This document shows positions 1-64,000 of a DNA stretch of 64,000 nt, in pieces. How positions within the stretch are numbered: the stretch's first letter is position 1; every line of letters starts with the position of its first letter. The notes under the pieces are model-generated. The model was not told the origin of the DNA and ran no database searches. It worked only from the letters and a program-made list of their open reading frames with translations. Source of the stretch: Salegentibacter sp. (GTDB lineage Bacteria > Bacteroidota > Bacteroidia > Flavobacteriales > Flavobacteriaceae); assembly GCA_024635795.1 (NCBI GenBank), contig JAGXIH010000024.1, positions 1-64,000 of the forward strand. Reading direction: 5' to 3'. A program made the position numbers and the translations under genes.

Positions 1-100
1 CAAGTTGATATTTGTTTAGTTTACCTGAGGTAAGTTCGTCTAAAATTTTCAATTTGAAAGATTCCGAATACCGTCTGATTACTTTGTCATTTTTATACAT
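1..100 (-). CDS. IS3-family transposase OrfA, N-terminal fragment cut by the window edge
   Basis: Reading leftward from an ATG at position 100, the frame stays open to the window edge and gives 33 residues beginning MYKNDKVIRRYSESFKLKIL. This matches the helix-turn-helix start of OrfA proteins of IS3-type elements (basic, R-Y-S-x-x-F-K motif). The rest lies outside the window, so intactness cannot be judged. It differs clearly from the OrfA near 47.6 kb, so two different elements are present. Confidence 0.7.
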   Translation of the reverse strand, partial: MYKNDKVIRRYSESFKLKILDELTSGKLNKYQL

Positions 101-213
101 AACTGTTTAGAATTATGTAGCCTTTATTCAGGACGGGTCATAAAAAAACCAATTTTAATGTATCTTTTATAGTGTTTCTTGGTCTACTTAGTGAACAATA
201 AAATCCTGAGACT

Positions 214-327
214 ATGAATAATTGTAAATGCACCAATTGTGATTGTACCAAATGTAATTGCAAAAATTGTTTAGAAAGCAACTGTCCCTGTTCTAAATGC
301 GATTGTGAAAAATGCAGCTGCTGTTAA
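214..327 (+). CDS. Metallothionein-like cysteine-rich small protein (37 aa)
   Basis: This short frame encodes 37 residues, 14 of them cysteine, arranged as repeated C-x-C and C-x-x-C pairs and ending CSCC. The rest is mostly Asn, Lys, Asp, Ser and Thr, with no hydrophobic segment, so it should be a cytosolic metal-binding peptide. It begins MNNCKCTNCDCTKC. The start ATG at 214 is the only one that keeps the whole Cys array. A 9-bp stem terminator follows at once. The neighbours are an ECF sigma factor and a copper operon, which supports binding of Cu, Zn or Cd. The metal is an inference, and I cannot place it in a named metallothionein family. Confidence 0.7.
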   Translation: MNNCKCTNCDCTKCNCKNCLESNCPCSKCDCEKCSCC

Positions 328-334
328 ATCAGAT

Positions 335-360
335 AAAGGTTAGTCTATGTGCTAACCTTT
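335..360 (+). terminator. Intrinsic terminator or attenuator between the Cys-rich peptide and the sigma factor
   Basis: A 9-bp perfect stem (AAAGGTTAG / CTAACCTTT) with an 8-nt loop is followed by an AT-rich tail with a run of five T. It ends 16 bases before the preferred sigma-factor ATG, so it may end the peptide transcript or attenuate readthrough into the sigma gene. Confidence 0.6.
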
Positions 361-375
361 ATTATATTTTTGAAT

Positions 376-900
376 ATGGAAACTCAAAAAATATGGAACA
401 GGTTCGGTGAGGAACTATATTTTTTCATTCTTAAAAAAGTGAAGGATAAGAATGCTGCAAATGATATCTTCCAGAATAGCTTTCTGAAAATCCATAAAAA
501 CCTGTCTAAGCTTAAAAAAGAAGAAAAAACAAAAGCCTGGGTCTTTCAAATTGCCAGAAATGAAATAGTGAATCACTTCAATAAAGAATCTGTTTATCTG
601 GAGCAGTTAAATACCAATAAGGAAACTCCGCTGGAAAAATATCAGCACATATGCTGTTTTGATAAATTTATAAATGATCTGCCCAAAATTTACAGGGAAG
701 TAATTGAACTGGTGTATATCAAAGGCCATAAACAAAAAGATGTGGCAGGAATATTAGATATAAGCCTTGAAAATGTAAAAGCAAGAATAAGGAGAGCGAA
801 AGATATTTTAAAGAAAAATTTCAATGAATGTTGTAAATATGAATTTGATAAAAATGGTAATTTAACCGGAGAATCGAATTGTTCCGTATGTAAGACATAA
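376..900 (+). CDS. ECF-type RNA polymerase sigma factor, SigZ-like
   Basis: This 174-residue protein has sigma-70 region 2 (about residues 5-75; NAANDIFQNSFLKIHKNL and AWVFQIARNEIVNHF) and region 4 (about residues 95-150; IYREVIELVYIKGHKQKDVA, then a helix-turn-helix with NVKARIRRAKDIL). An in-frame ATG at 349 lies inside the loop of the preceding terminator hairpin, so the ATG at 376 (METQKIW) is preferred. The C-terminal tail is unusual: Cys-Cys near residue 153 and a final C-S-V-C-K-T. SigZ-like factors of Bacteroidota often end this way, and no separate anti-sigma gene follows. Metal or redox sensing through these cysteines is an inference from the neighbouring metallothionein-like and copper genes. 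Confidence 0.85.
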   Translation: METQKIWNRFGEELYFFILKKVKDKNAANDIFQNSFLKIHKNLSKLKKEEKTKAWVFQIARNEIVNHFNKESVYLEQLNTNKETPLEKYQHICCFDKFINDLPKIYREVIELVYIKGHKQKDVAGILDISLENVKARIRRAKDILKKNFNECCKYEFDKNGNLTGESNCSVCKT

Positions 901-995
901 TGAAAATACGCCTGCCAATCGGGTAGTCGACTCCCCTAAGATAAATTGATAGAACACTTGCTGGCTAAAGCTGCTCTCTTTGAAAGCAGGCTTTT

Positions 996-1030
996 GTTTA
1001 TTCAGGCAGTAAAAGAAGTCTCCTGACTCT
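996..1030. repeat. Flanking repeat copy 1, hairpin-forming
   Basis: About 35 bases here match 10382-10417 at roughly 85 per cent (shared core AAAGAAGTCTCCTGACT). The core folds as a short hairpin (AGTC-TCCT-GACT). Read on the minus strand it is followed by TCTTTTAC, so it could also terminate the copper operon whose last gene ends at 1040. The two copies bracket the copper operon and the ApbE module. Confidence 0.5.
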
Positions 1031-1039
1031 AGTGGTAAA

Positions 1040-3352
1040 TTAGAAAAGCCATGACAAACCTGCTCCTGCGCCAAAACGATTATCATAACTGGCGATGAGC
1101 CTTATGTTTTTTCCGGCGACGTATTCCAGGCCTGCCTGCCAGGTTTCTTCGCTTTCAAAATCTGAATTGTCCGGTAAGTTCGTATTCCACCCAAAATCCA
1201 TTTGATACTCATATTCTCCAAAAACACCTAATCTGGGAAAAACCATTAATCCTGCGCTAAGCCCAATTTTTGGCCTCAGTTTGTTGTCTATAAGCAACTC
1301 AGAATTAATTAGCATAGGCAGTAAATATCGAATTCCTCCAATGGCTGTAGTCTCGAGCTCGTCAAGATCATCCTCCATTTCATTTTCCACGCTTACCCCT
1401 CCAAATAATCTGAAATAATCGTTCAAATAACGCTCATAGGTAAGGCTGGCCTCCAGATTTTCATTCCATCCATATTCACCCCGAAATGTAAACTGATTTC
1501 GAATGTTAGAAGCCGTGGCATACAATTCAGTCATATGGCTTGCGGCCATGACTTCTCCCCAGGTAAACATCTCATTGGCTTCTGTAGTTAGGTTAGATAA
1601 AGGAAACTCCTTTAAACGTTCATCACGCGGGGTATCATAACTAAATGCCCTGGCCATGCCGGCGTTCAAATGGTAAAGGACATGACAGTGAAAAAACCAA
1701 TCTCCATATTCATTAGCATCAAATTCTATAACCGTTTTCTGCATTGGAGCAACATTCACTGTATGTTTTAAAGGGGAATATTCTCCATGTTCATTAATCA
1801 CCCTGAAGAAATGCCCATGCAGGTGCATAGGATGGTGCATCATGGTGAGGTTATTAAGGGTGATCCGGACCTTTTGCCCCTGGTCGATTTTAATTTTATC
1901 GGTTTCCGAAAGAGGTACCCCATTGATACTCCATACATACCGGTTCATATTTCCTGTTAAGTTGAACAACATTTCCTTAAGAGGCTGTTCATCAGAAATA
2001 GTCGTTTTTTCCGGAGATCTTAAATAATCATAGTTAAATTCAGGGTTTCCTGCGGTCTTCATATTGCTGCCTATAACCACCTCAGCCGGTAAGGGTTTTT
2101 GATCCATATCCATCTTCATACCATCCTGGACCGGCATGTCCTGCTTCATTTCTTCGTCCTTTTCCATCTCCATACTTTCACCGTTCATATCCATTTTCAT
2201 TGAATACTTCTTCATGACTTTTATGGAATCCTGATGACCCGGTCTGAATTTAGATGCGGGAGCCCCCATTTTCATATCCATAGACATCATTTGCTTCATA
2301 ATTTCAATAAGATCTGGTTCCGGAACTTCAGGCGCGGCTATCACAGGTCCTTCGCCGAGATGGGTAATAGATTCCCCAGACCCATCCTGAGAAGTTGCCC
2401 TGATCTCTAATTTTCCATTTTCGGGAATAGTTACAATAAAGTCGTAGGTTTCAGCTACGGCAATAAGCGTTTTATCCTTTTTTATGGGTACTACATTTAA
2501 TCCATCAGCAGCAATCAGAGTAGGATCCGCACCAAAAGTCAACCAGAAATAGGAAGCAGCAGAGGCATTCACAAACCTTAATCTAACTTTTTCTCCCGGT
2601 TCGAATTCGGGATATTCCTGTTTAGGTTTACCATTCACCAGGAAAAGATCATGGTAATTATCTGATATCGCAACATCGGGCATACGCTGCCAGCTCATTT
2701 TTAACTTTTCTGCAAGCGCATCCTTTTTCAATATTTTATTTAAACTTTGAATCTGACCTTTTTTGATTAGATACCATTCATTACCCCTTTTCAGGTTTTT
2801 CAGTTGTTTATGGGGTTTTTCATCCATCCAGTCTGATAAAGTCAGCACCAGATCATGGTCATATTCAAATTCAGGTTCTTTGGGGTTTATCTGGATCGCA
2901 CCATATACCCCTCTTTGTTCCTGCAATCCGGTATGGGAGTGATACCAATAGGTCCCTGATTGTTTAAGAGCAAATTCGTAGGTAAAGGTTTCCCCAGGAC
3001 GAATAGGGGGAGTGGAAAGGTAAGGAACTCCGTCAAAAAAATTGGGGAGTAAAAGACCATGCCAGTGAACTGAGGTTTCCTTATCCATATTATTGGTGAC
3101 GTGAATTTTAGCATATTCCCCCTCGGTGAACTCCAATACGGGACCTGGGATTCCTCCATTAATGGTCATGGCCTTCACAGAATCCCCGGTCAGGTTCACT
3201 ATTTCTTCATCTATGGTGATATTGTATTCATGTACCGGCCAATTATCTACGTTCCCTTCCACAGAAGCGCTACGATCCTGCTGACCTAAAGTTAAAGTGA
3301 TCGTACAAAAAAACAAAACGCTAAATAGCCATAACCCCCTATTTTTATTCAT
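1040..3352 (-). CDS. CopA-type multicopper oxidase fused to a C-terminal CopB-like barrel domain
   Basis: This 770-residue exported protein has a signal peptide (MNKNRGLWLFSVLFFCTITL) and three cupredoxin domains. All four copper motifs are visible: HWH (96-98), HSH (138-140), HPMHLH in the third domain, and HCHVLYHLNAGM with the type 1 Cys at 556. Before the last domain lies a Met/Asp/Lys-rich stretch of about 80 residues (MKMDM-type repeats), as in CopA and PcoA. After the oxidase, residues 607-770 form a separate domain of alternating amphipathic strands ending in Trp-Leu-Phe, like CopB/PcoB outer-membrane proteins, which are normally encoded separately. The likely role is periplasmic Cu(I) oxidation and copper handling at the outer membrane. 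It is the last gene of the leftward copper operon. Confidence 0.9.
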   Translation of the reverse strand: MNKNRGLWLFSVLFFCTITLTLGQQDRSASVEGNVDNWPVHEYNITIDEEIVNLTGDSVKAMTINGGIPGPVLEFTEGEYAKIHVTNNMDKETSVHWHGLLLPNFFDGVPYLSTPPIRPGETFTYEFALKQSGTYWYHSHTGLQEQRGVYGAIQINPKEPEFEYDHDLVLTLSDWMDEKPHKQLKNLKRGNEWYLIKKGQIQSLNKILKKDALAEKLKMSWQRMPDVAISDNYHDLFLVNGKPKQEYPEFEPGEKVRLRFVNASAASYFWLTFGADPTLIAADGLNVVPIKKDKTLIAVAETYDFIVTIPENGKLEIRATSQDGSGESITHLGEGPVIAAPEVPEPDLIEIMKQMMSMDMKMGAPASKFRPGHQDSIKVMKKYSMKMDMNGESMEMEKDEEMKQDMPVQDGMKMDMDQKPLPAEVVIGSNMKTAGNPEFNYDYLRSPEKTTISDEQPLKEMLFNLTGNMNRYVWSINGVPLSETDKIKIDQGQKVRITLNNLTMMHHPMHLHGHFFRVINEHGEYSPLKHTVNVAPMQKTVIEFDANEYGDWFFHCHVLYHLNAGMARAFSYDTPRDERLKEFPLSNLTTEANEMFTWGEVMAASHMTELYATASNIRNQFTFRGEYGWNENLEASLTYERYLNDYFRLFGGVSVENEMEDDLDELETTAIGGIRYLLPMLINSELLIDNKLRPKIGLSAGLMVFPRLGVFGEYEYQMDFGWNTNLPDNSDFESEETWQAGLEYVAGKNIRLIASYDNRFGAGAGLSWLF

Positions 3353-3417
3353 TATCTTAATTTTTCCTGGTTAATCCTTTCTCCCTGAAATTATTGTGGG
3401 TTTTTATGTTTTCCACT

Positions 3418-3618
3418 TTATCTGTTTTCCTTGAGAGTTTCTTTTTGATTTTCAAATTCCTCCTTGGTTATTTCACCTCTTGCATACCTTTCTTCTAATA
3501 TATTCATAGGACTCTTAGGTCTTTTTTCAACCGGCCCTTTTTTATTTTTACTGGCATAAAAGAATATCACGAAAAAAAGAAGGCCAAAACCTATTATCCA
3601 CCACCACCACATCATCAT
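3418..3618 (-). CDS. Small SHOCT-domain membrane protein
   Basis: This 66-residue protein starts MMMWWWWIIGFGLLFFVIFF, a single N-terminal membrane helix, and ends with the SHOCT motif (ILEERYARGEITKEEFENQK), a short C-terminal oligomerisation domain. Such proteins often accompany copper efflux and multicopper oxidase genes in Bacteroidota. It lies 22 bases upstream of the Met-rich lipoprotein's 3' end, in the middle of the copper operon. Its molecular role is unknown. Methionines and tryptophans at the N-terminus could interact with copper, but that is speculation. Confidence 0.8.
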   Translation of the reverse strand: MMMWWWWIIGFGLLFFVIFFYASKNKKGPVEKRPKSPMNILEERYARGEITKEEFENQKETLKENR

Positions 3619-3640
3619 AATTGTTATATTTTAGTATTTA

Positions 3641-4156
3641 TTATTTCTCAGAATTGGAGTTTTTCTCCTTCATCTTAGACTTCATTTTTTCCTTCATTTC
3701 CGGATTTTCCATCATCTTTTTCATCATATCCTTTTTCATCTCCTTGTTTTTATACATTTTTTCCATCAGCATTTTTCTGCCTTCCGGACTTTTCAGCATT
3801 TTTTCGATCATCATTGATTGCATTTTTCCTTGAATTTCAGGGTTCTTCTCCATCATTTTCTGCATATGCGAATTAACCCTCTCCTTCATATCAGGATTAT
3901 TTTTCATCATTTCCTTCATTCTTGCCGATTCCATCATTTGCATTTGGCTTTGCATCATAATCCTTCTTGCTTCCTCATCTTGCTGCGCCAGTTCTATAAA
4001 TTCATTCAGTTGCCCCGGGTTTGAAATCATTTCCTGATATACTGCCTCCCGATTGTTTTGAAGTTCCATTGTCTCAGTTGCATCAAAGCTCGATTTACAG
4101 CTAACAAATGCGCCTATTATACCAATAATCATTAGTGTTTTTGAAATAGTTCTCAT
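3641..4156 (-). CDS. Met/Lys/Glu-rich lipoprotein, probable copper-binding protein
   Basis: This 171-residue protein has a lipoprotein signal with Cys at about residue 20 (IIGIIGAFVSCKSSF). From about residue 65 it consists of repeated helix-forming Met-rich units, such as KEMMKNNPDMKERV, HMQKMMEKNPEIQGKM and KDMMKKMMENPEMKEKM. The repeat M-M-x-x-N-P-x-[MI]-[KQ] recurs about every 15-22 residues. Met-rich periplasmic segments bind Cu(I) in proteins such as CopA and PcoE, so a copper buffer or chaperone role is likely but inferred. It sits between the two multicopper oxidase genes. I do not recognise a named family. Confidence 0.75.
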   Translation of the reverse strand: MRTISKTLMIIGIIGAFVSCKSSFDATETMELQNNREAVYQEMISNPGQLNEFIELAQQDEEARRIMMQSQMQMMESARMKEMMKNNPDMKERVNSHMQKMMEKNPEIQGKMQSMMIEKMLKSPEGRKMLMEKMYKNKEMKKDMMKKMMENPEMKEKMKSKMKEKNSNSEK

Positions 4157-4251
4157 TGTGTTTAGTATTTAGTTAAAAATTAGTCTTACTATTTTCTGGT
4201 TTTATAAACCATTAGAAAAAATCTTTATTATAAATAATATTTCTTCCTGTT

Positions 4252-5916
4252 TTATGTGATTTTAAAGTTTCTCATCATACCCATATCTTCGTGTTCCAGA
4301 TTATGACAGTGGTAAAGGAAAAGGCCTTTGAAGTCTGAAAAGTGCATAATGACCTTAATTTCCATACCCGGCATTAGTAGCACTGTATCCTGCCAGCCTT
4401 CATCTATAAAACCATCCTTGATAGATTCCCAAACCGAAGGATCCATTTCGGAAGTATCGCGTTCCAAAACATTAAACTGTACCTGATGTATGTGAACAGG
4501 GTGGGGCATCTGCATCATATTCCCCATACCTCCATCTTCACTTCCTCGCCCCATCATACCGCCGCCGCCATCCATCATGCCACCATCACCCATCATGCCG
4601 TTACCGCCCATCATATTTCCTCCTTTATTGGAAAACTGCCAGATTTCAGTAGTATTCAATTTTACTGTTTCCTCTTCAGCTACACCTCTGGCTTCCCAGG
4701 TCCTGCCATTAATTGTCCACTGCATTCTCTGCATGAAGAAATTAAATTCCCTGGGATTATTTTTATTAATCGCAGTGTTGGGGTCCAGGCTATTATAAGC
4801 TACAAGTTTTTCAGGAAGCAGAAAATCATTCGAACCGCTCCCGTTCATTTTAATTTTAAAAAGACTGTATTCAGAACCTAAAGGCAAACGGGTATTATCA
4901 GCATTCATCATTCCACCATTCATCATTCCACCCATCATACCGCTTTCAAAGGCAAGGCTTTTTAATTCAATTTCATCTCCTTGTTTTTTATTTTTTAGAT
5001 CCAGCCATATGTCAATTCTCTCTGCCGGAGCCAGCATTAAGTAAGGCATTTCTTTAGATTGTTCCAGGATACTACCATCAACTCCAATTACTGTAAGTGG
5101 CTCCCCGTTATCCCAGGCTAGTTTGTAAATTCTTGAATTCGAACCATTAAGGACCCTTAGCCTGTAATTACATCCTGCTTTAAGGGATAATTCTTGTTCC
5201 GGCCTGCCGTTCACAAAGATTTCATCACCAAGAAAGCCATTCATCCTATCCATTCTTCCGCCATCAAGGTAAACCAGTTGGTTGTTATTATCAATACTAC
5301 GGTCCTGAATGACCACCGAACGATCAAATTCGCCTGTGGGAAGGCCCAAATTGTCCTCTTTCTTATCTGTTACCAGCAACATCCCGGCAAGGCCGTTGTA
5401 TACCTGTGGCCCGGTGCGGCCATGAGGATGAGGGTGATACCAATAAGTTCCTGCACGGTTCATTACCTCATATTCGTATACATAAGTTTCACCATTGGAG
5501 ATTACGTCCGTTGGATGGCCGTCGTACTCTTCCGGGACATGCATCCCGTGCCAATGCACGATACTTTCCTCCTGCAACTCATTTTTAAAGCGTATTCGTA
5601 TTTTCTGGCCTTTGCGCACTTTAATTGTGGGGCCAAGATAACTGTCAGGAGTTTGCTGAAGGCTGCCGGGTTCCCCCTTTATCAATTCACTCTTAAAGGA
5701 CCAGCATTTTGTTTTTTCTCCGTCAAATAAGCCTATTTCCCGTTCAGTTGCAGTTAGTTCAATATCAAGATCGGGTTTAAAATCGGGGTTCAATTTTAAA
5801 GGCTCTTCATTACTATTTGCATTAGCACAGGACTGAAATAACGGCCAGGTAATAAGTATAGATGCACCAGCACAGCCAAGTTTTATGAAATTTCTTCTAT
5901 CATTTTTGATACTCAT
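4252..5916 (-). CDS. CueO-like multicopper oxidase, Tat-exported
   Basis: This 554-residue oxidase has a twin-arginine type leader (NDRRNFIKLGCAGASILI) and a possible lipobox Cys at 30. Copper ligands are complete: HWH at 121-123, HPH at 161-163, HPVHIH in the third domain, and HCHNLEHEDMGMM at 536-548, giving type 1 Cys537, His542 and axial Met547, the same spacing as in CueO. Two Gly/Met-rich inserts (for example MMGGMMNGGMMN and a longer one just before HPVHIH) resemble the CueO Met-rich lid and would take up Cu(I). The likely activity is cuprous oxidase in the periplasm. It follows DUF305 by 53 bases in the copper operon. Confidence 0.92.
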   Translation of the reverse strand: MSIKNDRRNFIKLGCAGASILITWPLFQSCANANSNEEPLKLNPDFKPDLDIELTATEREIGLFDGEKTKCWSFKSELIKGEPGSLQQTPDSYLGPTIKVRKGQKIRIRFKNELQEESIVHWHGMHVPEEYDGHPTDVISNGETYVYEYEVMNRAGTYWYHPHPHGRTGPQVYNGLAGMLLVTDKKEDNLGLPTGEFDRSVVIQDRSIDNNNQLVYLDGGRMDRMNGFLGDEIFVNGRPEQELSLKAGCNYRLRVLNGSNSRIYKLAWDNGEPLTVIGVDGSILEQSKEMPYLMLAPAERIDIWLDLKNKKQGDEIELKSLAFESGMMGGMMNGGMMNADNTRLPLGSEYSLFKIKMNGSGSNDFLLPEKLVAYNSLDPNTAINKNNPREFNFFMQRMQWTINGRTWEARGVAEEETVKLNTTEIWQFSNKGGNMMGGNGMMGDGGMMDGGGGMMGRGSEDGGMGNMMQMPHPVHIHQVQFNVLERDTSEMDPSVWESIKDGFIDEGWQDTVLLMPGMEIKVIMHFSDFKGLFLYHCHNLEHEDMGMMRNFKIT

Positions 5917-5969
5917 ATCTTATTGTAGTTTACAATCTCATGCTAATCTCCCCTTTCCATTAATTATTT

Positions 5970-6425
5970 TTACTCATTCTCCAGTCGATAAATTATTTTC
6001 TTCATTTGAGCGATCTCTCTTTTTTGAGCCTCAATAATTTCTTTGGCAAGTTCTTTAGTTTCAGGGTCTTTTAGATCTGCTTCCTGACTTGTTAAAATAG
6101 CTGAAGCATGATGGGGGATCATCCCTTTCATATACTGAATATCAGAAATACCGGCTTGTGTTCGCATCATATAATAAACAGAACCAAAACCAACGATGGC
6201 AACCACTAATATAATTGTGTTCAGCGTTTTATTTTTATACATCCCCAACATAAATAAAAGCATGATAACCGCCATGGCTGTGATCATTAGAAGGGTCATG
6301 TAAGTACGCATAGTGCTTAACATAACATATTCAAACTTATCGGCGTTTAAGAACATGATGCCGTACATCACAACAAATGAGACCAACATCATTAGTCCGA
6401 ATTTCACATAATTACCTTTTTGCAT
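5970..6425 (-). CDS. DUF305 membrane protein
   Basis: This 151-residue protein has three predicted membrane helices (about residues 9-26, 42-61 and 68-86) and then a DUF305 four-helix type segment with the characteristic MKGMIPHHASAI motif (His106-His107) and a Lys/Glu-rich helix ending QMKKIIYRLENE. DUF305 proteins are ferritin-like helical proteins commonly linked to copper resistance genes. It lies 3 bases after the DUF3347 gene, so the two are probably translated together. Its biochemical role is not established; metal binding by the His pair is inferred. Confidence 0.85.
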   Translation of the reverse strand: MQKGNYVKFGLMMLVSFVVMYGIMFLNADKFEYVMLSTMRTYMTLLMITAMAVIMLLFMLGMYKNKTLNTIILVVAIVGFGSVYYMMRTQAGISDIQYMKGMIPHHASAILTSQEADLKDPETKELAKEIIEAQKREIAQMKKIIYRLENE

Positions 6426-6428
6426 AAT

Positions 6429-6980
6429 TTATTTTTTTGGTTTGATTGCTTCTTTTACACTACCGCATTTCGGCATTTTTTCCCCTCCGTAAGGGTTTTT
6501 GATTTCTTCGATTTCTGCGAACCAAAATGCTCCCTTATTGTTGAAGGCCATGGGGCAGAATTGCTTATAAATGGTCCCTCCGGAAAGGTTCTGCTTGAAG
6601 AGCGTTTCTACCTCAATACTAAACTCAGAAAAGCTACTTCTTAACTGTTCTATATCTTCGGCCTCAGCCATATTTTCTGAAAGTGACTTTAATTCCGGAA
6701 AGTCTTCGTTGAAACTGTTGGCAATACTTTCAGAAGCATCCTGGGCGGTTTCCAGGTCATCATTAAACAGGGCAGTTCTCACCATTAAATAATAATAATA
6801 TACAGTGCCTGTCATGCCATCTTTAAAACTGCTGTCGGCGATATCCGGAGTTTCCTCTTTCTTTTCTTTAACCTCTTCTGCGGTATTTACTTCTACGCTT
6901 TGTTCCTGTTTTTTATCAATACAGGCCGTAAAGACAAAAAATAGCAGGGGAAGCAACCAGATTTTTCTTATGTGTTTCAT
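6429..6980 (-). CDS. DUF3347 lipoprotein, first gene of the copper operon
   Basis: This 183-residue lipoprotein (signal LLPLLFFVFTACIDK, lipid Cys at 20) carries a DUF3347 domain. A helical region runs from about 55 to 135, then comes the family hallmark FCPMAFNNKGAFW and a final MPKCG motif, two conserved Cys that could bind copper. The same domain is often found fused to CusB-type periplasmic adaptors, which points to metal handling in the periplasm. It is the promoter-proximal gene of the leftward operon, separated by about 330 bases from the divergent thioredoxin gene. Confidence 0.85.
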   Translation of the reverse strand: MKHIRKIWLLPLLFFVFTACIDKKQEQSVEVNTAEEVKEKKEETPDIADSSFKDGMTGTVYYYYLMVRTALFNDDLETAQDASESIANSFNEDFPELKSLSENMAEAEDIEQLRSSFSEFSIEVETLFKQNLSGGTIYKQFCPMAFNNKGAFWFAEIEEIKNPYGGEKMPKCGSVKEAIKPKK

Positions 6981-7311
6981 AATGTAATTTTGATTGGTTT
7001 AAATCTAAGTTATAGCTTAATAAATTAGTCTTTTCTAAAGTTTTCATAAAAGTTCAGGCTAGCATTTTATACATAGATTAAAAGCGTGGATTGGGAGTTG
7101 GATTTCCCGGATTTTGAAACTAAGAGTGAGAATTTGGGAAATTAGAAGGAGATAGTGGACTCCAGGGATTTTTTGTTCAGAAGAAAAGAATTAATAATTG
7201 TAAGGAATGATCAAGCCAAGCTTCTAATACCTCAGCAACTCACACATAATTCACATTCGCATAAATACGAATAGAATCATATTGACGTTATTAGTTAATA
7301 AAATACAAATA
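6981..7311. promoter_or_regulatory. Shared intergenic region between the divergent copper operon and ApbE module
   Basis: This stretch of 331 bases separates two divergent operons, so promoters for both must lie here. An inverted repeat ATTCG-N8-CGAAT at 7255-7272 sits 40 bases before the thioredoxin start and could be an operator. I found no convincing TTG/TAnnTTTG pair on either strand. No open frame of interest is present. Confidence 0.35.
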
Positions 7312-7749
7312 ATGAAAAAAGGATTAATATTAGTAATTCTACTTTTGAACTTTAGTACTGTCTTCTCACAGCAATGGGAGACAGATTTTGAAAAAGCAAA
7401 AGAACTTGCAACTGAAGAAAATAAACCAATCGTGTTGGTGTTCCAGGGTTCAGACTGGTGTGCACCCTGCATCAAATTAAACAGAGAAATTTGGAGTACA
7501 GACGCCTTTAAAAAGTATGCGCTAAATAATTACATTATGCTGCAGGCAGATTTCCCTAGAAAAAAGAGAAATGCTTTATCAGAAACACAAAGTAAAGCAA
7601 ATGCGAAATTAGCAGAAACCTATAACAGGAAGGGTATATTTCCCTTTGTGGTTGTCCTCGATTCAGATGGGAAAGTACTCGGGAAAACCGGCTATAAAAA
7701 AACTACTCCCGAAAAATATATTAAGGAGATAAATGCATTAGTAAAATAA
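7312..7749 (+). CDS. Exported thioredoxin-fold protein
   Basis: This 145-residue protein has a signal peptide (MKKGLILVILLLNFSTVFSQ) followed by a thioredoxin fold. The active site is WCAPC (Trp49, Cys50, Cys53), and the cis-Pro region is IFPFVVVLDSDGK. It resembles the thioredoxin-7/DUF255-like periplasmic reductases. A TTG upstream at 7282 is in frame, but only the ATG at 7312 gives a clean signal peptide. The gene starts a tightly packed operon, with one base between it and apbE, which suggests it reduces or protects a Cys-bearing partner, perhaps the DUF4266 protein with its C-x-C tail. Confidence 0.85.
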   Translation: MKKGLILVILLLNFSTVFSQQWETDFEKAKELATEENKPIVLVFQGSDWCAPCIKLNREIWSTDAFKKYALNNYIMLQADFPRKKRNALSETQSKANAKLAETYNRKGIFPFVVVLDSDGKVLGKTGYKKTTPEKYIKEINALVK

Positions 7750-7750
7750 T

Positions 7751-8731
7751 TTGAAAGATCGTATTACCACCTTACTTATACTGTTTTCAATGACAGTAAT
7801 GGCACAACAGCCATATAAACGAACACTCAAATTAATGGGTAGCCGTTTTGATATTACTGTAGTAGCAAACGATTCTGTTGCAGCAAATATACATATAGAT
7901 ACTGCGGTGGCTGAAATTTCAAGAATAGAAAAACTCATTTCTTCCTGGGATGCCAATTCACAAACTTCTGAGATTAATAGAAATTCGGGTATTAGACCCG
8001 TAAAGGTAGACGCTGAATTATTTGAATTGATTGAGCGTTCCATCAAGCTCTCCCGGTTAACCGATGGTGCTTTTGATATTACTTATGCCTCAATGGATAA
8101 AATCTGGAAATTTGATGGCAGTATGACCCTAATGCCTTCAGAAAAGGAAATAAATGCATCTGTGGAAAAAGTCGGTTTCCAGAACATCATCCTGGATAGA
8201 GAAAACAAAACTGTATTTCTAAAACTTGAAGGAATGAAAATCGGTTTTGGGGCCATAGGAAAAGGCTATGCAGCCGATAAAGCAAAAGCCTTGCTTATTT
8301 CAAAAGGAGTGCCAGCCGGAATTATTAATGCCTCCGGTGATATGAATACCTGGGGAAAGCAACCCAACGGGAAAGAATGGAAAGTCGCTATTACCAACCC
8401 GATGAACAAAAACAAGGTATTTGCCTTGTTGCCCATTACTGATGGGGCAATTGTGACTTCAGGCGATTACGAGAAATATGTGAGTTTTAATGGGAAAAGG
8501 TATACACATATTATCGACCCCCGAACAGGCTACCCTACAAGCGGAATTATTAGTGTAACCGTCTTCGCGCCAAAGGCAGAGCTTGCAGATGCACTCGCAA
8601 CCTCTGTATTTGTGATGGGTAAGGAAGCCGGATTAGACCGTATCAATCAATTACCCGGAATTGAGTGTATTATAATAGATGATAAAGGAAATATCACCAG
8701 GTCAAAGAATATTGAAATTGATAAACTATGA
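7751..8731 (+). CDS. apbE: FAD:protein FMN transferase (ApbE family)
   Basis: This 326-residue exported protein uses a TTG start one base after the thioredoxin stop and has a signal peptide ending near MAQQ. ApbE motifs are present in order: MGSRFDITVV, DGAFDITYASMDKIW, GFGAIGKGYAADKA, INASGDMNTWG, and THIIDPRTGYP with SGDYEKY, then ADALATSVFVMG. These proteins cleave FAD and transfer FMN to Ser or Thr of exported proteins in a Dxx[ST]GA[ST]-like motif. The 3' end overlaps the DUF4266 gene by four bases. The intended acceptor is probably encoded nearby; the DUF3570 protein carries an S-G-A-S stretch. Confidence 0.93.
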   Translation: MKDRITTLLILFSMTVMAQQPYKRTLKLMGSRFDITVVANDSVAANIHIDTAVAEISRIEKLISSWDANSQTSEINRNSGIRPVKVDAELFELIERSIKLSRLTDGAFDITYASMDKIWKFDGSMTLMPSEKEINASVEKVGFQNIILDRENKTVFLKLEGMKIGFGAIGKGYAADKAKALLISKGVPAGIINASGDMNTWGKQPNGKEWKVAITNPMNKNKVFALLPITDGAIVTSGDYEKYVSFNGKRYTHIIDPRTGYPTSGIISVTVFAPKAELADALATSVFVMGKEAGLDRINQLPGIECIIIDDKGNITRSKNIEIDKL

Positions 8732-8940
8732 TGAAAAAGTTTACAACTGCTGTTTTGACAGCTATTTTTTTTAGTAGTTGTGCGGTAGTAAAGGAGTATG
8801 AAAAAGTAAATATAAATGATCCGGATATGGCGCTTTCAGAAAAGAAAGTAGACCGAAATCTTACTACCGCACATTCCTATAGGGAAGCAGCCGTAGGGGC
8901 AAACGGCGGAAAAACCGGAGGTGGCTGCGGCTGTAATTAA
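8728..8940 (+). CDS. DUF4266 small lipoprotein with a C-x-C tail
   Basis: This 70-residue protein has a lipoprotein signal (TAVLTAIFFSSCAVVKEYEK; lipid Cys at 18) and a DUF4266 body with the recognisable NDPDMAL and REAAVGANGGKTGGGCGCN segments. The Gly-rich tail ends C-G-C-N, a possible metal, disulfide or modification site. It overlaps apbE by four bases and ends one base before the DUF3570 start. I know of no experimentally assigned function. Confidence 0.85.
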   Translation: MMKKFTTAVLTAIFFSSCAVVKEYEKVNINDPDMALSEKKVDRNLTTAHSYREAAVGANGGKTGGGCGCN

Positions 8941-8941
8941 T

Positions 8942-10267
8942 ATGACATCTATGTTGAAAAATATCCTGCTTTTTATAGGGGCGTTCGCTTTTGTGAATGC
9001 CTACTCCCAAACAACTCCAGACTCAACTAAAGTTTATAAAAAACGTGTACTGGAAACCACTGAAGTAGATTTTCTTACAAGTTATTATACCCAGGATGGT
9101 GATAACGCGGCTGTTAGCGGCGGTATTGGTACAGAGGAGTTAACAGATATTACAGGAACTTTTGTAGTTTCCATTCCATTAAATGATGACGATGTGTTGA
9201 CCATTGATGCCGGAGTTTCTGCATATACATCTGCCTCCTCAAGTAACATAGATCCTTTTGATGATGGCTCGGCAGGCCCTTTTCAGGCATCATCGGGAGC
9301 CTCAAGCGGAGACCTTTGGGCAAATCTAACAGGAAGTTACAGTCATAGCTCAGATGACAGAAACGATATCTGGTCTGCAAAACTATCGGTTTCGTCAGAA
9401 TACGATTATTTTTCTGTAGGGCTTGGTGGGAGTTATTCCAAACTTTTTAATGAAAAGAACACTGAGCTTAGTGTAAATGGAAACGTATATATAGACACCT
9501 GGAATGCTATTTATCCTATAGAATTGAGGCCTTTTGGAGAAGGTGGAAACGGGCTGAATAATCGTTTATTTACGCAAAACACCATTACAGGAAATACCAA
9601 CTATAATCCCTTATTTACTGAATTTGATAAGGAAGGACGTAATTCGTATTCTTTAGGATTGGGTTTCTCACAAATACTCCATAAAAACCTTCAAGGTTCA
9701 TTAGCAATAGATTTTGTGCAACAGGACGGATTGTTATCTACTCCTTTTCAAAGAGTATATTTTGGGGATATAGCCGATTCATTTATTGATAATTTCCAAC
9801 TTGCCGATGCTGTTGAACGCTTACCTGATTCAAGGTTTAAGATAGCGGTAGGCGGTCGTTTAAATTGGTATCTCAATGAAATATTCACGATGAGAACTTT
9901 TTATCGTTATTACTCTGATGATTGGGGGATTACTTCCCACACAGCCAGTGTTGAAGTTCCTGTGAAGATCACAGATAAGTTTACGTTATATCCCTCATAT
10001 AGATTCTATAACCAAACGGCAGCAGACTACTTTAGGCCTTATGAGAGTGCCCTGTCTACAGATGAATATTACACCTCTGATTATGACCTTTCCGAATACT
10101 CTGCAAATCAATTTGGATTTGGGGCTTCCTACACCGATATTTTCGCGAAGACCCACATCTGGAAATTTGGTTTAAAAAGTATAGATCTGAAGTTCTATAA
10201 ATATGACAGAGACACCACTTTTAGTTCTAATATTATTACAGCCGGATTTAAATTCCTGATGGACTAA
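8942..10267 (+). CDS. DUF3570 outer-membrane beta-barrel protein
   Basis: This protein of about 441 residues has a signal peptide (MLKNILLFIGAFAFVNAYSQ) and then alternating strand-forming segments to the end (IITAGFKFLMD), typical of DUF3570 barrels. The ATG at 8942 follows the DUF4266 stop by one base. An upstream in-frame start at 8921 would overlap it and spoil the signal peptide. Near residue 118 the sequence FQASSGASSGD contains S-G-A-S, which resembles an ApbE flavinylation target, although the upstream Asp is not ideally placed. It is the last gene of the module. A role in copper or electron transfer across the outer membrane is inferred from context only. Confidence 0.85.
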   Translation: MTSMLKNILLFIGAFAFVNAYSQTTPDSTKVYKKRVLETTEVDFLTSYYTQDGDNAAVSGGIGTEELTDITGTFVVSIPLNDDDVLTIDAGVSAYTSASSSNIDPFDDGSAGPFQASSGASSGDLWANLTGSYSHSSDDRNDIWSAKLSVSSEYDYFSVGLGGSYSKLFNEKNTELSVNGNVYIDTWNAIYPIELRPFGEGGNGLNNRLFTQNTITGNTNYNPLFTEFDKEGRNSYSLGLGFSQILHKNLQGSLAIDFVQQDGLLSTPFQRVYFGDIADSFIDNFQLADAVERLPDSRFKIAVGGRLNWYLNEIFTMRTFYRYYSDDWGITSHTASVEVPVKITDKFTLYPSYRFYNQTAADYFRPYESALSTDEYYTSDYDLSEYSANQFGFGASYTDIFAKTHIWKFGLKSIDLKFYKYDRDTTFSSNIITAGFKFLMD

Positions 10268-10548
10268 AGAAAAAAAAATGTATTTGTGTTTACAAGGAGC
10301 CTAAGTAAGCAGTAGGCTGATCTCTAAAAATCAATTTAATAGTGTTGGGCAAAGTCTTCAGACTTTGAGCCAGAACACTTTGTTTTTCCAGGCAGGAAAA
10401 AGAAGTCTCCTGACTTCCAACTTAATTTGTGATTTTCTCCCCACTTAAAATTCTCTTTAATTATCGAGCTCACACTATCCCAGCACTATTGGAGATATTC
10501 TATTATATTTAGACTTTCATAACGAGTTAGGCACAATCCACAAAATTT
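10268..10548. other. Intergenic region with two hairpins
   Basis: No gene is visible. It holds a perfect 6-bp hairpin AAAGTC-TTCA-GACTTT near 10353-10368 and, 33 bases on, the second copy of the flanking repeat. The first hairpin may end the DUF3570 transcript, although no clean U-run follows directly. Confidence 0.4.
10382..10417. repeat. Flanking repeat copy 2, hairpin-forming
   Basis: This is the partner of 996-1030. Its core GAAGTC-TCCT-GACTTC is a perfect 6-bp hairpin, and on the minus strand it is followed by TTTTTCC, like an intrinsic terminator, yet no leftward gene ends here. The match extends 5' of the hairpin (CAGGCAG and flanks), so it is a repeat and not just a chance terminator. 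Confidence 0.5.
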
Positions 10549-11076
10549 ATGATGAAACAATTACTAAAGCTCTCCTTAAAATATTTTCTGGTGGTGGCCA
10601 TTTTGTATGGTATTTTGATGCTTCTATTGGATATGATAACCGGTAGGGAAATTACTGTAAATGCTGTAGGAATCAGGATTTTAATTTTTGGTATTGGTAT
10701 GACCTTAATTCTGGTTTCTTTTCACAAGTATCAGGTAAGGAAGATTGCGAGTAAATATGCGGTAGAAAACCCTGCATTAGAGGTCCGACAGGTGAGAAAA
10801 CTATCCTCAAAGCTTAGCCCGGCTGAAATATATGATCAACTTAAAACCAGGTCCGATTTCGATAAAATAACTTTCGATACCAGAACCGAAATCATAAACA
10901 TCAAAACGGGTTTTAGTGGAAAATCCTGGGGCGATAGAATTACCATCTCACCGAAAAAAAGGGATTATAATTACAAAATTACAATTAAACCCATTTTTCC
11001 TCTGACGGTTATCGACTTCGGTCAAAGTTTCGAGAACATTTTAAAACTGGAAAATCGGATAAAAAGCTTAGGCTAA
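10549..11076 (+). CDS. Two-helix membrane protein of unknown function
   Basis: This 175-residue protein starts with two membrane helices (about residues 11-29 and 41-58) and a basic loop (FHKYQVRKIASKY). A soluble C-terminal domain of about 110 residues follows, with alternating charged and hydrophobic strands (DFDKITFDTRTEIINIKTGF, YNYKITIKPIFP). The pattern recalls PH-like membrane-anchored domains, but I do not recognise a named family. It is followed by another small membrane protein at 11183. There is no sign of truncation. Confidence 0.65.
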   Translation: MMKQLLKLSLKYFLVVAILYGILMLLLDMITGREITVNAVGIRILIFGIGMTLILVSFHKYQVRKIASKYAVENPALEVRQVRKLSSKLSPAEIYDQLKTRSDFDKITFDTRTEIINIKTGFSGKSWGDRITISPKKRDYNYKITIKPIFPLTVIDFGQSFENILKLENRIKSLG

Positions 11077-11182
11077 TACAAGATAATAACAAATCGTGGC
11101 CAGCCACCGAAAGACAACTCTAACAGAGGTTAGCCGAAACCTATAGCCGTCATTCAAGGAATCTTAATCATTAAAAGAAGTT

Positions 11183-11338
11183 ATGAATAAAGTAAGAATT
11201 ATTGGTTTGGTATTTTTGGCAATTGGAATTATTCTGTTTTTCTTATTCGAGGGATATTTACCCGGTATTGCCGCAGGTTTACTAACTGGTATCGGGATCG
11301 GATTATTATTAACAGGTCGCGTGGGAATCAAAAAATAA
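11183..11338 (+). CDS. Small membrane protein (51 aa)
   Basis: This frame encodes 51 residues with two hydrophobic helices, the second Gly-rich (LPGIAAGLLTGIGIGLLLTG), and a basic end (GRVGIKK). A purine-rich AAAAGAAG lies just upstream of the ATG at a suitable distance for Bacteroidota. It resembles the small Gly-rich membrane proteins common in flavobacteria. No function can be assigned. Confidence 0.6.
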   Translation: MNKVRIIGLVFLAIGIILFFLFEGYLPGIAAGLLTGIGIGLLLTGRVGIKK

Positions 11339-11439
11339 ATTAACTCCTGGTTTTTTAATGATCATAGAGCGAAATATGAACTTAATGGTTCCCTGCTGGC
11401 TTCTCAATTTTTTGTAAGAGATTTCTTTTTTCTTTCCTA

Positions 11440-11658
11440 TGCAGGGAAACAGAAGTATCTATCGGCATTAGAATTTTTTGGTAGTCCTGAATAGATTGTA
11501 CAGCCAGAAGATTACACTTCCACCTGGCCAAGGGACTGGAATGCGATATGATAATTACGCCCAATGTGCACCAAAATAATTATCAATCGACTTCCGATAA
11601 ACAAATGTTATATGTAGCTTGTACCCGGGCAATGCACCGCCTGACTTTTTTATTATAA
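11440..11658 (+). pseudogene. 3' remnant of a UvrD/Rep-type helicase (HelD-like)
   Basis: The last 56 codons (11491-11658) read LHFHLAKGLECDMI followed by DKQMLYVACTRAMHRLTFLL and a stop. The A-K-G-L-E-x-D-M and L-Y-V-A-C-T-R-A-M-H-R motifs are the conserved C-terminal helicase motifs V and VI of HelD/UvrD proteins. Upstream the same frame is closed, but a different frame continues weakly similar sequence (ETEVSIGIRIF), indicating a frameshift. The rest of the gene, some 600 codons, is gone. Confidence 0.7.
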
Positions 11659-11777
11659 AGAAGCTTCTGAATTCCTGAAAACCAATATCTGATTATTTCA
11701 GCAAAGAATTTCAGAGTAAAAAAACCTGATTAGCTTCAAATAAACCAACACAAACTTTCAGAAAAACATACACAATT

Positions 11778-13202
11778 ATGAGTCATATTTTAAAAGGAGA
11801 GAAAGATTTTCAATCCAGCCACTCTGTAGAAAACAAAGCCCTAAGAATAAATCTTAATAAAAATATCTACGGCACTTTTGCCGAAATAGGGGCCGGCCAG
11901 GAAACGGTACGTAATTTCTTTAGGGCAGGAGGAGCCTCCGGGACCATAGCCAAAACCATTAGCGCTTACGATAAGGATTTTAGTGATGCTATTTATGGAC
12001 GCGAGCCTGAGGGGCGTTACGTTACCGAGGCCAGACTAAAAGATATGCTTAATTTTGAAACCCGGCTTATTGAGGAGCTAATTTCAAAAGAGAAACATCC
12101 CGATAAGATTTTCTTTAGCTATGCCAATACGGTTGCTACTATAGATTTCGCCAAGAAATATAAAGGCCACGGTTGGGTGGGAATTAAATTTCAAACCGAA
12201 CCGGGAGGGGCCTATAATCAAATTATTATTCACATTCAGTTTCAGGAAAACAATGCCATACAACAGCAAAATACCCTGGGATTAATGGGGGTAAACCTTA
12301 TTTATGGGGCCTTTTATTATCACGATGATCCAAAGAAACTTTTAAAGAGTCTGTACGATCATATCGATGTGGATAAGATTGAGATTGATGCCATTAACTT
12401 TCACGGTCCTGCTTTTAGCGCTGTAGATAACCGTTTATTGAGCCTGGAATTACTTCGGAAAGGGATTACCGAAGCGGTAATGTTTAATGCAGATGCCAAT
12501 AATGTTTTGCCTGCCAGCGTGCTTTATAAGAAGAATATATTAACCTTAAGAGGAAGTTTTAGGCCGGTGACAAAGGTTAATATGAACATGTATGAAGAGT
12601 CTTTAAAACTATTTTTAAACGAAAAGAAAGTTGATCCGGAAAACACCACGGTTATCTTTGAAATGACTTTAAACAATCTAAAGGCCGAAGGTGATATTGA
12701 TGAGAAAGACTTTCTGGACCGGGCGCGCTTACTTTGTGCTATGGGGCATACGGTGATGATCTCCAATTTTCAGGAGTATTATAAAGTGGTGGAATATTTC
12801 TCTCAACACACAAAAGCACAAATGGGCCTCGCCATGGGGGTGAATACGCTCACCGATATTTTTGAGTCCAAATATTACACACACCTTAGCGGTGGGATTC
12901 TGGAAGCCTTCGGAAAATTATTTTTTAAGAATTTGAAGATCTACTTATATCCTTTAAAAGAGGGGGATACAATCCTGAATTCTGATAATCTCAAGGTCGA
13001 GAAAGGCATGAAAGAATTATATAAGTTCTTTAAAGACAACGGAAGAGTAGTTGATATTGAAAACTACCAACCTGAAATTCTGGATATCTTCTCAAGAGAA
13101 GTTCATAAAATGATCAGGGAAGGGGAAGAAGGCTGGGAAAAGTCCCTGCCTGAACAAACTTCCAAAATGATTCTGGAGGAAAAACTGTTTCAAACTTCCT
13201 AA
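11778..13202 (+). CDS. Conserved uncharacterised cytosolic protein (474 aa)
   Basis: This is a soluble 474-residue protein with no signal peptide or membrane helix. It has well-conserved looking blocks: INLNKNIYGTFAEIGAGQET, FFRAGGASGTIAKTISAYDK, DAIYGREPEGRYVTEARL, YANTVATIDFAKKYKGHGW, FEMTLNNLKAEGDIDEKDFL. I recall closely similar proteins in many flavobacteria. No nucleotide-binding, Walker or nucleotidyltransferase HxGH motif is visible, so no enzyme name is justified. It stands alone, with debris on both sides. Confidence 0.7.
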   Translation: MSHILKGEKDFQSSHSVENKALRINLNKNIYGTFAEIGAGQETVRNFFRAGGASGTIAKTISAYDKDFSDAIYGREPEGRYVTEARLKDMLNFETRLIEELISKEKHPDKIFFSYANTVATIDFAKKYKGHGWVGIKFQTEPGGAYNQIIIHIQFQENNAIQQQNTLGLMGVNLIYGAFYYHDDPKKLLKSLYDHIDVDKIEIDAINFHGPAFSAVDNRLLSLELLRKGITEAVMFNADANNVLPASVLYKKNILTLRGSFRPVTKVNMNMYEESLKLFLNEKKVDPENTTVIFEMTLNNLKAEGDIDEKDFLDRARLLCAMGHTVMISNFQEYYKVVEYFSQHTKAQMGLAMGVNTLTDIFESKYYTHLSGGILEAFGKLFFKNLKIYLYPLKEGDTILNSDNLKVEKGMKELYKFFKDNGRVVDIENYQPEILDIFSREVHKMIREGEEGWEKSLPEQTSKMILEEKLFQTS

Positions 13203-13223
13203 GATTGCCGGATCCTTCTAAGC

Positions 13224-13310
13224 CTAATAAACCATAAGCCCCAGGAGAACTGTTGCGAGAAAGAAAATGTAAACCCAATAAGCTTTGATGCCTGATTTTG
13301 AAGATTTCAT
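13224..13310 (-). CDS. Single-helix small protein (28 aa)
   Basis: This leftward frame starts with ATG at 13310 and encodes MKSSKSGIKAYWVYIFFLAT plus VLLGLMVY: a basic N-terminus then one membrane helix. No clear ribosome site is visible. Its composition is typical of bona fide short membrane proteins, and a second one of similar design lies 350 bases upstream on the same strand. Being so short, it could be a chance frame. Confidence 0.4.
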   Translation of the reverse strand: MKSSKSGIKAYWVYIFFLATVLLGLMVY

Positions 13311-13485
13311 AAATCAATGTTTTAAAGATGAACTGAAATTTAGGAAAAGTTAATTAATTCCCAAAACTTTGCTATCTAAGCTGAAGGAAATCTTGGTTTC
13401 TCATTGCCGAAATTCTCTGTTAGACCTTTCGGGAATTATTGAAAAGTATGGTGGGACTAAGGGAAATTAACCCCTTTAAAAAGTT

Positions 13486-13516
13486 GAAAGAGGTTGCCGG
13501 GAAGGCAACTTCTTTC
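13486..13516. terminator. Hairpin, probable terminator for the leftward small gene
   Basis: A 13-bp stem (GAAAGAGGTTGCC / GGCAACTTCTTTC, one G-U pair) with a 5-base loop is followed on the minus strand by AACTTTTTAAA, which fits a terminator downstream of the 38-residue gene at 13657-13773. On the plus strand the tail is less T-rich. Confidence 0.5.
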
Positions 13517-13656
13517 ATATTCTTAAAATATCTGGTAAAATTAAAGCAAGCTTCGGGCTTCTCAAAAAAATTCACCCCCGGAAGTATAGCTGCATCCGGG
13601 TGTAAATCAAGTGCGGGTCTTACCGGTAACCGACCGGGTTTATATTCAAATGTCGC

Positions 13657-13773
13657 TTATCGCACATTCAAAAATACGGTCACAAAGATAATTACAAAAA
13701 CTACAATGCCTATGGCGGTAAGTTCTTTGTAATTTTTTTTGATCCAGTTAAGAGGTGTAAAGTTCTGATCCAT
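13657..13773 (-). CDS. Single-helix small protein (38 aa)
   Basis: ATG at 13773, preceded by AACAGAAGAT, encodes MDQNFTPLNWIKKNYKELTA and then a strongly hydrophobic helix (IGIVVFVIIFVTVFLNV) ending in Arg. A polar N-terminus followed by one membrane helix fits a small inner-membrane protein. A terminator-like hairpin lies 140 bases downstream. No homologue can be named. Confidence 0.5.
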   Translation of the reverse strand: MDQNFTPLNWIKKNYKELTAIGIVVFVIIFVTVFLNVR

Positions 13774-13910
13774 ATCTTCTGTTTTTACAGCAGATCGGTT
13801 CACGGAATTTGGGTAGAGTTTAAATTAATGAAATTATACTTCTGAAGATATGGGGGAAAACCCTCGGTTCCGAATAAAAAACCTTCTCAGCAAGATTAGC
13901 TTTCCCAAGG

Positions 13911-14216
13911 CTACATCTCCAACCATTGCCTGAAAGCCGCAGCTTTGTTACTGCTTATTATCTGGTCGTCGGGAGTTTCAGGTTTAGTTCTAAGGAGCAA
14001 TCTGCCTTTAAAATAACTTTCAGCCTTTTCCACCGCCTTGATGTTAATGATTAGTTGCCGGTTCGCTCTGAAGAAACTGTGCTCATCCAGTTGTTCTTCT
14101 AACTGGTCCAGACTGTTATTTACTGCGAATCGTTTTCCTTCAAAATTTACCAAAAGTACGATTCCTTCTTCCGCAAGAAAATAGGCGACCTCTTCGCTGG
14201 GGATCACGCGTTCCAC
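13911..14216 (-). pseudogene. LytTR DNA-binding domain fragment, N-terminus lost
   Basis: The frame encodes the LytTR domain of a LytR/AgrR-type response regulator: IPSEEVAYFLAEEG, KRFAVNNSLDQLEEQLDEHS, FFRANRQLIINI, and ISSNKAAAFRQWLEM to the natural C-terminus. The receiver domain and the first strand of LytTR are missing. The upstream sequence becomes coding on the opposite strand at about 14217 (outer-membrane protein fragment), so a rearrangement cut the gene. The GTG at 14216 could start a 101-residue product, but DNA binding is doubtful. Confidence 0.75.
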
Positions 14217-14927
14217 CCTGGTAACCGGGACTACCTCTGATATTGACGGTAATTTTATTTTAAAACCTTCAGAAGAAGGGAATTATGTATTGAAATTTTC
14301 GGCCATTGGTTATGCCGATAATTTTTCTGACGAGCTCAAAGTTTCAGGTCCTAATTTCAATTATGATCTGGGGGTGATCCTGCTTTCTGAAGAAACCACT
14401 ATGCTGGATGAGGTGATGCTGAAAAGCTGGAAATCCAGAATGAAGGTGGAGAACGGGAATGTGACCATGGAAGTGGAAGGAACCACTATGGCCGCAGGAA
14501 ATAACGCTTATGAAATGCTGGTGAGGGCACCCGGAGTCTCTGTGGACCAAAACGGGAATTTTCAACTCAACGGAAGAAGCGGATCAATTTACCTGCCGAT
14601 TTTAAACTGGAATTAAACGCTACGGTTCAAGGCCCAATGACGGTGGGTATCTATTACATTGAACCTATGCAATGGCTCGACGGGGGAATAAAACGAAGCT
14701 TTATAGATAATAAGCTGGATGTGACCCTAAGGTTCACCGATATCTTCCGAAGCCAGGATCTTAAGATCACTTCTGAAATTGGGCAAAGTAAGCTGGGGAT
14801 AAATCAGTATTTCAATCAGCAGGCTATAAGTATAAATCTGCGTTACAACTTCAGCAAAAGAAACACCAATAAGCAAACCCGCTCTAACGATACCCTGGAA
14901 GAAATGGATAGGGCGGGGGTTAATTAA
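14217..14927 (+). pseudogene. Collapsed outer-membrane beta-barrel (TonB-receptor-like) gene
   Basis: The first segment (14217-14580) reads VTGTTSDIDGNFILKPSEEG, a carboxypeptidase-like regulatory domain, then TTMLDEVML and YEMLVRAPGVSVDQNGNFQL, the start of a plug-like domain. It then jumps, with a frame change near 14590, to the final barrel part (ADFKLELNATVQGPMTVGIY ... QQAISINLRYNFSKRN). The signal peptide and several hundred internal residues are missing. The family resembles OMP_b-brl_3 proteins of Bacteroidota. Neither remaining open piece (14290-14616, 14637-14927) should be functional. Confidence 0.8.
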
Positions 14928-15044
14928 ACCTTTCTTCCGAATACAACTATCATCCAGAGTCTCCGTGTGAAAGCATGGGGACTTTTGGTTTTTTGTAAAT
15001 TCCCGGGGAGTTTTTCAGGAATTCTTTTATCTTCAAACTAAAAA

Positions 15045-15569
15045 ATGGAACGGCAGGCCCTGGAATTCGCACGGAAAGCCCACGGGAATCAGCAGCGAAA
15101 ATATTCCGAAGAAGTTTATATAGAACATCCCATTCGCGTGGCGGAGATGGTGAGAAGTGTCCCCCATACCCACGAAATGATCTGTGCGGCCTATCTGCAC
15201 GACGTGGTGGAGGACACCCCTGTTTCCCTGCAGGATATTGAGCGAAAGTTCGGGAGGAAAATAGCGGCCCTTGTAGAAGAGCTTACCGACGAATACGAAA
15301 AAGAGAATTACCCTCATCTCAACCGCCGCCAGCGCAAGCAGAAGGAGGTGGAGCGACAGGCCGGGATGAGTCCGGAGGCTAAGACCATTAAGCTCGCCGA
15401 TGTGATAGACAACACCCGCGATATCCTTAAAAACGATCCCGGCTTTGCCCGGAAATATATTCCGGAAATGGAAGCCCTCACCGAAGCTTTGCAGGGCGGG
15501 GATTTTAAGCTACTGATGCGGGCTTGCTATGAAGTGCAGCGCGGGATCATCCAACTGAAAAAGCCCTGA
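15045..15569 (+). CDS. HD-domain hydrolase of the RelA/SpoT (MESH1-like) type
   Basis: This 174-residue protein is a stand-alone HD domain. Visible metal and catalytic residues are His28 (EHPIRVAEMV), His52-Asp53 (YLHDVVEDT), Glu56-Asp57, and Asp119 with Asn123 (IKLADVIDN). The ED pair after HD is typical of (p)ppGpp hydrolases of SpoT and MESH1 type. There is no synthetase or TGS/ACT domain. The substrate could be ppGpp, NADPH or another nucleotide. The gene stands alone between debris and the esterase gene. Confidence 0.8.
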   Translation: MERQALEFARKAHGNQQRKYSEEVYIEHPIRVAEMVRSVPHTHEMICAAYLHDVVEDTPVSLQDIERKFGRKIAALVEELTDEYEKENYPHLNRRQRKQKEVERQAGMSPEAKTIKLADVIDNTRDILKNDPGFARKYIPEMEALTEALQGGDFKLLMRACYEVQRGIIQLKKP

Positions 15570-15679
15570 GAATGCCGCCTTGCGAAAGATCTTTTTCCGG
15601 CGTCACAATTTGTCGGTTTTAAGCCTTAAATTTAGGAGTAATTGAAAAAGAAATTCTTTAAATATATAAACCCTGAATT

Positions 15680-16168
15680 ATGAATATTCTATACCTGCAC
15701 GGACTCGAAAGTAAGCTCAATGAAGCTAAAAGGGTACGGCTACAAAAATACGGAAAGGTCTTCGCACCCAATATCGATTATCACAACATCCCCAATGCCA
15801 TAGAATGGGTGCTGGGAAAATACGCCGATACTAAATTTGGTGCGGTGATAGGAAGTAGTATGGGAGGTTTCGCCGGCTATCATATCTCTAACAAGCTGAA
15901 TGTGCCGGCACTGCTGTTCAATCCGGCTTTAAAAACCAGGTCCACTTTTCAGCAAGTACCCGAAAATATTGGGGATTCTTCAAGTTTGAAACAATTGGTG
16001 ATAGGGCAGCGGGACCCCGCGGTTAAACCCGCCGAAACTCTGCATTTTCTGGGAGAACATTTGAACCGGGGGACAGACCTGTACCTACACCTGCGTCCTG
16101 AAATGGAACACCGGGTGCCCCTGGCCTGCTTTGAACAGGAGCTGAAGACGTTTTTTGAAAGGCTGTGA
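15680..16168 (+). CDS. Small alpha/beta-hydrolase, YqiA/YcfP-like esterase
   Basis: This 162-residue protein begins NILYLHGLES, the oxyanion-loop motif of YqiA/YcfP proteins, with nucleophile motif GSSMGG (Ser60), a later Asp (QRDPAV) and His (EMEHRVP) completing the triad in the expected order. Its short length is usual for this family, which lacks a lid. The natural substrate is unknown. A ribosome-site-poor AT-rich leader precedes it. Confidence 0.85.
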   Translation: MNILYLHGLESKLNEAKRVRLQKYGKVFAPNIDYHNIPNAIEWVLGKYADTKFGAVIGSSMGGFAGYHISNKLNVPALLFNPALKTRSTFQQVPENIGDSSSLKQLVIGQRDPAVKPAETLHFLGEHLNRGTDLYLHLRPEMEHRVPLACFEQELKTFFERL

Positions 16169-16179
16169 AATTTTTATGC

Positions 16180-16308
16180 TTAAATCACATCATTAACATG
16201 GATAGGCTTCTCATCCCTGATAAGTCTTCCCATATCCTTCCGCATCTGTTTACTGGTTTCCCGGCCGTACACTTCTATAGAATCGATTCCGGCCAGAGGT
16301 AATATTTC
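16180..16308 (-). pseudogene. Possible C-terminal relic of a lost gene
   Basis: The leftward frame gives 42 residues ending in a stop: EILPLAGIDSIEVYGRETSK and QMRKDMGRLIRDEKPIHVND plus VI, with no start and a stop directly upstream. The composition looks like real protein rather than random sequence. I cannot name the parent family. The surrounding 16169-16406 holds nothing else. Confidence 0.3.
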
Positions 16309-16406
16309 TTACTTGTCCTTCCCACGGTTCTCCAGCTTTCAGTCGAAGCCCGCCTCCTGGCAGTATGCGCTTTTAAAACTATTAGGATTTTATATAGGCT
16401 GAGGTT

Positions 16407-17348
16407 CTATTCTAATTCAATGCTCCAGATTCCCCGTACTTCATTTTCTGAATAGCCCAATGCCTTATCCTCCGGATAGAGTTCTTTGATCTTCTGCAGC
16501 ACCTCGGGTTTCATTTCTTCGGGTTTTCCATGGCATTGCAAACACATCTTATTGGTAACTATGGGATAGTAGAACTTGTTTTTTCCGTTCTTCGGAATCA
16601 CCACCGGCGCAGGTTCCCTGCCGTTCTGAATACCGTGCTTAAAATGTGTGATATAATATTGCTCTTCCTTGTTGGCGACATTGTCGGGATTTCGGTTCTT
16701 GTCTGATACTCTTTTTATCACTGCATTGTGTTCTTTTTCCATTTGTGCGGTAAGGGGAATAGCTTCCACATTACAGAATTCCAGTGCGTGAAGCGGCCCG
16801 CCTTCTTCTAAGGCCTTTTTTAAATTCTTTCCCAGTTGTTGCTGAGTGGCCTGGGCGATCTCCATGCCCGTTTTGGCTAATGGGTTTTCCTGGGTGTTCT
16901 GGCCCATGCCCATTCCACGGCCATGCATTCCTCCTCCGTGCCCACGCATCTGAGGTAGTTCCGCCTTATAGAGATAATCGGCGATTTGCCTTATCACCGT
17001 ATCAGGAAAATCCTGGTAGGGCATAAGTCCGAAGTTTCTGATAGCTCCATACATTCTGGCCTTTTCTTCTGTGGGCTCATTTACAAAATTCACAATATCT
17101 GCAATGAAATCCTCCTTTGTGATATCTCCCTGCAGATAATGCATCTGCACCATGCTCATAGGCGGTGCCAATCTTGTCCCGCTCTCAGGGGAATGACAGG
17201 CGTAACAGTACTGTTCCATCAGAGCTTTGCCCGGATGTTCCTGCAAACCGGTCTCTGCTAAAAGTCCAGGGTCTTCGTAAGTGTCTTTTTTGTCCTTGCA
17301 GGAAGAAACAAAAATCATCAAACTGAGTACTAATATAATTCTCTTCAT
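16407..17348 (-). CDS. Two-haem cytochrome c lipoprotein with a DUF3365 domain
   Basis: This 313-residue lipoprotein (lipid Cys at 17, FVSSCKDK) has a cytochrome c domain with haem site CYACH (48-52), then a His/Gly/Met linker around residues 135-152 (RGHGGGMHGRGMGMG), then a Tll0287/DUF3365-like sensor domain with a second haem site CLQCH (269-273). DUF3365 domains bind c-type haem and are thought to be redox sensors. The first domain could pass electrons from it. It lies downstream of katG on the same strand but behind a strong terminator, so it is probably transcribed separately. Confidence 0.85.
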   Translation of the reverse strand: MKRIILVLSLMIFVSSCKDKKDTYEDPGLLAETGLQEHPGKALMEQYCYACHSPESGTRLAPPMSMVQMHYLQGDITKEDFIADIVNFVNEPTEEKARMYGAIRNFGLMPYQDFPDTVIRQIADYLYKAELPQMRGHGGGMHGRGMGMGQNTQENPLAKTGMEIAQATQQQLGKNLKKALEEGGPLHALEFCNVEAIPLTAQMEKEHNAVIKRVSDKNRNPDNVANKEEQYYITHFKHGIQNGREPAPVVIPKNGKNKFYYPIVTNKMCLQCHGKPEEMKPEVLQKIKELYPEDKALGYSENEVRGIWSIELE

Positions 17349-17423
17349 CTTGTGATTAATTGGTCACCTAAAGATACTAAAGAATTGGTTTGGAAAGAAT
17401 CTGAATTATGCAGGCACAAAAAC

Positions 17424-17447
17424 AGGTGATCGGAATCCCGACCACCT
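17424..17447. terminator. Bidirectional intrinsic terminator downstream of katG
   Basis: A 10-bp stem (AGGTGATCGG / CCGACCACCT, one G-U) with loop AATC. On the minus strand it is followed by GTTTTTG and ends katG; on the plus strand CTTTTCTT follows. Confidence 0.8.
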
Positions 17448-17477
17448 TTTCTTAAATCTAATTTTCGGTTTTTAAAA

Positions 17478-19781
<2,304 letters not shown>

Positions 19782-19940
19782 TTATTGCTTTTATGTTTTT
19801 ATACTTAATAACTATGGTATTTAGATAAAAACTATGGAAGAGTTAGTACTTAGTATTCGGTATTGTGGGGGAAGAGTGGAAAGTGCAGAAGAATCTCATT
19901 ATAGAGTGTCTTTCATTTCATAGCTTGCGACTACTCCTGC

Positions 19941-20142
19941 TTACTCCTATGAGATTCCTTACTGCGCCTGTCCTGAGCGGTAGTCGAAGGGTTCGGAATG
20001 ACAATTAATAGAGGAGTTCTTGTCATTCCGAAGAAGCGAGATCGGAGCGACGAGGAATCCCATAACGGAGCTCCTTTTTTATTCAAGGTCTTACTTAACA
20101 AGCTCACTCAAATGGGATTCCTCACTGCGTTCAGAATGACAA
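19941..20142. repeat. Palindromic intergenic repeat, one full 123-bp unit (20020-20142) plus a half unit
   Basis: The full unit runs from TTGTCATTCCG through CGAGGAATCCCATA, a 45-base T-rich middle (CTCCTTTTTTATTCAAGG...), then ATGGGATTCCTCACTGCG and GAATGACAA, so its ends are inverted copies. A half unit (TATGAGATTCCTTACTGCG to GGAATGACAA) precedes it at 19941-20003. Full copies of almost the same length lie at 29327 and 29491, with a diverged one at 23638. Confidence 0.8.
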
Positions 20143-20192
20143 TTGAACAGGCAATTCTTTAGACGTCTAGAAAGCTGAAATACATAGTGCGT

Positions 20193-20543
20193 TTACCCGT
20201 AAAAACAGCCGGCCCGGTCTTCTTCCACTTCTTTAAAGAAAAGGTCCAGGTCACCCACCACCGCCGGGCAGGGAGGATAAGCTTCCCATTTCATATTCGC
20301 CCGTTGCCAATAGATCTTCCATATCTTCCGGCTTTTATTAAATGTTGCTTTGGCAATAGCGGGATAAATTTTCTCCTCAGGATGTACAGGATGAGGTCGT
20401 ATTTCGTAGATGTGTACAGACTGCCTTTTTAAATCGCAACCCAGATCTAACTTATTCCTGATGTTCTCCTCTGGTCGTTTTCTGTCCAGGAATGCCTGGA
20501 TCTTATTTTCTATTTTTTGCTTCTCTTCTGAAGTAAATGCCAT
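20193..20543 (-). CDS. DUF3024 protein
   Basis: This protein of 116 residues starts at MAFTSEEKQK (ATG at 20543). Longer upstream frames add only a basic, non-conserved stretch. The DUF3024 hallmarks are present: LDLGCDLKRQSVHIYEIRP, AKATFNKSRKIWKIYWQRANMKWEAY, and a C-terminal GCFYG. The function of DUF3024 is unknown; the basic aromatic core suggests nucleic-acid contact, which is speculation. It sits alone between repeat clusters. Confidence 0.85.
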   Translation of the reverse strand: MAFTSEEKQKIENKIQAFLDRKRPEENIRNKLDLGCDLKRQSVHIYEIRPHPVHPEEKIYPAIAKATFNKSRKIWKIYWQRANMKWEAYPPCPAVVGDLDLFFKEVEEDRAGCFYG

Positions 20544-21104
20544 AGCCTGATCTTTATAATACAAGTTTAGGGAAATTTGCAATTTCTGCACAATTCTTCT
20601 TTGGATTGAGCCAGTATTTCGCGTCGATCCATATTTGTATGTCCGCTTTCTTCGCCTTTTATCAGCTGTTCCTGAATACATTACAGTTGCATCTCCCGTC
20701 CTTTTTTGTCCATGAGCCGATTAATAATTGGTTCGGCTCAGGGAATCTCAGGGCAGTAATTTTTCTTCCAGGCCCTGACTTACCAAGCTTACTCCTATGG
20801 GGTTTCTCTCTGCGCCTGTCCTGAGCCTTGGTCGAAGGGTTCGAAATGGCAAGTCAATTGAATTGTCTTAATTCCAGCTCATGCATATATGCTTCCTCAC
20901 TGCGTTCAGGATGACAAAAGTTTATCAAGGGGTTATGGTTCTTCGGGATAATTCGTGGATTGTTGATCTGTTTTTAGCCCATGTGATTTCGCTTCAGAAT
21001 TCCATTCATTTTTGACAAATTTGCCTGATTGTAGCTGTAAAAATATGTAAATTAGGAATGTTGATACCTGTTCAATAACAAAACAGACAATCCTAAACCC
21101 TGGT
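20544..21104. other. Intergenic region with degenerate repeat copies
   Basis: No gene is visible. Degenerate half units of the 123-bp repeat lie at 20781-20852 (ACTCCTATGGGGTTTCTCTC to CGAAATGGCAA) and 20884-20917 (CTTCCTCACTGCGTTCAGG to ATGACAA). The remainder is AT-rich leader DNA for the gene at 21105. Confidence 0.6.
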
Positions 21105-21758
21105 ATGAAAAACGCATCTTTTGAAAGCTATCTTAATCCCACCGAATTCCTGGACTCCGATCATCCGGCAGTCCGGGAATTCGTGGAGGAGAATACCCGT
21201 GGACTCTCTGCACCGACAGAAAAGCTGGAAGCGCTGTATTATGCCGTGAGGGATGGCTTCAGATACGATCCCTACCGACTAGATTTTTCGCGGGAAGCCA
21301 TGAAGGCTAGTCACCTTACCGGCAGGAATTACGGATATTGTGTGGAGAAGAGCTGTCTCTTCGCCGCTGCCGCAAGGGCGGTTGGGGTGCCGGCACGCAT
21401 GGGCTTCGCTAATGTGCGTAACCATATCGGCACTGCCAGGCTGGAAGCAGTACTGCAAACCAATGTGCTAGTGTTCCACGGGTTTGCTGAAGTGTATGTC
21501 AACGGGCGATGGATAAAATCCACTCCCGTCTTCAATAAAGAACTATGTGAACGCCTGAATGTAGCACCGCTGGATTTCACTGCAGAAGAGGACGCGATAT
21601 TTCAGGAATACGATCGGGATGGTGGGAAGTTCATGGAATACCTGCATGACTACGGCCGGTTTGAGGATATTCCCTATGATTTTTTCATGAGCGAACTTCA
21701 GCGATATTATCCGCACCTCAAGGAAACTATCAGTCAGGGCAGGCTGATAGAACTTTAA
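21105..21758 (+). CDS. Transglutaminase-like domain protein
   Basis: This 217-residue cytosolic protein carries a transglutaminase-like papain-fold domain: Cys79 (GYCVEKS), His125 (FHGFAEVYVNGRW), and the third position in KSTPVFN, as in the family subgroup with Thr-Pro-x-Phe-Asn instead of a plain Asp. A C-terminal tail of about 60 charged residues follows. Such proteins act as amidases or peptidases on unknown substrates. It lies 71 bases upstream of the acyl-CoA dehydrogenase gene on the same strand, so the two may be cotranscribed. Confidence 0.82.
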   Translation: MKNASFESYLNPTEFLDSDHPAVREFVEENTRGLSAPTEKLEALYYAVRDGFRYDPYRLDFSREAMKASHLTGRNYGYCVEKSCLFAAAARAVGVPARMGFANVRNHIGTARLEAVLQTNVLVFHGFAEVYVNGRWIKSTPVFNKELCERLNVAPLDFTAEEDAIFQEYDRDGGKFMEYLHDYGRFEDIPYDFFMSELQRYYPHLKETISQGRLIEL

Positions 21759-21829
21759 AAGGAGATAAATTTTAGATGAACCAGTAACCATGCTTCCGGA
21801 GAGAATTCGGGAGGCCAACCCAATTAATT

Positions 21830-23623
21830 ATGAAAACACCACAAGAGACCCAGAAACAAAGTACCGGAGGCGCTTTTTTGATCCGTCCCGCGGAAGGGAG
21901 CAATTTCCCCGATTCTCTTTTTTCCGAAGAAGAACAGATGGTCCTTGAGAGCGTCAAAGAATTCGTTCAGCGGGAAGTCCAACCCCTGGCAGAGGAGTTG
22001 GAGCATCAGAAGGAGCATAGCCGTTCGGTTGCCCTGCTGGAAAAAGCCGGGGAGCTGGGGCTTTTGGGCCTTGGCATTTCCGAAGAATACGGAGGCATGC
22101 CGGTTTCCTTCACCACCAGTCTCAAGGTGGTGGAGGAGGTGGGTCGGGTATCGGAATTCTCCCCCACCTTTGGGGTACAGACCAGTATAGGCATCGCGCC
22201 CATCCTTTTTTACGGTTCCGAAGCCCAGAAGCAACGATACCTTCCAAAACTGGTGAGTGGGGAGTGGAAGAGCTGCTACTGCCTTACCGAACCCGACGCG
22301 GGATCTGATGCCAACTCCGGAAAGACCAGGGCCACGCCCGTAGAAGACGGGGCCGCTTACCTGCTGGACGGACAGAAAATGTGGATCACCAATTCGGGAT
22401 TTGCCGATATTTTTATTGTCTTCGCCAAAGTGGAAGGCGACAGGAATCTTTCTGCCTTTATCGTGGAAAAGGAGTTCGGCGGAATCAGCCTTGGCGAGGA
22501 GGAGCGTAAGATGGGGATCAAGGGCTCGTCTACGCGGCAGGTATTCTTTAATGATGTAAGGCTGCCTGCGGAAAATATGCTGGGAAAACGGGAAGAAGGA
22601 TTTAAGATTGCCCTTAATGTGCTGAATAACGGACGCATCAAACTCGGGGCGGCGGCTATTGGCACCTCAAAAACAGCATTTGACCTCGCCGTTCAATATG
22701 CCCTGGAGCGGAAGCAGTTCGGGAGTTCCATCAGCAGTTTTGGGGCCATTCAGCATAAGTTGGCACAAATGGCGGTAAGCATCTTTGCCCTGGAGGCTGC
22801 CATGTATCTCACAGGCCAATTCATTGATGAAAAGTCGGCTGTACTGGTAGCGGAAGGTCTTTCTGCAGAAAAGGCAGAGGTCGCCGCGGTGTCTGCTTAT
22901 GGGATCGAGTGTGCTATCCTGAAGGTATTTGGTTCAGAATGCCTTGCCCTGGTGGTGGATGAGGGGGTGCAGATCTTCGGCGGAATGGGGTTTTCTGAAG
23001 ACGCGCCCATGGCAAGGCTTTACCGAAATGCCCGCATCACGCGTATCTATGAGGGTACCAACGAGATCAACCGGATGCTGATCGTCGATATGCTGCTGAA
23101 GAAAGCCAATACCGGGGAGCTGGAGCTGTTACAGGCGGCAAAGCAGGTGCAAGAAGAGCTCACCTCCAATCCACTTGAAAGAAAACTGGCAGGAGACGGC
23201 ACGGAGGCAGCCTTCGCGATTCTGGCAGATCTTAAAAAAGCGACCCTTATCATCTTAGACGCAGCGACCCAGGGACTCGGGAGAAAGCTTAAGGAAGAAC
23301 AGGAGGTGCTGATGCATGTTTCAGATATGATCATTCAGGTATACCTTCTGGAAGCCGTGCTGATGAAAGCTGAAAACCTAATAGCCAATGGGGAAGAAAC
23401 GAACACAGAAAACATAGCTGACATCAGTCAGGTCTTTTTGTATGAGTCTGTGGAAAAGATCAGGCAGGCAGGGCAGGAGGCTATCCTCAGCTTTGCAGAA
23501 GAGGAGCAGCGTTCCCTGCTGCTGAAGGGGTTGAAAGGCTTTACTAAACCACATGTGTTCAATATTAAAGATGCCCGTAGGAGGATTGCCGCGGGGATGA
23601 TTGCTGAAGGGAAGTATGTGTAA
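21830..23623 (+). CDS. Acyl-CoA dehydrogenase, long form with C-terminal extension
   Basis: This 597-residue flavoprotein has the N-terminal helical domain (EEEQMVLESVKEFVQREV), the FAD-binding middle strand domain (CYCLTEPDAGSDANS, WITNSGFADIFIVFAK), the C-terminal helical domain (YALERKQFGSSISSFGAIQH; QIFGGMGFSEDAPMARLYRN) and the catalytic Glu408 in RIYEGTNEINRML. About 170 further helical residues follow, as in the VLCAD/FadE-like long family. The substrate chain length cannot be read from sequence. The opposing operon encodes an acyl-activating ligase and ACP, so a shared acyl metabolism is plausible. Confidence 0.93.
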   Translation: MKTPQETQKQSTGGAFLIRPAEGSNFPDSLFSEEEQMVLESVKEFVQREVQPLAEELEHQKEHSRSVALLEKAGELGLLGLGISEEYGGMPVSFTTSLKVVEEVGRVSEFSPTFGVQTSIGIAPILFYGSEAQKQRYLPKLVSGEWKSCYCLTEPDAGSDANSGKTRATPVEDGAAYLLDGQKMWITNSGFADIFIVFAKVEGDRNLSAFIVEKEFGGISLGEEERKMGIKGSSTRQVFFNDVRLPAENMLGKREEGFKIALNVLNNGRIKLGAAAIGTSKTAFDLAVQYALERKQFGSSISSFGAIQHKLAQMAVSIFALEAAMYLTGQFIDEKSAVLVAEGLSAEKAEVAAVSAYGIECAILKVFGSECLALVVDEGVQIFGGMGFSEDAPMARLYRNARITRIYEGTNEINRMLIVDMLLKKANTGELELLQAAKQVQEELTSNPLERKLAGDGTEAAFAILADLKKATLIILDAATQGLGRKLKEEQEVLMHVSDMIIQVYLLEAVLMKAENLIANGEETNTENIADISQVFLYESVEKIRQAGQEAILSFAEEEQRSLLLKGLKGFTKPHVFNIKDARRRIAAGMIAEGKYV

Positions 23624-23637
23624 AGTTTGGATTAAGC

Positions 23638-23761
23638 GTCATTCCGGACTTGATCCGGAATCTCATAAGAAGGCTTCTTTTTTATTTTCAACCTTACTTA
23701 AAGATCTCACTCAACTGAGATTTCTCAATGTTCTGTTAGCCGAAGGCTTCGAAATTACAAA
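23638..23761. repeat. Palindromic intergenic repeat, diverged copy (124 bp)
   Basis: GTCATTCCGGACTTGATCCG and GGAATCTCATAA at the left, a T-rich middle (CTTCTTTTTTATTTTCAACC), and CTCAACTGAGATTTCTCAAT then GAAATTACAA at the right: same plan and length as the units at 20020, 29327 and 29491. It lies between convergent acyl-CoA dehydrogenase and ACP genes and may act as a terminator. Confidence 0.7.
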
Positions 23762-23797
23762 GAACAGAGAGGCCAGTGCATTTAAGGGTACTAAATT

Positions 23798-24043
23798 TTA
23801 CTGCGACCTTGCTTCCAGGTAATCCGTTAGCGAACGAAGCGTGGCTGTCTTGCCGTAATCTTCCTCGGGGATATCGATTCCGAGTTTTTCATTCAGGGCC
23901 ACCAGGAACTGCAGGGCGTCAAATGAATCAATATTGAGCGCTTCCCTGATGTTCTCATCGGGTTTGAGGCTGGTGGGGTCTGTATCAGGAGCTGTCTTTT
24001 TGAGCAGCTCAAAGATGGCCGATTGTATTTCTTCGCGGGTCAT
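23798..24043 (-). CDS. Acyl carrier protein
   Basis: This 81-residue acidic protein has the ACP four-helix pattern and a phosphopantetheine site at Ser40 in LNIDSFDALQFLVALNEKLG. The motif is D-S-F instead of the usual D-S-L of fatty-acid ACPs, which suggests a specialised carrier. It is the last gene of a leftward operon and overlaps the E2 gene by four bases (ATGA), so translation is coupled. A dedicated ACP next to 2-oxoacid dehydrogenase genes is unusual; it may accept the acyl group made by the E1/E2 pair or by the AMP-forming ligase upstream. Confidence 0.9.
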   Translation of the reverse strand: MTREEIQSAIFELLKKTAPDTDPTSLKPDENIREALNIDSFDALQFLVALNEKLGIDIPEEDYGKTATLRSLTDYLEARSQ

Positions 24044-25350
24044 AATTTTTCGGGATTTTGTAGATGATTATTTAGAGCTTCCAGGAAGCGGCTGCCGGTT
24101 AGGCCGTCTGTGGCCCGGTGATCTCCGGCGAGAGTGACATGAAGCACGGGGCGTATGGCCAGCATTCCGTCATGTACCAGTGGCTCGTTAACTATACTGC
24201 CGAAGCCTATAATGGCCACCTGGGGCGGGTAGATCACCCCAAAAACCTTATCTGCCCCATTCTCACCAATACTGGTGATAGTGATGGTGGATTCGCTAAG
24301 TTCAGAACTGCGGAGTTTCAGGGCGCGGGCACGGGTGATGAGGTCGCTGAGGGCAACCATGATCTCCTCCGGGCTTTTGGTATCGGCATTGCGGATGGCG
24401 GGTACCAGCAAGCCTCCGGCCCGCAGGGAGACCACAAAGCCTATGTTTACTTCGTTTTTGAGCTGCAGGCCGTTATCCCATACCGCGTTGAGGGCAGGGG
24501 CACTGTCTATGGCTTTGGCTACGGCTTTAATGAATAAAACCGCGGGCAACAACCTGCCCGAGATCTCCCGTTGCCGGTTGGTCTCTTTTAACCAATTCAT
24601 CGCCGCCAGCATGTCTATCTTTTTTTCCAGGTAATAATGCGGGATGTCCCGGTTCGACCGACTCATGGCTGCGGCTACTGCAGCACGGATGCTTTCCTGC
24701 TGTCCGTGCTTGCTCGAGGGGGCAGGGGACTCCATTACTTGTTTAGAAGGTGTTTCCGACTCCGCCTCTTTTTCCATTGTATCTTTTTCGGTTGCAGTTT
24801 CCGGGCTTGGTTTAGGTAATTCTTTTTTTCCGGCCATGGCTTGTTCCACATCAGCTTTTGTAATTGCTCCGCCTTCCCCGGTGCCCGTAATGCCGGTGAT
24901 ATCAACATTGTTCTTTTCGGCGATACTTCGGGCAAGGGGAGAAGCTTTTATCCTGGGTTTTTCTTCTGAATCTTTTTCCTCGGAAGAGATGTCTTCAGAA
25001 GGCCTTTCTTTAGAAATACTTGCCGTCGGGACAGGGGCTTCGCTTTCTGCGACTTGCTCTTTTTCCTGAATGGGGTGTGTTTCCGAATCCTTTTCGGGAA
25101 TTTTTTCAGGAGTGCCTTCAGATCTGAGTTTTGCCATGGGGGCGCCCACGGGCACCTTATCTCCTTCTTCGATAAGATATTCTTCAAGAACCCCTGCTTC
25201 AAAGACCTCTATTTCAATAAGGCCTTTCTGGGTTTCCACCTCGGCAATGATATCTCCCGGTTTGAGTTGGTCGCCCGGTTTCTTTTTCCATTCCACCAGC
25301 GTCCCTGCTTCCATATCGGCCCCAAGGCTGGGCATTAAGAACTCTGTCAT
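24040..25350 (-). CDS. 2-oxoacid dehydrogenase E2 (dihydrolipoyl acyltransferase)
   Basis: This 436-residue E2 has one lipoyl domain (lipoyl Lys42 in [11 protein letters not shown]; the usual D-K-A is Q-K-G), a long Glu/Ser/Pro linker, a peripheral subunit-binding domain ([36 protein letters not shown]), a second linker, and a catalytic domain with GDHRATDG (His411, Asp415). It transfers the acyl group from lipoate to CoA. It is like the E2 of pyruvate or acetoin dehydrogenase. Four-base overlaps link it to ACP downstream and E1beta upstream. No E3 gene is present, so a shared E3 must be encoded elsewhere. Confidence 0.92.
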
Positions 25351-26333
25351 GGCCTTAGTATTTTTATTACTGCATTCTCAATATCTTCCACCTGCGGAAC
25401 AGAGGCATTTTCCAGGTGCAGGGGATAGGGGATAGGTACCTCGATCCCACCCAATCTTTTCACGGGAGCATCCAGCTCATAAAAAGCTTTTTCCATGATA
25501 CGTGCACTCACTTCTGAAGACACATTGATGGTACTCCAGGCTTCCTCTACCAGCAATGCCCGGTGAGTTTTGCTAACCGACTTTAAAAAGCAGGCTTCAT
25601 CTAAAGGGCGCAGGACTCGTAGGTCTATAACTTCGGCATCTATACCTTTTTCCGAGAGTCGTTTTGCGGCCTCGAGAGCTTTGTATACTCCTATTCCATA
25701 AGTGATAATAGAAATATCTTTTCCCTCTCGCCGCACTTTTGCCCGCGAAATGTCGGTAGAACCGGAATCGGTGGGTATTTCAGCTTCCATATTGAGCATG
25801 GAAGTATATTCAAAGATGATCACCGGATCCGGGCTGTTCAGGGCGCTATGCAGCATCCCTCTCGCATCTTCGTGAGTGCCTACCGAAACTACGATTAACC
25901 CGGGAATATGAGCAAATAAGGGTTCCCAGCTGTGAGAATGCTGGGCAGCCAGTTGTTTTCCTATTCCTGCACTCATCCTGATGACCACAGGCACATTGAG
26001 TTGTCCGCCCGACATATGCAATAAAGTGGCGGCATTATTCGCGATCTGATCCATAGGCAGCAGCGCGAAATTCACTGTCATCACCTCTACTATAGGTTTC
26101 ACGCCTGCCAGGGAAGCGCCGATTCCCGCACCTACAAATCCGGCTTCAGAAAGGGGGACGTCCATAATACGGTCTTCCCCGAATTCCTTCAGTAAACCTT
26201 TGCTCACTGCAAAGGCGCCACCATAGCGACCAACATCTTCTCCCATGAGAAAAACGCGATCATCATTGAGCAGGGCTTCCCTAATCCCTGCTTTCAGGGC
26301 TTCTCGGTATGTTATTTTTATCAGTTCGCTCAT
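25347..26333 (-). CDS. 2-oxoacid dehydrogenase E1 beta subunit
   Basis: This 328-residue protein has the transketolase pyrimidine-binding domain ([51 protein letters not shown]) and the C-terminal transketolase domain ([50 protein letters not shown]). It pairs with the E1 alpha subunit encoded just upstream with a four-base overlap. The pyruvate and acetoin E1 beta families are alike here, so the substrate is uncertain. Confidence 0.92.
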
Positions 26334-27316
26334 GATGCAGGCTTTTCAGAATAAACAAATCTTGTGAGTTCTTCTTTAGCTTCCCAGGTTCCGGCTTCGG
26401 CAAAATCTACTGCTTTCTGAATTTCGGCCTTCAGTCTTTCTTCCATTTCCTGAAGTTGGACCTCGCTTATCAGATTTTGCTTCAGCAGATATTTGCGGAA
26501 CCTTGGAATGGGATCGCGCTTCTTCCATTCTTCTACTTCGGATTTTTCCCGGTACAATTCAGCATCAAACATGGAGTGCGCCCGAAAACGATAGGTGTTG
26601 CACACCAGCAAATAAGGCTCCCCTGAACTTCTAACCTGTTCCACGGCTTTATCGGCAGCCGTCATCACCTTAAGCAGGTCCATCCCGTCTACGGCCTTTG
26701 ATTCGATCCCGTAGGCCTGTCCCTTTTTTTCTATTTCCTGCATGGCATGGGAGAATCGCAGGGCCGTGCCCATAGCATACAGATTATTCTCACAAACGAA
26801 GAGTACAGGAACCTTCCAGAGGGAAGCCAGGTTTAGGGCTTCATGGAAAATCCCTTCTGCTGCCGCACCTTCCCCGAAAAAACATACGCTAATATTGTCC
26901 TTCTTTAGTTTTTTGGAAGCCAGGGCCATTCCTGTGGCCAGGGGGAGATGACCCCCAACGATAGCACTTCCGCCAAAGAAGTTCTTCTCCTTATCGAAAA
27001 TGTGCATGGAGCCGCCGCGACCCCTGCTGCAGCCTTCCTGTTTTCCGTACATCTCGGCCATGATAGCCCCGGCGTCTACATCCCGCGCCAGAGCATGGGC
27101 GTGTTCCCGGTAGGTGCCCAGCACGTTATCTTCAGGCTTAAGGGCCTGAATGACCCCTGTGGCTACCGCTTCTTCTCCTATATAAAGATGCAGAAAACCC
27201 CGAATTTTTTCCTTGGTGTAAAGCTCGGCGCTCTTTTCTTCAAACTTCCTCATCAGGAGCAGCTGATACAGAAGCTTCTCTGCCTTTCCAGCGCTTAATT
27301 GGTCTTTTGTTTCCAT
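26330..27316 (-). CDS. 2-oxoacid dehydrogenase E1 alpha subunit (PdhA/AcoA-like)
   Basis: This 328-residue thiamine-diphosphate subunit has the family motifs [31 protein letters not shown], the [20 protein letters not shown] loop, and the ThDP site [15 protein letters not shown] to VCENN (around residues 145-175). It ends with a phosphorylation-loop-like R-A-H-S-M-F-D segment. It catalyses decarboxylation of a 2-oxoacid, or cleavage of acetoin, on ThDP. It overlaps E1 beta by four bases and starts two bases after the ligase stop. Confidence 0.92.
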
Positions 27317-27318
27317 GC

Positions 27319-29052
27319 TCAGTTTTGTTCAAGAGTGGAGGTATCCCCTTCAGGTAATCCCAGTTCCCGGGCCTTTAATAATCGGCGCAGGATCTTTCCA
27401 CTGCGGGTCTTGGGTATACTCTCTGTAAATTCTATTTCTTTTGGAGCTACAGCCGGCCCAAGATGCTTGCGGGCAAAGCCTGTGATCTCCAGTTTCATTT
27501 CTTCGTTTGCCTGGTTTCCAGGTTTAAGGACTATAAAAGCCTTTACCAGCTCACCGATTGAGGCTTCGGGTTTTCCTATCACTGCGGCTTCTGCGATGGC
27601 CGGATGCCTCATCAAAGTGCTTTCCACCTCAAAAGGACCAACCATATGGCCGGAGGTTTTTATGATATCGTCTGCCCTGCCGATGAACCAGAAATACCCA
27701 TCGGCGTCTTTTTTGGCCAGGTCGCCGGTAAGGTACCAGTCCCCCGAAAAACATTTATTATAGCGTTCTTCTTCATGCAGGTAGGCGCGGAACAGGGAAG
27801 GAAATCCTTTTTGCAACACCAGATGTCCCTCTTTTCCCGGTTCTTCGATGAGCTTCAATCCATCTTCTGTCACTTCGGCCAGGGCGGCTTCCACTCCGGG
27901 AAGAGGTTTCCCCATGGAGCCGGGCCTTACTTCCAGGGAAGGATAATTGGCGATCATGATTCCGCCGGTTTCGGTTTGCCACCAGTTGTCCAGAATGGGA
28001 ATACCGAAGCTGCGTTCCCCCCAGAGCACAGCTTTGGTACTAAGTGGCTCTCCCACGCTTAAAATGACGCGCAGAGCACTCAGATTAAATTTTTCGCCGG
28101 GTTTTATTTCCATCCGCATCAGCCTTCTGATGGCCGTAGGAGCGGTATACCAGATATTTATTTTTTGTTCCTCCAGGACAGAATACCAGCGCAGGGCATC
28201 AAATTCCTCCTGATCTACAATAGAAGTAACACCGTTGACCAGGGGTGCAATTATTCCATAAGAAGTACCGGTAACCCAACCGGGATCGGCCGTACACCAG
28301 AATAGATCTCCGGGATGGAAATCCAGTACGTATTTTCCCGTGATATAATGGGTAAGTATGGCTTTATGCACATGCAAGGCCCCTTTAGGCATTCCGGTCG
28401 TGCCACTTGTAAAATGTAGCAGAGCGGAATCTTCAGGCGCCGTGGGTGGGATCTTATAGTCGGACGAAGCCTCTTTCATAAGCAAGGACCAGGAAAGTAC
28501 TTTTTCTGATCGATGTTCCTCCAAATCGTTGAGGATTATATATCTCAGGGAAGGGAGCCTTTCTTCCAGTTGTTTTACTGTTCTCTCATATAATGCTGAA
28601 GTAGTGACCAGGATTTTCGCGTCTCCTTTATGCAGTCTTTGAAAAACCGGTTCAGGCCCGAAAACCGAAAAGAGCGGACAAAATACCGCTGTGGTCTTCA
28701 GTGTTCCCAGGGCAGTGATATAAAGGGATGGTATCCTGCCGGCCAGAGAAAAGACAGTTTCCCCTTTCTGAATCCCCAAGGAACTAAGCACATTGGCAAA
28801 TCTGGAAGTTTCTTCCTTTAAGCGGGAATAGCTGTAGTCCAGTTGACTCCTGTCTTTTTGAATAAACCGGAAAGCCACTGTATCTTTTAAAGCTCCGGAG
28901 GCGTGAATGTCAACGGCCAGATGTGCGATATTAATTCCGCCTTTTCCTTTATCCGAAACCAGTTCCTTTTCAATATTCTCCCAGGAAAAGGAAGTCCGTT
29001 CGCTGTTATAATCGGCGAGGTTGTAGCTTGTTTTATTTACGGTGGAACCCAT
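27319..29052 (-). CDS. AMP-forming acyl-CoA synthetase, acetyl-CoA synthetase-like
   Basis: This 577-residue adenylate-forming enzyme has the A3 loop HFTSGTTGMPKG (about residues 212-223), the A5 region WWQTETGG, the hinge A8 (YLTGDLAKKDADGYFWFIGR) and the C-terminal lysine in PKTRSGKILRRLL. The W-x-T-E-T motif and overall layout fit AcsA-like short or medium acyl-CoA synthetases. It heads the operon with E1, E2 and ACP, so it may activate an acid to acyl-CoA or load the ACP. It starts at ATG 29052, with a repeat-rich region upstream. Confidence 0.9.
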   Translation of the reverse strand: MGSTVNKTSYNLADYNSERTSFSWENIEKELVSDKGKGGINIAHLAVDIHASGALKDTVAFRFIQKDRSQLDYSYSRLKEETSRFANVLSSLGIQKGETVFSLAGRIPSLYITALGTLKTTAVFCPLFSVFGPEPVFQRLHKGDAKILVTTSALYERTVKQLEERLPSLRYIILNDLEEHRSEKVLSWSLLMKEASSDYKIPPTAPEDSALLHFTSGTTGMPKGALHVHKAILTHYITGKYVLDFHPGDLFWCTADPGWVTGTSYGIIAPLVNGVTSIVDQEEFDALRWYSVLEEQKINIWYTAPTAIRRLMRMEIKPGEKFNLSALRVILSVGEPLSTKAVLWGERSFGIPILDNWWQTETGGIMIANYPSLEVRPGSMGKPLPGVEAALAEVTEDGLKLIEEPGKEGHLVLQKGFPSLFRAYLHEEERYNKCFSGDWYLTGDLAKKDADGYFWFIGRADDIIKTSGHMVGPFEVESTLMRHPAIAEAAVIGKPEASIGELVKAFIVLKPGNQANEEMKLEITGFARKHLGPAVAPKEIEFTESIPKTRSGKILRRLLKARELGLPEGDTSTLEQN

Positions 29053-29326
29053 AGCCTTTAAAATTTTGAGACTATCAAATTAGCTACTAAGGACTTGAAA
29101 AACAATGATATTTGTCAGGGGAATCCGGTTCTGGGTTCTCCGTCCCGAGAGCCATCGGGATGGGTTGTGGGTTTTGCGGTTTCTTTTTTTGAGGCGGGGA
29201 ATCTCTTAGGCTGGCTGTCATTATTCTGAAAAGGGCGAACATTCACAGCTCACTCATATGAGATCCTGAGTCAAGCCTGCCTCGCCGGTCAGGCAGGCTC
29301 TGGATGACGTTTGTAATGAAGATAGC

Positions 29327-29449
29327 GTCATTCCGTTCCGATAACCTTCGGAATTGAGCCGGAATCTCATAATCTAACTCCTTTTTATTCAATGTCTTAC
29401 TTAATAAGCCCACTCGGACGAGATTTATCACTGGGTTTGAAATGACAAA
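29327..29449. repeat. Palindromic intergenic repeat, 123 bp
   Basis: The left arm GTCATTCCG ... GGAATCTCATAA, the middle CTCCTTTTTATTCAATGTC and the right arm GAGATTTATCACTGGGTTTG then AAATGACAAA match the unit at 20020 in plan and exact length. Confidence 0.75.
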
Positions 29450-29490
29450 TCCTGTGGGTTGTGAATTTGTTTTATGAGTTTAGGTTCCTT

Positions 29491-29613
29491 TTGTCATTCG
29501 GATGGAGCGAGGCAGGGGTGACTAGGAATCTCATAAGGCTGCTCCTTTTTTGTTCAAGGTTATACTTCAAAAGCTCACTCATATGGGATTTCTCACTGCG
29601 TTCGAAATGACAA
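29491..29613. repeat. Palindromic intergenic repeat, 123 bp
   Basis: TTGTCATTCGGATGGAGCGA ... GGAATCTCATAAGG, CTCCTTTTTTGTTCAAGG, then GGGATTTCTCACTGCGTTCG and AAATGACAAA: the second full unit here, 41 bases from the previous one. The spacer between the two (GGGTTGTGAATTTGTTTTAT and on) reappears at about 46438, so the flanks are part of a larger mosaic. Confidence 0.75.
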
Positions 29614-29680
29614 ATCAATTGAATTGAGGTTGGAAAGTATAAATGTTAAGCCTTAGAATAGTAAATATTCAGCGTAAAAA

Positions 29681-29713
29681 AAGGGTTCAACCTTTAAAAT
29701 TAGTTAAACCCTT
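29681..29713 (-). terminator. Intrinsic terminator of the polysaccharide operon
   Basis: An 11-bp stem (AAGGGTTCAAC / GTTAAACCCTT, one mismatch) followed on the minus strand by a run of seven T. It lies 28 bases beyond the GH3 stop and should end the susC-to-GH3 transcript. Confidence 0.8.
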
Positions 29714-29740
29714 AATCAACAGAAGGTATTTTTAGGAATA

Positions 29741-32056
29741 TTATTTTTTCAAATGAATGCTCTTCTTGAGATAGTTTACAGAGATCTCGAATTCTCCGGG
29801 CTCTGCGATTGTTTCTCCTTGAGCATTAACCGATGCCAGGACGGAGGTGTTGAAGTTAAATTCAATAGTTTTAGTTTCTCCCGGAGCAAGTTCAAGTTTT
29901 TTAAACTTTCGGAGTCTTTTTACATCGGGAGTGATCTCTGAAGAATACAGATCGGAGCTGTAAACTTCAATTACTTCTTTTCCACTGCGGCTTCCCGTGT
30001 TGGATACCTTTACACTTACGGTAAAAGTATCGTTCTGGGTAATTTCGCTCTTGTCGATTTGAAGGTCTGAAACTTCAAAATCGGTGTAACTAAGTCCGAA
30101 TCCAAAAGGATACTGCGGATTAAAATCGGCTTCATAATTATAAACCCCTTCGGCTTTGGTCTGTTCTTCGGAAGGTTTATGAATATATGGGATCAGGGCA
30201 TTAGGATAACGAGGGTAGGTATAAGGCAGTTTTCCGGATGGGTTGATATCCCCAAATAAAATATCTGCCAGTGCATCGCCACCAAAATTCCCCGGAAGGT
30301 AAGTTTGCACCACCGCATCCATTTCCTGTTCAAAATTGCTGATTATTCTTGGGCGACCTTCGTTCAAAATAAGAATTACCGGTTTGCCAGTCGCTGCGAG
30401 CTCTTTTGCAAGTTTGGTCTGCAGATCGGAGATATAAAGATCATTGAGATCACCCGGTTTTTCTGTATATGAATTCTCCCCAAGGATGAGCAAAATGTAA
30501 TCAACATTTTCTGCTTGTTTAACCGCATCAGCAATGCCGGCATCCTCTTCTTCAAAGTACTTACCGTCATTTTTATAATTTACTCCCGCTTCGAAGATCA
30601 CGTTTTCTTTCCCAATCTTATTTTTTACCGCCTCTAAAATTGTGTTATAATCTTCAGCAAATTCGGGTGTCTTTTCACCTTGCCAGGAATAGGTCCAGGC
30701 TCCATTAAGTGTTCTCATGGAGTTGGCATTTGGGCCCGTCACCAAAACTTTTATATCTTTTTCAAGAGGAAGCACATCGCTTTCATTTTTCAAGAGGGTG
30801 ATTGATTCCGCAGCCATATTGAATGCTTCCTGTTCAAATTCTTTACTTCCAAATTTCGGGTAATCTTTATAATGTGTAACCGGAACTTCAAATAGGTTGA
30901 GGGCGAGTTTTACTTTCAGAATTCTATTTACCGCATCATCAATACGGGACTCCTTAATCTCACCTTCTTTTACCAATTCCAGCAGGTTATCTACAAAACG
31001 CTCATATTTATATGGAACCATAGACATGTCAATACCCGCGTTAACAGCCATTTTAATGGCTTCCTTGTCATTTTTAGCCACCCGATCCCTGCGGTACAGA
31101 TTTTCGATATCAGTCCAATCTGTAACTACCAGGCCTTCAAAATTCAATTCTTCTTTTAGAAGTTTTGTAAGCAATTCGTAATTAGCGTGTACCGGTTTCC
31201 CGTTAATGAGGCCGGAATTGATCATAATTGTATGGGAGCCCGCATCTATTGCCGCCTTAAAAGCCGGCAGATGGTATTCTCTTAAAACATCATCGGGAAT
31301 ATAGGCCGGAGTTCTGTCTTTTCCTGAAGTTACCGCATGATAGCCGAGGAAGTGTTTCATTGTTGAAGCCAGATGGTGAGGATGACCGATATTATTATCT
31401 TCTCCTTCATATCCATCTATCATGGCTACCCCGAGCACCGAAGTGAGGTAGGGGTCTTCCCCAAATGATTCCCACATACGGGAGAACCTTGGATCCATCC
31501 CTAAATCTAATACCGGCGAGAAATTCCACGGAATCCCGCTGGCCCTGGTCTCGTAGGCGGTTATTTGAGCTCCCTTTTTTACCAGTTCAGGATTCCGGCT
31601 GGCAGCCTGCCCAATTTGCTGGGGAAACATGGTAGCACCTACGGTATAGGTAGCACCATGAATTTCATCTACTCCGTAAATAATTGGAATATTCAGCTCG
31701 TTTTCTTCTGAATTGATCTCCTGAATTTCAGAAATGATCTCATACCATTTTTGCCGGGGGAGTGCCCTGTTGTTTGCAGTGTTGAGAAAAGAGCCCACTT
31801 TGTATTGGGAAACCGCTTTTCTCACCAGTTCCTTATCAAGATTAAAGGGTTCAAAACTGGAATAAATGTCTTCGCCTTCACCAATCACATCAAGAGTGAC
31901 CTGAGTCATTTGGCCTACTTTTTCTTCCAGCGTCATTTTCGACAGTATGTCGCTGGCCTTTTCTTCTATCTCTGCCGGAGTAGGCTGTTCCTGGGCAGAG
32001 ATATTAAACCCGGCCAGTATAATTCCTGCAGCAAGTATTATCTTTTTTATCTTCAT
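29741..32056 (-). CDS. GH3 family beta-glucosidase (BglX-like)
   Basis: This 771-residue exported enzyme (signal ending near NISAQE) has the GH3 N-terminal barrel (MTLEEKVGQMTQVTLDVIGE, GVDEIHGATYTVGATMFPQQ, KHFLGYHAVTSGKDR), the nucleophile Asp313 in GLVVTDWTDIENL, the alpha/beta sandwich domain (LLILGENSYTEKPGDLNDL) and the C-terminal fibronectin-III-like domain. It would release glucose from short beta-gluco-oligosaccharides, probably in the periplasm. It is the last gene of the PUL, 11 bases after the GH30 stop. Confidence 0.95.
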   Translation of the reverse strand: MKIKKIILAAGIILAGFNISAQEQPTPAEIEEKASDILSKMTLEEKVGQMTQVTLDVIGEGEDIYSSFEPFNLDKELVRKAVSQYKVGSFLNTANNRALPRQKWYEIISEIQEINSEENELNIPIIYGVDEIHGATYTVGATMFPQQIGQAASRNPELVKKGAQITAYETRASGIPWNFSPVLDLGMDPRFSRMWESFGEDPYLTSVLGVAMIDGYEGEDNNIGHPHHLASTMKHFLGYHAVTSGKDRTPAYIPDDVLREYHLPAFKAAIDAGSHTIMINSGLINGKPVHANYELLTKLLKEELNFEGLVVTDWTDIENLYRRDRVAKNDKEAIKMAVNAGIDMSMVPYKYERFVDNLLELVKEGEIKESRIDDAVNRILKVKLALNLFEVPVTHYKDYPKFGSKEFEQEAFNMAAESITLLKNESDVLPLEKDIKVLVTGPNANSMRTLNGAWTYSWQGEKTPEFAEDYNTILEAVKNKIGKENVIFEAGVNYKNDGKYFEEEDAGIADAVKQAENVDYILLILGENSYTEKPGDLNDLYISDLQTKLAKELAATGKPVILILNEGRPRIISNFEQEMDAVVQTYLPGNFGGDALADILFGDINPSGKLPYTYPRYPNALIPYIHKPSEEQTKAEGVYNYEADFNPQYPFGFGLSYTDFEVSDLQIDKSEITQNDTFTVSVKVSNTGSRSGKEVIEVYSSDLYSSEITPDVKRLRKFKKLELAPGETKTIEFNFNTSVLASVNAQGETIAEPGEFEISVNYLKKSIHLKK

Positions 32057-32067
32057 AGTCGTTTATC

Positions 32068-33489
32068 TTAAAAATTTAGGGTAGCCACAGAATTTCCAGG
32101 GAGTGCAACATTAAAGCTCTTTTCTCCAATTTCGATAGCTAAATTCTTTTGCCCCTCATTTTTATTCTGAAGTATTATCACCACATTTCCTTCGGGAGAA
32201 AGAAAGGCAACGTTTGGCAAATCTTCAGGCATATTTGAGTCTACCCGAACAGCGCCGGGGCGAACAAATTTGGAAGCCTGAGCTATAATATAGTATGCCG
32301 GTTCCCTGGTTACTTCATCGCCGGTTATCGTGATGGCGCCAAGACAACGGTCACAGCCTCCACGGTCGGTGTGAGGTTCCTGATTTTCATCGGCAGCAAG
32401 GTTCCATTCCAAAACGTTTCTGCTCCAGTTTCTGGTCGCGCCAATGATGAGGTTTTCGGTATGCCATTCCATTTCCTGTGCAAAATTCCCGGGAGCTCCC
32501 ACCCATTGTTCGGTGAAATAAATATGTTTATCGGGGTGAGCTTCGTGTACCTGGGAAAGCGCGCTGATATCTCCTCCATACAGGTGAAAAGCGGACCCAT
32601 CTACATACTGTGCAGCTTCAGGATCATCAAGTATAGAAATGGGATAATCGGGACGATCGGCGTTATGATCGTAAAGGATAATCTTGGTGTCAATACCATG
32701 TTCCTCAAACAGGGGACCTAAATGATCTTTTATAAACACAGCTTGATCTTCAGCCAGCATCAAAAGACTTGGATTATTCCCGGGATGTAAAGGTTCATTC
32801 TGGATGGTGATGGCATCTATAGTGATTCCTTCCTGCGCCATCGCCTGAATGTATTTTACAAAATACATGGCATATGCCGGGTAGTATTCCTCTTTAAGGC
32901 TGCCTCCGCGGGTATCTCCATTATCTTTCATCCAAACCGGAGGAGACCAGGGAGAGCCCAGTATTTTAATATCAGGAGCAATCTCAAGAATCTCTTTCAA
33001 TACTGGAATGAGGTGAAGTGTGTCATTAGCCAGGGAAAATTTCTCAAGCTGTTCATCTGTTTTTCCTTCTTCCAGGTCATTATAGGAAAACGGAGCCTCG
33101 CCAAGATCGGATGCACCGATGCTTAGCCGAAGATAACTTACTCCGATCTCGTCCTGCTCGGTGCCAAAAAGTTCCTGTAAGAGTTCATTTCTGGCCGAAT
33201 CACTCATCTGATTTATATGCAAGGCACTTCCGCCGGTAAGGGTATACCCAAAACCGTCTATCTCCTGAAATTTCTGAGAGGTATCAACTATTATAGTTGC
33301 CTGTGCCTGGAAATCATTTTCCTTATCGGAAGTAAGCTCTCTTTTTTCAAGGAGAGATTTTTCATCAAGGCTTGTGAGCCACATTTCCGGTTCATCCGGA
33401 CTATTTTCTTCCTCGTTCTTCTGATCACAGGCTAATATCGTGAAGAGCATTAGCATCAGAAGAATGGGTTTATTTAAGGGTTTGTACAT
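32068..33489 (-). CDS. GH30 family glycosidase, lipoprotein (probable endo-beta-1,6-glucanase)
   Basis: This protein of 473 residues is counted from ATG 33489 (MYKPLNKPILLMLMLFTILA, lipid Cys at 21). A TTG at 33516 is in frame but lies inside a hairpin loop. The GH30 barrel shows the acid/base Glu232 (IQNEPLHPG) and nucleophile Glu327 (YFTEQW). Further hallmarks are IDGFGYTLTGGSALHI, GSPWSPPVWMKDNG and the side beta-domain at the C-terminus. Close relatives act on beta-1,6-glucan or glucosylceramide; the PUL context favours the glucan. It is paralogous to the GH30 at 35296. Confidence 0.93.
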   Translation of the reverse strand: MYKPLNKPILLMLMLFTILACDQKNEEENSPDEPEMWLTSLDEKSLLEKRELTSDKENDFQAQATIIVDTSQKFQEIDGFGYTLTGGSALHINQMSDSARNELLQELFGTEQDEIGVSYLRLSIGASDLGEAPFSYNDLEEGKTDEQLEKFSLANDTLHLIPVLKEILEIAPDIKILGSPWSPPVWMKDNGDTRGGSLKEEYYPAYAMYFVKYIQAMAQEGITIDAITIQNEPLHPGNNPSLLMLAEDQAVFIKDHLGPLFEEHGIDTKIILYDHNADRPDYPISILDDPEAAQYVDGSAFHLYGGDISALSQVHEAHPDKHIYFTEQWVGAPGNFAQEMEWHTENLIIGATRNWSRNVLEWNLAADENQEPHTDRGGCDRCLGAITITGDEVTREPAYYIIAQASKFVRPGAVRVDSNMPEDLPNVAFLSPEGNVVIILQNKNEGQKNLAIEIGEKSFNVALPGNSVATLNF

Positions 33490-33505
33490 TTCAATAGGGA
33501 TAAAA

Positions 33506-33528
33506 GATGCCGCCAAAATAGCGGCATC
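33506..33528 (-). terminator. Intra-operon hairpin with U-run (attenuating terminator)
   Basis: On the minus strand GATGCCGC-TATTTTG-GCGGCATC is a perfect 8-bp GC-rich stem followed directly by TTTTATCCC, between the SusE-like gene and the distal GH30. It would lower expression of the last two enzymes relative to the surface proteins. Confidence 0.65.
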
Positions 33529-33552
33529 TGTCTAATTATTAATAAAGGCTAA

Positions 33553-35265
33553 TTACTGCAATATGAATTCGTAGGTCCCGGTCTCATAATCATTGGTCAC
33601 CTCGATATTCACCTCGTATGTTCCGGAGGTTGTAATATTGGTGAAGTTAGGGCCACCATTGGTCATTGTTCCTGACAAAGCATCAGGATCGTCCGCACCT
33701 AATTGAATATCCCAGGGAGAGTTAAATTTCAGGTTGTAACCTGCTTCCAGAACCTGAGTAGTGGTAAATTTATGCGGATGCACATAGGTCATAAGGAACT
33801 CGTCCCTACTATCCCAGCCGCCGCCTTCTTCGTCCCAATGGAATAATTTTATGTTGTAATATTTCCAGTTTACGACTCCCGTAGCAAAATTAAATTCAAG
33901 ACTGTAAGCCTGATCTCTTGCAGGGGAAATATCTCCAGGGCTTTCCAGAAGTCCGGGACTGCCGAAAGCTGAATCCCCATCAGGGTTGCTGGTTTCTCCT
34001 ATTATTCCGTCCAGCGAATAGGCTGTTCCAGTACCATCTATAGCGCTGTTAAGCTCATAGGTTACTTCGGCCTGAAGCGGGATATAGGTGCCAGACATAA
34101 ATTTATCGTCTTCTTTTTTGAATTCAAAAACTACCTCGCCATGGGCAAGAAGGTAAAGCGCATCGGGGGTTTCAGAAGGAGGATTGCTTACCTGGTTGCT
34201 TTCAAGGGAATAGGTGTATGTATCACCAGAAAGGTCTACAGTAACTGTATAATCTCCCGGAGCATCCAATGAGATATCTTCAATTTCGATACCGGCATCT
34301 CCTGCCTGAGATTCCATATAAATTTCATCCTGGGTACCAACAATTCTTTTAAAGAGGTACCCCCAGTCGCCATTCAGCCTGAAGAGGAATCCACCGGAAT
34401 TCAGAGAAAGCTGAGCTTCCCAAACACCATTAGCCTGGTATTCCAATGGTTCATCTCCACCCCAACCGGCAGCGATAACATCGCCAACAACACTTAGGTG
34501 GTCTATTTTCAAGAGATTATAAGTCCCTTCCGCAAGGTCTACAGTTAATCTGTATTCCCCGGTTTCAGCAACCATAATCGGATCTCCGTTTTTAACCAGG
34601 TTACCTTCGCTTCCTCCATAGATATGAGCAGGAAGTGAACTCTCGCTATAGATCTTAAAGCCCGCTCCTGCTTCCAGGTGAGTGTAGATCTCAAAAACAT
34701 TTGTGGCATTATTGTCCGCATCTTTTAACGACCTTAACGATAGGGCTTGGGAAAGATCGGAGCCTGCTTCTGTGGCCTCGCCTGAAAGGAACAATTGCTC
34801 AGGTAGGTATTCTGTTTCAAAGCGCTTTACGATTAATTCCGCAGAATCGGTAGTTTGTTTGTCTATACTTTTTGCGAGAACCGTTATTTCCAGGTCGACT
34901 TCTTTTCCTGCTTCAAAACCTGCATAAGATAGTGCAAGGTCCATCTCACGGGCGGTAAAACTTCCATTGGTATCCCGGCCTCCATTTTCTGAAGCTTTAC
35001 TAAGAAGAGGATCCTTATAATTTCCGGGTGTACTTAAGATAAGGGTATACCTCACTTGATATCTTTCAGTTGAAATTGCCGGATCCCAGGTGAATTCAAA
35101 GGTCTCGTCTGGTTGGTCTTCATTTAGGACCAGAGTTTCATTCGTGGTAAGTAAGGAAGGCTCACTAAGATCCCATTCTCCAATAGGGTCAAGGTTGTCT
35201 TCTTCACAGGAAAAAATAAATGCCAGCACCAGAAATGCGCTAAGGAGTATTTTTATTTTTTTCAT
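33553..35265 (-). CDS. SusE/SusF-like surface glycan-binding lipoprotein
   Basis: This 570-residue lipoprotein (lipid Cys at 20, LAFIFSCEEDN) has an N-terminal SusE Ig-like domain (about residues 35-150, with TFEFTWDPAISTERYQVRYT) and then three repeated SusF/SusE-type starch-binding-like modules (for example LFLSGEATEAGSDLSQALSL, LSVVGDVIAAGWGGDEPLEY, LYLLAHGEVVFEF). It should be exposed on the outer membrane and bind the glycan before uptake by SusCD. The sequence matches SusE in plan but the ligand is likely a beta-glucan. Confidence 0.88.
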   Translation of the reverse strand: MKKIKILLSAFLVLAFIFSCEEDNLDPIGEWDLSEPSLLTTNETLVLNEDQPDETFEFTWDPAISTERYQVRYTLILSTPGNYKDPLLSKASENGGRDTNGSFTAREMDLALSYAGFEAGKEVDLEITVLAKSIDKQTTDSAELIVKRFETEYLPEQLFLSGEATEAGSDLSQALSLRSLKDADNNATNVFEIYTHLEAGAGFKIYSESSLPAHIYGGSEGNLVKNGDPIMVAETGEYRLTVDLAEGTYNLLKIDHLSVVGDVIAAGWGGDEPLEYQANGVWEAQLSLNSGGFLFRLNGDWGYLFKRIVGTQDEIYMESQAGDAGIEIEDISLDAPGDYTVTVDLSGDTYTYSLESNQVSNPPSETPDALYLLAHGEVVFEFKKEDDKFMSGTYIPLQAEVTYELNSAIDGTGTAYSLDGIIGETSNPDGDSAFGSPGLLESPGDISPARDQAYSLEFNFATGVVNWKYYNIKLFHWDEEGGGWDSRDEFLMTYVHPHKFTTTQVLEAGYNLKFNSPWDIQLGADDPDALSGTMTNGGPNFTNITTSGTYEVNIEVTNDYETGTYEFILQ

Positions 35266-35295
35266 TTTATTGTTATTTAATAGTTTAATTTTTAT

Positions 35296-36744
35296 TTACC
35301 ACACAAGCGTTGATACTGAATTAGCTGTGCTGTTTATATTCAGGTATTTATCCCCGACCTGTACGTTTATACTTCTGTTCGAGGTAGTTTCATTCAGAAT
35401 TACCAGTGCAAGTGTACCATCAGGATTTTGAAAGGCCACATTATAGATCCCACCGCTTATTTGATTTGAAGCAATTCTACTAGCACCCGGCCTGACGAAT
35501 TTTGAGAAGTGAGCCAGGGCATAGAACTCTTCATTATAAATTATTTCTCCTGAAGATTGTATGGTAACTACACCTCTACAGTTCTGGCATCCATTATTGG
35601 TGGGGCCAGAATTTTCATCCAGAGCAAGGTTCCATAAAAGGGCAGTTTTTGACCAGTTTCGGGTGGTTCCTATAAAGATATTTTTGATATTCCATTTAAG
35701 ATTTTCACCAAAATCTGTGGCCCATTCCCCTCCGGAGATCTCTGTGAAATAGAGTCCTTTTTCAGGAAAAGCATTATGGACCTGAGACATAGCAGAGACA
35801 TCACCAGCATACGCGTGAAAAGCTGATCCGTCTACATACGGATATGCCTCTTCATCGCTGAGCACGGTGATGGGGTATTGGGGTTTGTCGAAATTATGAT
35901 CATAAGCAATGATCTTGGTTTCGATTCCTTCACTCTGGAAAAGCGGTCCAAGGTGGTCCTTTATAAATTCCACTTGTTCCTCGGCTTCCATTATCATAGT
36001 TGGATATTGCGCCTGATGTAAAGGCTCATTCTGTGGAGTTATCGCATCTATTTTTATCCCGTGGGAAGCATAGTTTTCGATATATTTCACAAAATATTGG
36101 GCATAGGTATTATACCATTCCTGTTTTAAACTTCCTCCATAAATGGAACCGTTGGTTTTCATCCAGGCCGGCGCACTCCATGGGCTTCCCATAATTTTAA
36201 TCTTGGGATAAACCTGCAGGATGTCTTTAAACACCGGAATCACATTTTTTTCATCTTCCTTTAAAGAAAAGTTATCCAAAGCAGCATCTGTTTCCCCAGA
36301 AGGCATGTCATTATATGTGAAATCCTGCAAGGAAAAATCGGAGGCGCCTATGCTCATACGCAAATAGGAAATTCCTATTCCGGTATTGGGGTTGAAAAGC
36401 TCCTTTAATAAGTCGCTCTTTTTACCGGAGGGCAACGCATTAATGAGATATGCTGAGGAGCCGGTAAGGGCAGCTCCAAAGCCTTCGATCTCCTGATATT
36501 TTTCAGCAGGATCGATAATAAGATCAGGGTCTGTGCTTAGGGCTTCTCCATAAATTTCCACAGCAGGCAGTTTATCCAGTAATTGGGTTCCTGCTGTATT
36601 GGTGGTCCAGATCTGGGCTTTCCCAATAACCTCTCCTCCGGGTTTAGACGGAGGAGGGAGTAGGGTTACCGGATCATCATCTGAACATTGGATATTCAAA
36701 AGACTCACAGAAAAGACAAATAATATTGCTATAATTCGGTTCAT
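35296..36744 (-). CDS. GH30 family glycosidase, lipoprotein (probable endo-beta-1,6-glucanase)
   Basis: This 482-residue lipoprotein (VSLLNIQCSDDDP, lipid Cys at 20) is a GH30 enzyme with acid/base Glu240 (PQNEPLHQ) and nucleophile Glu335 (YFTEISGGEWA). Other family blocks are IEGFGAALTGSSAYLINAL, YLRMSIGASDFSLQDFTYND and GSPWSAPAWMKTNG. It starts two bases before the SusD stop region and lies between SusD and SusE genes, so it is probably the surface endo-enzyme that cuts polymer outside the cell. About half its residues match the second GH30, which implies an old duplication. Confidence 0.93.
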   Translation of the reverse strand: MNRIIAILFVFSVSLLNIQCSDDDPVTLLPPPSKPGGEVIGKAQIWTTNTAGTQLLDKLPAVEIYGEALSTDPDLIIDPAEKYQEIEGFGAALTGSSAYLINALPSGKKSDLLKELFNPNTGIGISYLRMSIGASDFSLQDFTYNDMPSGETDAALDNFSLKEDEKNVIPVFKDILQVYPKIKIMGSPWSAPAWMKTNGSIYGGSLKQEWYNTYAQYFVKYIENYASHGIKIDAITPQNEPLHQAQYPTMIMEAEEQVEFIKDHLGPLFQSEGIETKIIAYDHNFDKPQYPITVLSDEEAYPYVDGSAFHAYAGDVSAMSQVHNAFPEKGLYFTEISGGEWATDFGENLKWNIKNIFIGTTRNWSKTALLWNLALDENSGPTNNGCQNCRGVVTIQSSGEIIYNEEFYALAHFSKFVRPGASRIASNQISGGIYNVAFQNPDGTLALVILNETTSNRSINVQVGDKYLNINSTANSVSTLVW

Positions 36745-36746
36745 TG

Positions 36747-38234
36747 TTAGTATCCGGGGTTCTGAGTTAGGTTAGGATTCCGGTTGATCTCGTTTTGCGG
36801 AATAGGCAATAGAAGGTCGGTTTCACTAACATTATAATTTACCGGCTGATTGGTTCGAAGATCGATATCGTCTACAGCATTCATGATTTCCACTGCCATT
36901 CCAGAGCGGATAAGATCATCCCAACGATAAGCTTCCTGTGCAAGTTCCAGGCGTCTCTCTTTTAGAATTGCCCTTTTCATAGTTTCATATGAAGCTTTAT
37001 CTTCTGAAGTCAATTCAGGAAGACCTACTCTTTCTCTAACAATATCTACCTGATCGGCAGCTTCTTCGATCTGGCCTAATTCATTGAGCGCTTCAGCTTT
37101 CATAAGGATGATATCGGCAAGTCGGAATATGTAATCGTTGTCTGAACTAGCCCAGCCTCCGGCGTTTCTCCATTTATAGGCGAAAGGAACTTCACTGTTA
37201 ACAGCATTTCCCCAATATTCGTCTACCCATGGCACTGCCTCAAAAATCATAGTGGCATTCTTTCTGATCTCATCGCCTTCATTATCAAAAGCTTCTACAA
37301 GGTCTTTTGAAGGAGTAACAAATTTTCTCCAGCTATCACCACTCAGGGAAGGAGGTAAATGCATTTGCGGAGCCCAGGTTCCTTCGTCGCCACCCAGGTA
37401 CTGGATCTCAAGAATAGACTCTTCATTATTGTAGTTATTTCCATCGAAAAGTTTATCATAATCATCTAACAACCTATAACCTGCGGGACTGTTAATCACA
37501 GCATTTGCTGCTTCCAGCACGGCGGGGTAATCGGGGTTTGGCTTTTGAGCATTTACCTTGGTCAATAAGGCATTTGCAGCGCCAACGGTTGCCCGTGCCT
37601 TGTTTACGCTGGCGTCATTCCCATAGGAATGTGGTAAAAGTTCTTTTGCATCATTTAGATCGGTTATGATTTGATCGTAAACCTCTTCTGCGGAACTTCT
37701 GGGAAGTCTAACTTCTGAGGGATCTACCGATTTGATTGGTTCCAGGATAAGCGGGACTCCACCCCATTGTTTTACCAGATTATAATAGTGGTATGCCCTG
37801 AGGAATAGTGCCTGACCGATGATCTGGGTGCGTTCTTCTTCAGTAATTTCCTGATCAATCTCCGGAGCTTTTTCAAGAACCAGATTTGCTTTGGAAATCG
37901 CATTATAAATTGATGACCAGGCATTAAAGACCCTATTGTTAGTAGTAGAAACATCTACGTCGTCGAAAGCGAATATTTCCGGGTTATCTCCACCGGCATA
38001 GTGATTATCGGAGCGGACATCTTCGAAAATAATTTTGTCCCACACGTAATAATCATTCGATTGAAAAGATTCATAAACCCCGGTTAAAGCAGCATTAAGC
38101 TGAGTTCCGGTGGCATATGCATTTTCTGTTGTTTCCTCTGAAATAGGCGTTAAGTCTAATTCATCATCGCAGGAGATGAGACTAGCTGCTATAAACAGTC
38201 CGGAAAAATATTTTATAAAATGTTGTTTTTTCAT
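36747..38234 (-). CDS. susD: SusD/RagB outer-membrane glycan-binding lipoprotein
   Basis: This 495-residue lipoprotein (LISCDDELDLTP, lipid Cys at 22) has the SusD signature: an N-terminal YATGTQLNAALTGVYESFQS, TPR-type helices (GQALFLRAYHYYNLVKQWGG) and the C-terminal RRLELAQEAYRWDDLIRSGM then LLPIPQNEINRNPNLTQNPGY. It caps the SusC barrel and presents glycan to it. It follows susC by 12 bases. Confidence 0.97.
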   Translation of the reverse strand: MKKQHFIKYFSGLFIAASLISCDDELDLTPISEETTENAYATGTQLNAALTGVYESFQSNDYYVWDKIIFEDVRSDNHYAGGDNPEIFAFDDVDVSTTNNRVFNAWSSIYNAISKANLVLEKAPEIDQEITEEERTQIIGQALFLRAYHYYNLVKQWGGVPLILEPIKSVDPSEVRLPRSSAEEVYDQIITDLNDAKELLPHSYGNDASVNKARATVGAANALLTKVNAQKPNPDYPAVLEAANAVINSPAGYRLLDDYDKLFDGNNYNNEESILEIQYLGGDEGTWAPQMHLPPSLSGDSWRKFVTPSKDLVEAFDNEGDEIRKNATMIFEAVPWVDEYWGNAVNSEVPFAYKWRNAGGWASSDNDYIFRLADIILMKAEALNELGQIEEAADQVDIVRERVGLPELTSEDKASYETMKRAILKERRLELAQEAYRWDDLIRSGMAVEIMNAVDDIDLRTNQPVNYNVSETDLLLPIPQNEINRNPNLTQNPGY

Positions 38235-38246
38235 AAGTATTTTAAT

Positions 38247-41174
38247 TTAAAAAGTAACATTCAAGCCCAGGATAAGGTTCCTTGTTTGTGGATAGGTTCC
38301 ATAATCTACACCCATTGCGGTGTTACTACCACCAAAGGCGTTCACTTCAGGATCAAAACCGGAGTAGTCTGTAATTGTAAACAGGTTTTCTCCAGTTGCA
38401 TATAGCTTTACTGCATCCAGGCTTATTGTTTCCAGGAAATTTTGCGGTAAACTGTAACTCAGGGTAAGAGCCTTCATTCTAAGATAAGACCCGTCTTCGA
38501 CGAAGCGTGTCGATAATCTTGAATTGTCGGTATTACCTTCAGAAGTTCTTGGAATATCTGTGATATCACCCGGTTCTCTCCAACGATCTAACACAGCTCT
38601 GGATTGATTTTTAGAGTCGGTCATTCCTTCGGTTTCAATTCGTGTAGCATTAAAGATGTCATTCCCCTGAGAACCTTGCAGGAACACTGATAAACCAAAG
38701 CCTCTATAAGATAAATTGTTAGTGAAACCATACTGAAAATCAGGATTAGCGTCACCAATAATAGTCCTGTCATCGGCAGAAGGAGAGAAAGTAGTTTCTC
38801 CTTCACTGTCTAAATAATAGGCCATTCCGGTATCTGGATCAACACCTCCCCAAACGTAACCGTAAAAAGTACCCAGAGGTTCTCCTTCTCTAACAAGGCT
38901 TACTTCTCCACGTCCAGCAACTCCACCGGCAAACATTTGCTGGCCAACTATATCGATAACTTCATTACGGTTAAAAGAAATGTTGAAATCAGATTTCCAG
39001 TTAAATTCGCCCTGAGTATTTACTGTAGTCAACTGAAATTCTAATCCTTTGTTCCTTAACTGACCGATATTCTGGATGGCACTATTAAAACCGGTAGATC
39101 GGGGTAATGGTGCATTTAGAAGCAGGTCGCGTGTATCTTTCTGGTAGGCATCTGCACTGAATCTGATGCGTCTATTAAACAAAGCTACATCAAGACCAAA
39201 ATTAATCTGTTCTGATTCCTCCCATTTAAGGGTTTCATTGGCGATGGAGGCTGGGTAAGTTCCTGGTAGTACAACTCCGCCTATTGGATAATTGCCGCCA
39301 CTTCCAACACGTCCGAAGTAAGCATAATTACCAACCTGATCGTTTCCAACAAGCCCCCATCCGGCACGTAGTTTCAAATCATTGATGGTTTCCTGATTCT
39401 GCATAAAGCTTTCTTCAGAAATCCTCCAACCTGCTGAGAAAGATGGGAAGTAACCCCAACGCTCTTTAGGTCCGAAATTGCTTGAACCATCAGCTCTGAA
39501 GTTAGCGGTAAGTAGATATCTTTCATCAAACTCATAGTTTACTCTAGCCAAGTATGACGCATTAGCCTTCTCGGCTTTAGTTGCGGTAGCAGCAATAAGT
39601 TCTGACCCGGCATTAGGGGTAGTAATCTTATCACCTGCAAAATTTCTTCTCTCCATAGAACTGTCTTCCCATCTGTATTTTTGGAAAACAGAACCTGCAA
39701 GAGCTTTCAGGTTATGCCTGCCAAATTCTTTCTCATAGCTTATGGTGTTATCAAAAATGTAGAAGTTGGTGAGGTTGGTATTGTATCTACCAATACCTTT
39801 CATTGCACGACCATAGCTTGTTCTAAAAGGGTCCAGGAAATAATCATAATTAGCACTGCTGTAATCTGTACCAATATTTGTTTTGAAGGTAAAGTCTTCA
39901 AGGAATGATATTTTGGCATAGATATTACCCAACAGGCGTTGGTTCACATATTCCCGCTGGGAACCATCGGTAGAAGCTACAGGGTTTTCCCAATCCTGAA
40001 AAGGGTTGCTGGTAAAGGTGCCATCCGGATTATAAATCCCAATATTAGGAGGAGTAGATAAAACTCCCAACAGGACTCCACCACTATTAATACTTTGGTT
40101 GTCGGCAACATCTACATCGGAGTAGTGGGTATAGGCGATATTAGTACCTATTTCCAACCAATCGGTAACTTCCTGAGAAAGGTTAATCTTGAAGTTATAT
40201 CGTTCCATCTCAGAACTTCTAACGGCACCTTCCTGTTTGGTGTATCCTCCGGAAACATAGTAAGATGTTCCGTTAGACTTTCCAGACATTCCTAATTGAT
40301 AGTTAGAGGAGAGACCATCCCCGAAAATTACTTTTTGCCAATCGGTGTTTTCAGTATAGCGGGACCAGTCAGTATTTCTACCCATTTCGGTCATTAAGTC
40401 CCTATACTGTTCACTGTTAAGTACAGGAAGGGTATTCCACACCTGGGAAACCCCAACATATGTATCGAAAGTTAGTCTTGGTTTTTCAGAGGTTCCTTTC
40501 CGCGTAGTTATCAAAACTACACCATTTGCACCCTGGGCTCCATAAATGGCTGCAGAAGAAGCATCTTTCAAAATAGAAATACTTTCAATATCTGCAGGGT
40601 TAAGCGATCTGGTATCGTTAGTTGGAACACCATCTACCACATATAAAGGTTCGCTACTTGCATTAATAGAGTTGGTACCTCTAATTCGGATACTTAAACC
40701 GGAAGAGGGTTTACCAGAGCCAGAAACAACCTGTACCCCGGGGGCTTTCCCCTGTAACAGGGCGCCAACCTGAGTATTAGGCCTGTCATCAAAGGCCTCA
40801 TCATCTATTATGGAAACCGAACCGGTAATGTCTCTTTTGCTTTGGGTACCATATCCAACTACTACAACCTGGTCTAAGGTTTCAGAGTCTTCCATTAGTG
40901 TTACCTGTATCGGGCTATCGGTTGCCGGAACTTCCTGAGTTATATATCCAAGGAAGGAAACAACCAATATATCTCCGCGAGATGCTTCCAGGGAGAAATT
41001 TCCATCAAAATCTGTTTGGGTTCCGTTAGTTGTGTTTTTTACAATAACATTGGCACCCGGTAGCGGAAGATTATTGCTTCCATCTACTACGGTCCCGGAG
41101 ACTTCGATGGTCTGCGCCCAGGAAAATGCCGTGAAACTAAAAAACAATACCCATAAGTATTTTTTAATTTTCAT
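38247..41174 (-). CDS. susC: SusC/RagA TonB-dependent glycan transporter
   Basis: This 975-residue outer-membrane protein has a signal peptide, a carboxypeptidase-like regulatory domain (VSGTVVDGSNNLPLPGANVI), a TonB box region (LDQVVVVGYGTQSKRDITGS), the plug (LLQGKAPGVQVVSGSGKPSS, IRIRGTNSINASSEPLYVVD, IESISILKDASSAAIYGAQG) and a full barrel to a terminal Phe (NLILGLNVTF). It imports oligosaccharides with SusD using TonB energy. It is the first gene of the leftward PUL operon, divergent from the SusR-like regulator. Confidence 0.97.
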   Translation of the reverse strand: MKIKKYLWVLFFSFTAFSWAQTIEVSGTVVDGSNNLPLPGANVIVKNTTNGTQTDFDGNFSLEASRGDILVVSFLGYITQEVPATDSPIQVTLMEDSETLDQVVVVGYGTQSKRDITGSVSIIDDEAFDDRPNTQVGALLQGKAPGVQVVSGSGKPSSGLSIRIRGTNSINASSEPLYVVDGVPTNDTRSLNPADIESISILKDASSAAIYGAQGANGVVLITTRKGTSEKPRLTFDTYVGVSQVWNTLPVLNSEQYRDLMTEMGRNTDWSRYTENTDWQKVIFGDGLSSNYQLGMSGKSNGTSYYVSGGYTKQEGAVRSSEMERYNFKINLSQEVTDWLEIGTNIAYTHYSDVDVADNQSINSGGVLLGVLSTPPNIGIYNPDGTFTSNPFQDWENPVASTDGSQREYVNQRLLGNIYAKISFLEDFTFKTNIGTDYSSANYDYFLDPFRTSYGRAMKGIGRYNTNLTNFYIFDNTISYEKEFGRHNLKALAGSVFQKYRWEDSSMERRNFAGDKITTPNAGSELIAATATKAEKANASYLARVNYEFDERYLLTANFRADGSSNFGPKERWGYFPSFSAGWRISEESFMQNQETINDLKLRAGWGLVGNDQVGNYAYFGRVGSGGNYPIGGVVLPGTYPASIANETLKWEESEQINFGLDVALFNRRIRFSADAYQKDTRDLLLNAPLPRSTGFNSAIQNIGQLRNKGLEFQLTTVNTQGEFNWKSDFNISFNRNEVIDIVGQQMFAGGVAGRGEVSLVREGEPLGTFYGYVWGGVDPDTGMAYYLDSEGETTFSPSADDRTIIGDANPDFQYGFTNNLSYRGFGLSVFLQGSQGNDIFNATRIETEGMTDSKNQSRAVLDRWREPGDITDIPRTSEGNTDNSRLSTRFVEDGSYLRMKALTLSYSLPQNFLETISLDAVKLYATGENLFTITDYSGFDPEVNAFGGSNTAMGVDYGTYPQTRNLILGLNVTF

Positions 41175-41411
41175 TGATTAAAAGAGTTTTGTATAAATTA
41201 ATTATGATAGTTTATTGAGAAATCAATTTCTTACGCAAACGATTTCACAGGCCTAAGTTATAATTTGAATTCGGCGGGGAGAGGAAGTCCATTACATTTG
41301 AATTACACCATGCTGGATAAAATATACACCTGAACTACGTCAATTTTCATAAGCTTCTGAAATTGAAATTTTTAAAAAGCAAATTATTTCTTAAATAATC
41401 TAAAATTTTTA

Positions 41412-41419
41412 TAAATTTG
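41412..41419 (+). promoter_or_regulatory. Candidate -7 element (TAAATTTG) for the SusR-like gene
   Basis: TAAATTTG matches the Bacteroidota -7 consensus TAnnTTTG and lies 31 bases before the ATG at 41450. A weak T-rich region upstream could serve as the -33 element. The 275-base gap 41175-41449 also holds the susC promoter, which I could not identify. Confidence 0.45.
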
Positions 41420-41449
41420 GGAGAGCAATCCGATTCAATAATTGCCTTT

Positions 41450-44359
41450 ATGAAACTAATCCAGGGTGTTTTTTTAGCTGCCTTTTTAATTGTCCTACCC
41501 GAATTATTGAATTGTCAGGAATCTTCCGAATTAAGTATAGCATTGAGAAAATCCCCTTTGGTATCTCATTATTCCCAGGAGGACTTTCAGGGAGATACTC
41601 AGTTTTGGACAACTACAGAAGATCATTTGGGGGTTTCTTACTTTGGGAACAATGACGGAGTGGTCATTTTTGACGGAGAAAGATGGCAAAAGGTAAGTCT
41701 GCCCAATCACTCCTCGGTGAGGAGTTTAATAACCTCATCGAAAGGGGAGGTTTACGCCGGGGGCTTCAACGAATTAGGGATAATAGAAAAACAGGCTACG
41801 GGAGATTATATTTATCGTTCCTTGCTTAAAGATCTTGACCTAGAGGGTATGGAGCTCGAAAATCTATGGCAGGTTCACGAGTATAAGGATTACATTATAT
41901 TCAGATCCTTCAATGAATTAATAGCTATTTCCGGTAATACCGCAACCCATATTTCTGCTAACAATTCCTTTGTGCATTCAGGCATCGTAAATAACAGGTT
42001 TTTTGTTCAGGATGCAGGTTTTGGAATCATGGAGTTCAACCCTGAAGAAATGCGTTTAAGCAGGATTTTTGATTTTGGAAGAGGTTCGGTGGTTGGTTTT
42101 CTGCCCTCAGGTTTGCAAAACGAGCTTATGGTAATGACCAGGGAAGGCAGTGTATTTAAGATGAACCTGAAAAATAATGACGTTTACCTCTGGAAACAGG
42201 TTTTGGATAAGGAAAATCAGGGTCAGATAATAAGTGCTATTAAATTTGAAGAAGAATATTTACTGGGGACATTAGGCTCTAAAATTATTGTTCTGACACA
42301 GGATGGGGAGATAAACCGGAACCCACCTGCCTTTAAGGATATAAGCAATTCGTCCATTCTTAATTTATTCAAAGCCGGTAATGGTTTATGGGTGCTGTTG
42401 AACAATGGATTATCCTTCGTAGATTTCGATTCCCCGGTTTCTCAGCTTTTTCAGGAAGGATCCGTTTACGATATTTATGTCGATTCAGATAAAATTTACC
42501 TTGCTACTAACAAAGGGATATATTATTCGAAACTTCAAGACGGAGAAATCGATAAATCCATGTTGGAATTCAGGAGTATTCCCAATCTGGAAGGTCAGGC
42601 CTGGTCTATTACTAATTTAAGTGGTTCTCTAATTGTAGGTCACGACAGAGGATTATTTAAATTAGATGGATTAAGGGCTTCCCAAATTGGGGAGGTGTCA
42701 GGTTTCTGGAAGGTAGTAGGCATTCCGGATTCTCCAAATACTTTTATCGCTTCGAATTATAATGGTATTTATTTACTGAAAAAGAACGGGGATACATGGA
42801 ATCTACAAAACAAGATCAAAGGTTTTGATGAATCCAGTAGAGATATTCTAATTGGCGATGATGCTAATACCTTTTGGGTTTGCCATGGATATCAGGGTGT
42901 TTATAAATTGAAATTAACAGAAGATTATTCCCGGGTTTATGCGGTAGATCATTTTACGGATAGAAATGGATTAACCTCCCCTTTTAATGTGAATGTCACC
43001 CGATGGAATGATGATATAGTCTTTACCAGCAATACCGGTATCTATGAATTTGATGAAGCTTCTAATTATTTTAAGCCTTACGAAAAACTAAATTCTGTTC
43101 TGGATTCTTCCTTTAATACCAGAAAGTTAATTAAGAAGAAGGATACAGCATGGATAGTACAGGATAATGAAGTAGGATTTATAGATTTTTCCGAAGATAA
43201 GCCTGAAGTACAAAAAAATCTTTTCCTAAACCTTAAAGGTAAATTGAATAGAGGGATGGAGAGTATTCTACCAATGGAAAACGGAAAGGTTCTCATTGGT
43301 GCTACAACTGGTCTTTTTTTATATGACACCCATACAGGAAAGCAATCTGAAGATCTGGTAACAGAGATCACCGGTATTAAATATGTCAAAGATTCAAGGG
43401 AGATGTCTATCGCTAATAATTCTGAAATGAATTTGCCGGTTGATACAGAAATAATCCGTTTTGAATTTGCCACACCCCGTATGTCACCATCTTCGGAAAT
43501 TGAGTATAGCTATATACTTGAAGGGATTGATGAGCATTGGTCCCCCTGGGAGGGAGCTCCTTTTAAAGAGTTTACACATTTAAGACCCGGGGATTATACT
43601 TTTAAGGTGAAAAGCAGAAACCTTGTGGGAGAAAAAGGTGCAGTATCCAGTGCCAGTTTCAGTATACCACCTATTTGGTACAAGACCGATGTGGCATTAT
43701 TGATTTATTTTCTAGGCATAATTGGTTTAATTACTTTAATGATCTACGTATTCAAAGCAAAAATTATTTCTGAAAGAAGGAAAGCCAGAATAGCAGCTGA
43801 GAAAGCACAACGCTTATTGAAGCTGGAAATAGAGCAGCTTAGGCTTGAAAAGGATAAGGAATTAATCAAGCAGGATAAAAAATTACTCGAAGAAGATAAT
43901 ATCCGGAAAAGTAAGGAGCTGGCTAATTATACGATGGTGTTGGTGAAGAAAAAAGATATCTTCAATGATATTTATGAAAACCTGCAGGATTTTCAAAAAA
44001 GCTTGAAAACCCAAGGCGCTAGGAGAAATCTCAGGAATATCATTCAGAAATTAAATAATCACCGGATCGGGGAAGAATATATGAAGGTGTTCGATGTGAA
44101 TTTTGAAAAAGTTCATAAAAATTTCTTCAGGACATTAAAAGAAATTAATGAGGACCTTACCAAAAGAGAGTTGCGTCTCTGTGCATTCGTGAAAATGGAT
44201 CTTACCAACAAGGAAATTGCTCCCCTGCTTAATATTTCTGTACGGGGGGTGGAGACCGCCAGATACCGGGTGAGGAAGAAACTGGACGTGCAGGAACCAA
44301 ATTTTTTACATTTTCTTGAAAATCTACCTGTTAACGAAAAGGAAGAAATTTTTCGATAA
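41450..44359 (+). CDS. SusR-like membrane-spanning sensor/transcription regulator
   Basis: This protein of 969 residues is counted from ATG 41450 (a TTG at 41417 in frame would spoil the signal). It has a signal peptide (MKLIQGVFLAAFLIVLPELL), a large periplasmic beta-propeller region of two-bladed sensor repeats, a triple-tyrosine Y_Y_Y domain (IEYSYILEGIDEHWSPWEGA, LRPGDYTFKVKSRN), one membrane helix (VALLIYFLGIIGLITLMIYV), a cytosolic coiled coil and a LuxR-type helix-turn-helix (LTKRELRLCAFVKMDLTNKE, IAPLLNISVRGVETARYRVR). No histidine kinase or receiver is present, unlike HTCS regulators. Binding of glycan products should activate the divergent susC operon. Confidence 0.92.
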   Translation: MKLIQGVFLAAFLIVLPELLNCQESSELSIALRKSPLVSHYSQEDFQGDTQFWTTTEDHLGVSYFGNNDGVVIFDGERWQKVSLPNHSSVRSLITSSKGEVYAGGFNELGIIEKQATGDYIYRSLLKDLDLEGMELENLWQVHEYKDYIIFRSFNELIAISGNTATHISANNSFVHSGIVNNRFFVQDAGFGIMEFNPEEMRLSRIFDFGRGSVVGFLPSGLQNELMVMTREGSVFKMNLKNNDVYLWKQVLDKENQGQIISAIKFEEEYLLGTLGSKIIVLTQDGEINRNPPAFKDISNSSILNLFKAGNGLWVLLNNGLSFVDFDSPVSQLFQEGSVYDIYVDSDKIYLATNKGIYYSKLQDGEIDKSMLEFRSIPNLEGQAWSITNLSGSLIVGHDRGLFKLDGLRASQIGEVSGFWKVVGIPDSPNTFIASNYNGIYLLKKNGDTWNLQNKIKGFDESSRDILIGDDANTFWVCHGYQGVYKLKLTEDYSRVYAVDHFTDRNGLTSPFNVNVTRWNDDIVFTSNTGIYEFDEASNYFKPYEKLNSVLDSSFNTRKLIKKKDTAWIVQDNEVGFIDFSEDKPEVQKNLFLNLKGKLNRGMESILPMENGKVLIGATTGLFLYDTHTGKQSEDLVTEITGIKYVKDSREMSIANNSEMNLPVDTEIIRFEFATPRMSPSSEIEYSYILEGIDEHWSPWEGAPFKEFTHLRPGDYTFKVKSRNLVGEKGAVSSASFSIPPIWYKTDVALLIYFLGIIGLITLMIYVFKAKIISERRKARIAAEKAQRLLKLEIEQLRLEKDKELIKQDKKLLEEDNIRKSKELANYTMVLVKKKDIFNDIYENLQDFQKSLKTQGARRNLRNIIQKLNNHRIGEEYMKVFDVNFEKVHKNFFRTLKEINEDLTKRELRLCAFVKMDLTNKEIAPLLNISVRGVETARYRVRKKLDVQEPNFLHFLENLPVNEKEEIFR

Positions 44360-44395
44360 GTCCAGAACCCTGGACGGATATTTTGTAGGTTGATT

Positions 44396-44569
44396 GTGAG
44401 CCTATTCTCAAAATTTGATAATGAGGGAATAGAGGAATTGGAGGAATTTCCACCAGGAGGAACTGAAGAAAAATATGATGGGTATATTGGATTTATTTCG
44501 CCAAACTTAGCTTCTGCTGAAACTGCGGAAAAAATTAGACGTGATTCTTTTATTTATGAGGGGAGATAA
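44396..44569 (+). CDS. Possible small protein (57 aa) of unknown function
   Basis: A GTG start gives 57 acidic residues (SLFSKFDNEGIEELEEFPPG ... IYEGR) that end 6 bases before a good terminator. There is no signal or membrane helix and no recognised family. It could be a real short protein cotranscribed with the regulator or the tail of a lost gene. Confidence 0.3.
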   Translation: MSLFSKFDNEGIEELEEFPPGGTEEKYDGYIGFISPNLASAETAEKIRRDSFIYEGR

Positions 44570-44575
44570 AACAGA

Positions 44576-44603
44576 ACAGCCACCGATAATAGTGGCTGTT
44601 TTA
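44576..44603 (+). terminator. Intrinsic terminator after the SusR-like gene
   Basis: A perfect 8-bp stem ACAGCCAC / GTGGCTGT with loop CGATAATA is followed by TTTTACTT. It terminates rightward transcription before the convergent serine hydrolase gene. Confidence 0.85.
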
Positions 44604-44642
44604 CTTCTCGACTCCGCTCGAAGTGACATTTTAGTAAAAAGT

Positions 44643-46214
44643 CTACTCCTCCCTTGAAAAATCCAGGTCCTGGAAATCATAACTGAAATCGGTTAGGGGG
44701 GAAACGGGTTCCATAGTGAAGCCCTTGGCTTTTCCTTCTTTATCTAGACTGAAAACAACAAAGGCATCAGCATTAAGTGTGCGATCATCCCATTTTACAA
44801 CAAAGGAATTTCCTTTGTAATAGCTCATATTACCCTGCAGATCTGAAACATTCCCTGCTTTAAAACGAAGTTCCTCATCTTTCACAGAAATATCCACCTT
44901 TCCGAACCAGGGATCCTGGTAGGTGCCGACATAGTTCAACAAGGCTTCTTCCTCCAGGTTGCTGTTTTTCTGAACATCATTAACTCTTTTCCAAACTTCA
45001 GCAACTACGGAATCTGCCTTTTTCTCAGCTTTCAACCTGCTTTCATTGTATTGCTTTATCCTGTTTTTTCCTTCTATTCCGAAGTAGGCATCTTTGATAG
45101 AATTGGTGATAGATCGGAAAGCCGCTCCCGACTGTTGGTTAGTGAAGACAATGATTCCCAGGTCCAGTTCGGGGATCATGGTCACCTGACTAACGATACC
45201 CAGGAGTCCGCCGGTATGGGTGACCTCAAGATAACCGTTTACATCACTTAAAAACCATCCCAGGCCGTAGGCTTTGAAATGCGTGTTATAGTCACCTCTT
45301 CCCGTTCCGGTGAGGGTCTGGGGTGTCCACATCTCCCGATGCGCTTTGGTGCTGAAGAGGCTGTCCTGTAGGTTTTCTCCATATTTCCCTTCATCAAGCT
45401 GTGCCTGCACCCATTTACTCCAGTCTTTTACCGAAGAATAGATCCCGGCGGCAGGATTACCCACTTTGGTGAAGCTAAGGCCTGTTATTTCCAATTCCCC
45501 ATCTACGGGGGCGTGCCCATCGATGACGTTGGAGTAGTCGTCGATCCTGTGCCAGGACATCGCGGTGCGATCCATTCCTAATGGTTGCAGAATATTTTCT
45601 TTTACATAGGTTTCATATTCGGTTTCCGAGACTCTTTCCACAACTTCCCCAGCCACGATGTAAAGCAGGTTGTCATAATCGTATTGGGAGCGGAAGGAGG
45701 AAACCGGTTTCAAATATCTGAGGTTGTAGATCAGCAGGTCTATATCGGTCACATTCGAAGCCGGGAATACCATCAAATCTCCTGCTCCAAGTCCGAGTCC
45801 GCTACGGTGAGTAAGCAGATCTCTTACCGTAAATTCACTGGTAACGTAGGGATCATATAATTTAAATTCGGGGATGATCTCTGTCACCTTAGTATCCCAT
45901 TCCAGTTTGTCTTCATCGATAAGTTGGGCAAGGGCAGCGGCGGTCATCGCTTTGGTGTTGGAAGCCACCCCGAAGAGGGTATTTTCGTCAACATCCTCCC
46001 CTTCCTCGAGCGAACGGGTGCCGTAACCTTCCATATGAACAACTTCTCCGTCCTTAAGCACAGCAACGGCAATGCCGGGAACATTAAAAGTATTCATGGT
46101 TTTTTGAACAAGGCTGTCAATTTGATTTGAGCTAAGACCTTGCTGGGCGGTTCCCGAAATTCCGAGAAGGAGAAAAGCTATCAGGAATGTTGTAGAAAGT
46201 AGTTTTGTTTTCAT
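44643..46214 (-). CDS. Exported serine hydrolase, class C beta-lactamase fold
   Basis: This 523-residue protein is counted from ATG 46214, which gives a clean signal peptide (MKTKLLSTTFLIAFLLLGIS). Catalytic motifs are S-N-T-K (Ser85, Lys88), Y-D-N (Tyr180) and H-T-G in VTHTGGLLGI. A C-terminal domain of about 110 residues (NYVGTYQDPWFGKVDISVKD) resembles DUF3471. Such proteins are D-alanyl-peptidases or esterases rather than true beta-lactamases. The gene stands alone next to the PUL. Confidence 0.88.
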   Translation of the reverse strand: MKTKLLSTTFLIAFLLLGISGTAQQGLSSNQIDSLVQKTMNTFNVPGIAVAVLKDGEVVHMEGYGTRSLEEGEDVDENTLFGVASNTKAMTAAALAQLIDEDKLEWDTKVTEIIPEFKLYDPYVTSEFTVRDLLTHRSGLGLGAGDLMVFPASNVTDIDLLIYNLRYLKPVSSFRSQYDYDNLLYIVAGEVVERVSETEYETYVKENILQPLGMDRTAMSWHRIDDYSNVIDGHAPVDGELEITGLSFTKVGNPAAGIYSSVKDWSKWVQAQLDEGKYGENLQDSLFSTKAHREMWTPQTLTGTGRGDYNTHFKAYGLGWFLSDVNGYLEVTHTGGLLGIVSQVTMIPELDLGIIVFTNQQSGAAFRSITNSIKDAYFGIEGKNRIKQYNESRLKAEKKADSVVAEVWKRVNDVQKNSNLEEEALLNYVGTYQDPWFGKVDISVKDEELRFKAGNVSDLQGNMSYYKGNSFVVKWDDRTLNADAFVVFSLDKEGKAKGFTMEPVSPLTDFSYDFQDLDFSREE

Positions 46215-46250
46215 GAGGTAATTATTTACGACTAAAGATAGTAATTCCAA

Positions 46251-46653
46251 TGTGTTTTTCTGCGTTAGATCTTAGGTGGGAAGTTCGTAATTTTCGTCGG
46301 GTCTCGATTTTGAATTAGTTAATTGTTTGGAATTTTTCTTTGCTTGCCCACAGAAGGAGAAGGCTCCTTTTTAATTATGTCCTTCCATATAAGCTCACAT
46401 GAATGGGGTTTCTTGCGTTCGGAATGATAAGAGCTATGGGTTGTGAGTTTGTTTTATGAGTTTCTGTTCCTTTTGCCATTCTGATATAGTAATATATTCA
46501 TTTTTTGCATGTCCAAAAAAACGAACCAAACTCCACCTGACCGGGCGGGCGTTCAATAAAGAAACTTTGATAATAAATAATTGATTTAGTTTTAATGTTT
46601 GAGTTTATTTTCAGACTAATTTTAAAAACCTTAGCCTTTGGATGGTTTTGATC
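46251..46653. other. Intergenic region with degenerate repeat
   Basis: No gene is visible. A degenerate 123-bp repeat half lies at about 46368-46430 (GGCTCCTTTTTAATTATGTC to GGAATGATAA). At about 46438 the sequence GGGTTGTGAGTTTGTTTTAT and following 25 bases repeat 29456-29500. Confidence 0.55.
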
Positions 46654-47295
46654 CTAAAATTCAAACTCTCCAACATACGCACTAGCGGAAGCCCGTTGTT
46701 CTTCGGGTTGGTGGAAACCGATCCAGAGATGAACTATCATTCCTTCCCAGGAATTATCCAACTGAAAAGTATACGAAGCATCATTTCTATTGGCAAGATT
46801 TGTTTTGTAGAATAAACGGTTTGTCTCCGGGGCGTAGCAGGCCAGCAGGAGTCGGTCGTTGGGAAAAGCCATTGCCTGATGAGAATTATCACCCCAGTTT
46901 ATTTTAAAACTATGACTTCCCGGAAAGAGCTCCAGGCTCACTCCCTCAGCGGGACGCAGATCGCCGAAACTGATCAGGGCTTTGGGATAATTGATCCGGT
47001 AGCTCTCATCCTCGAACAAAAGCGCATGTTTCAAGTAATAGGATTTAGCGGCATGAAAGCCTGATGTAGCTTTTTGAAAAGGGAAATAGCATTCCTTAAT
47101 AAAGCCCTGTATGGGGATAAGGAAATCCATTACCAGTTTCATCTTATTGCGCTGCAGCTGCTTCACCGCACTGGGTTTTTTCCGCGTCGGGCCTGGCCTG
47201 GAACTGATATAAGCTCCGTTTTTACCATTTTTAAATACCAGTTCCCCGGCTTTCCCTGAAAGTTCCCCCAAAGGATTTTTGACTATTCTTGCCAT
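46654..47295 (-). CDS. DUF6266 family protein
   Basis: This protein of 213 residues is counted from ATG 47295 (MARIVKNPLGELSGKAGELV). The DUF6266 hallmarks are the G-x-x-S-G-K-A-G start, SSRPGPTRKKPSAVKQLQRN, and the C-terminal beta-rich half ending AYVGEFEF. The family is frequent in Bacteroidota and its function is unknown; it may be secreted or a structural surface protein. The frame extends further upstream but without conserved sequence. Confidence 0.8.
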   Translation of the reverse strand: MARIVKNPLGELSGKAGELVFKNGKNGAYISSRPGPTRKKPSAVKQLQRNKMKLVMDFLIPIQGFIKECYFPFQKATSGFHAAKSYYLKHALLFEDESYRINYPKALISFGDLRPAEGVSLELFPGSHSFKINWGDNSHQAMAFPNDRLLLACYAPETNRLFYKTNLANRNDASYTFQLDNSWEGMIVHLWIGFHQPEEQRASASAYVGEFEF

Positions 47296-47580
47296 GATTA
47301 TGCTATTTTTGTATTTAAAAATAAGATATAAGTAGTTAATAAACAATAGGCTAGCTATAGTTTGGCCGTAGCTTCTTCGAAGTTTCTTCGATTTTCCCTT
47401 GTAAACAGGGACTTTTTACGGAGAAACTTCGAAGGAGTTACGAGGGAGTTACGAATGAATTATAAAGAAGGCATAACATTCATATAGGGCTTCCTGGAAT
47501 ATGAAAGTGTTTGTGGTTTAGTGTTAGTTGTTCATTTCTGTACGTCCCTGGTATAGGTTGACCACTAAAGTCAACTATTA
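47296..47580. other. Intergenic region before the IS3 element
   Basis: No gene is seen. An imperfect repeat of CTTCGAAG(T/G)- and GTTACGA-type words (GAAGTTTCTTCGATTTTCCC, AACTTCGAAGGAGTTACGAG, GGAGTTACGAATGA) lies at 47375-47460 and can pair (CTTCGAAGTTTCT with AGAAACTTCGAAG), giving a long hairpin of about 13 bp around 47375-47430. Confidence 0.45.
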
Positions 47581-47979
47581 ATGAAAGCAAATGTTCAATT
47601 AATTAAAAAGCAAAGGGAATTTTCTACTGAATTCAAACATCAAATTGTTACTGATTTTGAAAGCGGAAAATATAGTGTGAAGCAGTTAGGGCGACTCCAT
47701 GGTATTGCGGATACCGTTATTTATCGTTGGATTTATAAATTTTCTACCTTTAACGAGAGAGGGTCAAGAATTATAGAAATGAAAGATAGTAGTAGTAAAA
47801 GGATGAAAGAAATGGAAGCCAGAATTAAGGAACTCGAGGCTACCGTTGGTCGTAAACAAATCCAGGTAGATTATTTGGAGAAGATGATAGAAATTGCCAA
47901 ATCTGAAATGGATATCGACATTAAAAAAAACTACAATACCCCACAATCAGCTGGTTCAGGGAAAACAAAGAAAAAATGA
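47581..47979 (+). CDS. IS3-family transposase OrfA
   Basis: This 132-residue protein has an N-terminal helix-turn-helix (REFSTEFKHQIVTDFESGKY, LGRLHGIADTVIYRWIYKF) and a leucine-zipper-like coiled coil (MEARIKELEATVGRKQIQVD). The frame appears intact. It overlaps the broken orfB by four bases (ATGA), as is usual where the two proteins are coupled or fused by frameshifting. Confidence 0.85.
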   Translation: MKANVQLIKKQREFSTEFKHQIVTDFESGKYSVKQLGRLHGIADTVIYRWIYKFSTFNERGSRIIEMKDSSSKRMKEMEARIKELEATVGRKQIQVDYLEKMIEIAKSEMDIDIKKNYNTPQSAGSGKTKKK

Positions 47980-48750
47980 GTTATTCTTTGAACCAACTTT
48001 ATGAAGGTATTGGAATCAGTAAACAAGCTGTACATCAATATGAACGAAGACAAACTGTGTTTGATCGTCGTTTAATGGCGTTAATGTCTGAAGCCAATGA
48101 TATTCGTAGAGACCATCCTGGTTGTGGGGTGGAGAAAATGTATTATACTTTAAAGCCTTGTTTTATTGGCAGGGATCGTTTTGTTGAAACTTTCATGCAG
48201 TTAGGCTACCGTTTGAAGAGGAAGAAGAATTATAGCCGGACAACTATTGCAGGAAAGATCTATTATCCTAACCAGATCAAAGGTCTGGAGGTTAATGCTC
48301 CTTCAGTGGTTATACTCTAAAGAGATTGTAGGTTATAAGGTCTCGGATCACATGAGAGGAACAGCTAATGTTCAGGCTCTCAAGATGGCTTTAAAAGAGC
48401 ACAAAGCTCCAAAGATCCATTATTCAGACAGAGGGAGTCAGTACACCTATAAAGCATATGTTGATCTTTTACAGGCTAACTCAACCACGATCAGTATGGC
48501 TCTCAGTGCACAGGATAATGCTTATGCAGAAAGAATCAACAAAACAATTAAAGAAGAATATTTAGATCACTGGAAGCCACAATCCTTTAACCAATTAAAA
48601 TCTCAGGTAAGGAAGGCCGTTAAAAACTATAATATTAAAAGAACTCACGATCATTTAGGAAAAAAGAGTCCTAAAGATTTTATCAATTATTGGTCAACAC
48701 TTCCAGGAGAAAAAAGACCAGTAATTACTATTTTTGATAATGAAAATTAA
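47976..48750 (+). pseudogene. IS3-family transposase OrfB, internal deletion and frameshift
   Basis: The N-terminal part (47976-48320) ends in KGLEVNAPSVVIL; the C-terminal part resumes in another frame at SKEIVGYKVSDHMRGTANVQ and runs to the end, with HYSDRGSQYTYK and NAYAERINKTIKEEY. Intact relatives read PSVVWQSDITYI... and then VFIIDVYTKEIVGY. The region with the first catalytic Asp of the DDE triad, about 70 bases, is missing. Asp of SDRGSQY and Glu of AERINKTIKEE remain. Confidence 0.85.
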
Positions 48751-48769
48751 TGTTTAAAACCGGTCAACA

Positions 48770-49242
48770 CTATTCAGTACTCTACAGACTACAAACTGAG
48801 AACAGACAACTCACAACTCACAACTCCAACCAAACCCGCCGTCGCCAAGACCCCGGCGGGCAAGCCAATCCCGAATCCCGAATCCCATATTAACCCCCCT
48901 ACGCTCCGGCTTCGGCGGGCAAGCTCACAAGAACTGACAACTCACAACACACAACTGATAACCGAGAACAGACAACCCGCCTCCGCCCAGGCCAAGGCGG
49001 GCAAGCTCACAACTGATAACCGAGAACAGACAACTGATAAACTCACAACTGCCAACTCACAACTGAGAACAGACAACTCCAAACCCCAAACCCCAAACAA
49101 CAAACAGCTCGAATCCCCAATCCCCAATTAACCCTCCTACGCTCCGGCTTCGGGGGGCAAGCTCACAACAGATAACTGAGAACAGACAACTCACAACAGA
49201 CAACTCACAACCATAAACAACAAACAATAAACCCCAAACAGG
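48770..49242. repeat. C/A-rich low-complexity tract of short repeated words
   Basis: Nearly G-free DNA in which words such as ACTCACAACT, TGAGAACAGACAACT and AACTGATAACCGAGAACAGA recur many times. Two copies of CTACGCTCCGGCTTCGG-GGGCAAGCTCACAA lie at about 48899 and 49137, and CCCGCC / GGCGGG arms can form hairpins. No gene is present. Confidence 0.75.
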
Positions 49243-50382
49243 CTAAGGCCTAACGACCGACTCATAAAACCTGATATTTTCTACCACCACCACCTCTGTG
49301 GAAAATTTTGCAACCACCCGCTTTCTCGCCGCTTTCCCCATTTGATCTGCGAGTTCCTTGTTTTTGAGTAGTTCAAGCACCTTTTTGGAGTAGGTAGCGT
49401 GGTCTTTGGGATCTACGGTATATCCGGTTTCCCCATCAATCATCACTTCCTTTGCCCATCCAATATTTGAGGTTACCAGGGCTTTTTCCATGGCCATGGC
49501 CTCAAGCCAGGTCATGGGCAGGGCTTCGGCGAAGCTGGGCAACACGATCACCCCCGCCCGGGAGATGCGGGATTTGATCTCCTCATAGGGCAGACTGCCC
49601 GTCCAGAGTACTTGTTTTTTTGCTTCTTCGGTTAATATTTCCTCAAACAGGCTGCGGGTGGATTTTTTGCTTTGAATATCTATCACATCACGACCCGCCA
49701 TGATCAGGCGGGCGTTGGGGTTTTGCTGGTTTACCAGGTTAAAGATATGGGCCAGTTCCAGCACCCCTTTTTTCCTGATGACACTCCCGAAATATAGGAT
49801 GGTATCCGGTGTTGGTGCTTCTCCCGCTGACTTGAAAGCTTCTACATCCACCGAGTTGGGGATCACCCTGATCTCTTGTTTCAATCCAAAGATATCTCTC
49901 GTTTTATTTGCGGTAAAATCACTAACTGAGAGCAAATGATCTGCATTCTTTAAGGCCAGCTTCTCAAACCAGAAGTTTTTCTTCTTCTGCGGCCGACCCT
50001 CCAATCGACAAAAATAGGAGTCGCTGCCGTGCATTCTTATCACCAGCGGACATTTAAGCCTCATAAAAGCTGTTATCCCCGTCCAATCCGTGGCCTCCAG
50101 GGCATAGATCTGATCTTCCAGGATTACTTTATTGATATAGAACTCCAGGTATTTCCTGTAGCGGTACCAGCCGAAAAAGTCATACTTCAGCTGCCTGATA
50201 AAATAAAAGCTTATCCCATCCTCTTCAAAGACTTCATCCTTTTCCTGTCCATAAATAAAAACACTGATACGAATCTTTCTTTTTACTAACTGCTCTGCCA
50301 GGTTTTTAATGCTGGTTCCAAGTCCGCCGGAGGGGGTGGAGTGGGGGTGAGGGTACTCGGGAGTTAGGAAGGATAGGTGCAT
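49243..50382 (-). CDS. Glycosyltransferase family 4 (GT-B)
   Basis: This 379-residue protein starts MHLSFLTPEYPHPHSTPSGG (nucleotide-sugar enzymes of GT4 begin with such a G-G-loop) and has the donor-side block SLPYEEIKSRISRAGVIVLP then FAEALPMTWLEAMAMEKALV, with the E-x7-E motif (Glu of AEALP and LEAMAME), and DGETGYTVDP. It would add a sugar to a growing surface glycan. It is followed upstream by the GT-C gene with a 4-base gap. Confidence 0.92.
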   Translation of the reverse strand: MHLSFLTPEYPHPHSTPSGGLGTSIKNLAEQLVKRKIRISVFIYGQEKDEVFEEDGISFYFIRQLKYDFFGWYRYRKYLEFYINKVILEDQIYALEATDWTGITAFMRLKCPLVIRMHGSDSYFCRLEGRPQKKKNFWFEKLALKNADHLLSVSDFTANKTRDIFGLKQEIRVIPNSVDVEAFKSAGEAPTPDTILYFGSVIRKKGVLELAHIFNLVNQQNPNARLIMAGRDVIDIQSKKSTRSLFEEILTEEAKKQVLWTGSLPYEEIKSRISRAGVIVLPSFAEALPMTWLEAMAMEKALVTSNIGWAKEVMIDGETGYTVDPKDHATYSKKVLELLKNKELADQMGKAARKRVVAKFSTEVVVVENIRFYESVVRP

Positions 50383-50386
50383 TAGA

Positions 50387-51610
50387 TTAAAAGATTTTTG
50401 TGATTAAGTTGTAAGAATCATAACCGGCGAATAGGCTTAAGATTATCATATTAAAGATTAAAAGATATGGCGGTATCTTGTTGTTTTTTTCCAGGTGACT
50501 ATAATATAAAATTGATAATATAAAAACAGGTGCCAACCATCTCATTTCAACAAAGGAAATTATAATTAAGGAAAATATAAAAATCATTATAGAAACAGAT
50601 ACGGGAATAAAAAGTTCTAAATTAAGCCTTTGGGTTTTATAATATTTTCTAGTTGGAAAAAAGAGAATACTTAATAAAATTAAGCCGAGTAGGCGAGTAT
50701 GATAAATCATAACATAAAATATGTCCTTGAAAAACTCCTTTACCGTTAAGTTTATATCGTGGGTTAATCCGGCAAAAAGACTTTTAGGTAAAGAATCCTC
50801 ACCATATTTTTTTAAATAAAGATCAGTCTCCTTCCAGGTGGGATGGGATTGAAATTCTAATTCCTTGTTATTCACTTTTAATTGTGCCAGATATTGCCTT
50901 TGTGACCAGGTTGCAGTAACAGATTTTGGAGGTAATTTTCGGTCATATGAAAGATAGCCTTTGGTACTTAGAGAAGGTAAATTGATTAAAAGCAGGCCTG
51001 TTAGTAAGAAAACAGGGATTAAAGTGTTTTTGCTAAAGGAAATGCCTTTTATATAAAAGATGATCAATCCCAGTATTATAACAGGAAAATAAACAAGAGA
51101 AAGTTCTCTGGTAAAAACGGCAATCAACAGAGCCGAGATGGCAAAATTCAGATTATAATTTTTCCCAATGCTAGCCTTAGAAGCTTCATATAAAAAAACT
51201 GAAAGGGAGAGAAAGAATAAAGTGTCGTTTGTCCCATAATAGAAATATCCTGAGGCACTTATAAAGAATGCCAAATAAATGTATCCTGACTTTGGAAGCT
51301 TTAAGTTTTGCCTAATTAGGTATAAAAAAAATAATATCAACAATGTGATATTAACAAGCCTCAGAGCTATATAGTATTTCATGAATAGGCTTAAAGGGTA
51401 AGCCAGAATCATATAAGGAATTGATATGTTTTTTTTTATGGCTTCAAACCAACCATTTTCTTTAATGAAATTTAGATCAGCTATAAATAAATTTTCATCA
51501 CCTCCTGATAGGTCCGATCGAGAGATGTAGTAATAGGCGGCAAGAACAAAATATATTATGACTAAAGTGAAGAAGGCAGATTTAATTTTGGAGAAGTATC
51601 TATTCTTCAT
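50387..51610 (-). CDS. Polytopic membrane protein, GT-C-type glycosyltransferase candidate
   Basis: This 407-residue protein has about ten membrane helices. The first large loop contains G-G-D-E-N-L-F, an Asp-Glu motif positioned like the catalytic acidic residues of GT-C glycosyltransferases and ArnT-like proteins. The soluble loop between helices (residues about 225-280) is rich in Lys and Gln. It may transfer a lipid-linked sugar to the glycan in the periplasm, but a flippase or polymerase role cannot be excluded. Confidence 0.65.
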   Translation of the reverse strand: MKNRYFSKIKSAFFTLVIIYFVLAAYYYISRSDLSGGDENLFIADLNFIKENGWFEAIKKNISIPYMILAYPLSLFMKYYIALRLVNITLLILFFLYLIRQNLKLPKSGYIYLAFFISASGYFYYGTNDTLFFLSLSVFLYEASKASIGKNYNLNFAISALLIAVFTRELSLVYFPVIILGLIIFYIKGISFSKNTLIPVFLLTGLLLINLPSLSTKGYLSYDRKLPPKSVTATWSQRQYLAQLKVNNKELEFQSHPTWKETDLYLKKYGEDSLPKSLFAGLTHDINLTVKEFFKDIFYVMIYHTRLLGLILLSILFFPTRKYYKTQRLNLELFIPVSVSIMIFIFSLIIISFVEMRWLAPVFILSILYYSHLEKNNKIPPYLLIFNMIILSLFAGYDSYNLITKIF

Positions 51611-51751
51611 ATGACGTAAGAGTAATTTTGATTTGTTTCAAAAAGAGGTAGCCTTATACGAACAAAAGAAATCATAGCCTGTAAAAATTGACATCTTAAA
51701 ATGCAGTTCGGAAATTAATTTGCAACCAGAAAATCAATTAAAATTTTTTTT

Positions 51752-53167
51752 TTAAATATATTCTTTAATAATTAATTTCCAAATCATTTCTGAAGCCTTA
51801 TCCGCTGGCTCCCGGTTTATCTTCTTAAACCATTCCATTGCTTTTTGAGCTTTATCGTTTGGATTTTTTAAAGCCTTTTCCAGTTTAGACTGAATTTCAT
51901 TTTTTGAATTTAACCAGTAAACTTCGTTCCCTGTGGGCATCGATCGGAAATGCACAAATTTATATACCTTTTCGGGTGACCAATCAGCCTGGATTTTATC
52001 AGCCACCTCATAATTTAGATATAAACAGGGCTTTCCGAATATCGCAAAATCAAAAACCATCGAGGAACCTACATTGACTACGGCTTCTGAGTGAATAATG
52101 GTGTTTATTTGTAGGCTTAGATCCTCTTTGGTAGGTAAAACAGTATTCCATTGCACTCCGGTTTTTTCCCATTTGGGTGCAATTGAGACTATCAGGTCTT
52201 TAAATTTCTCCAACACCTTATCGTACCGGTTTGAGAAATCTACCGGGCAACGGCGAAAGATGATTCCCAGCTTATGCCCTCCGGAATTTATTTTTCTGAC
52301 AGCTTCAGCGATATCATTCAGATACTGAGGGTCGTCAGGAGATGTGGTGACATCATCCCCACTGAAACAGATATATTTTTTCGAAGAATCCAGACCCTGC
52401 TCCTTAAAAAACTCTTCCCGGCTCTGTCTCAGACTCAAATCATAATGCGGTTCAAACTGCGGACTTCCAGTAACAAATACTTGATCCTTTTTTATATAGG
52501 GATAGAAACTCAATAACTCTTCCTTCATATACTCACTCCAAACAAAATAATGATCGGTTTCCACCACCATAGTGGCTTTTGGCAGGTTATCCCAGGAGAA
52601 AATAAAACTGGCGGTAGGAATGCCAAGGTCCTGTGCCGCCGTTAGGGGTGCTACAGCATTCACCGGGCGTTGGTTTGTACAAAAAACCAGGTCTGGTTTT
52701 TCATTTTCCAGTATAGTTCTACAGCTTTTATAAAATACTCCCTTTCTCTCTGAGCCTTTCATTTGGTTCCTCAGTCGTTGCAGGCCTGCTTCTCCTTTAG
52801 TTCGGTTTATTAGTTGATCAACAATTAAATTTTTTACCCGGGCTTTCAGGTTTTTTTTGGAGGCAGGGAATTTGTAGTCCTGGTAAACAGGATCTGCAAA
52901 TTTTTGAGTCCAGTAATCGAGCTCTGAAATTATTTTCGCCCGTTTTAAAAGATCAGTTCCTGCCCTGGGTTTTCCCTGCAGTTTTATTTCTTTATAGCCT
53001 AAGGTAGTCAGATCAAATGGGGTGTGGTTCCAAAAGATCACTTCCCATCCCATTTCTTTACCAATCTCCACGAAAGAGGTAAAGGCGAAATTTCGCAGGC
53101 CTACCCCGTCAGGAAGCAGGATTAAAATTTTCTTTTTAGGTTTCAAAATGGGCCGTTGTAATTTCAT
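51752..53167 (-). CDS. GT-B-fold glycosyltransferase-like protein
   Basis: This 471-residue protein shows an N-terminal Rossmann start (KKKILILLPDGVGLRNFAFT), CTNQRPVNAVAPLTAAQDLG, SFIFSWDNLPKATMVVETDH, a hinge (VFVTGSPQFEP) and C-terminal blocks (AVVNVGSSMVFDFAIFGKPC) as in CDP-glycerol glycerophosphotransferase-like and UDP-GlcNAc epimerase-like GT-B proteins. No signal or membrane helix is seen. The substrate is unknown. It is divergent from the sulfotransferase at 53253. Confidence 0.75.
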   Translation of the reverse strand: MKLQRPILKPKKKILILLPDGVGLRNFAFTSFVEIGKEMGWEVIFWNHTPFDLTTLGYKEIKLQGKPRAGTDLLKRAKIISELDYWTQKFADPVYQDYKFPASKKNLKARVKNLIVDQLINRTKGEAGLQRLRNQMKGSERKGVFYKSCRTILENEKPDLVFCTNQRPVNAVAPLTAAQDLGIPTASFIFSWDNLPKATMVVETDHYFVWSEYMKEELLSFYPYIKKDQVFVTGSPQFEPHYDLSLRQSREEFFKEQGLDSSKKYICFSGDDVTTSPDDPQYLNDIAEAVRKINSGGHKLGIIFRRCPVDFSNRYDKVLEKFKDLIVSIAPKWEKTGVQWNTVLPTKEDLSLQINTIIHSEAVVNVGSSMVFDFAIFGKPCLYLNYEVADKIQADWSPEKVYKFVHFRSMPTGNEVYWLNSKNEIQSKLEKALKNPNDKAQKAMEWFKKINREPADKASEMIWKLIIKEYI

Positions 53168-53252
53168 TTCAAATATAGGAAAATGTTATTGCGGGAAATC
53201 TGTTTAATATATTTCTTAATAAATTGTAAATTTCAAACCCGAAACATTTTAG

Positions 53253-53975
53253 ATGATAAGTCATAAACATAAATGTATTTTCGTACATATCCCCAAAACT
53301 GCGGGAATGAGTATTGAGAATTCTTTCCTCCGTTCTTTGGGCTTGCAATTTTATCAGGGCCAATGCCCGCCGCTTTTACTTTCATTTAACAAAGATAAAA
53401 AAGTGGGACCTCCTTCCCTCGCACACCTTACTCCTGAGCAATATCTGGAGTACTCTTATATCTCAAAAGAACTGTTTGACAACTACTTTAAATTCGCCTT
53501 TGTAAGAAATCCCTGGGCCAGGGCGGTATCTATTTATAAGTATTTTAAATATCATAGAATCCTGAGTTTTGAAGGGTTTATGAAATATCGATTCCCAAAG
53601 CTATGGGAAGAACGTTATGATTTTGTCAGGCCACAGGTTGATTTCCTGTATGATGCACATGGAAAGCAACAGGTGGATTTTATAGGCAAGTTTGAGAAAC
53701 TGAAAGAAGATTTTGAGTTCGTACGGAACAATGTATCTCACCCCCTTGAAGATCTGCTCCATATTAATAAACCACCCCGCCCTCATAACTGGTATAGCCG
53801 TTGGAACAGGCGGTTCATTTATGCTGAACTCAGGCAGCGCCCACACCTTATAAAGCACCTTAATTTATTTAGCCCGGTTTGGTCGAATTACAGAGATTAT
53901 TATTCTCCGGAGGCTCTCCAAATTGTAGAAGAACACTATAGGAAAGACATAGATTTACTAAAATATAAATTTTGA
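53253..53975 (+). CDS. Sulfotransferase family 2-type protein (glycan sulfotransferase)
   Basis: This 240-residue protein has the PAPS 5'-phosphosulfate loop HIPKTAGMS (residues 12-20) and the 3'-phosphate motif FVRNPWARAVSIYKYF (83-98), the two marks of the sulfotransferase-2 family. A second protein of the same subfamily is encoded at 61292 with a near-identical first 20 residues. It would add sulfate to the surface polysaccharide. A relic of an exporter gene follows directly. Confidence 0.88.
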   Translation: MISHKHKCIFVHIPKTAGMSIENSFLRSLGLQFYQGQCPPLLLSFNKDKKVGPPSLAHLTPEQYLEYSYISKELFDNYFKFAFVRNPWARAVSIYKYFKYHRILSFEGFMKYRFPKLWEERYDFVRPQVDFLYDAHGKQQVDFIGKFEKLKEDFEFVRNNVSHPLEDLLHINKPPRPHNWYSRWNRRFIYAELRQRPHLIKHLNLFSPVWSNYRDYYSPEALQIVEEHYRKDIDLLKYKF

Positions 53976-53978
53976 GAA

Positions 53979-54170
53979 GAATATTTTACCAGGCCTCTTA
54001 CCGGATTTTACTTGCTTACCGTGGCACGACTGGAATTCCTGAAATATTATTTAATAGTCCTGGCGGCTTCTATTTCTTGTTTTTCCTTGCGCCTATGGCA
54101 TATCAAATTTCTATGTTTATTACTGTGTACAACGATCCTATCTGCTTACCTGGTGGAAGAATTCCATGAA
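53979..54170 (+). pseudogene. Relic of an ABC-2 permease (Wzm) 3' end
   Basis: DNA at about 54058-54120 (GTCCTGGCGGC, then TTTTCCTTGCG, CTATGGCATATCAAATTTCT) aligns with 57018-57080 (GTCCTGGCTGC, CTCCTTGCTT, TAATGGCTTATCGAATTTCT), the last codons of the intact Wzm gene. Weaker similarity extends upstream to the preceding ACCAG. No frame is preserved. An open frame of 65 codons from a TTG at 53972 mixes these frames and is not a gene. Confidence 0.6.
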
Positions 54171-54286
54171 AATTCCTGTTCTACATTTTGATTTCTTTAT
54201 ACCACAAAACAAATTCGTATGGTCTGGGTGATTTTTTTCCTTTCAAATAGCATATGTCGATGGCAGGATCTTCTTTTAGAAAGATA

Positions 54287-54973
54287 TTATTCAGATTTTT
54301 TGGGTGTATATTTGAAAATTTGTTGATTTCTTGGATGACCCCAGTCTCCGATTACATCAACATCCCATCCATTAGCAATACCAAAATTTTTCGCTTCCTC
54401 TATAGTATAGTGAAAAATGCCATGACTATGCGCTTCTTTGGGATTTATAGTTCGAGTCGGAGAGATGAAATATGTGGCAAAAAATAACCCGTTTTCATCA
54501 AAATGTTCTCTCAAATTTCTAAAGCAAGTATGAATAAGACTGGATGGTAAATGAGTGAATAAGGATTGAGCAATAGCAAAATTAGGTTTTTTTTCAAATT
54601 TTTGAAATTTAAAATTTGCAGATACTACAAAAGTTGGTTCTTTTAATTGTATCCATTTTTGTTCTAATTCTTTTTCAAGACCTAACTTTATTAAATTTTT
54701 CTCTTTGTCCATCCCAAGATAATTCCCTTTATTTAGGTATGGGATTAAATGAACTCCGGCTCTAAGACTTCCACAAGCAATATCAAGAAATATATCTTCA
54801 GGACGTAATCCGTTTTTTAAAAGAAACCTAAATTGTAATGAACCTATTTCATCCCAATAACCACCAACATAATTTCGATGTCCCATTTTTTTTATTCCTT
54901 TTTCGCCTTGAGGTAATAAGGCGGTATTCTTTTTTTTAGAAATGAATAGGGATTTCAAAGTTTTCTTTAACAT
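54287..54973 (-). CDS. Class I SAM-dependent methyltransferase
   Basis: This 228-residue protein has SAM motif I FLDIACGSLRAG, a motif II-like YLGMDKEKNLIKLGLEKELE and later blocks AIAQSLFTHLPSSLIHTCFR and LFFATYFISPT. It lacks a transmembrane segment. It would methylate a sugar of the polysaccharide or its lipid end. It is the only leftward gene of this sub-cluster, surrounded by the exporter relics. Confidence 0.82.
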   Translation of the reverse strand: MLKKTLKSLFISKKKNTALLPQGEKGIKKMGHRNYVGGYWDEIGSLQFRFLLKNGLRPEDIFLDIACGSLRAGVHLIPYLNKGNYLGMDKEKNLIKLGLEKELEQKWIQLKEPTFVVSANFKFQKFEKKPNFAIAQSLFTHLPSSLIHTCFRNLREHFDENGLFFATYFISPTRTINPKEAHSHGIFHYTIEEAKNFGIANGWDVDVIGDWGHPRNQQIFKYTPKKSE

Positions 54974-55270
54974 TTTATAAGTATTGAAATAAATTACAGC
55001 TAATTTAGATTTTTATATTAATTTTTCATTTATAAAATTTTAAAACATCATTAGGATCCGGTGAAAATGTGGTTTTAGATTGAATTGCTTATTTTGATAA
55101 ATCGGCTTTTATAGCTCATATGCAATGAGCACAATCACATTCCACGCCTGTTCTAATTTACGCTTATTTTCCTATTTTTACACCAAACCGATCTGCGTGC
55201 TCCGCCAAAAAACTATAAAACCGAGGTAAATTAAGAAATCCGAAATAATTCGTCCCACTCTGTAAAATCT
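54974..55270. other. Intergenic leader of a lost transporter gene
   Basis: No gene is seen. The part from about 55150 (TTTTCCTATTTTTACACC) resembles the Wzt leader at about 57170 (ATTTTCTATTTTTACCTAAT), so this is probably the leader of the second, lost Wzt copy. Confidence 0.5.
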
Positions 55271-55360
55271 GTGGATCTCGAAGTCGGCATAAAAGTAGAA
55301 GATCTCTTCAAAAAGTTCTGCAAAGAATCAAAAAACCAAAAAACAGCACTAAACCTGAAA
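55271..55360 (+). pseudogene. Relic of a Wzt ATPase N-terminus
   Basis: The 30 codons before the FkbM methyltransferase read VGIKVEDLFKKFCKESKNQK, closely matching VLVKVENLSKKFCKDLKTSL at the start of the intact Wzt (57278-57337). The frame happens to continue into the next gene. The relic explains why a longer FkbM frame exists from 55271. Confidence 0.75.
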
Positions 55361-56260
55361 ATGGACAAAAAGAAAAGAGGACTTAAACATATTTTGTACA
55401 AAGCTATTAATAGCTTTGGTTATAAAATTTCGAATAAAAAAAGGGAACGAAAGACTATTGAAAATGAATTAGCTAAATATGGCGTTCATTCACATTATAG
55501 TCTTTTGTTACATTCATCCCAATATGTTTTTGCTCTTCAGAAAATTTTTCCTGACTTGAGGATTAGTGATTATGAGGATAGGTTAAGAGTATCATTTCAA
55601 AATCTGGTTTTTTTTGTAGAAAGTAAGGAGGAGTTTCTTATACTTAAAGAGATCTTTATTGATCTTGATTACCATTTTATTGATAGTAAGGATTGTATCA
55701 TAATTGATATTGGTGCAAATGTAGGCATGACATCAATCTTCTTCTCTCAATTTGACTTTATCAAAAAAATATACGCATTTGAACCGGTATTAGATACCTT
55801 TGAAATTGCTAGAAAAAATTTAAAAGAGAATAAATTTTCCGAAAAGGTTCTATTGAAAAACTTTGGATTGGGAAAAAAAGAAAGAGAAGAAACCTTTTTA
55901 TTTAGTAGAAGAGCAAAAGGTAATAGTGGAATACGAGGAAAGCTTAGTCCCAGTTACGAGAAAGGAACTGGTACTGAAAAGAGAACGGTAAAGATAAAAA
56001 ATGCTTCAAGTGTGTTAACTCCCATTTTGGCTGAGAATAAAAAATATAAGATTGTGATGAAGATGGATTGCGAAGGGGCAGAATATGAAATCCTGGAAAG
56101 TTTAAATGATGCCGAAATTTTGAGCAAAATAGATGTTATAATGTTGGAGTGGCATGATTACGGTGCATTAAAAATAGAAAAATACCTGAAGGATAATAAT
56201 TTTATTATTTTTTCCAGGAATTTAGGACCTATTTCAGGAATGATATACGCGGTTAGATAA
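55361..56260 (+). CDS. FkbM-family methyltransferase
   Basis: This protein of 299 residues is counted from ATG 55361 (MDKKKRGLKHILYKAINSFG). It has the FkbM SAM-binding start CIIIDIGANVGMTSIFFSQF, AFEPVLDTFEIARKNLKENK, and the C-terminal MKMDCEGAEYEILESL then VIMLEWHD. FkbM-type enzymes O-methylate sugars. The stop lies two bases before the Wzm start, so it is cotranscribed with the exporter. Confidence 0.9.
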   Translation: MDKKKRGLKHILYKAINSFGYKISNKKRERKTIENELAKYGVHSHYSLLLHSSQYVFALQKIFPDLRISDYEDRLRVSFQNLVFFVESKEEFLILKEIFIDLDYHFIDSKDCIIIDIGANVGMTSIFFSQFDFIKKIYAFEPVLDTFEIARKNLKENKFSEKVLLKNFGLGKKEREETFLFSRRAKGNSGIRGKLSPSYEKGTGTEKRTVKIKNASSVLTPILAENKKYKIVMKMDCEGAEYEILESLNDAEILSKIDVIMLEWHDYGALKIEKYLKDNNFIIFSRNLGPISGMIYAVR

Positions 56261-56262
56261 AA

Positions 56263-57105
56263 ATGGAATTAGAAACCAAAATATACCAAAAGGAAAATAA
56301 CCTTAGCCCCGGAAATCTTTTGAAGCAGAGCCTGGGTGATATTTACCGCTCCAGGTTTTTAGCAAGGCAACTGGCCGAGCGGGATATTAAAGCCCAGTAC
56401 CGGCAATCATACCTGGGCATTATCTGGGCCTTTATCACCCCGCTTGCTACTGCGGCGGTGTGGGTTTTTCTCAACATGAGCGGAACTATTCAGGTGACTG
56501 ACACCGGTATTCCATACCCTGTTTATGCCTTCACAGGAACCCTGCTTTGGTCTATCATGAGGGAGGCTATCAATTCTCCTGCGACAAGCACTAGTTCGGC
56601 CAGGGGAATTTTAAGCAAAATCAATTTTCCAAAGGAAGCTTTGATCATCTCAGGGATCTATAAATTGTTGTTCAATTCTTCGATTAAGATTTTGTTATTG
56701 GTGGCTTTGGTATTTTTATTTGGGATAGGTTTTCACTGGAGTCTTTTGCTGCTTCCTTTTGTTATCTTAGGAGCTTTACTGTTTGGTACCACCATTGGTT
56801 TATTTCTTACCCCAATAAGTATGTTGTATAAGGATGTAGGAAAAGTAGTTGGTATGGGATTTAGCTTTTTAATGTATATCACCCCGGTTGTATATCCGGT
56901 ACCTGGTGAAGGTATTATGCGTACGGTGATGGAAATCAATCCGTTCACACCCATAATTCTTACCAGCAGGGATCTTATTACAGGAGCGAGCCCGGACTAT
57001 CTTGCCTATTACTTTGTAGTCCTGGCTGCAACTGTACCTCTTTTTCTCCTTGCTTTAATGGCTTATCGAATTTCTATTCCTATTATTGTTGAACGCAGTA
57101 ATTAA
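56263..57105 (+). CDS. wzm: ABC-2 polysaccharide exporter permease (Wzm-like)
   Basis: This 280-residue permease has six membrane helices and the family start SLGDIYRSRFLARQLAERDI, KAQYRQSYLGIIWAFITPLA, and GTTIGLFLTPISMLYKDVGK. It forms the channel that exports lipid-linked glycan together with Wzt, encoded 121 bases downstream. Confidence 0.93.
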   Translation: MELETKIYQKENNLSPGNLLKQSLGDIYRSRFLARQLAERDIKAQYRQSYLGIIWAFITPLATAAVWVFLNMSGTIQVTDTGIPYPVYAFTGTLLWSIMREAINSPATSTSSARGILSKINFPKEALIISGIYKLLFNSSIKILLLVALVFLFGIGFHWSLLLLPFVILGALLFGTTIGLFLTPISMLYKDVGKVVGMGFSFLMYITPVVYPVPGEGIMRTVMEINPFTPIILTSRDLITGASPDYLAYYFVVLAATVPLFLLALMAYRISIPIIVERSN

Positions 57106-57226
57106 AAGTCTGTGACAGTCCTTCCCTGATGGGTTCGCAATAATGCTCATTCCGGGTAGAAATTCCGCTTAATTTTCTATTTTTACCTAATCCGTGTAAT
57201 CCGTTAAAATCCGTGTAATTTCCAAG

Positions 57227-58459
57227 GTGTCTCAAGAATTGAAAAACCATAAACAACAAACCCCAAACAATGAGGTCTTAGTTAAGGTGGAGAACCTTTC
57301 TAAAAAGTTTTGTAAAGATCTTAAGACCAGTCTATGGTATGGGGTTCAGGATTTAGTGAGCAATCTTAAAGGTAATAAAACCGAACGTGAATTGCGGGAC
57401 CAGGAATTCTGGGCGGTAAAAGAAATCTCTTTTGAACTCCGCCGCGGGGAATGCCTGGGACTTATTGGTCATAACGGCGCTGGTAAATCTACTTTGCTTA
57501 AAATCCTTAACGGACTTATTAACCCGGATGCCGGGAAAGTAACCATAAGAGGTAGAGTTGGTGCGCTTATCGAACTGGGCGCAGGGTTTAATGGTATTCT
57601 TACCGGAAGGGAAAATATTTATAACAATGGAGCAATTTTAGGTTTTAGTCGCAAGGAGATCAATGAAAAACTGGATGAGATTATAGATTTTGCAGAGATA
57701 CAGGAATTTATAGATATGCCGGTACAAAACTATAGTAGCGGGATGAAGGTACGTCTGGGTTTTGCAATAGCCGCTCAAATGGAACCTGATGTTTTGCTTA
57801 TAGATGAGGTATTAGCTGTCGGAGATTTGGGGTTTGTGCTAAAGTGTTTTAAGACCATAGATAAAATACTCCCCAATACTGCAATTATTTTTGTTTCACA
57901 TAGTATGCCTATGATTTCCCGTATTTGTAATCAAATTATTTTAATGGAAAAAGGTCTTACTAAATTTCAGGGTGATGATGTAGCAAAAGCTATTGATCTA
58001 TATTACCAAAGTTTTGTGAACAACGAAAGTAATGTGGTATTTGACGATGGAAGTTTAAGCTTAGAGGATATAAAACTTTTGGATCCTCAAAGTGGTGAAG
58101 CCACCAACCAACTAAATTGGGGGGAAGATCTTAGTCTGTATTTCAGTTTTAAGTTGAATCGAACTTTTCAGGAATCACCAATTTTTAAAATAATTATTTT
58201 TGATAAAGAGCAAAGACCAGTAGCAATTCTAAAAGAGAACGATAAAAATGAAACAATTGCAATTAAAAATAACATTATTCAATTTGTGGTATCGCATAAA
58301 AATATTCAATTGTCTAAAGGTGTTTATACATTAAATCTTCTTGTCGCAGAGGGTAGAATTCAAGCACCATTGTTACGCACAAATGGGATTTTAACCTTTC
58401 AGATAATCCATGAAGATGAGATTTGGCCACCTTTCTTACTTGAATCTAGTTTTACATAA
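57227..58459 (+). CDS. wzt: ABC exporter ATPase with C-terminal glycan-binding domain (Wzt-like)
   Basis: This 410-residue protein starts at GTG and has Walker A GHNGAGKST (81-89), signature NYSSGMKVRL (168-177), Walker B VLLIDEVLAVGD (189-200) and the H-loop VSHSM. Residues from about 265 form a beta-sandwich domain as in Wzt proteins that recognise the finished glycan's end (here a possible methyl or sulfate cap). It pairs with Wzm. A run of ATCCGTGTAAT words lies in the leader. Confidence 0.93.
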   Translation: MSQELKNHKQQTPNNEVLVKVENLSKKFCKDLKTSLWYGVQDLVSNLKGNKTERELRDQEFWAVKEISFELRRGECLGLIGHNGAGKSTLLKILNGLINPDAGKVTIRGRVGALIELGAGFNGILTGRENIYNNGAILGFSRKEINEKLDEIIDFAEIQEFIDMPVQNYSSGMKVRLGFAIAAQMEPDVLLIDEVLAVGDLGFVLKCFKTIDKILPNTAIIFVSHSMPMISRICNQIILMEKGLTKFQGDDVAKAIDLYYQSFVNNESNVVFDDGSLSLEDIKLLDPQSGEATNQLNWGEDLSLYFSFKLNRTFQESPIFKIIIFDKEQRPVAILKENDKNETIAIKNNIIQFVVSHKNIQLSKGVYTLNLLVAEGRIQAPLLRTNGILTFQIIHEDEIWPPFLLESSFT

Positions 58460-58464
58460 ATTAA

Positions 58465-59151
58465 ATGAATCATTATATTAAAGTTTATTCCCACCCAAGA
58501 AGTGGAACACATTTTCTTGAAGCGTTTTTAGCAAAAAACTTTTATAAAGGTCAAAATTTGTCATCTGACGGACCGATATACTTTGGTCATTGGTCCAATA
58601 AAATTCTTTTAGAGAAAGGAGAACCTTATCACAAACTTTTTGGTTCACACTTGTTCCCTGAGAAAAAAATAACCAGCAAAAGCATATACATTTATAGAGA
58701 TGGTAGAGATGTCATTGCATCTATTTGGAACTCTCAGTTTTTCAATAAAGATTGGGAAGGAATTACCTTTTCTGAGTTTTTAAGAAGAGATATCGATTGG
58801 TACGGTGGTTTAGGACAAAACCAAAGAATTAAAATGAATATAGTTCAACATTGGTATAAACACGTCAATGATTGGCATAATTTTAAAAATGAAGACTTAC
58901 TTATTATTAATTTCGAAGACTTAAAAAACAATCCAGTAGAACTTTATAACTTTATTAGTAAGAAGTTTTTCTTTTTAAAATTCCTTAAAAATAGACTAAC
59001 CGGTTTTAAAAATGTTGATCCTATAAATCAAAAAGTTGGTTTGTCACCAAATATGGCAAGAATTAATAGTTGGAAAACTTTATTTAGCGAAGAGGATTTG
59101 GAATTTTTTTTCAGTCAAATACCTGATGAAAAATATTTATACAAAATTTAA
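58465..59151 (+). CDS. Sulfotransferase-like protein (type 1 family)
   Basis: This 228-residue protein has the PAPS loop SHPRSGTHFLEAF (9-21), the 3'-phosphate site IYIYRDGRDVIASIW (74-88) and the LIINFEDLKNNPVELYNFIS segment. It is a different family from the two sulfotransferase-2 proteins, so several positions of the glycan may be sulfated. It starts five bases after the Wzt stop. Confidence 0.85.
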   Translation: MNHYIKVYSHPRSGTHFLEAFLAKNFYKGQNLSSDGPIYFGHWSNKILLEKGEPYHKLFGSHLFPEKKITSKSIYIYRDGRDVIASIWNSQFFNKDWEGITFSEFLRRDIDWYGGLGQNQRIKMNIVQHWYKHVNDWHNFKNEDLLIINFEDLKNNPVELYNFISKKFFFLKFLKNRLTGFKNVDPINQKVGLSPNMARINSWKTLFSEEDLEFFFSQIPDEKYLYKI

Positions 59152-59153
59152 AA

Positions 59154-61295
59154 ATGAACTTTAAATTTTCCTGCGTTTTAGATTACAATCCGTTAATGGC
59201 AGCACAAACTTATATTTGGCTCGCTAATTTACTAGCGGATAAAATAGAACCCAAAGATATTTATATTCATCATATCAATTTTGTACCTGCTGAATTTCTG
59301 GAATATTTAGAGAATACAGGAGTCAATCTAATAAAGACAACTGCATTTGACCCAAGAAACCCATATTGCAATAAACTAGTGCAATTACAAACTTTTGCCA
59401 GGCAGGAAGATTTTGATTATGTTTTTTTGATGGATTGTGATACGGCCCTTATAGATTTAGAAGGCCTGGAATTAAAAAATGAGGTTTATGCTAAAGTGGT
59501 GGATTTCTCAAATCCACCTTTGGATATTTTAGAAAACCTCTTCGCAAAACATCAATTTAAAGTACAAAAAACCGGCACAAGCTTTGAAATTCATAACTAC
59601 CAGGTAACCGATTGGAATAATTGTAATGGTGGTTTATATATTATTTCTAAACCCTTTTTAAAACTTTTAAAACCTACCTGGGAAAAATATGCTCAATGGT
59701 GTATCGATAATAATGAGTTATTCGGTGAAAATTTTGCTAAACACGCCGATCAGGTTAGTTTTGCTTTAGCTATGAGTGGTTTAGAAAAGAGAGTTTCTCA
59801 TTTAGGTATTGAATGGAATTATCCTATTCATGTAGATAAAAATATGTTACCTGAGGTTGAGCCTCATATGATACATTTTCATAAAGAGATCGATGCTCAT
59901 ATGAACTTAAAAAAAACAGGTTTACAAAAAATAGATAAAGCTATTGAGCTTGTAAATGAAAGAACTTCCCAAAATTTATCCAGTCATTTAAGCAATTCAC
60001 TATTCTGGGACTTAAGATATTCTCAATGCCCTGAATTAGGAAGTGGCGTTGGATCTCGAGGAGAAATTTTAGATTATAAAAAAAGACTGATTAAGTATCT
60101 AACCTATAGCTTTATTGAAAAAAAGATCATTGATGTGGGTTGTGGTGATCTTGAACTTACCAAAGATTTTAATTTTAAAAATTATTTAGGTCTGGATATT
60201 TCTGAAGAATCCTTAAAGATTTGTAGAAGCAAACGGCCTGATTGGATATTCAAAAATCTGAGTATAACTGATTCTTCAGTAGGAAAAGCGGATTTAATTA
60301 TGTGTTTTGATGTTTTAATACATCAAAGTAGTTTGGCAGTTTTTAAGGGAATAATTTCTTCTATTGTTAGTAAAACACAAAACCGTGTCATTATTGGAGC
60401 TTATAATGAACCCGCTGAATTTAAATCAGATATTACTTATTATCACAGTGCAATTTTAGGTGAGATTAAACAGTACAATGAATTTAATGAAGTAGGTATT
60501 GTGGGTAAATACAGAGATGTAACAGTTTTATCAGCATCGCAATATAAGTCAGATCATTTACGGGATATATCTTCCGAATTAATCAATAGAGCCTATGAAG
60601 AAGTTGAGAGGCCGGATATTTTACAATATTTAGTTGACGTTTCAAGAGTTAATTTTGGGTTTTATACCAGTCATTATTCCAGGGTCTTTGAATATACTTG
60701 GCTATATGAACAATTGGAAAATGAAACGGGTAATGTGCTTGATCTAGGTGCAGGGGTTTGTCCATTACCACTTGCGTTGGCAAATAATGGTTTTAAGGTT
60801 ACTACAATAGACTCACATCCTACTCAAAGAAAATTGGCTGCTAAGAAGGAATGGACAGAGTGGGGTTTTTTAGATTATTCGATATTTAATAAAGCAATTA
60901 CTTCCCGTAATATTGATTTTTTAAAGTTTAGAAGTAAAAAGAAGTTTGATTTTATATATTCTATTTCAGTAATTGAACATATTCCCCAAAAAAGCAGGCT
61001 AAAAATTTTGAAGAACGTCTCGCGGTTACTCAAAAAAAATGGAAAGTTGCTACTTACAATAGACCTCTACCCAGGTACTAATAATCTTTGGAATTTATCC
61101 GAAGGTATAGAAGTTGAGCCAATTGGAGAACATGGAACAACCTACACCCTAAAAAAAGAACTTAAAAAATTCGGGTTTAAGGTACTTGAGGAAACTGTCC
61201 AGCGAAATATCGAGGCCTCCAGAACAGATGTTTGTTATTTAAGTGTTAACATGGACAGAAAGTCACTATTTTCATTTTTTAGACAGATAATATGA
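59154..61295 (+). CDS. Tri-domain protein: GT-A-like glycosyltransferase plus two SAM methyltransferase domains
   Basis: In this 713-residue protein residues 1-270 form a GT-A-like domain with D-C-D at 94-96 (YVFLMDCDTALID) and CNGGLYIISKPFL. Residues 310-465 are a SAM methyltransferase (IIDVGCGDLELTKDF at 325-339). Residues 500-700 are a second one (NVLDLGAGVCPLPLALANNG at 527-546; YSISVIEHIPQKSRLKILKN). The gene starts two bases after the sulfotransferase stop and overlaps the next by four bases. One chain may extend the glycan and add two methyl groups. The pairing of domains looks unusual; I cannot name a match. Confidence 0.8.
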   Translation: MNFKFSCVLDYNPLMAAQTYIWLANLLADKIEPKDIYIHHINFVPAEFLEYLENTGVNLIKTTAFDPRNPYCNKLVQLQTFARQEDFDYVFLMDCDTALIDLEGLELKNEVYAKVVDFSNPPLDILENLFAKHQFKVQKTGTSFEIHNYQVTDWNNCNGGLYIISKPFLKLLKPTWEKYAQWCIDNNELFGENFAKHADQVSFALAMSGLEKRVSHLGIEWNYPIHVDKNMLPEVEPHMIHFHKEIDAHMNLKKTGLQKIDKAIELVNERTSQNLSSHLSNSLFWDLRYSQCPELGSGVGSRGEILDYKKRLIKYLTYSFIEKKIIDVGCGDLELTKDFNFKNYLGLDISEESLKICRSKRPDWIFKNLSITDSSVGKADLIMCFDVLIHQSSLAVFKGIISSIVSKTQNRVIIGAYNEPAEFKSDITYYHSAILGEIKQYNEFNEVGIVGKYRDVTVLSASQYKSDHLRDISSELINRAYEEVERPDILQYLVDVSRVNFGFYTSHYSRVFEYTWLYEQLENETGNVLDLGAGVCPLPLALANNGFKVTTIDSHPTQRKLAAKKEWTEWGFLDYSIFNKAITSRNIDFLKFRSKKKFDFIYSISVIEHIPQKSRLKILKNVSRLLKKNGKLLLTIDLYPGTNNLWNLSEGIEVEPIGEHGTTYTLKKELKKFGFKVLEETVQRNIEASRTDVCYLSVNMDRKSLFSFFRQII

Positions 61296-61984
61296 TTTCG
61301 CATGACCATAAATGTATATTTATTCATATCCCTAAAACTGCGGGTTCGAGTATTAATAAGTTTTATTTCAATGCAAAACAATTGGATTGGACAACACCAA
61401 ATTATGATATTTTATATGGCTGGTGTCCTGACCGTAAACTCCATTTGCAACACGCTACCCCAATTCAACTTTTGCAAACAGGTTTAATTTCTTCGCAAAA
61501 GTGGAAAGAATATTTTAAATTTACATTTGTAAGAAACCCTTGGGACAGAGCTTATTCCGATTTTTTGTGGATGATGAAAGACACTAAAGTTCAGGGTACT
61601 TTTAAGCAGTATATCACAAAAACCGGTCCCTTCAGAAAAGTACTCACTGATAGATCAATAAAATCATATAGAGGAGATCATTTGTTGCCGCAAATTTCTT
61701 ACGTAAATAGCCTTATGAGTTCCGATTTGGATTTTGTGGGTAGGTTCGAAAACTTTAATAATGATATTTTAGCTATTAACTCAAGACTTGGAATTACGCG
61801 GCCTTTTAATTTTTTTGAAAAGAAGAATGTTAATAAGCTAGAACATTATTCCTTATTTTATAACATATCAAAAAAGAAATTAGTAGATAAAATTTATGCT
61901 GATGATATTCATCAATTTGATTACAAATTTGATGATAAGAAGACAGGTTTCTTAAAACTGAAATCTTGGTTATTACATGAATGA
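61292..61984 (+). CDS. Sulfotransferase family 2-type protein
   Basis: This 230-residue protein has the PAPS loop HIPKTAGSS (12-20) and 3'-phosphate site FVRNPWDRAYSDF (79-91). The first 20 residues match those of the protein at 53253 almost exactly, so the two are paralogues. It is translationally coupled to both neighbours by overlaps of four and eight bases. It likely adds a sulfate to the same polysaccharide. Confidence 0.88.
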   Translation: MISHDHKCIFIHIPKTAGSSINKFYFNAKQLDWTTPNYDILYGWCPDRKLHLQHATPIQLLQTGLISSQKWKEYFKFTFVRNPWDRAYSDFLWMMKDTKVQGTFKQYITKTGPFRKVLTDRSIKSYRGDHLLPQISYVNSLMSSDLDFVGRFENFNNDILAINSRLGITRPFNFFEKKNVNKLEHYSLFYNISKKKLVDKIYADDIHQFDYKFDDKKTGFLKLKSWLLHE

Positions 61985-62903
61985 CACTCCTCATATAATA
62001 ATAGTTACCTACAATGGAATGCAGTGGCTTTCAAAATGTCTTGAGAGTACAACACCATATCCTGTTGTAATCGTGGATAATAATTCTACAGATGATACTG
62101 TAGAATATATTAAAAGAAATCACCCCGAGATGAAGTTAATTGTGCAAACCAAAAATTTAGGCTTTGGCCAGGCCAATAATATTGGAATATCCTATGCCCT
62201 TCGAGAAGGCGCGGAGTATATTTTTTTGTTAAATCAGGATGCTTACTTAAAACCGGGATGCATAGAAAGATTGATAAATAGTCAAAGAAAATCTCCTGAA
62301 TACGGAATATTAAGCCCGTTACATCTCAACGGTCAAGGAGATAGATTAGATAATTATTTTTCCAACTATCTGAATTTCCGGGCTAATCCGGATTTTTATT
62401 CAGATTTTGTTTTAAACAAACCCAGAAAAGAGATTTATGAGGTTCCCTTCGTTAATGCAGCCGGATGGTTGGTTTCCAGAAAATGTTTGGAAACAGTAGG
62501 GGGCTTTGATCCTATGTTTTTTCATTATGGGGAGGATGATAATTACTGTCAACGCGTGCATTATCATGGACTTAAAGTAGGAGTATGCCCCGAAACCAGT
62601 TTAAAGCATGACCGGGAGACAAGGGAGATCAAAAAGATGGAATCAGGAACTTCAGAATATTTTGAGAATAAAGCGAAATCTTTAAAAATCAGGTTCACTA
62701 ATATTAATAAACCATACCTTAATGAGTTGCTTATATTGGGACGAAAACGAAAAAGAGCCTGGAAAAAAAGTCTGTTTAAATTAAAATTCAAACAAGCAGC
62801 GTATTTAAAACTGGAAATAGAAATGTTGGGGCAAGTACATAAAGAAGTATTAGAAAGCAGGAAGCAAACTAAAAAGGAAGGATTAACTTATTTATCCTGT
62901 TAA
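61977..62903 (+). CDS. Glycosyltransferase family 2, rhamnosyltransferase-like
   Basis: This 308-residue enzyme has the GT2 start IIIVTYNGMQWLSKCL, VIVDNNSTDDTVEYI, the DxD-equivalent LLNQDAYLKPGCI, and the later VNAAGWLVSRKCLETVGGFD then FHYGEDDNYCQRVHY. It resembles dTDP-rhamnosyl transferases. A basic C-terminal tail of about 70 residues could touch the membrane. It is the last gene of the cluster, overlapping the sulfotransferase by eight bases. Confidence 0.9.
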   Translation: MNDTPHIIIVTYNGMQWLSKCLESTTPYPVVIVDNNSTDDTVEYIKRNHPEMKLIVQTKNLGFGQANNIGISYALREGAEYIFLLNQDAYLKPGCIERLINSQRKSPEYGILSPLHLNGQGDRLDNYFSNYLNFRANPDFYSDFVLNKPRKEIYEVPFVNAAGWLVSRKCLETVGGFDPMFFHYGEDDNYCQRVHYHGLKVGVCPETSLKHDRETREIKKMESGTSEYFENKAKSLKIRFTNINKPYLNELLILGRKRKRAWKKSLFKLKFKQAAYLKLEIEMLGQVHKEVLESRKQTKKEGLTYLSC

Positions 62904-62952
62904 ATTCCTTTTTCAATTCTATGTAATAACCTATATTTATATTACGAAATTC

Positions 62953-63013
62953 GTTTAGCCGGAACTACTGCGGGTTTCATTAAAACTACAGCCCAAAAAG
63001 TGGTACTAGCCGC
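62953..63013. repeat. Duplicate of the 3' end of the HU-like gene
   Basis: GTTTAGCCGG, GGGTTTCATTAAAACTACA and GGTACTAGCCGC here match 63408-63463 in order and spacing. The second copy holds the terminator and the last codons of the HU-like gene (stop at 63455), so this is a relic of a duplicated or displaced 3' end. Confidence 0.65.
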
Positions 63014-63288
63014 GATTTTTGGGCTTACTTTTTTCAGTTCGCGGTTATGAGTTATCGGTTTTTGATGGAAGGTTATTCGAGGGTTTATCACTGATTATGG
63101 CCATCTGTGCCACCGCAATTACATGCTTTTAAGCTTATTTTTCCTTATTTGTTTTCAGAAATGATAAATTAATTTCCGGATAAATACCCGACTAAAGAGG
63201 GTTTTGAAGTTGATTTAAGCTAACAAGAGATAGGGCAAGTGAGGGAGAATTCCGACAATTTAGGCCGTGGAAAGCTTTGATAGCGCAG

Positions 63289-63351
63289 TTGCTAAAAACT
63301 AATAAGCAGTTCTTACAAACTTATTAGCAGTTTTATAAAACTGCTTAGCAA
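63289..63351. other. Three-way-junction inverted repeat with alternative pairing
   Basis: Outer arms TTGCTAA (63289-63295) and TTAGCAA (63345-63351) enclose CTAATAAG / CTTATTAG (63299-63306 with 63320-63327) and the perfect palindrome CAGTTTTATAAAACTG (63328-63343). A competing 9-bp pairing, TAAGCAGTT (63303-63311) with AACTGCTTA (63339-63347), excludes these. It could be a structured RNA, a recombination site or a protein-binding cruciform. Confidence 0.5.
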
Positions 63352-63400
63352 TTTAAAAGATTTGGTAGTGCAAATCAGAGAAGATTACTATATAAAAAAC

Positions 63401-63429
63401 AACCCCCGTTAGCCGGTCTAACGGGGGTT
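63401..63429. terminator. Strong intrinsic terminator of the HU-like gene
   Basis: A perfect 12-bp stem AACCCCCGTTAG / CTAACGGGGGTT with a 5-base loop. On the minus strand it is followed by GTTTTTTATA, 25 bases beyond the HU-like stop. Confidence 0.9.
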
Positions 63430-63454
63430 TCATTAAAACTACAATTGTTGGGTA

Positions 63455-63838
63455 CTAGCCGCTTATCAATTTGTAGTCAAGGTTGGTCAACATTTTCCGT
63501 AGGCGCTTGCCGGGTCGGAAATTCATGTGGGCACTTTTCACCGAATAGGAAGTTACCTCTTCGGCCGTTTCGCTACCTTGCGAGCGAACTCCAACCTGGA
63601 AATTTCCAAGTTGGCCTAACTGCACTACATTGCCTTGTCGCATTTCATCCAGGATGTTATGCTCCAGAGCAAGTAGTACTGCGTAACAGTCGCTTTCGCG
63701 CACTGTACACTGGTTAGACACTAACCAGGCTAACCTTTCCAGGTCAACCAGCCCAGCTTTGATCGCGTGGGCAAAAAATTTGGGCGGAGCCGCCGAATCT
63801 ATCGGATTCTTCCGCGGGATGGCTTTTATTTGTACCAT
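63455..63838 (-). CDS. HU-like DNA-binding protein (histone-like, Bacteroides type)
   Basis: This 127-residue basic protein has the HU-like fold of the Bacteroidota histone-like family: MVQIKAIPRKNPIDSAAPPK, LVDLERLAWLVSNQCTVRES, GNVVQLGQLGNFQVGVRSQG and RPGKRLRKMLTNLDYKL. It is longer than classical HU and lacks the standard IHF/HU arm signature, as expected for this family. Many genomes carry one next to capsule or surface-polysaccharide genes. It may shape chromatin at this locus. Confidence 0.85.
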   Translation of the reverse strand: MVQIKAIPRKNPIDSAAPPKFFAHAIKAGLVDLERLAWLVSNQCTVRESDCYAVLLALEHNILDEMRQGNVVQLGQLGNFQVGVRSQGSETAEEVTSYSVKSAHMNFRPGKRLRKMLTNLDYKLISG

Positions 63839-64000
63839 CGTTTTGGGTATTTATGTCGCCCCGCTAAGGGCGGTTAAACGGACTATTCCGAATAACAGAG
63901 TCTAAAATACTCATTATCAGCATACCAACTTATAATTAGCCAGCTTTTTTATTAACATCGAAATATTTCGTAAACAATATAATTAATTGATAAACAATAA
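63839..64000. promoter_or_regulatory. Upstream region of the HU-like gene
   Basis: On the minus strand TTGG, 16 bases, then TATTTTAG, close to the Bacteroidota TTG / TAnnTTTG pair, lies about 70 bases before the ATG. The leader carries a small GC-rich hairpin (CCGCCCTTAGCGGGG). No other gene starts before the window edge. Confidence 0.35.

Follow-up and report, generated by a model that had tools for sequence, protein, structure and literature searches.

The window analysed is a 64,000-nt stretch of a contig of Salegentibacter sp. (assembly GCA_024635795.1, 61.6% complete, with a Salegentibacter-like genome). It contains a module of four genes that encode a thioredoxin-like protein, ApbE, a DUF4266 lipoprotein and a DUF3570 barrel, all of which exceed the cut-offs of their Pfam families (Table 1). 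The tight packing given in the preliminary description was confirmed by the sequence and the open reading frames: gaps of one base separate the first two and the last two genes, and ApbE overlaps DUF4266 by four bases. The length of DUF4266 (70 residues), its GGGCGCN end and the position of S-G-A-S at residues 118–121 of the barrel were also correct, and the divergent neighbour is indeed a copper-type operon.

Table 1. Genes and predicted functional sites of the module and its neighbour (positions in the window)
Feature	Position	Strand	Remarks
Copper-type operon, divergent neighbour	1040..6980	-	two multicopper oxidases, DUF305/CopM-like, DUF3347
Thioredoxin_7 secreted thioredoxin-like protein, 145 aa	7312..7749	+	ATG start; Pfam PF13899, 3.6e-17
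Thioredoxin active-site codons C-A-P-C (C50, C53)	7459..7470	+	both Cys in 92/92 aligned rows
ApbE FAD:protein FMN transferase, 326 aa	7751..8731	+	TTG start; Pfam PF02424, 1e-87
DUF4266 small lipoprotein, 70 aa	8728..8940	+	ATG start; Pfam PF14086, 1.7e-18
DUF4266 predicted lipidated Cys18 (S-S-C)	8779..8781	+	C18 in 22/22; lipobox-like pattern in 91/101 rows
DUF4266 C-G-C pair (C67, C69) of the GGGCGCN tail	8926..8934	+	GGGCGCN in 101/101 rows
DUF3570 outer-membrane beta-barrel (predicted), 441 aa	8942..10267	+	ATG start; Pfam PF12094, 9.9e-38
Site 1, T-S-A-S, Ser99	9227..9238	+	[TS]SAS in 102/102 covering rows
Site 2, S-G-A-S, Ser121, predicted FMN attachment	9293..9304	+	[ST]GAS in 99/102, Ser121 and Asp124 in 102/102 covering rows

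The module belongs to the DUF3570 (“DsbD-type”) flavinylation systems, a type that is already known. The DUF3570 protein of Chlorobium luteolum is flavinylated by its own ApbE at two [ST]GA[ST] sites, and the modification is abolished only when both serines are replaced (Meheust et al. 2021, PMC8238504). The DsbD-type clusters presented there contain the same ApbE, PF12094, PF13899 and PF14086 with a CXC tail as the window; they differ from it in that their first site is [ST]GAS rather than T-S-A-S and in that the window module adjoins a copper-type operon. The literature searched contained no other paper on DUF3570 or DUF4266.

We estimated how regularly the parts occur together. Of 99 genomes, 23 contain DUF3570, and these 23, and no others, also contain DUF4266. 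At 102 relative loci, DUF4266 was found by blast in 100, ApbE in 97 and the thioredoxin in 91 cases; thioredoxin and ApbE are fused at two of these loci, and both domains were confirmed by Pfam at one of the two (L125). Within the genus, 4 of 15 genomes have the module. The barrels of S. flavus, S. sediminis and genome G024 are 93%, 91% and 88% identical to that of the window, respectively. At 3 of the 102 loci, one of them the locus of the search seed itself, the module has a clear DsbD next to it. The source genome has one match to a DsbD_TM protein, which is encoded on another contig and does not adjoin the module, and a 55.6% identical relative of it is encoded directly after DUF3570 in G024. 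An adjacent DsbD is not strictly defining for the system, because the cluster has been described both with and without it, with 316 published clusters lacking an adjacent DsbD (PMC8238504).

Fnr-type boxes upstream of the thioredoxin gene were considered as a general feature and rejected. Among 89 upstream stretches (150 bases at most), only three carry the strict motif TTGAT-N4-ATCAA (shuffles give 0.1), and the signal does not generalise because each of the three loci (L036, L059 and L074) has a Crp/Fnr-type gene just upstream.

The barrel alignment comprises 103 rows, i.e. the window and the 102 loci, with three genomes present twice and one row truncated at S-G-A-S. Conservation of S-G-A-S, the lack of which the preliminary description had named as refuting its proposal, turned out in its favour (Table 1): the acceptor serine is invariant, and the three exceptions to [ST]GAS read SSAS, TAVS and SGES, the former two belonging to the most distant flavobacterial barrels (L045 and L046), in which the site is degraded. 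Judged by this conservation, S-G-A-S is not a chance occurrence. The column of site 2 aligns with [ST]GAS in 24 of 30 barrels of the other clade and with a gap in the remaining 6, which have their second motif 35–62 residues ahead of site 1. The column of site 1 aligns with [ST]GAS in all 30 other-clade proteins, and its Gly is replaced by Ser in the clade of the window. Measured against the pattern of two [ST]GA[ST] sites, site 2 is canonical, and site 1 is homologous in position and non-canonical. Site 2 has no Asp six residues upstream. According to a review, loss of the upstream Asp has a minor effect, whereas changing the motif Gly to Ala reduces flavinylation in another protein (PMC12052999). 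The proposal of the barrel as a substrate of ApbE is thus well supported by conservation and by the Chlorobium precedent, but it is no “new inference”, because the case of a relative was published in 2021 (PMC8238504). New here are the invariance of Ser121, the homologous [TS]-S-A-S second site, the barrel model and the co-occurrence of DUF3570 and DUF4266.

An AlphaFold2 model of the window protein (pLDDT 89.7, pTM 0.82) has about 16 strands, and a signal peptide was recognised by eye. All 50 PDB matches listed by Foldseek are outer-membrane barrels (TodX, FadL, AlgE, OprD, OmpG and alike), with E-values from 3e-10 to 1.3e-8 and query-normalised TM-scores of only 0.33–0.44. By sequence, no solved structure related to DUF3570 or DUF4266 was found up to E = 1. 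The model predicts that DUF3570 is a closed outer-membrane barrel. Ser99 and Ser121 bound one long loop in the model, and a replicate model, made for the barrel of L125 (best segment 64% identical), again has the two sites at these strand ends; the confidence is lower for residues 91–130 of this loop (block means 66–80, and below 50 in the L125 model). As read from the DSSP string, the odd-strand loops have 11, 26, 2, 44, 33, 4, 27 and 4 residues and the even-strand loops 4, 5, 4, 2, 4, 4 and 10 residues, which is the pattern expected if the odd loops are outside. By the usual barrel topology, the loop carrying both serines would be located at the cell surface. The main text of PMC8238504 does not contain the word “barrel” and mentions the outer membrane once, for TonB receptors. 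In the titles and abstract openings searched, no other paper addressed the barrel topology of DUF3570 or metal pumps beside the module, which is no proof of absence.

The putative electron donors are thiol proteins. The thioredoxin stretch G-S-D-W-C-x-P-C shows no variation in 92 of 92 aligned rows, and the protein is DsbH-like in NCBIfam, with 96 bits below the cut-off of 190. For the CXC tail of DUF4266 we also considered two other readings, a copper ligand or a mimic of a disulfide isomerase. The window barrel has no Cys, and 98 of the 103 rows have none from residue 32 onwards. The combination of a Cys-free barrel and the GGGCGCN tail therefore makes a transfer from thiol to flavin the evident hand-over.

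ApbE, the enzyme that would attach the flavin, has a signal-peptide-like N-terminus without Cys (MKDRITTLLILFSMTVMAQQ, judged by eye). It is the only ApbE gene found in the source assembly, in which no FMN_bind protein was found; as only 61.6% of the genome is covered, a genome-wide absence of a classic acceptor cannot be established. All four relatives tested have an FMN_bind protein and at least two ApbE genes, and in three of them the FMN_bind gene has one ApbE gene at a distance of about 4 kb or less, which would leave the ApbE of the module for the barrel. Alternatively, the barrel might be unflavinylated in this group, with structural serines and an ApbE that serves another protein. In line with this, none of the 102 covering rows has a canonical site 1, and three Aquimarina clusters have retained both barrel sites without an ApbE. 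However, the two searchable genomes of these three each have two ApbE genes elsewhere, and flavinylation was demonstrated directly in Chlorobium (PMC8238504). An unflavinylated barrel is thus highly improbable.

We infer that the barrel is flavinylated in the source organism and consider it probable that the module forms a thiol-fed FMN barrel route whose electrons reach an acceptor on the surface of the cell or outside it. Cytosolic electrons would cross the inner membrane via the DsbD encoded elsewhere in the genome and reduce the CAPC motif of the secreted thioredoxin, which in turn would pass them to the two cysteines of the CGC pair in the Gly-rich tail of DUF4266, the lipoprotein of the outer membrane. 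From there they would reach one or two FMN on the barrel, attached by the module's own ApbE to Ser121 and perhaps also to Ser99. Because the two serines bound a loop predicted to face outwards, the FMN would serve this acceptor, for which a metal, as an ion or in a complex, is the most plausible candidate. Several points count against this route: site 1 lacks the motif Gly and site 2 the upstream Asp, site 2 is degraded in the two most distant flavobacterial barrels and aligns with a gap in 6 of the 30 of the other clade, the loop is modelled with lower confidence, and DsbD does not adjoin the module. Moreover, since ApbE works ahead of the outer membrane, any serine destined for the surface must receive its FMN prior to barrel insertion. 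A more elaborate version, in which the CGC tail extends into the barrel to reduce FMN at the two loop ends, and the FMN reduces outside metals, would be a haem-free single-barrel route wired into heavy-metal efflux operons in several lineages; we regard it as speculative and rather doubtful.

The nature of the acceptor can be discussed on the basis of the gene neighbourhoods. The barrel and the CGC lipoprotein could be specific partners of the divergent copper operon and reduce or bind copper at the outer membrane. This would fit the multicopper oxidase, CopM-like and DUF3347 genes next to the module, the gene order in G024 (module, DsbD, HYC_CC_PP protein, CusA/CzcA-family pump, 405-aa gene, multicopper oxidase), and the position of the module between metal-efflux-like genes in Salegentibacter sp. 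R32. However, in S. flavus and S. sediminis, the named relatives nearest to the window, the module has no copper operon next to it, and when the copper proteins of the window were blasted against the 102 relative loci (up to about 10 kb on either side), only two matched, one with a multicopper oxidase and one with the DUF3347 domain. The second multicopper oxidase has full-length matches in 7 of the 15 genomes of the genus, and it occurs together with the module (4 of 15) only in the genome of the window. The loci of the relatives and the co-occurrence in the genus led us to reject copper as a conserved partner; the operon adjoins the module without being conserved with it, and the redox path linked to copper fails in the form in which it had been proposed. 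In addition, 18 pump genes close to the module were examined, and 14 of them belong to the DFGxxxDG[AS] type, which we take to point to divalent metals other than copper. A copper-specific function is thus very unlikely. A weaker and broader link to metals survives, as some lineages have genes for heavy-metal RND efflux in the vicinity of the module, and reducing power in the envelope could support the efflux or lower the toxicity of any metal. Of 22 genomes, 3 have a TIGR00914 pump above the cut-off at most 10 kb from the module (0.33 expected, P about 0.004) and 2 have one within 5 kb (0.2 expected, P about 0.016), but the test is post hoc with uniform placement as the null, and the same excess would result from shared mobile islands. 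Pump, adaptor and module are co-directional at ten loci, eight of them in Maribacter, with the pump upstream and 39–174 bases between adaptor and module, and loci with a pump are scattered over several places of the barrel tree. Most loci, however, lack such a pump, RND genes were detected with phmmer near only 18 of the 102, and among the 18 pump genes examined, three have neither heavy-metal stretch. A general function in metal stress is possible, though somewhat unlikely.

Two further readings make use of the same parts. Iron reduction for assimilation was suggested by Meheust et al. from VIT1 neighbours, which 25 of their clusters contain (PMC8238504). We found VIT1-like genes near the module at 6 of the 102 loci, including that of the search seed (Pfam VIT1, 6.3e-44), but none at the other 96, some of which are short, and iron reduction for assimilation appears unlikely. 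The flavin barrel could instead drain periplasmic dithiols for disulfide formation in a DsbB-like manner, with no outside acceptor. The parts and the direction of the electrons would be the same as in the surface route, and both the thioredoxin and the CGC lipoprotein are thiol proteins. Yet the thioredoxin resembles the reductase DsbH, albeit below the cut-off, and where the module has a DsbD next to it, this protein would be expected to supply electrons. Thiol oxidation is thus quite unlikely.

Conduits of the MtrCAB type, composed of a porin and cytochromes, also use a barrel to carry electrons across the outer membrane. They make use of haems, whereas the proposed surface route would employ flavin and thiols: a multihaem cytochrome (CXXCH) is not encoded by any of the four genes according to Pfam. 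Extracellular disulfide reduction by Shewanella was considered as a parallel and discarded, since its authors attribute it to the Mtr cytochromes (PMC10986466). The DUF2271 and FMN_bind substrates of ApbE resemble the module in that ApbE adds FMN at [ST]GA[ST] and in extracytosolic electron transfer, but they are small soluble domains, while the candidate acceptor in the window is a predicted outer-membrane barrel. Heavy-metal RND efflux systems of the CusCBA/CzcCBA type form the neighbouring operon in some relatives, whereas none was found beside the module in the window, and this linkage is not conserved.

As the barrel flavin is already established in a relative, the question narrows to the substrate that is reduced and to the side of the membrane. 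The metal-efflux pumps that recur beside the module in some lineages are the first place to seek this substrate. If both flavins are indeed at the surface, bacteria have a haem-free route for electrons at the outer membrane.

The four genes of the module had been described as a thioredoxin, an ApbE, a DUF4266 lipoprotein and a DUF3570 barrel gene, and this proved to be correct to the base when the sequence and its open reading frames were read. Pfam assigned all four genes, each above the cut-off, and the S-G-A-S motif of the barrel was found exactly where it had been placed. The contig comprises 64,277 bases, nearly all of which are in the window, and belongs to an assembly of 1.98 Mb that is 61.6% complete. 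The closest named relative of the barrel is that of Salegentibacter flavus (93%).

Features in and around the module (window positions)
Feature	Position	Strand	Description
ECF-like sigma factor gene	349-900	+	sigma factor by Pfam; Cys residues at the C-terminus
Divergent copper-type genes	1040-6980	-	two multicopper oxidases, DUF305 protein resembling CopM, DUF3347 protein
First multicopper oxidase	1040-3352	-	770 aa; Pfam copper-oxidase domains stop near residue 573
Lipoprotein-like protein of the copper operon	3641-4156	-	171 aa, Met-rich, without Pfam match
Inverted repeat	7255-7272		ATTCG-N8-CGAAT, upstream of the thioredoxin gene
Four-gene module	7312-10267	+	thioredoxin, ApbE, DUF4266, DUF3570
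S-G-A-S of the barrel	9293-9304	+	site 2

The preliminary description put forward covalent flavinylation of the barrel or its partner as a new idea. For the barrel, this had already been published in a relative: the DUF3570 protein of Chlorobium luteolum is flavinylated by its own ApbE, and abolishing this modification requires the replacement of both serines (Meheust et al. 2021, PMC8238504). For 228 DUF3570 proteins associated with flavinylation, the same paper finds two conserved [ST]GA[ST] motifs; it also remarks on the CXC tail of DUF4266 and proposes DsbD as the electron source. DsbD is present in 285 of its clusters, of which 227 also encode DUF3570, 183 a PF13899 thioredoxin and 221 DUF4266, and in a further 316 clusters the four genes are present with DsbD not adjacent. 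What the preliminary description proposed at its core thus already holds for a relative, and the cluster in the window adds another member to the DUF3570 flavinylation clusters. The word "copper" has zero occurrences in the main text of PMC8238504.

For the possible attachment site 1 (T-S-A-S, Ser99) and the predicted attachment site 2 (S-G-A-S, Ser121), we aligned 103 barrels, from the window and 102 related loci (L-numbers). Contigs of identical length indicate that the set contains two copies each of S. flavus, S. sediminis and Pseudozobellia thermophila; one barrel is truncated at the sites, leaving 102 covering rows. The flavin site had been tied to conservation of S-G-A-S, and site 2 reads SGAS in 85 rows, TGAS in 14, and SSAS, TAVS and SGES in one each, SSAS and TAVS coming from L045 and L046, the most distant pair of rows. 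Site 1 is TSAS in 92 rows and SSAS in 10. Ser121 and Asp124 as well as Tyr95, Ser97, Ala98 and Ser99 are present in all 102 covering rows. The stretch 95-125 has a length of 31-32 residues in 94 of the 103 rows, and of 52-58 residues with an extra SGAS in three relatives. In two of these three, L035 and L040, an Asp-rich run with the additional SGAS is located between the two sites, and L046 has a run of more than 60 mostly Asp residues in a different barrel loop.

In a phylum-wide draw, DUF3570 was found in 86 of 296 genomes, and 30 loci from this draw, all of one family of small genomes, were compared with the flavobacterial branch. The motif and the DUF4266 tail suggest that this family is Chlorobi. 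Each of the 30 barrels contains two or more [ST]GA[ST] motifs. The first canonical motif (D-S-V-T-G-A-S and similar) aligns to T-S-A-S of the window in every case, and the second aligns to S-G-A-S in 24; in the other six (L141, L143, L145, L150, L151 and L158), the alignment has a gap at this position, with the second motif 35-62 residues upstream of site 1 and possibly within the surface loop before it. By this alignment, the flavobacterial branch has retained the second site and carries Ser in place of Gly in the first, the predicted acceptor Ser being invariant. A review of ApbE describes lower modification after a Gly-to-Ala exchange (PMC12052999). Many genomes of the small-genome family contain several DUF3570 genes, some of them in tandem (e.g. 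G295:C45).

The AlphaFold2 model of the window barrel (79 relatives; pLDDT 89.7, pTM 0.82) has 16 strands, as read from the DSSP string. Site 1 is at the end of strand 3 (84-97) and site 2 just before strand 4 (124-136), and Ser99 and Ser121 flank a single loop (98-123). Long loops, which follow odd strands, alternate with short ones; because barrel termini face the periplasm, the loop 98-123 would, on the model, face the outside. From the alternation of residues in strand 3, Ser97 and Ser99 would be on a common polar face. The model of the L125 barrel, which is 64% identical to the window barrel in the best segment (pLDDT 79.0, pTM 0.73), has both sites at the matching strand ends, with a loop pLDDT below 50. 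The 50 PDB matches listed by Foldseek are all outer-membrane barrels, with modest TM-scores.

The count of co-occurrence, which had been proposed earlier, showed that 23 of 99 genomes, the window's own included, encode both DUF3570 and DUF4266 and that the other 76 encode neither. Blast searches with the window proteins (1e-5) detected DUF4266 at 100 of the 102 loci, ApbE at 97 and thioredoxin at 91; L047 and L096 start at the end of a contig, and the DUF4266 present at L040 escaped the blast search. Thioredoxin and ApbE are fused into one secreted protein at L109 (7030-8532) and L125 (8337-9704), with Pfam confirmation for L125 only. Three Aquimarina loci have a cluster without ApbE and keep both sites, and both searchable genomes of these loci contain two ApbE genes each. 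All four relatives tested encode an FMN_bind protein and a further ApbE, and in three of them no more than about 4 kb separates the two genes. The ApbE of the module therefore probably serves the barrel alone. The module is present in 4 of 15 genomes of the genus, and the barrel tree (a quick tree with many open forks) agrees only loosely with taxonomy, with rows titled Saccharicrinis and Cytophaga among Flavobacteriaceae, which together suggests transfer or repeated loss. The inverted repeat before the module is kept in S. flavus and degraded in S. sediminis. At L036, L059 and L074, the module is immediately preceded by a Crp/Fnr-type gene, and its thioredoxin gene by a perfect Fnr-type box, TTGATAAATATCAA.

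The proposed link to copper did not hold up: beside the module in S. flavus and S. sediminis, inspection by eye revealed no copper gene and blast searches with the window copper proteins no match. The neighbours are a transporter-like gene in the former and other genes, downstream arsenic-type ones included, in the latter. S. sediminis, too, has, by eye, a sigma factor gene upstream of its module, so that the copper operon of the window lies where this relative has other genes. Full-length matches to the second multicopper oxidase were found in 7 of the 15 genus genomes, and this oxidase and the module meet only in the window's genome, so that the distribution speaks against a dependence of the module on the copper operon. 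The last ~200 residues of the first multicopper oxidase contain, by eye, outer-membrane-barrel-like beta-strands, and the protein looks like an oxidase and a CopB-like barrel in one chain; open frames of 776-818 aa recur in the genus among the weaker matches of the second oxidase search.

The most frequent non-module neighbours are RND efflux genes (adaptor cluster at 18 and pump cluster at 16 of the 102 loci). Pumps of L036 and L088 were tested, and both matched TIGR00914 (CusA/CzcA heavy-metal efflux) above the NCBIfam cut-off. At ten loci (eight Maribacter, L081 and L084), pump, adaptor and module are consecutive on one strand, with a gap of 39-174 bases before the module (measured to ApbE at L084, where thioredoxin was not found). 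The co-directional label changes 9 times on the barrel tree by parsimony, a figure inflated by counting short contigs as absent. The 22 DUF3570-carrying genomes contain at least 48 TIGR00914 pumps above the cut-off, and three of the genomes (G011, G024 and G063) have one within 10 kb of DUF3570, versus 0.33 expected (P about 0.004), under uniform placement and in a test chosen post hoc, after the neighbours had been seen. Three genes lie between pump and module in G011, both G024 and Salegentibacter sp. R32 have the pump downstream of the module, and in G063 it is on the strand opposite to DUF3570. A shared location on mobile islands would be another explanation of the linkage. Among 18 pump genes examined, 14 have a DFGxxxDG[AS] stretch, which we take to be typical of divalent-metal pumps, one (L036) has instead an AIGTMVD stretch, presumably typical of copper/silver pumps, and three have neither.

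Judging from the parts, electrons would come from DsbD, move via thioredoxin to the CGC tail of DUF4266 and reach FMN on the barrel, an order that is consistent with the published proposal. New relative to that proposal would be the location of the flavin, which the model places at the outer face, where it would be reached via a barrel without cysteine and without sign of haem. The CGC of DUF4266 is preceded by ~15-20 residues, many of them Gly, a stretch that, if extended, we estimate to be long enough to cross a barrel. The parts that merit testing are the flavin on the surface side and the link to metals.
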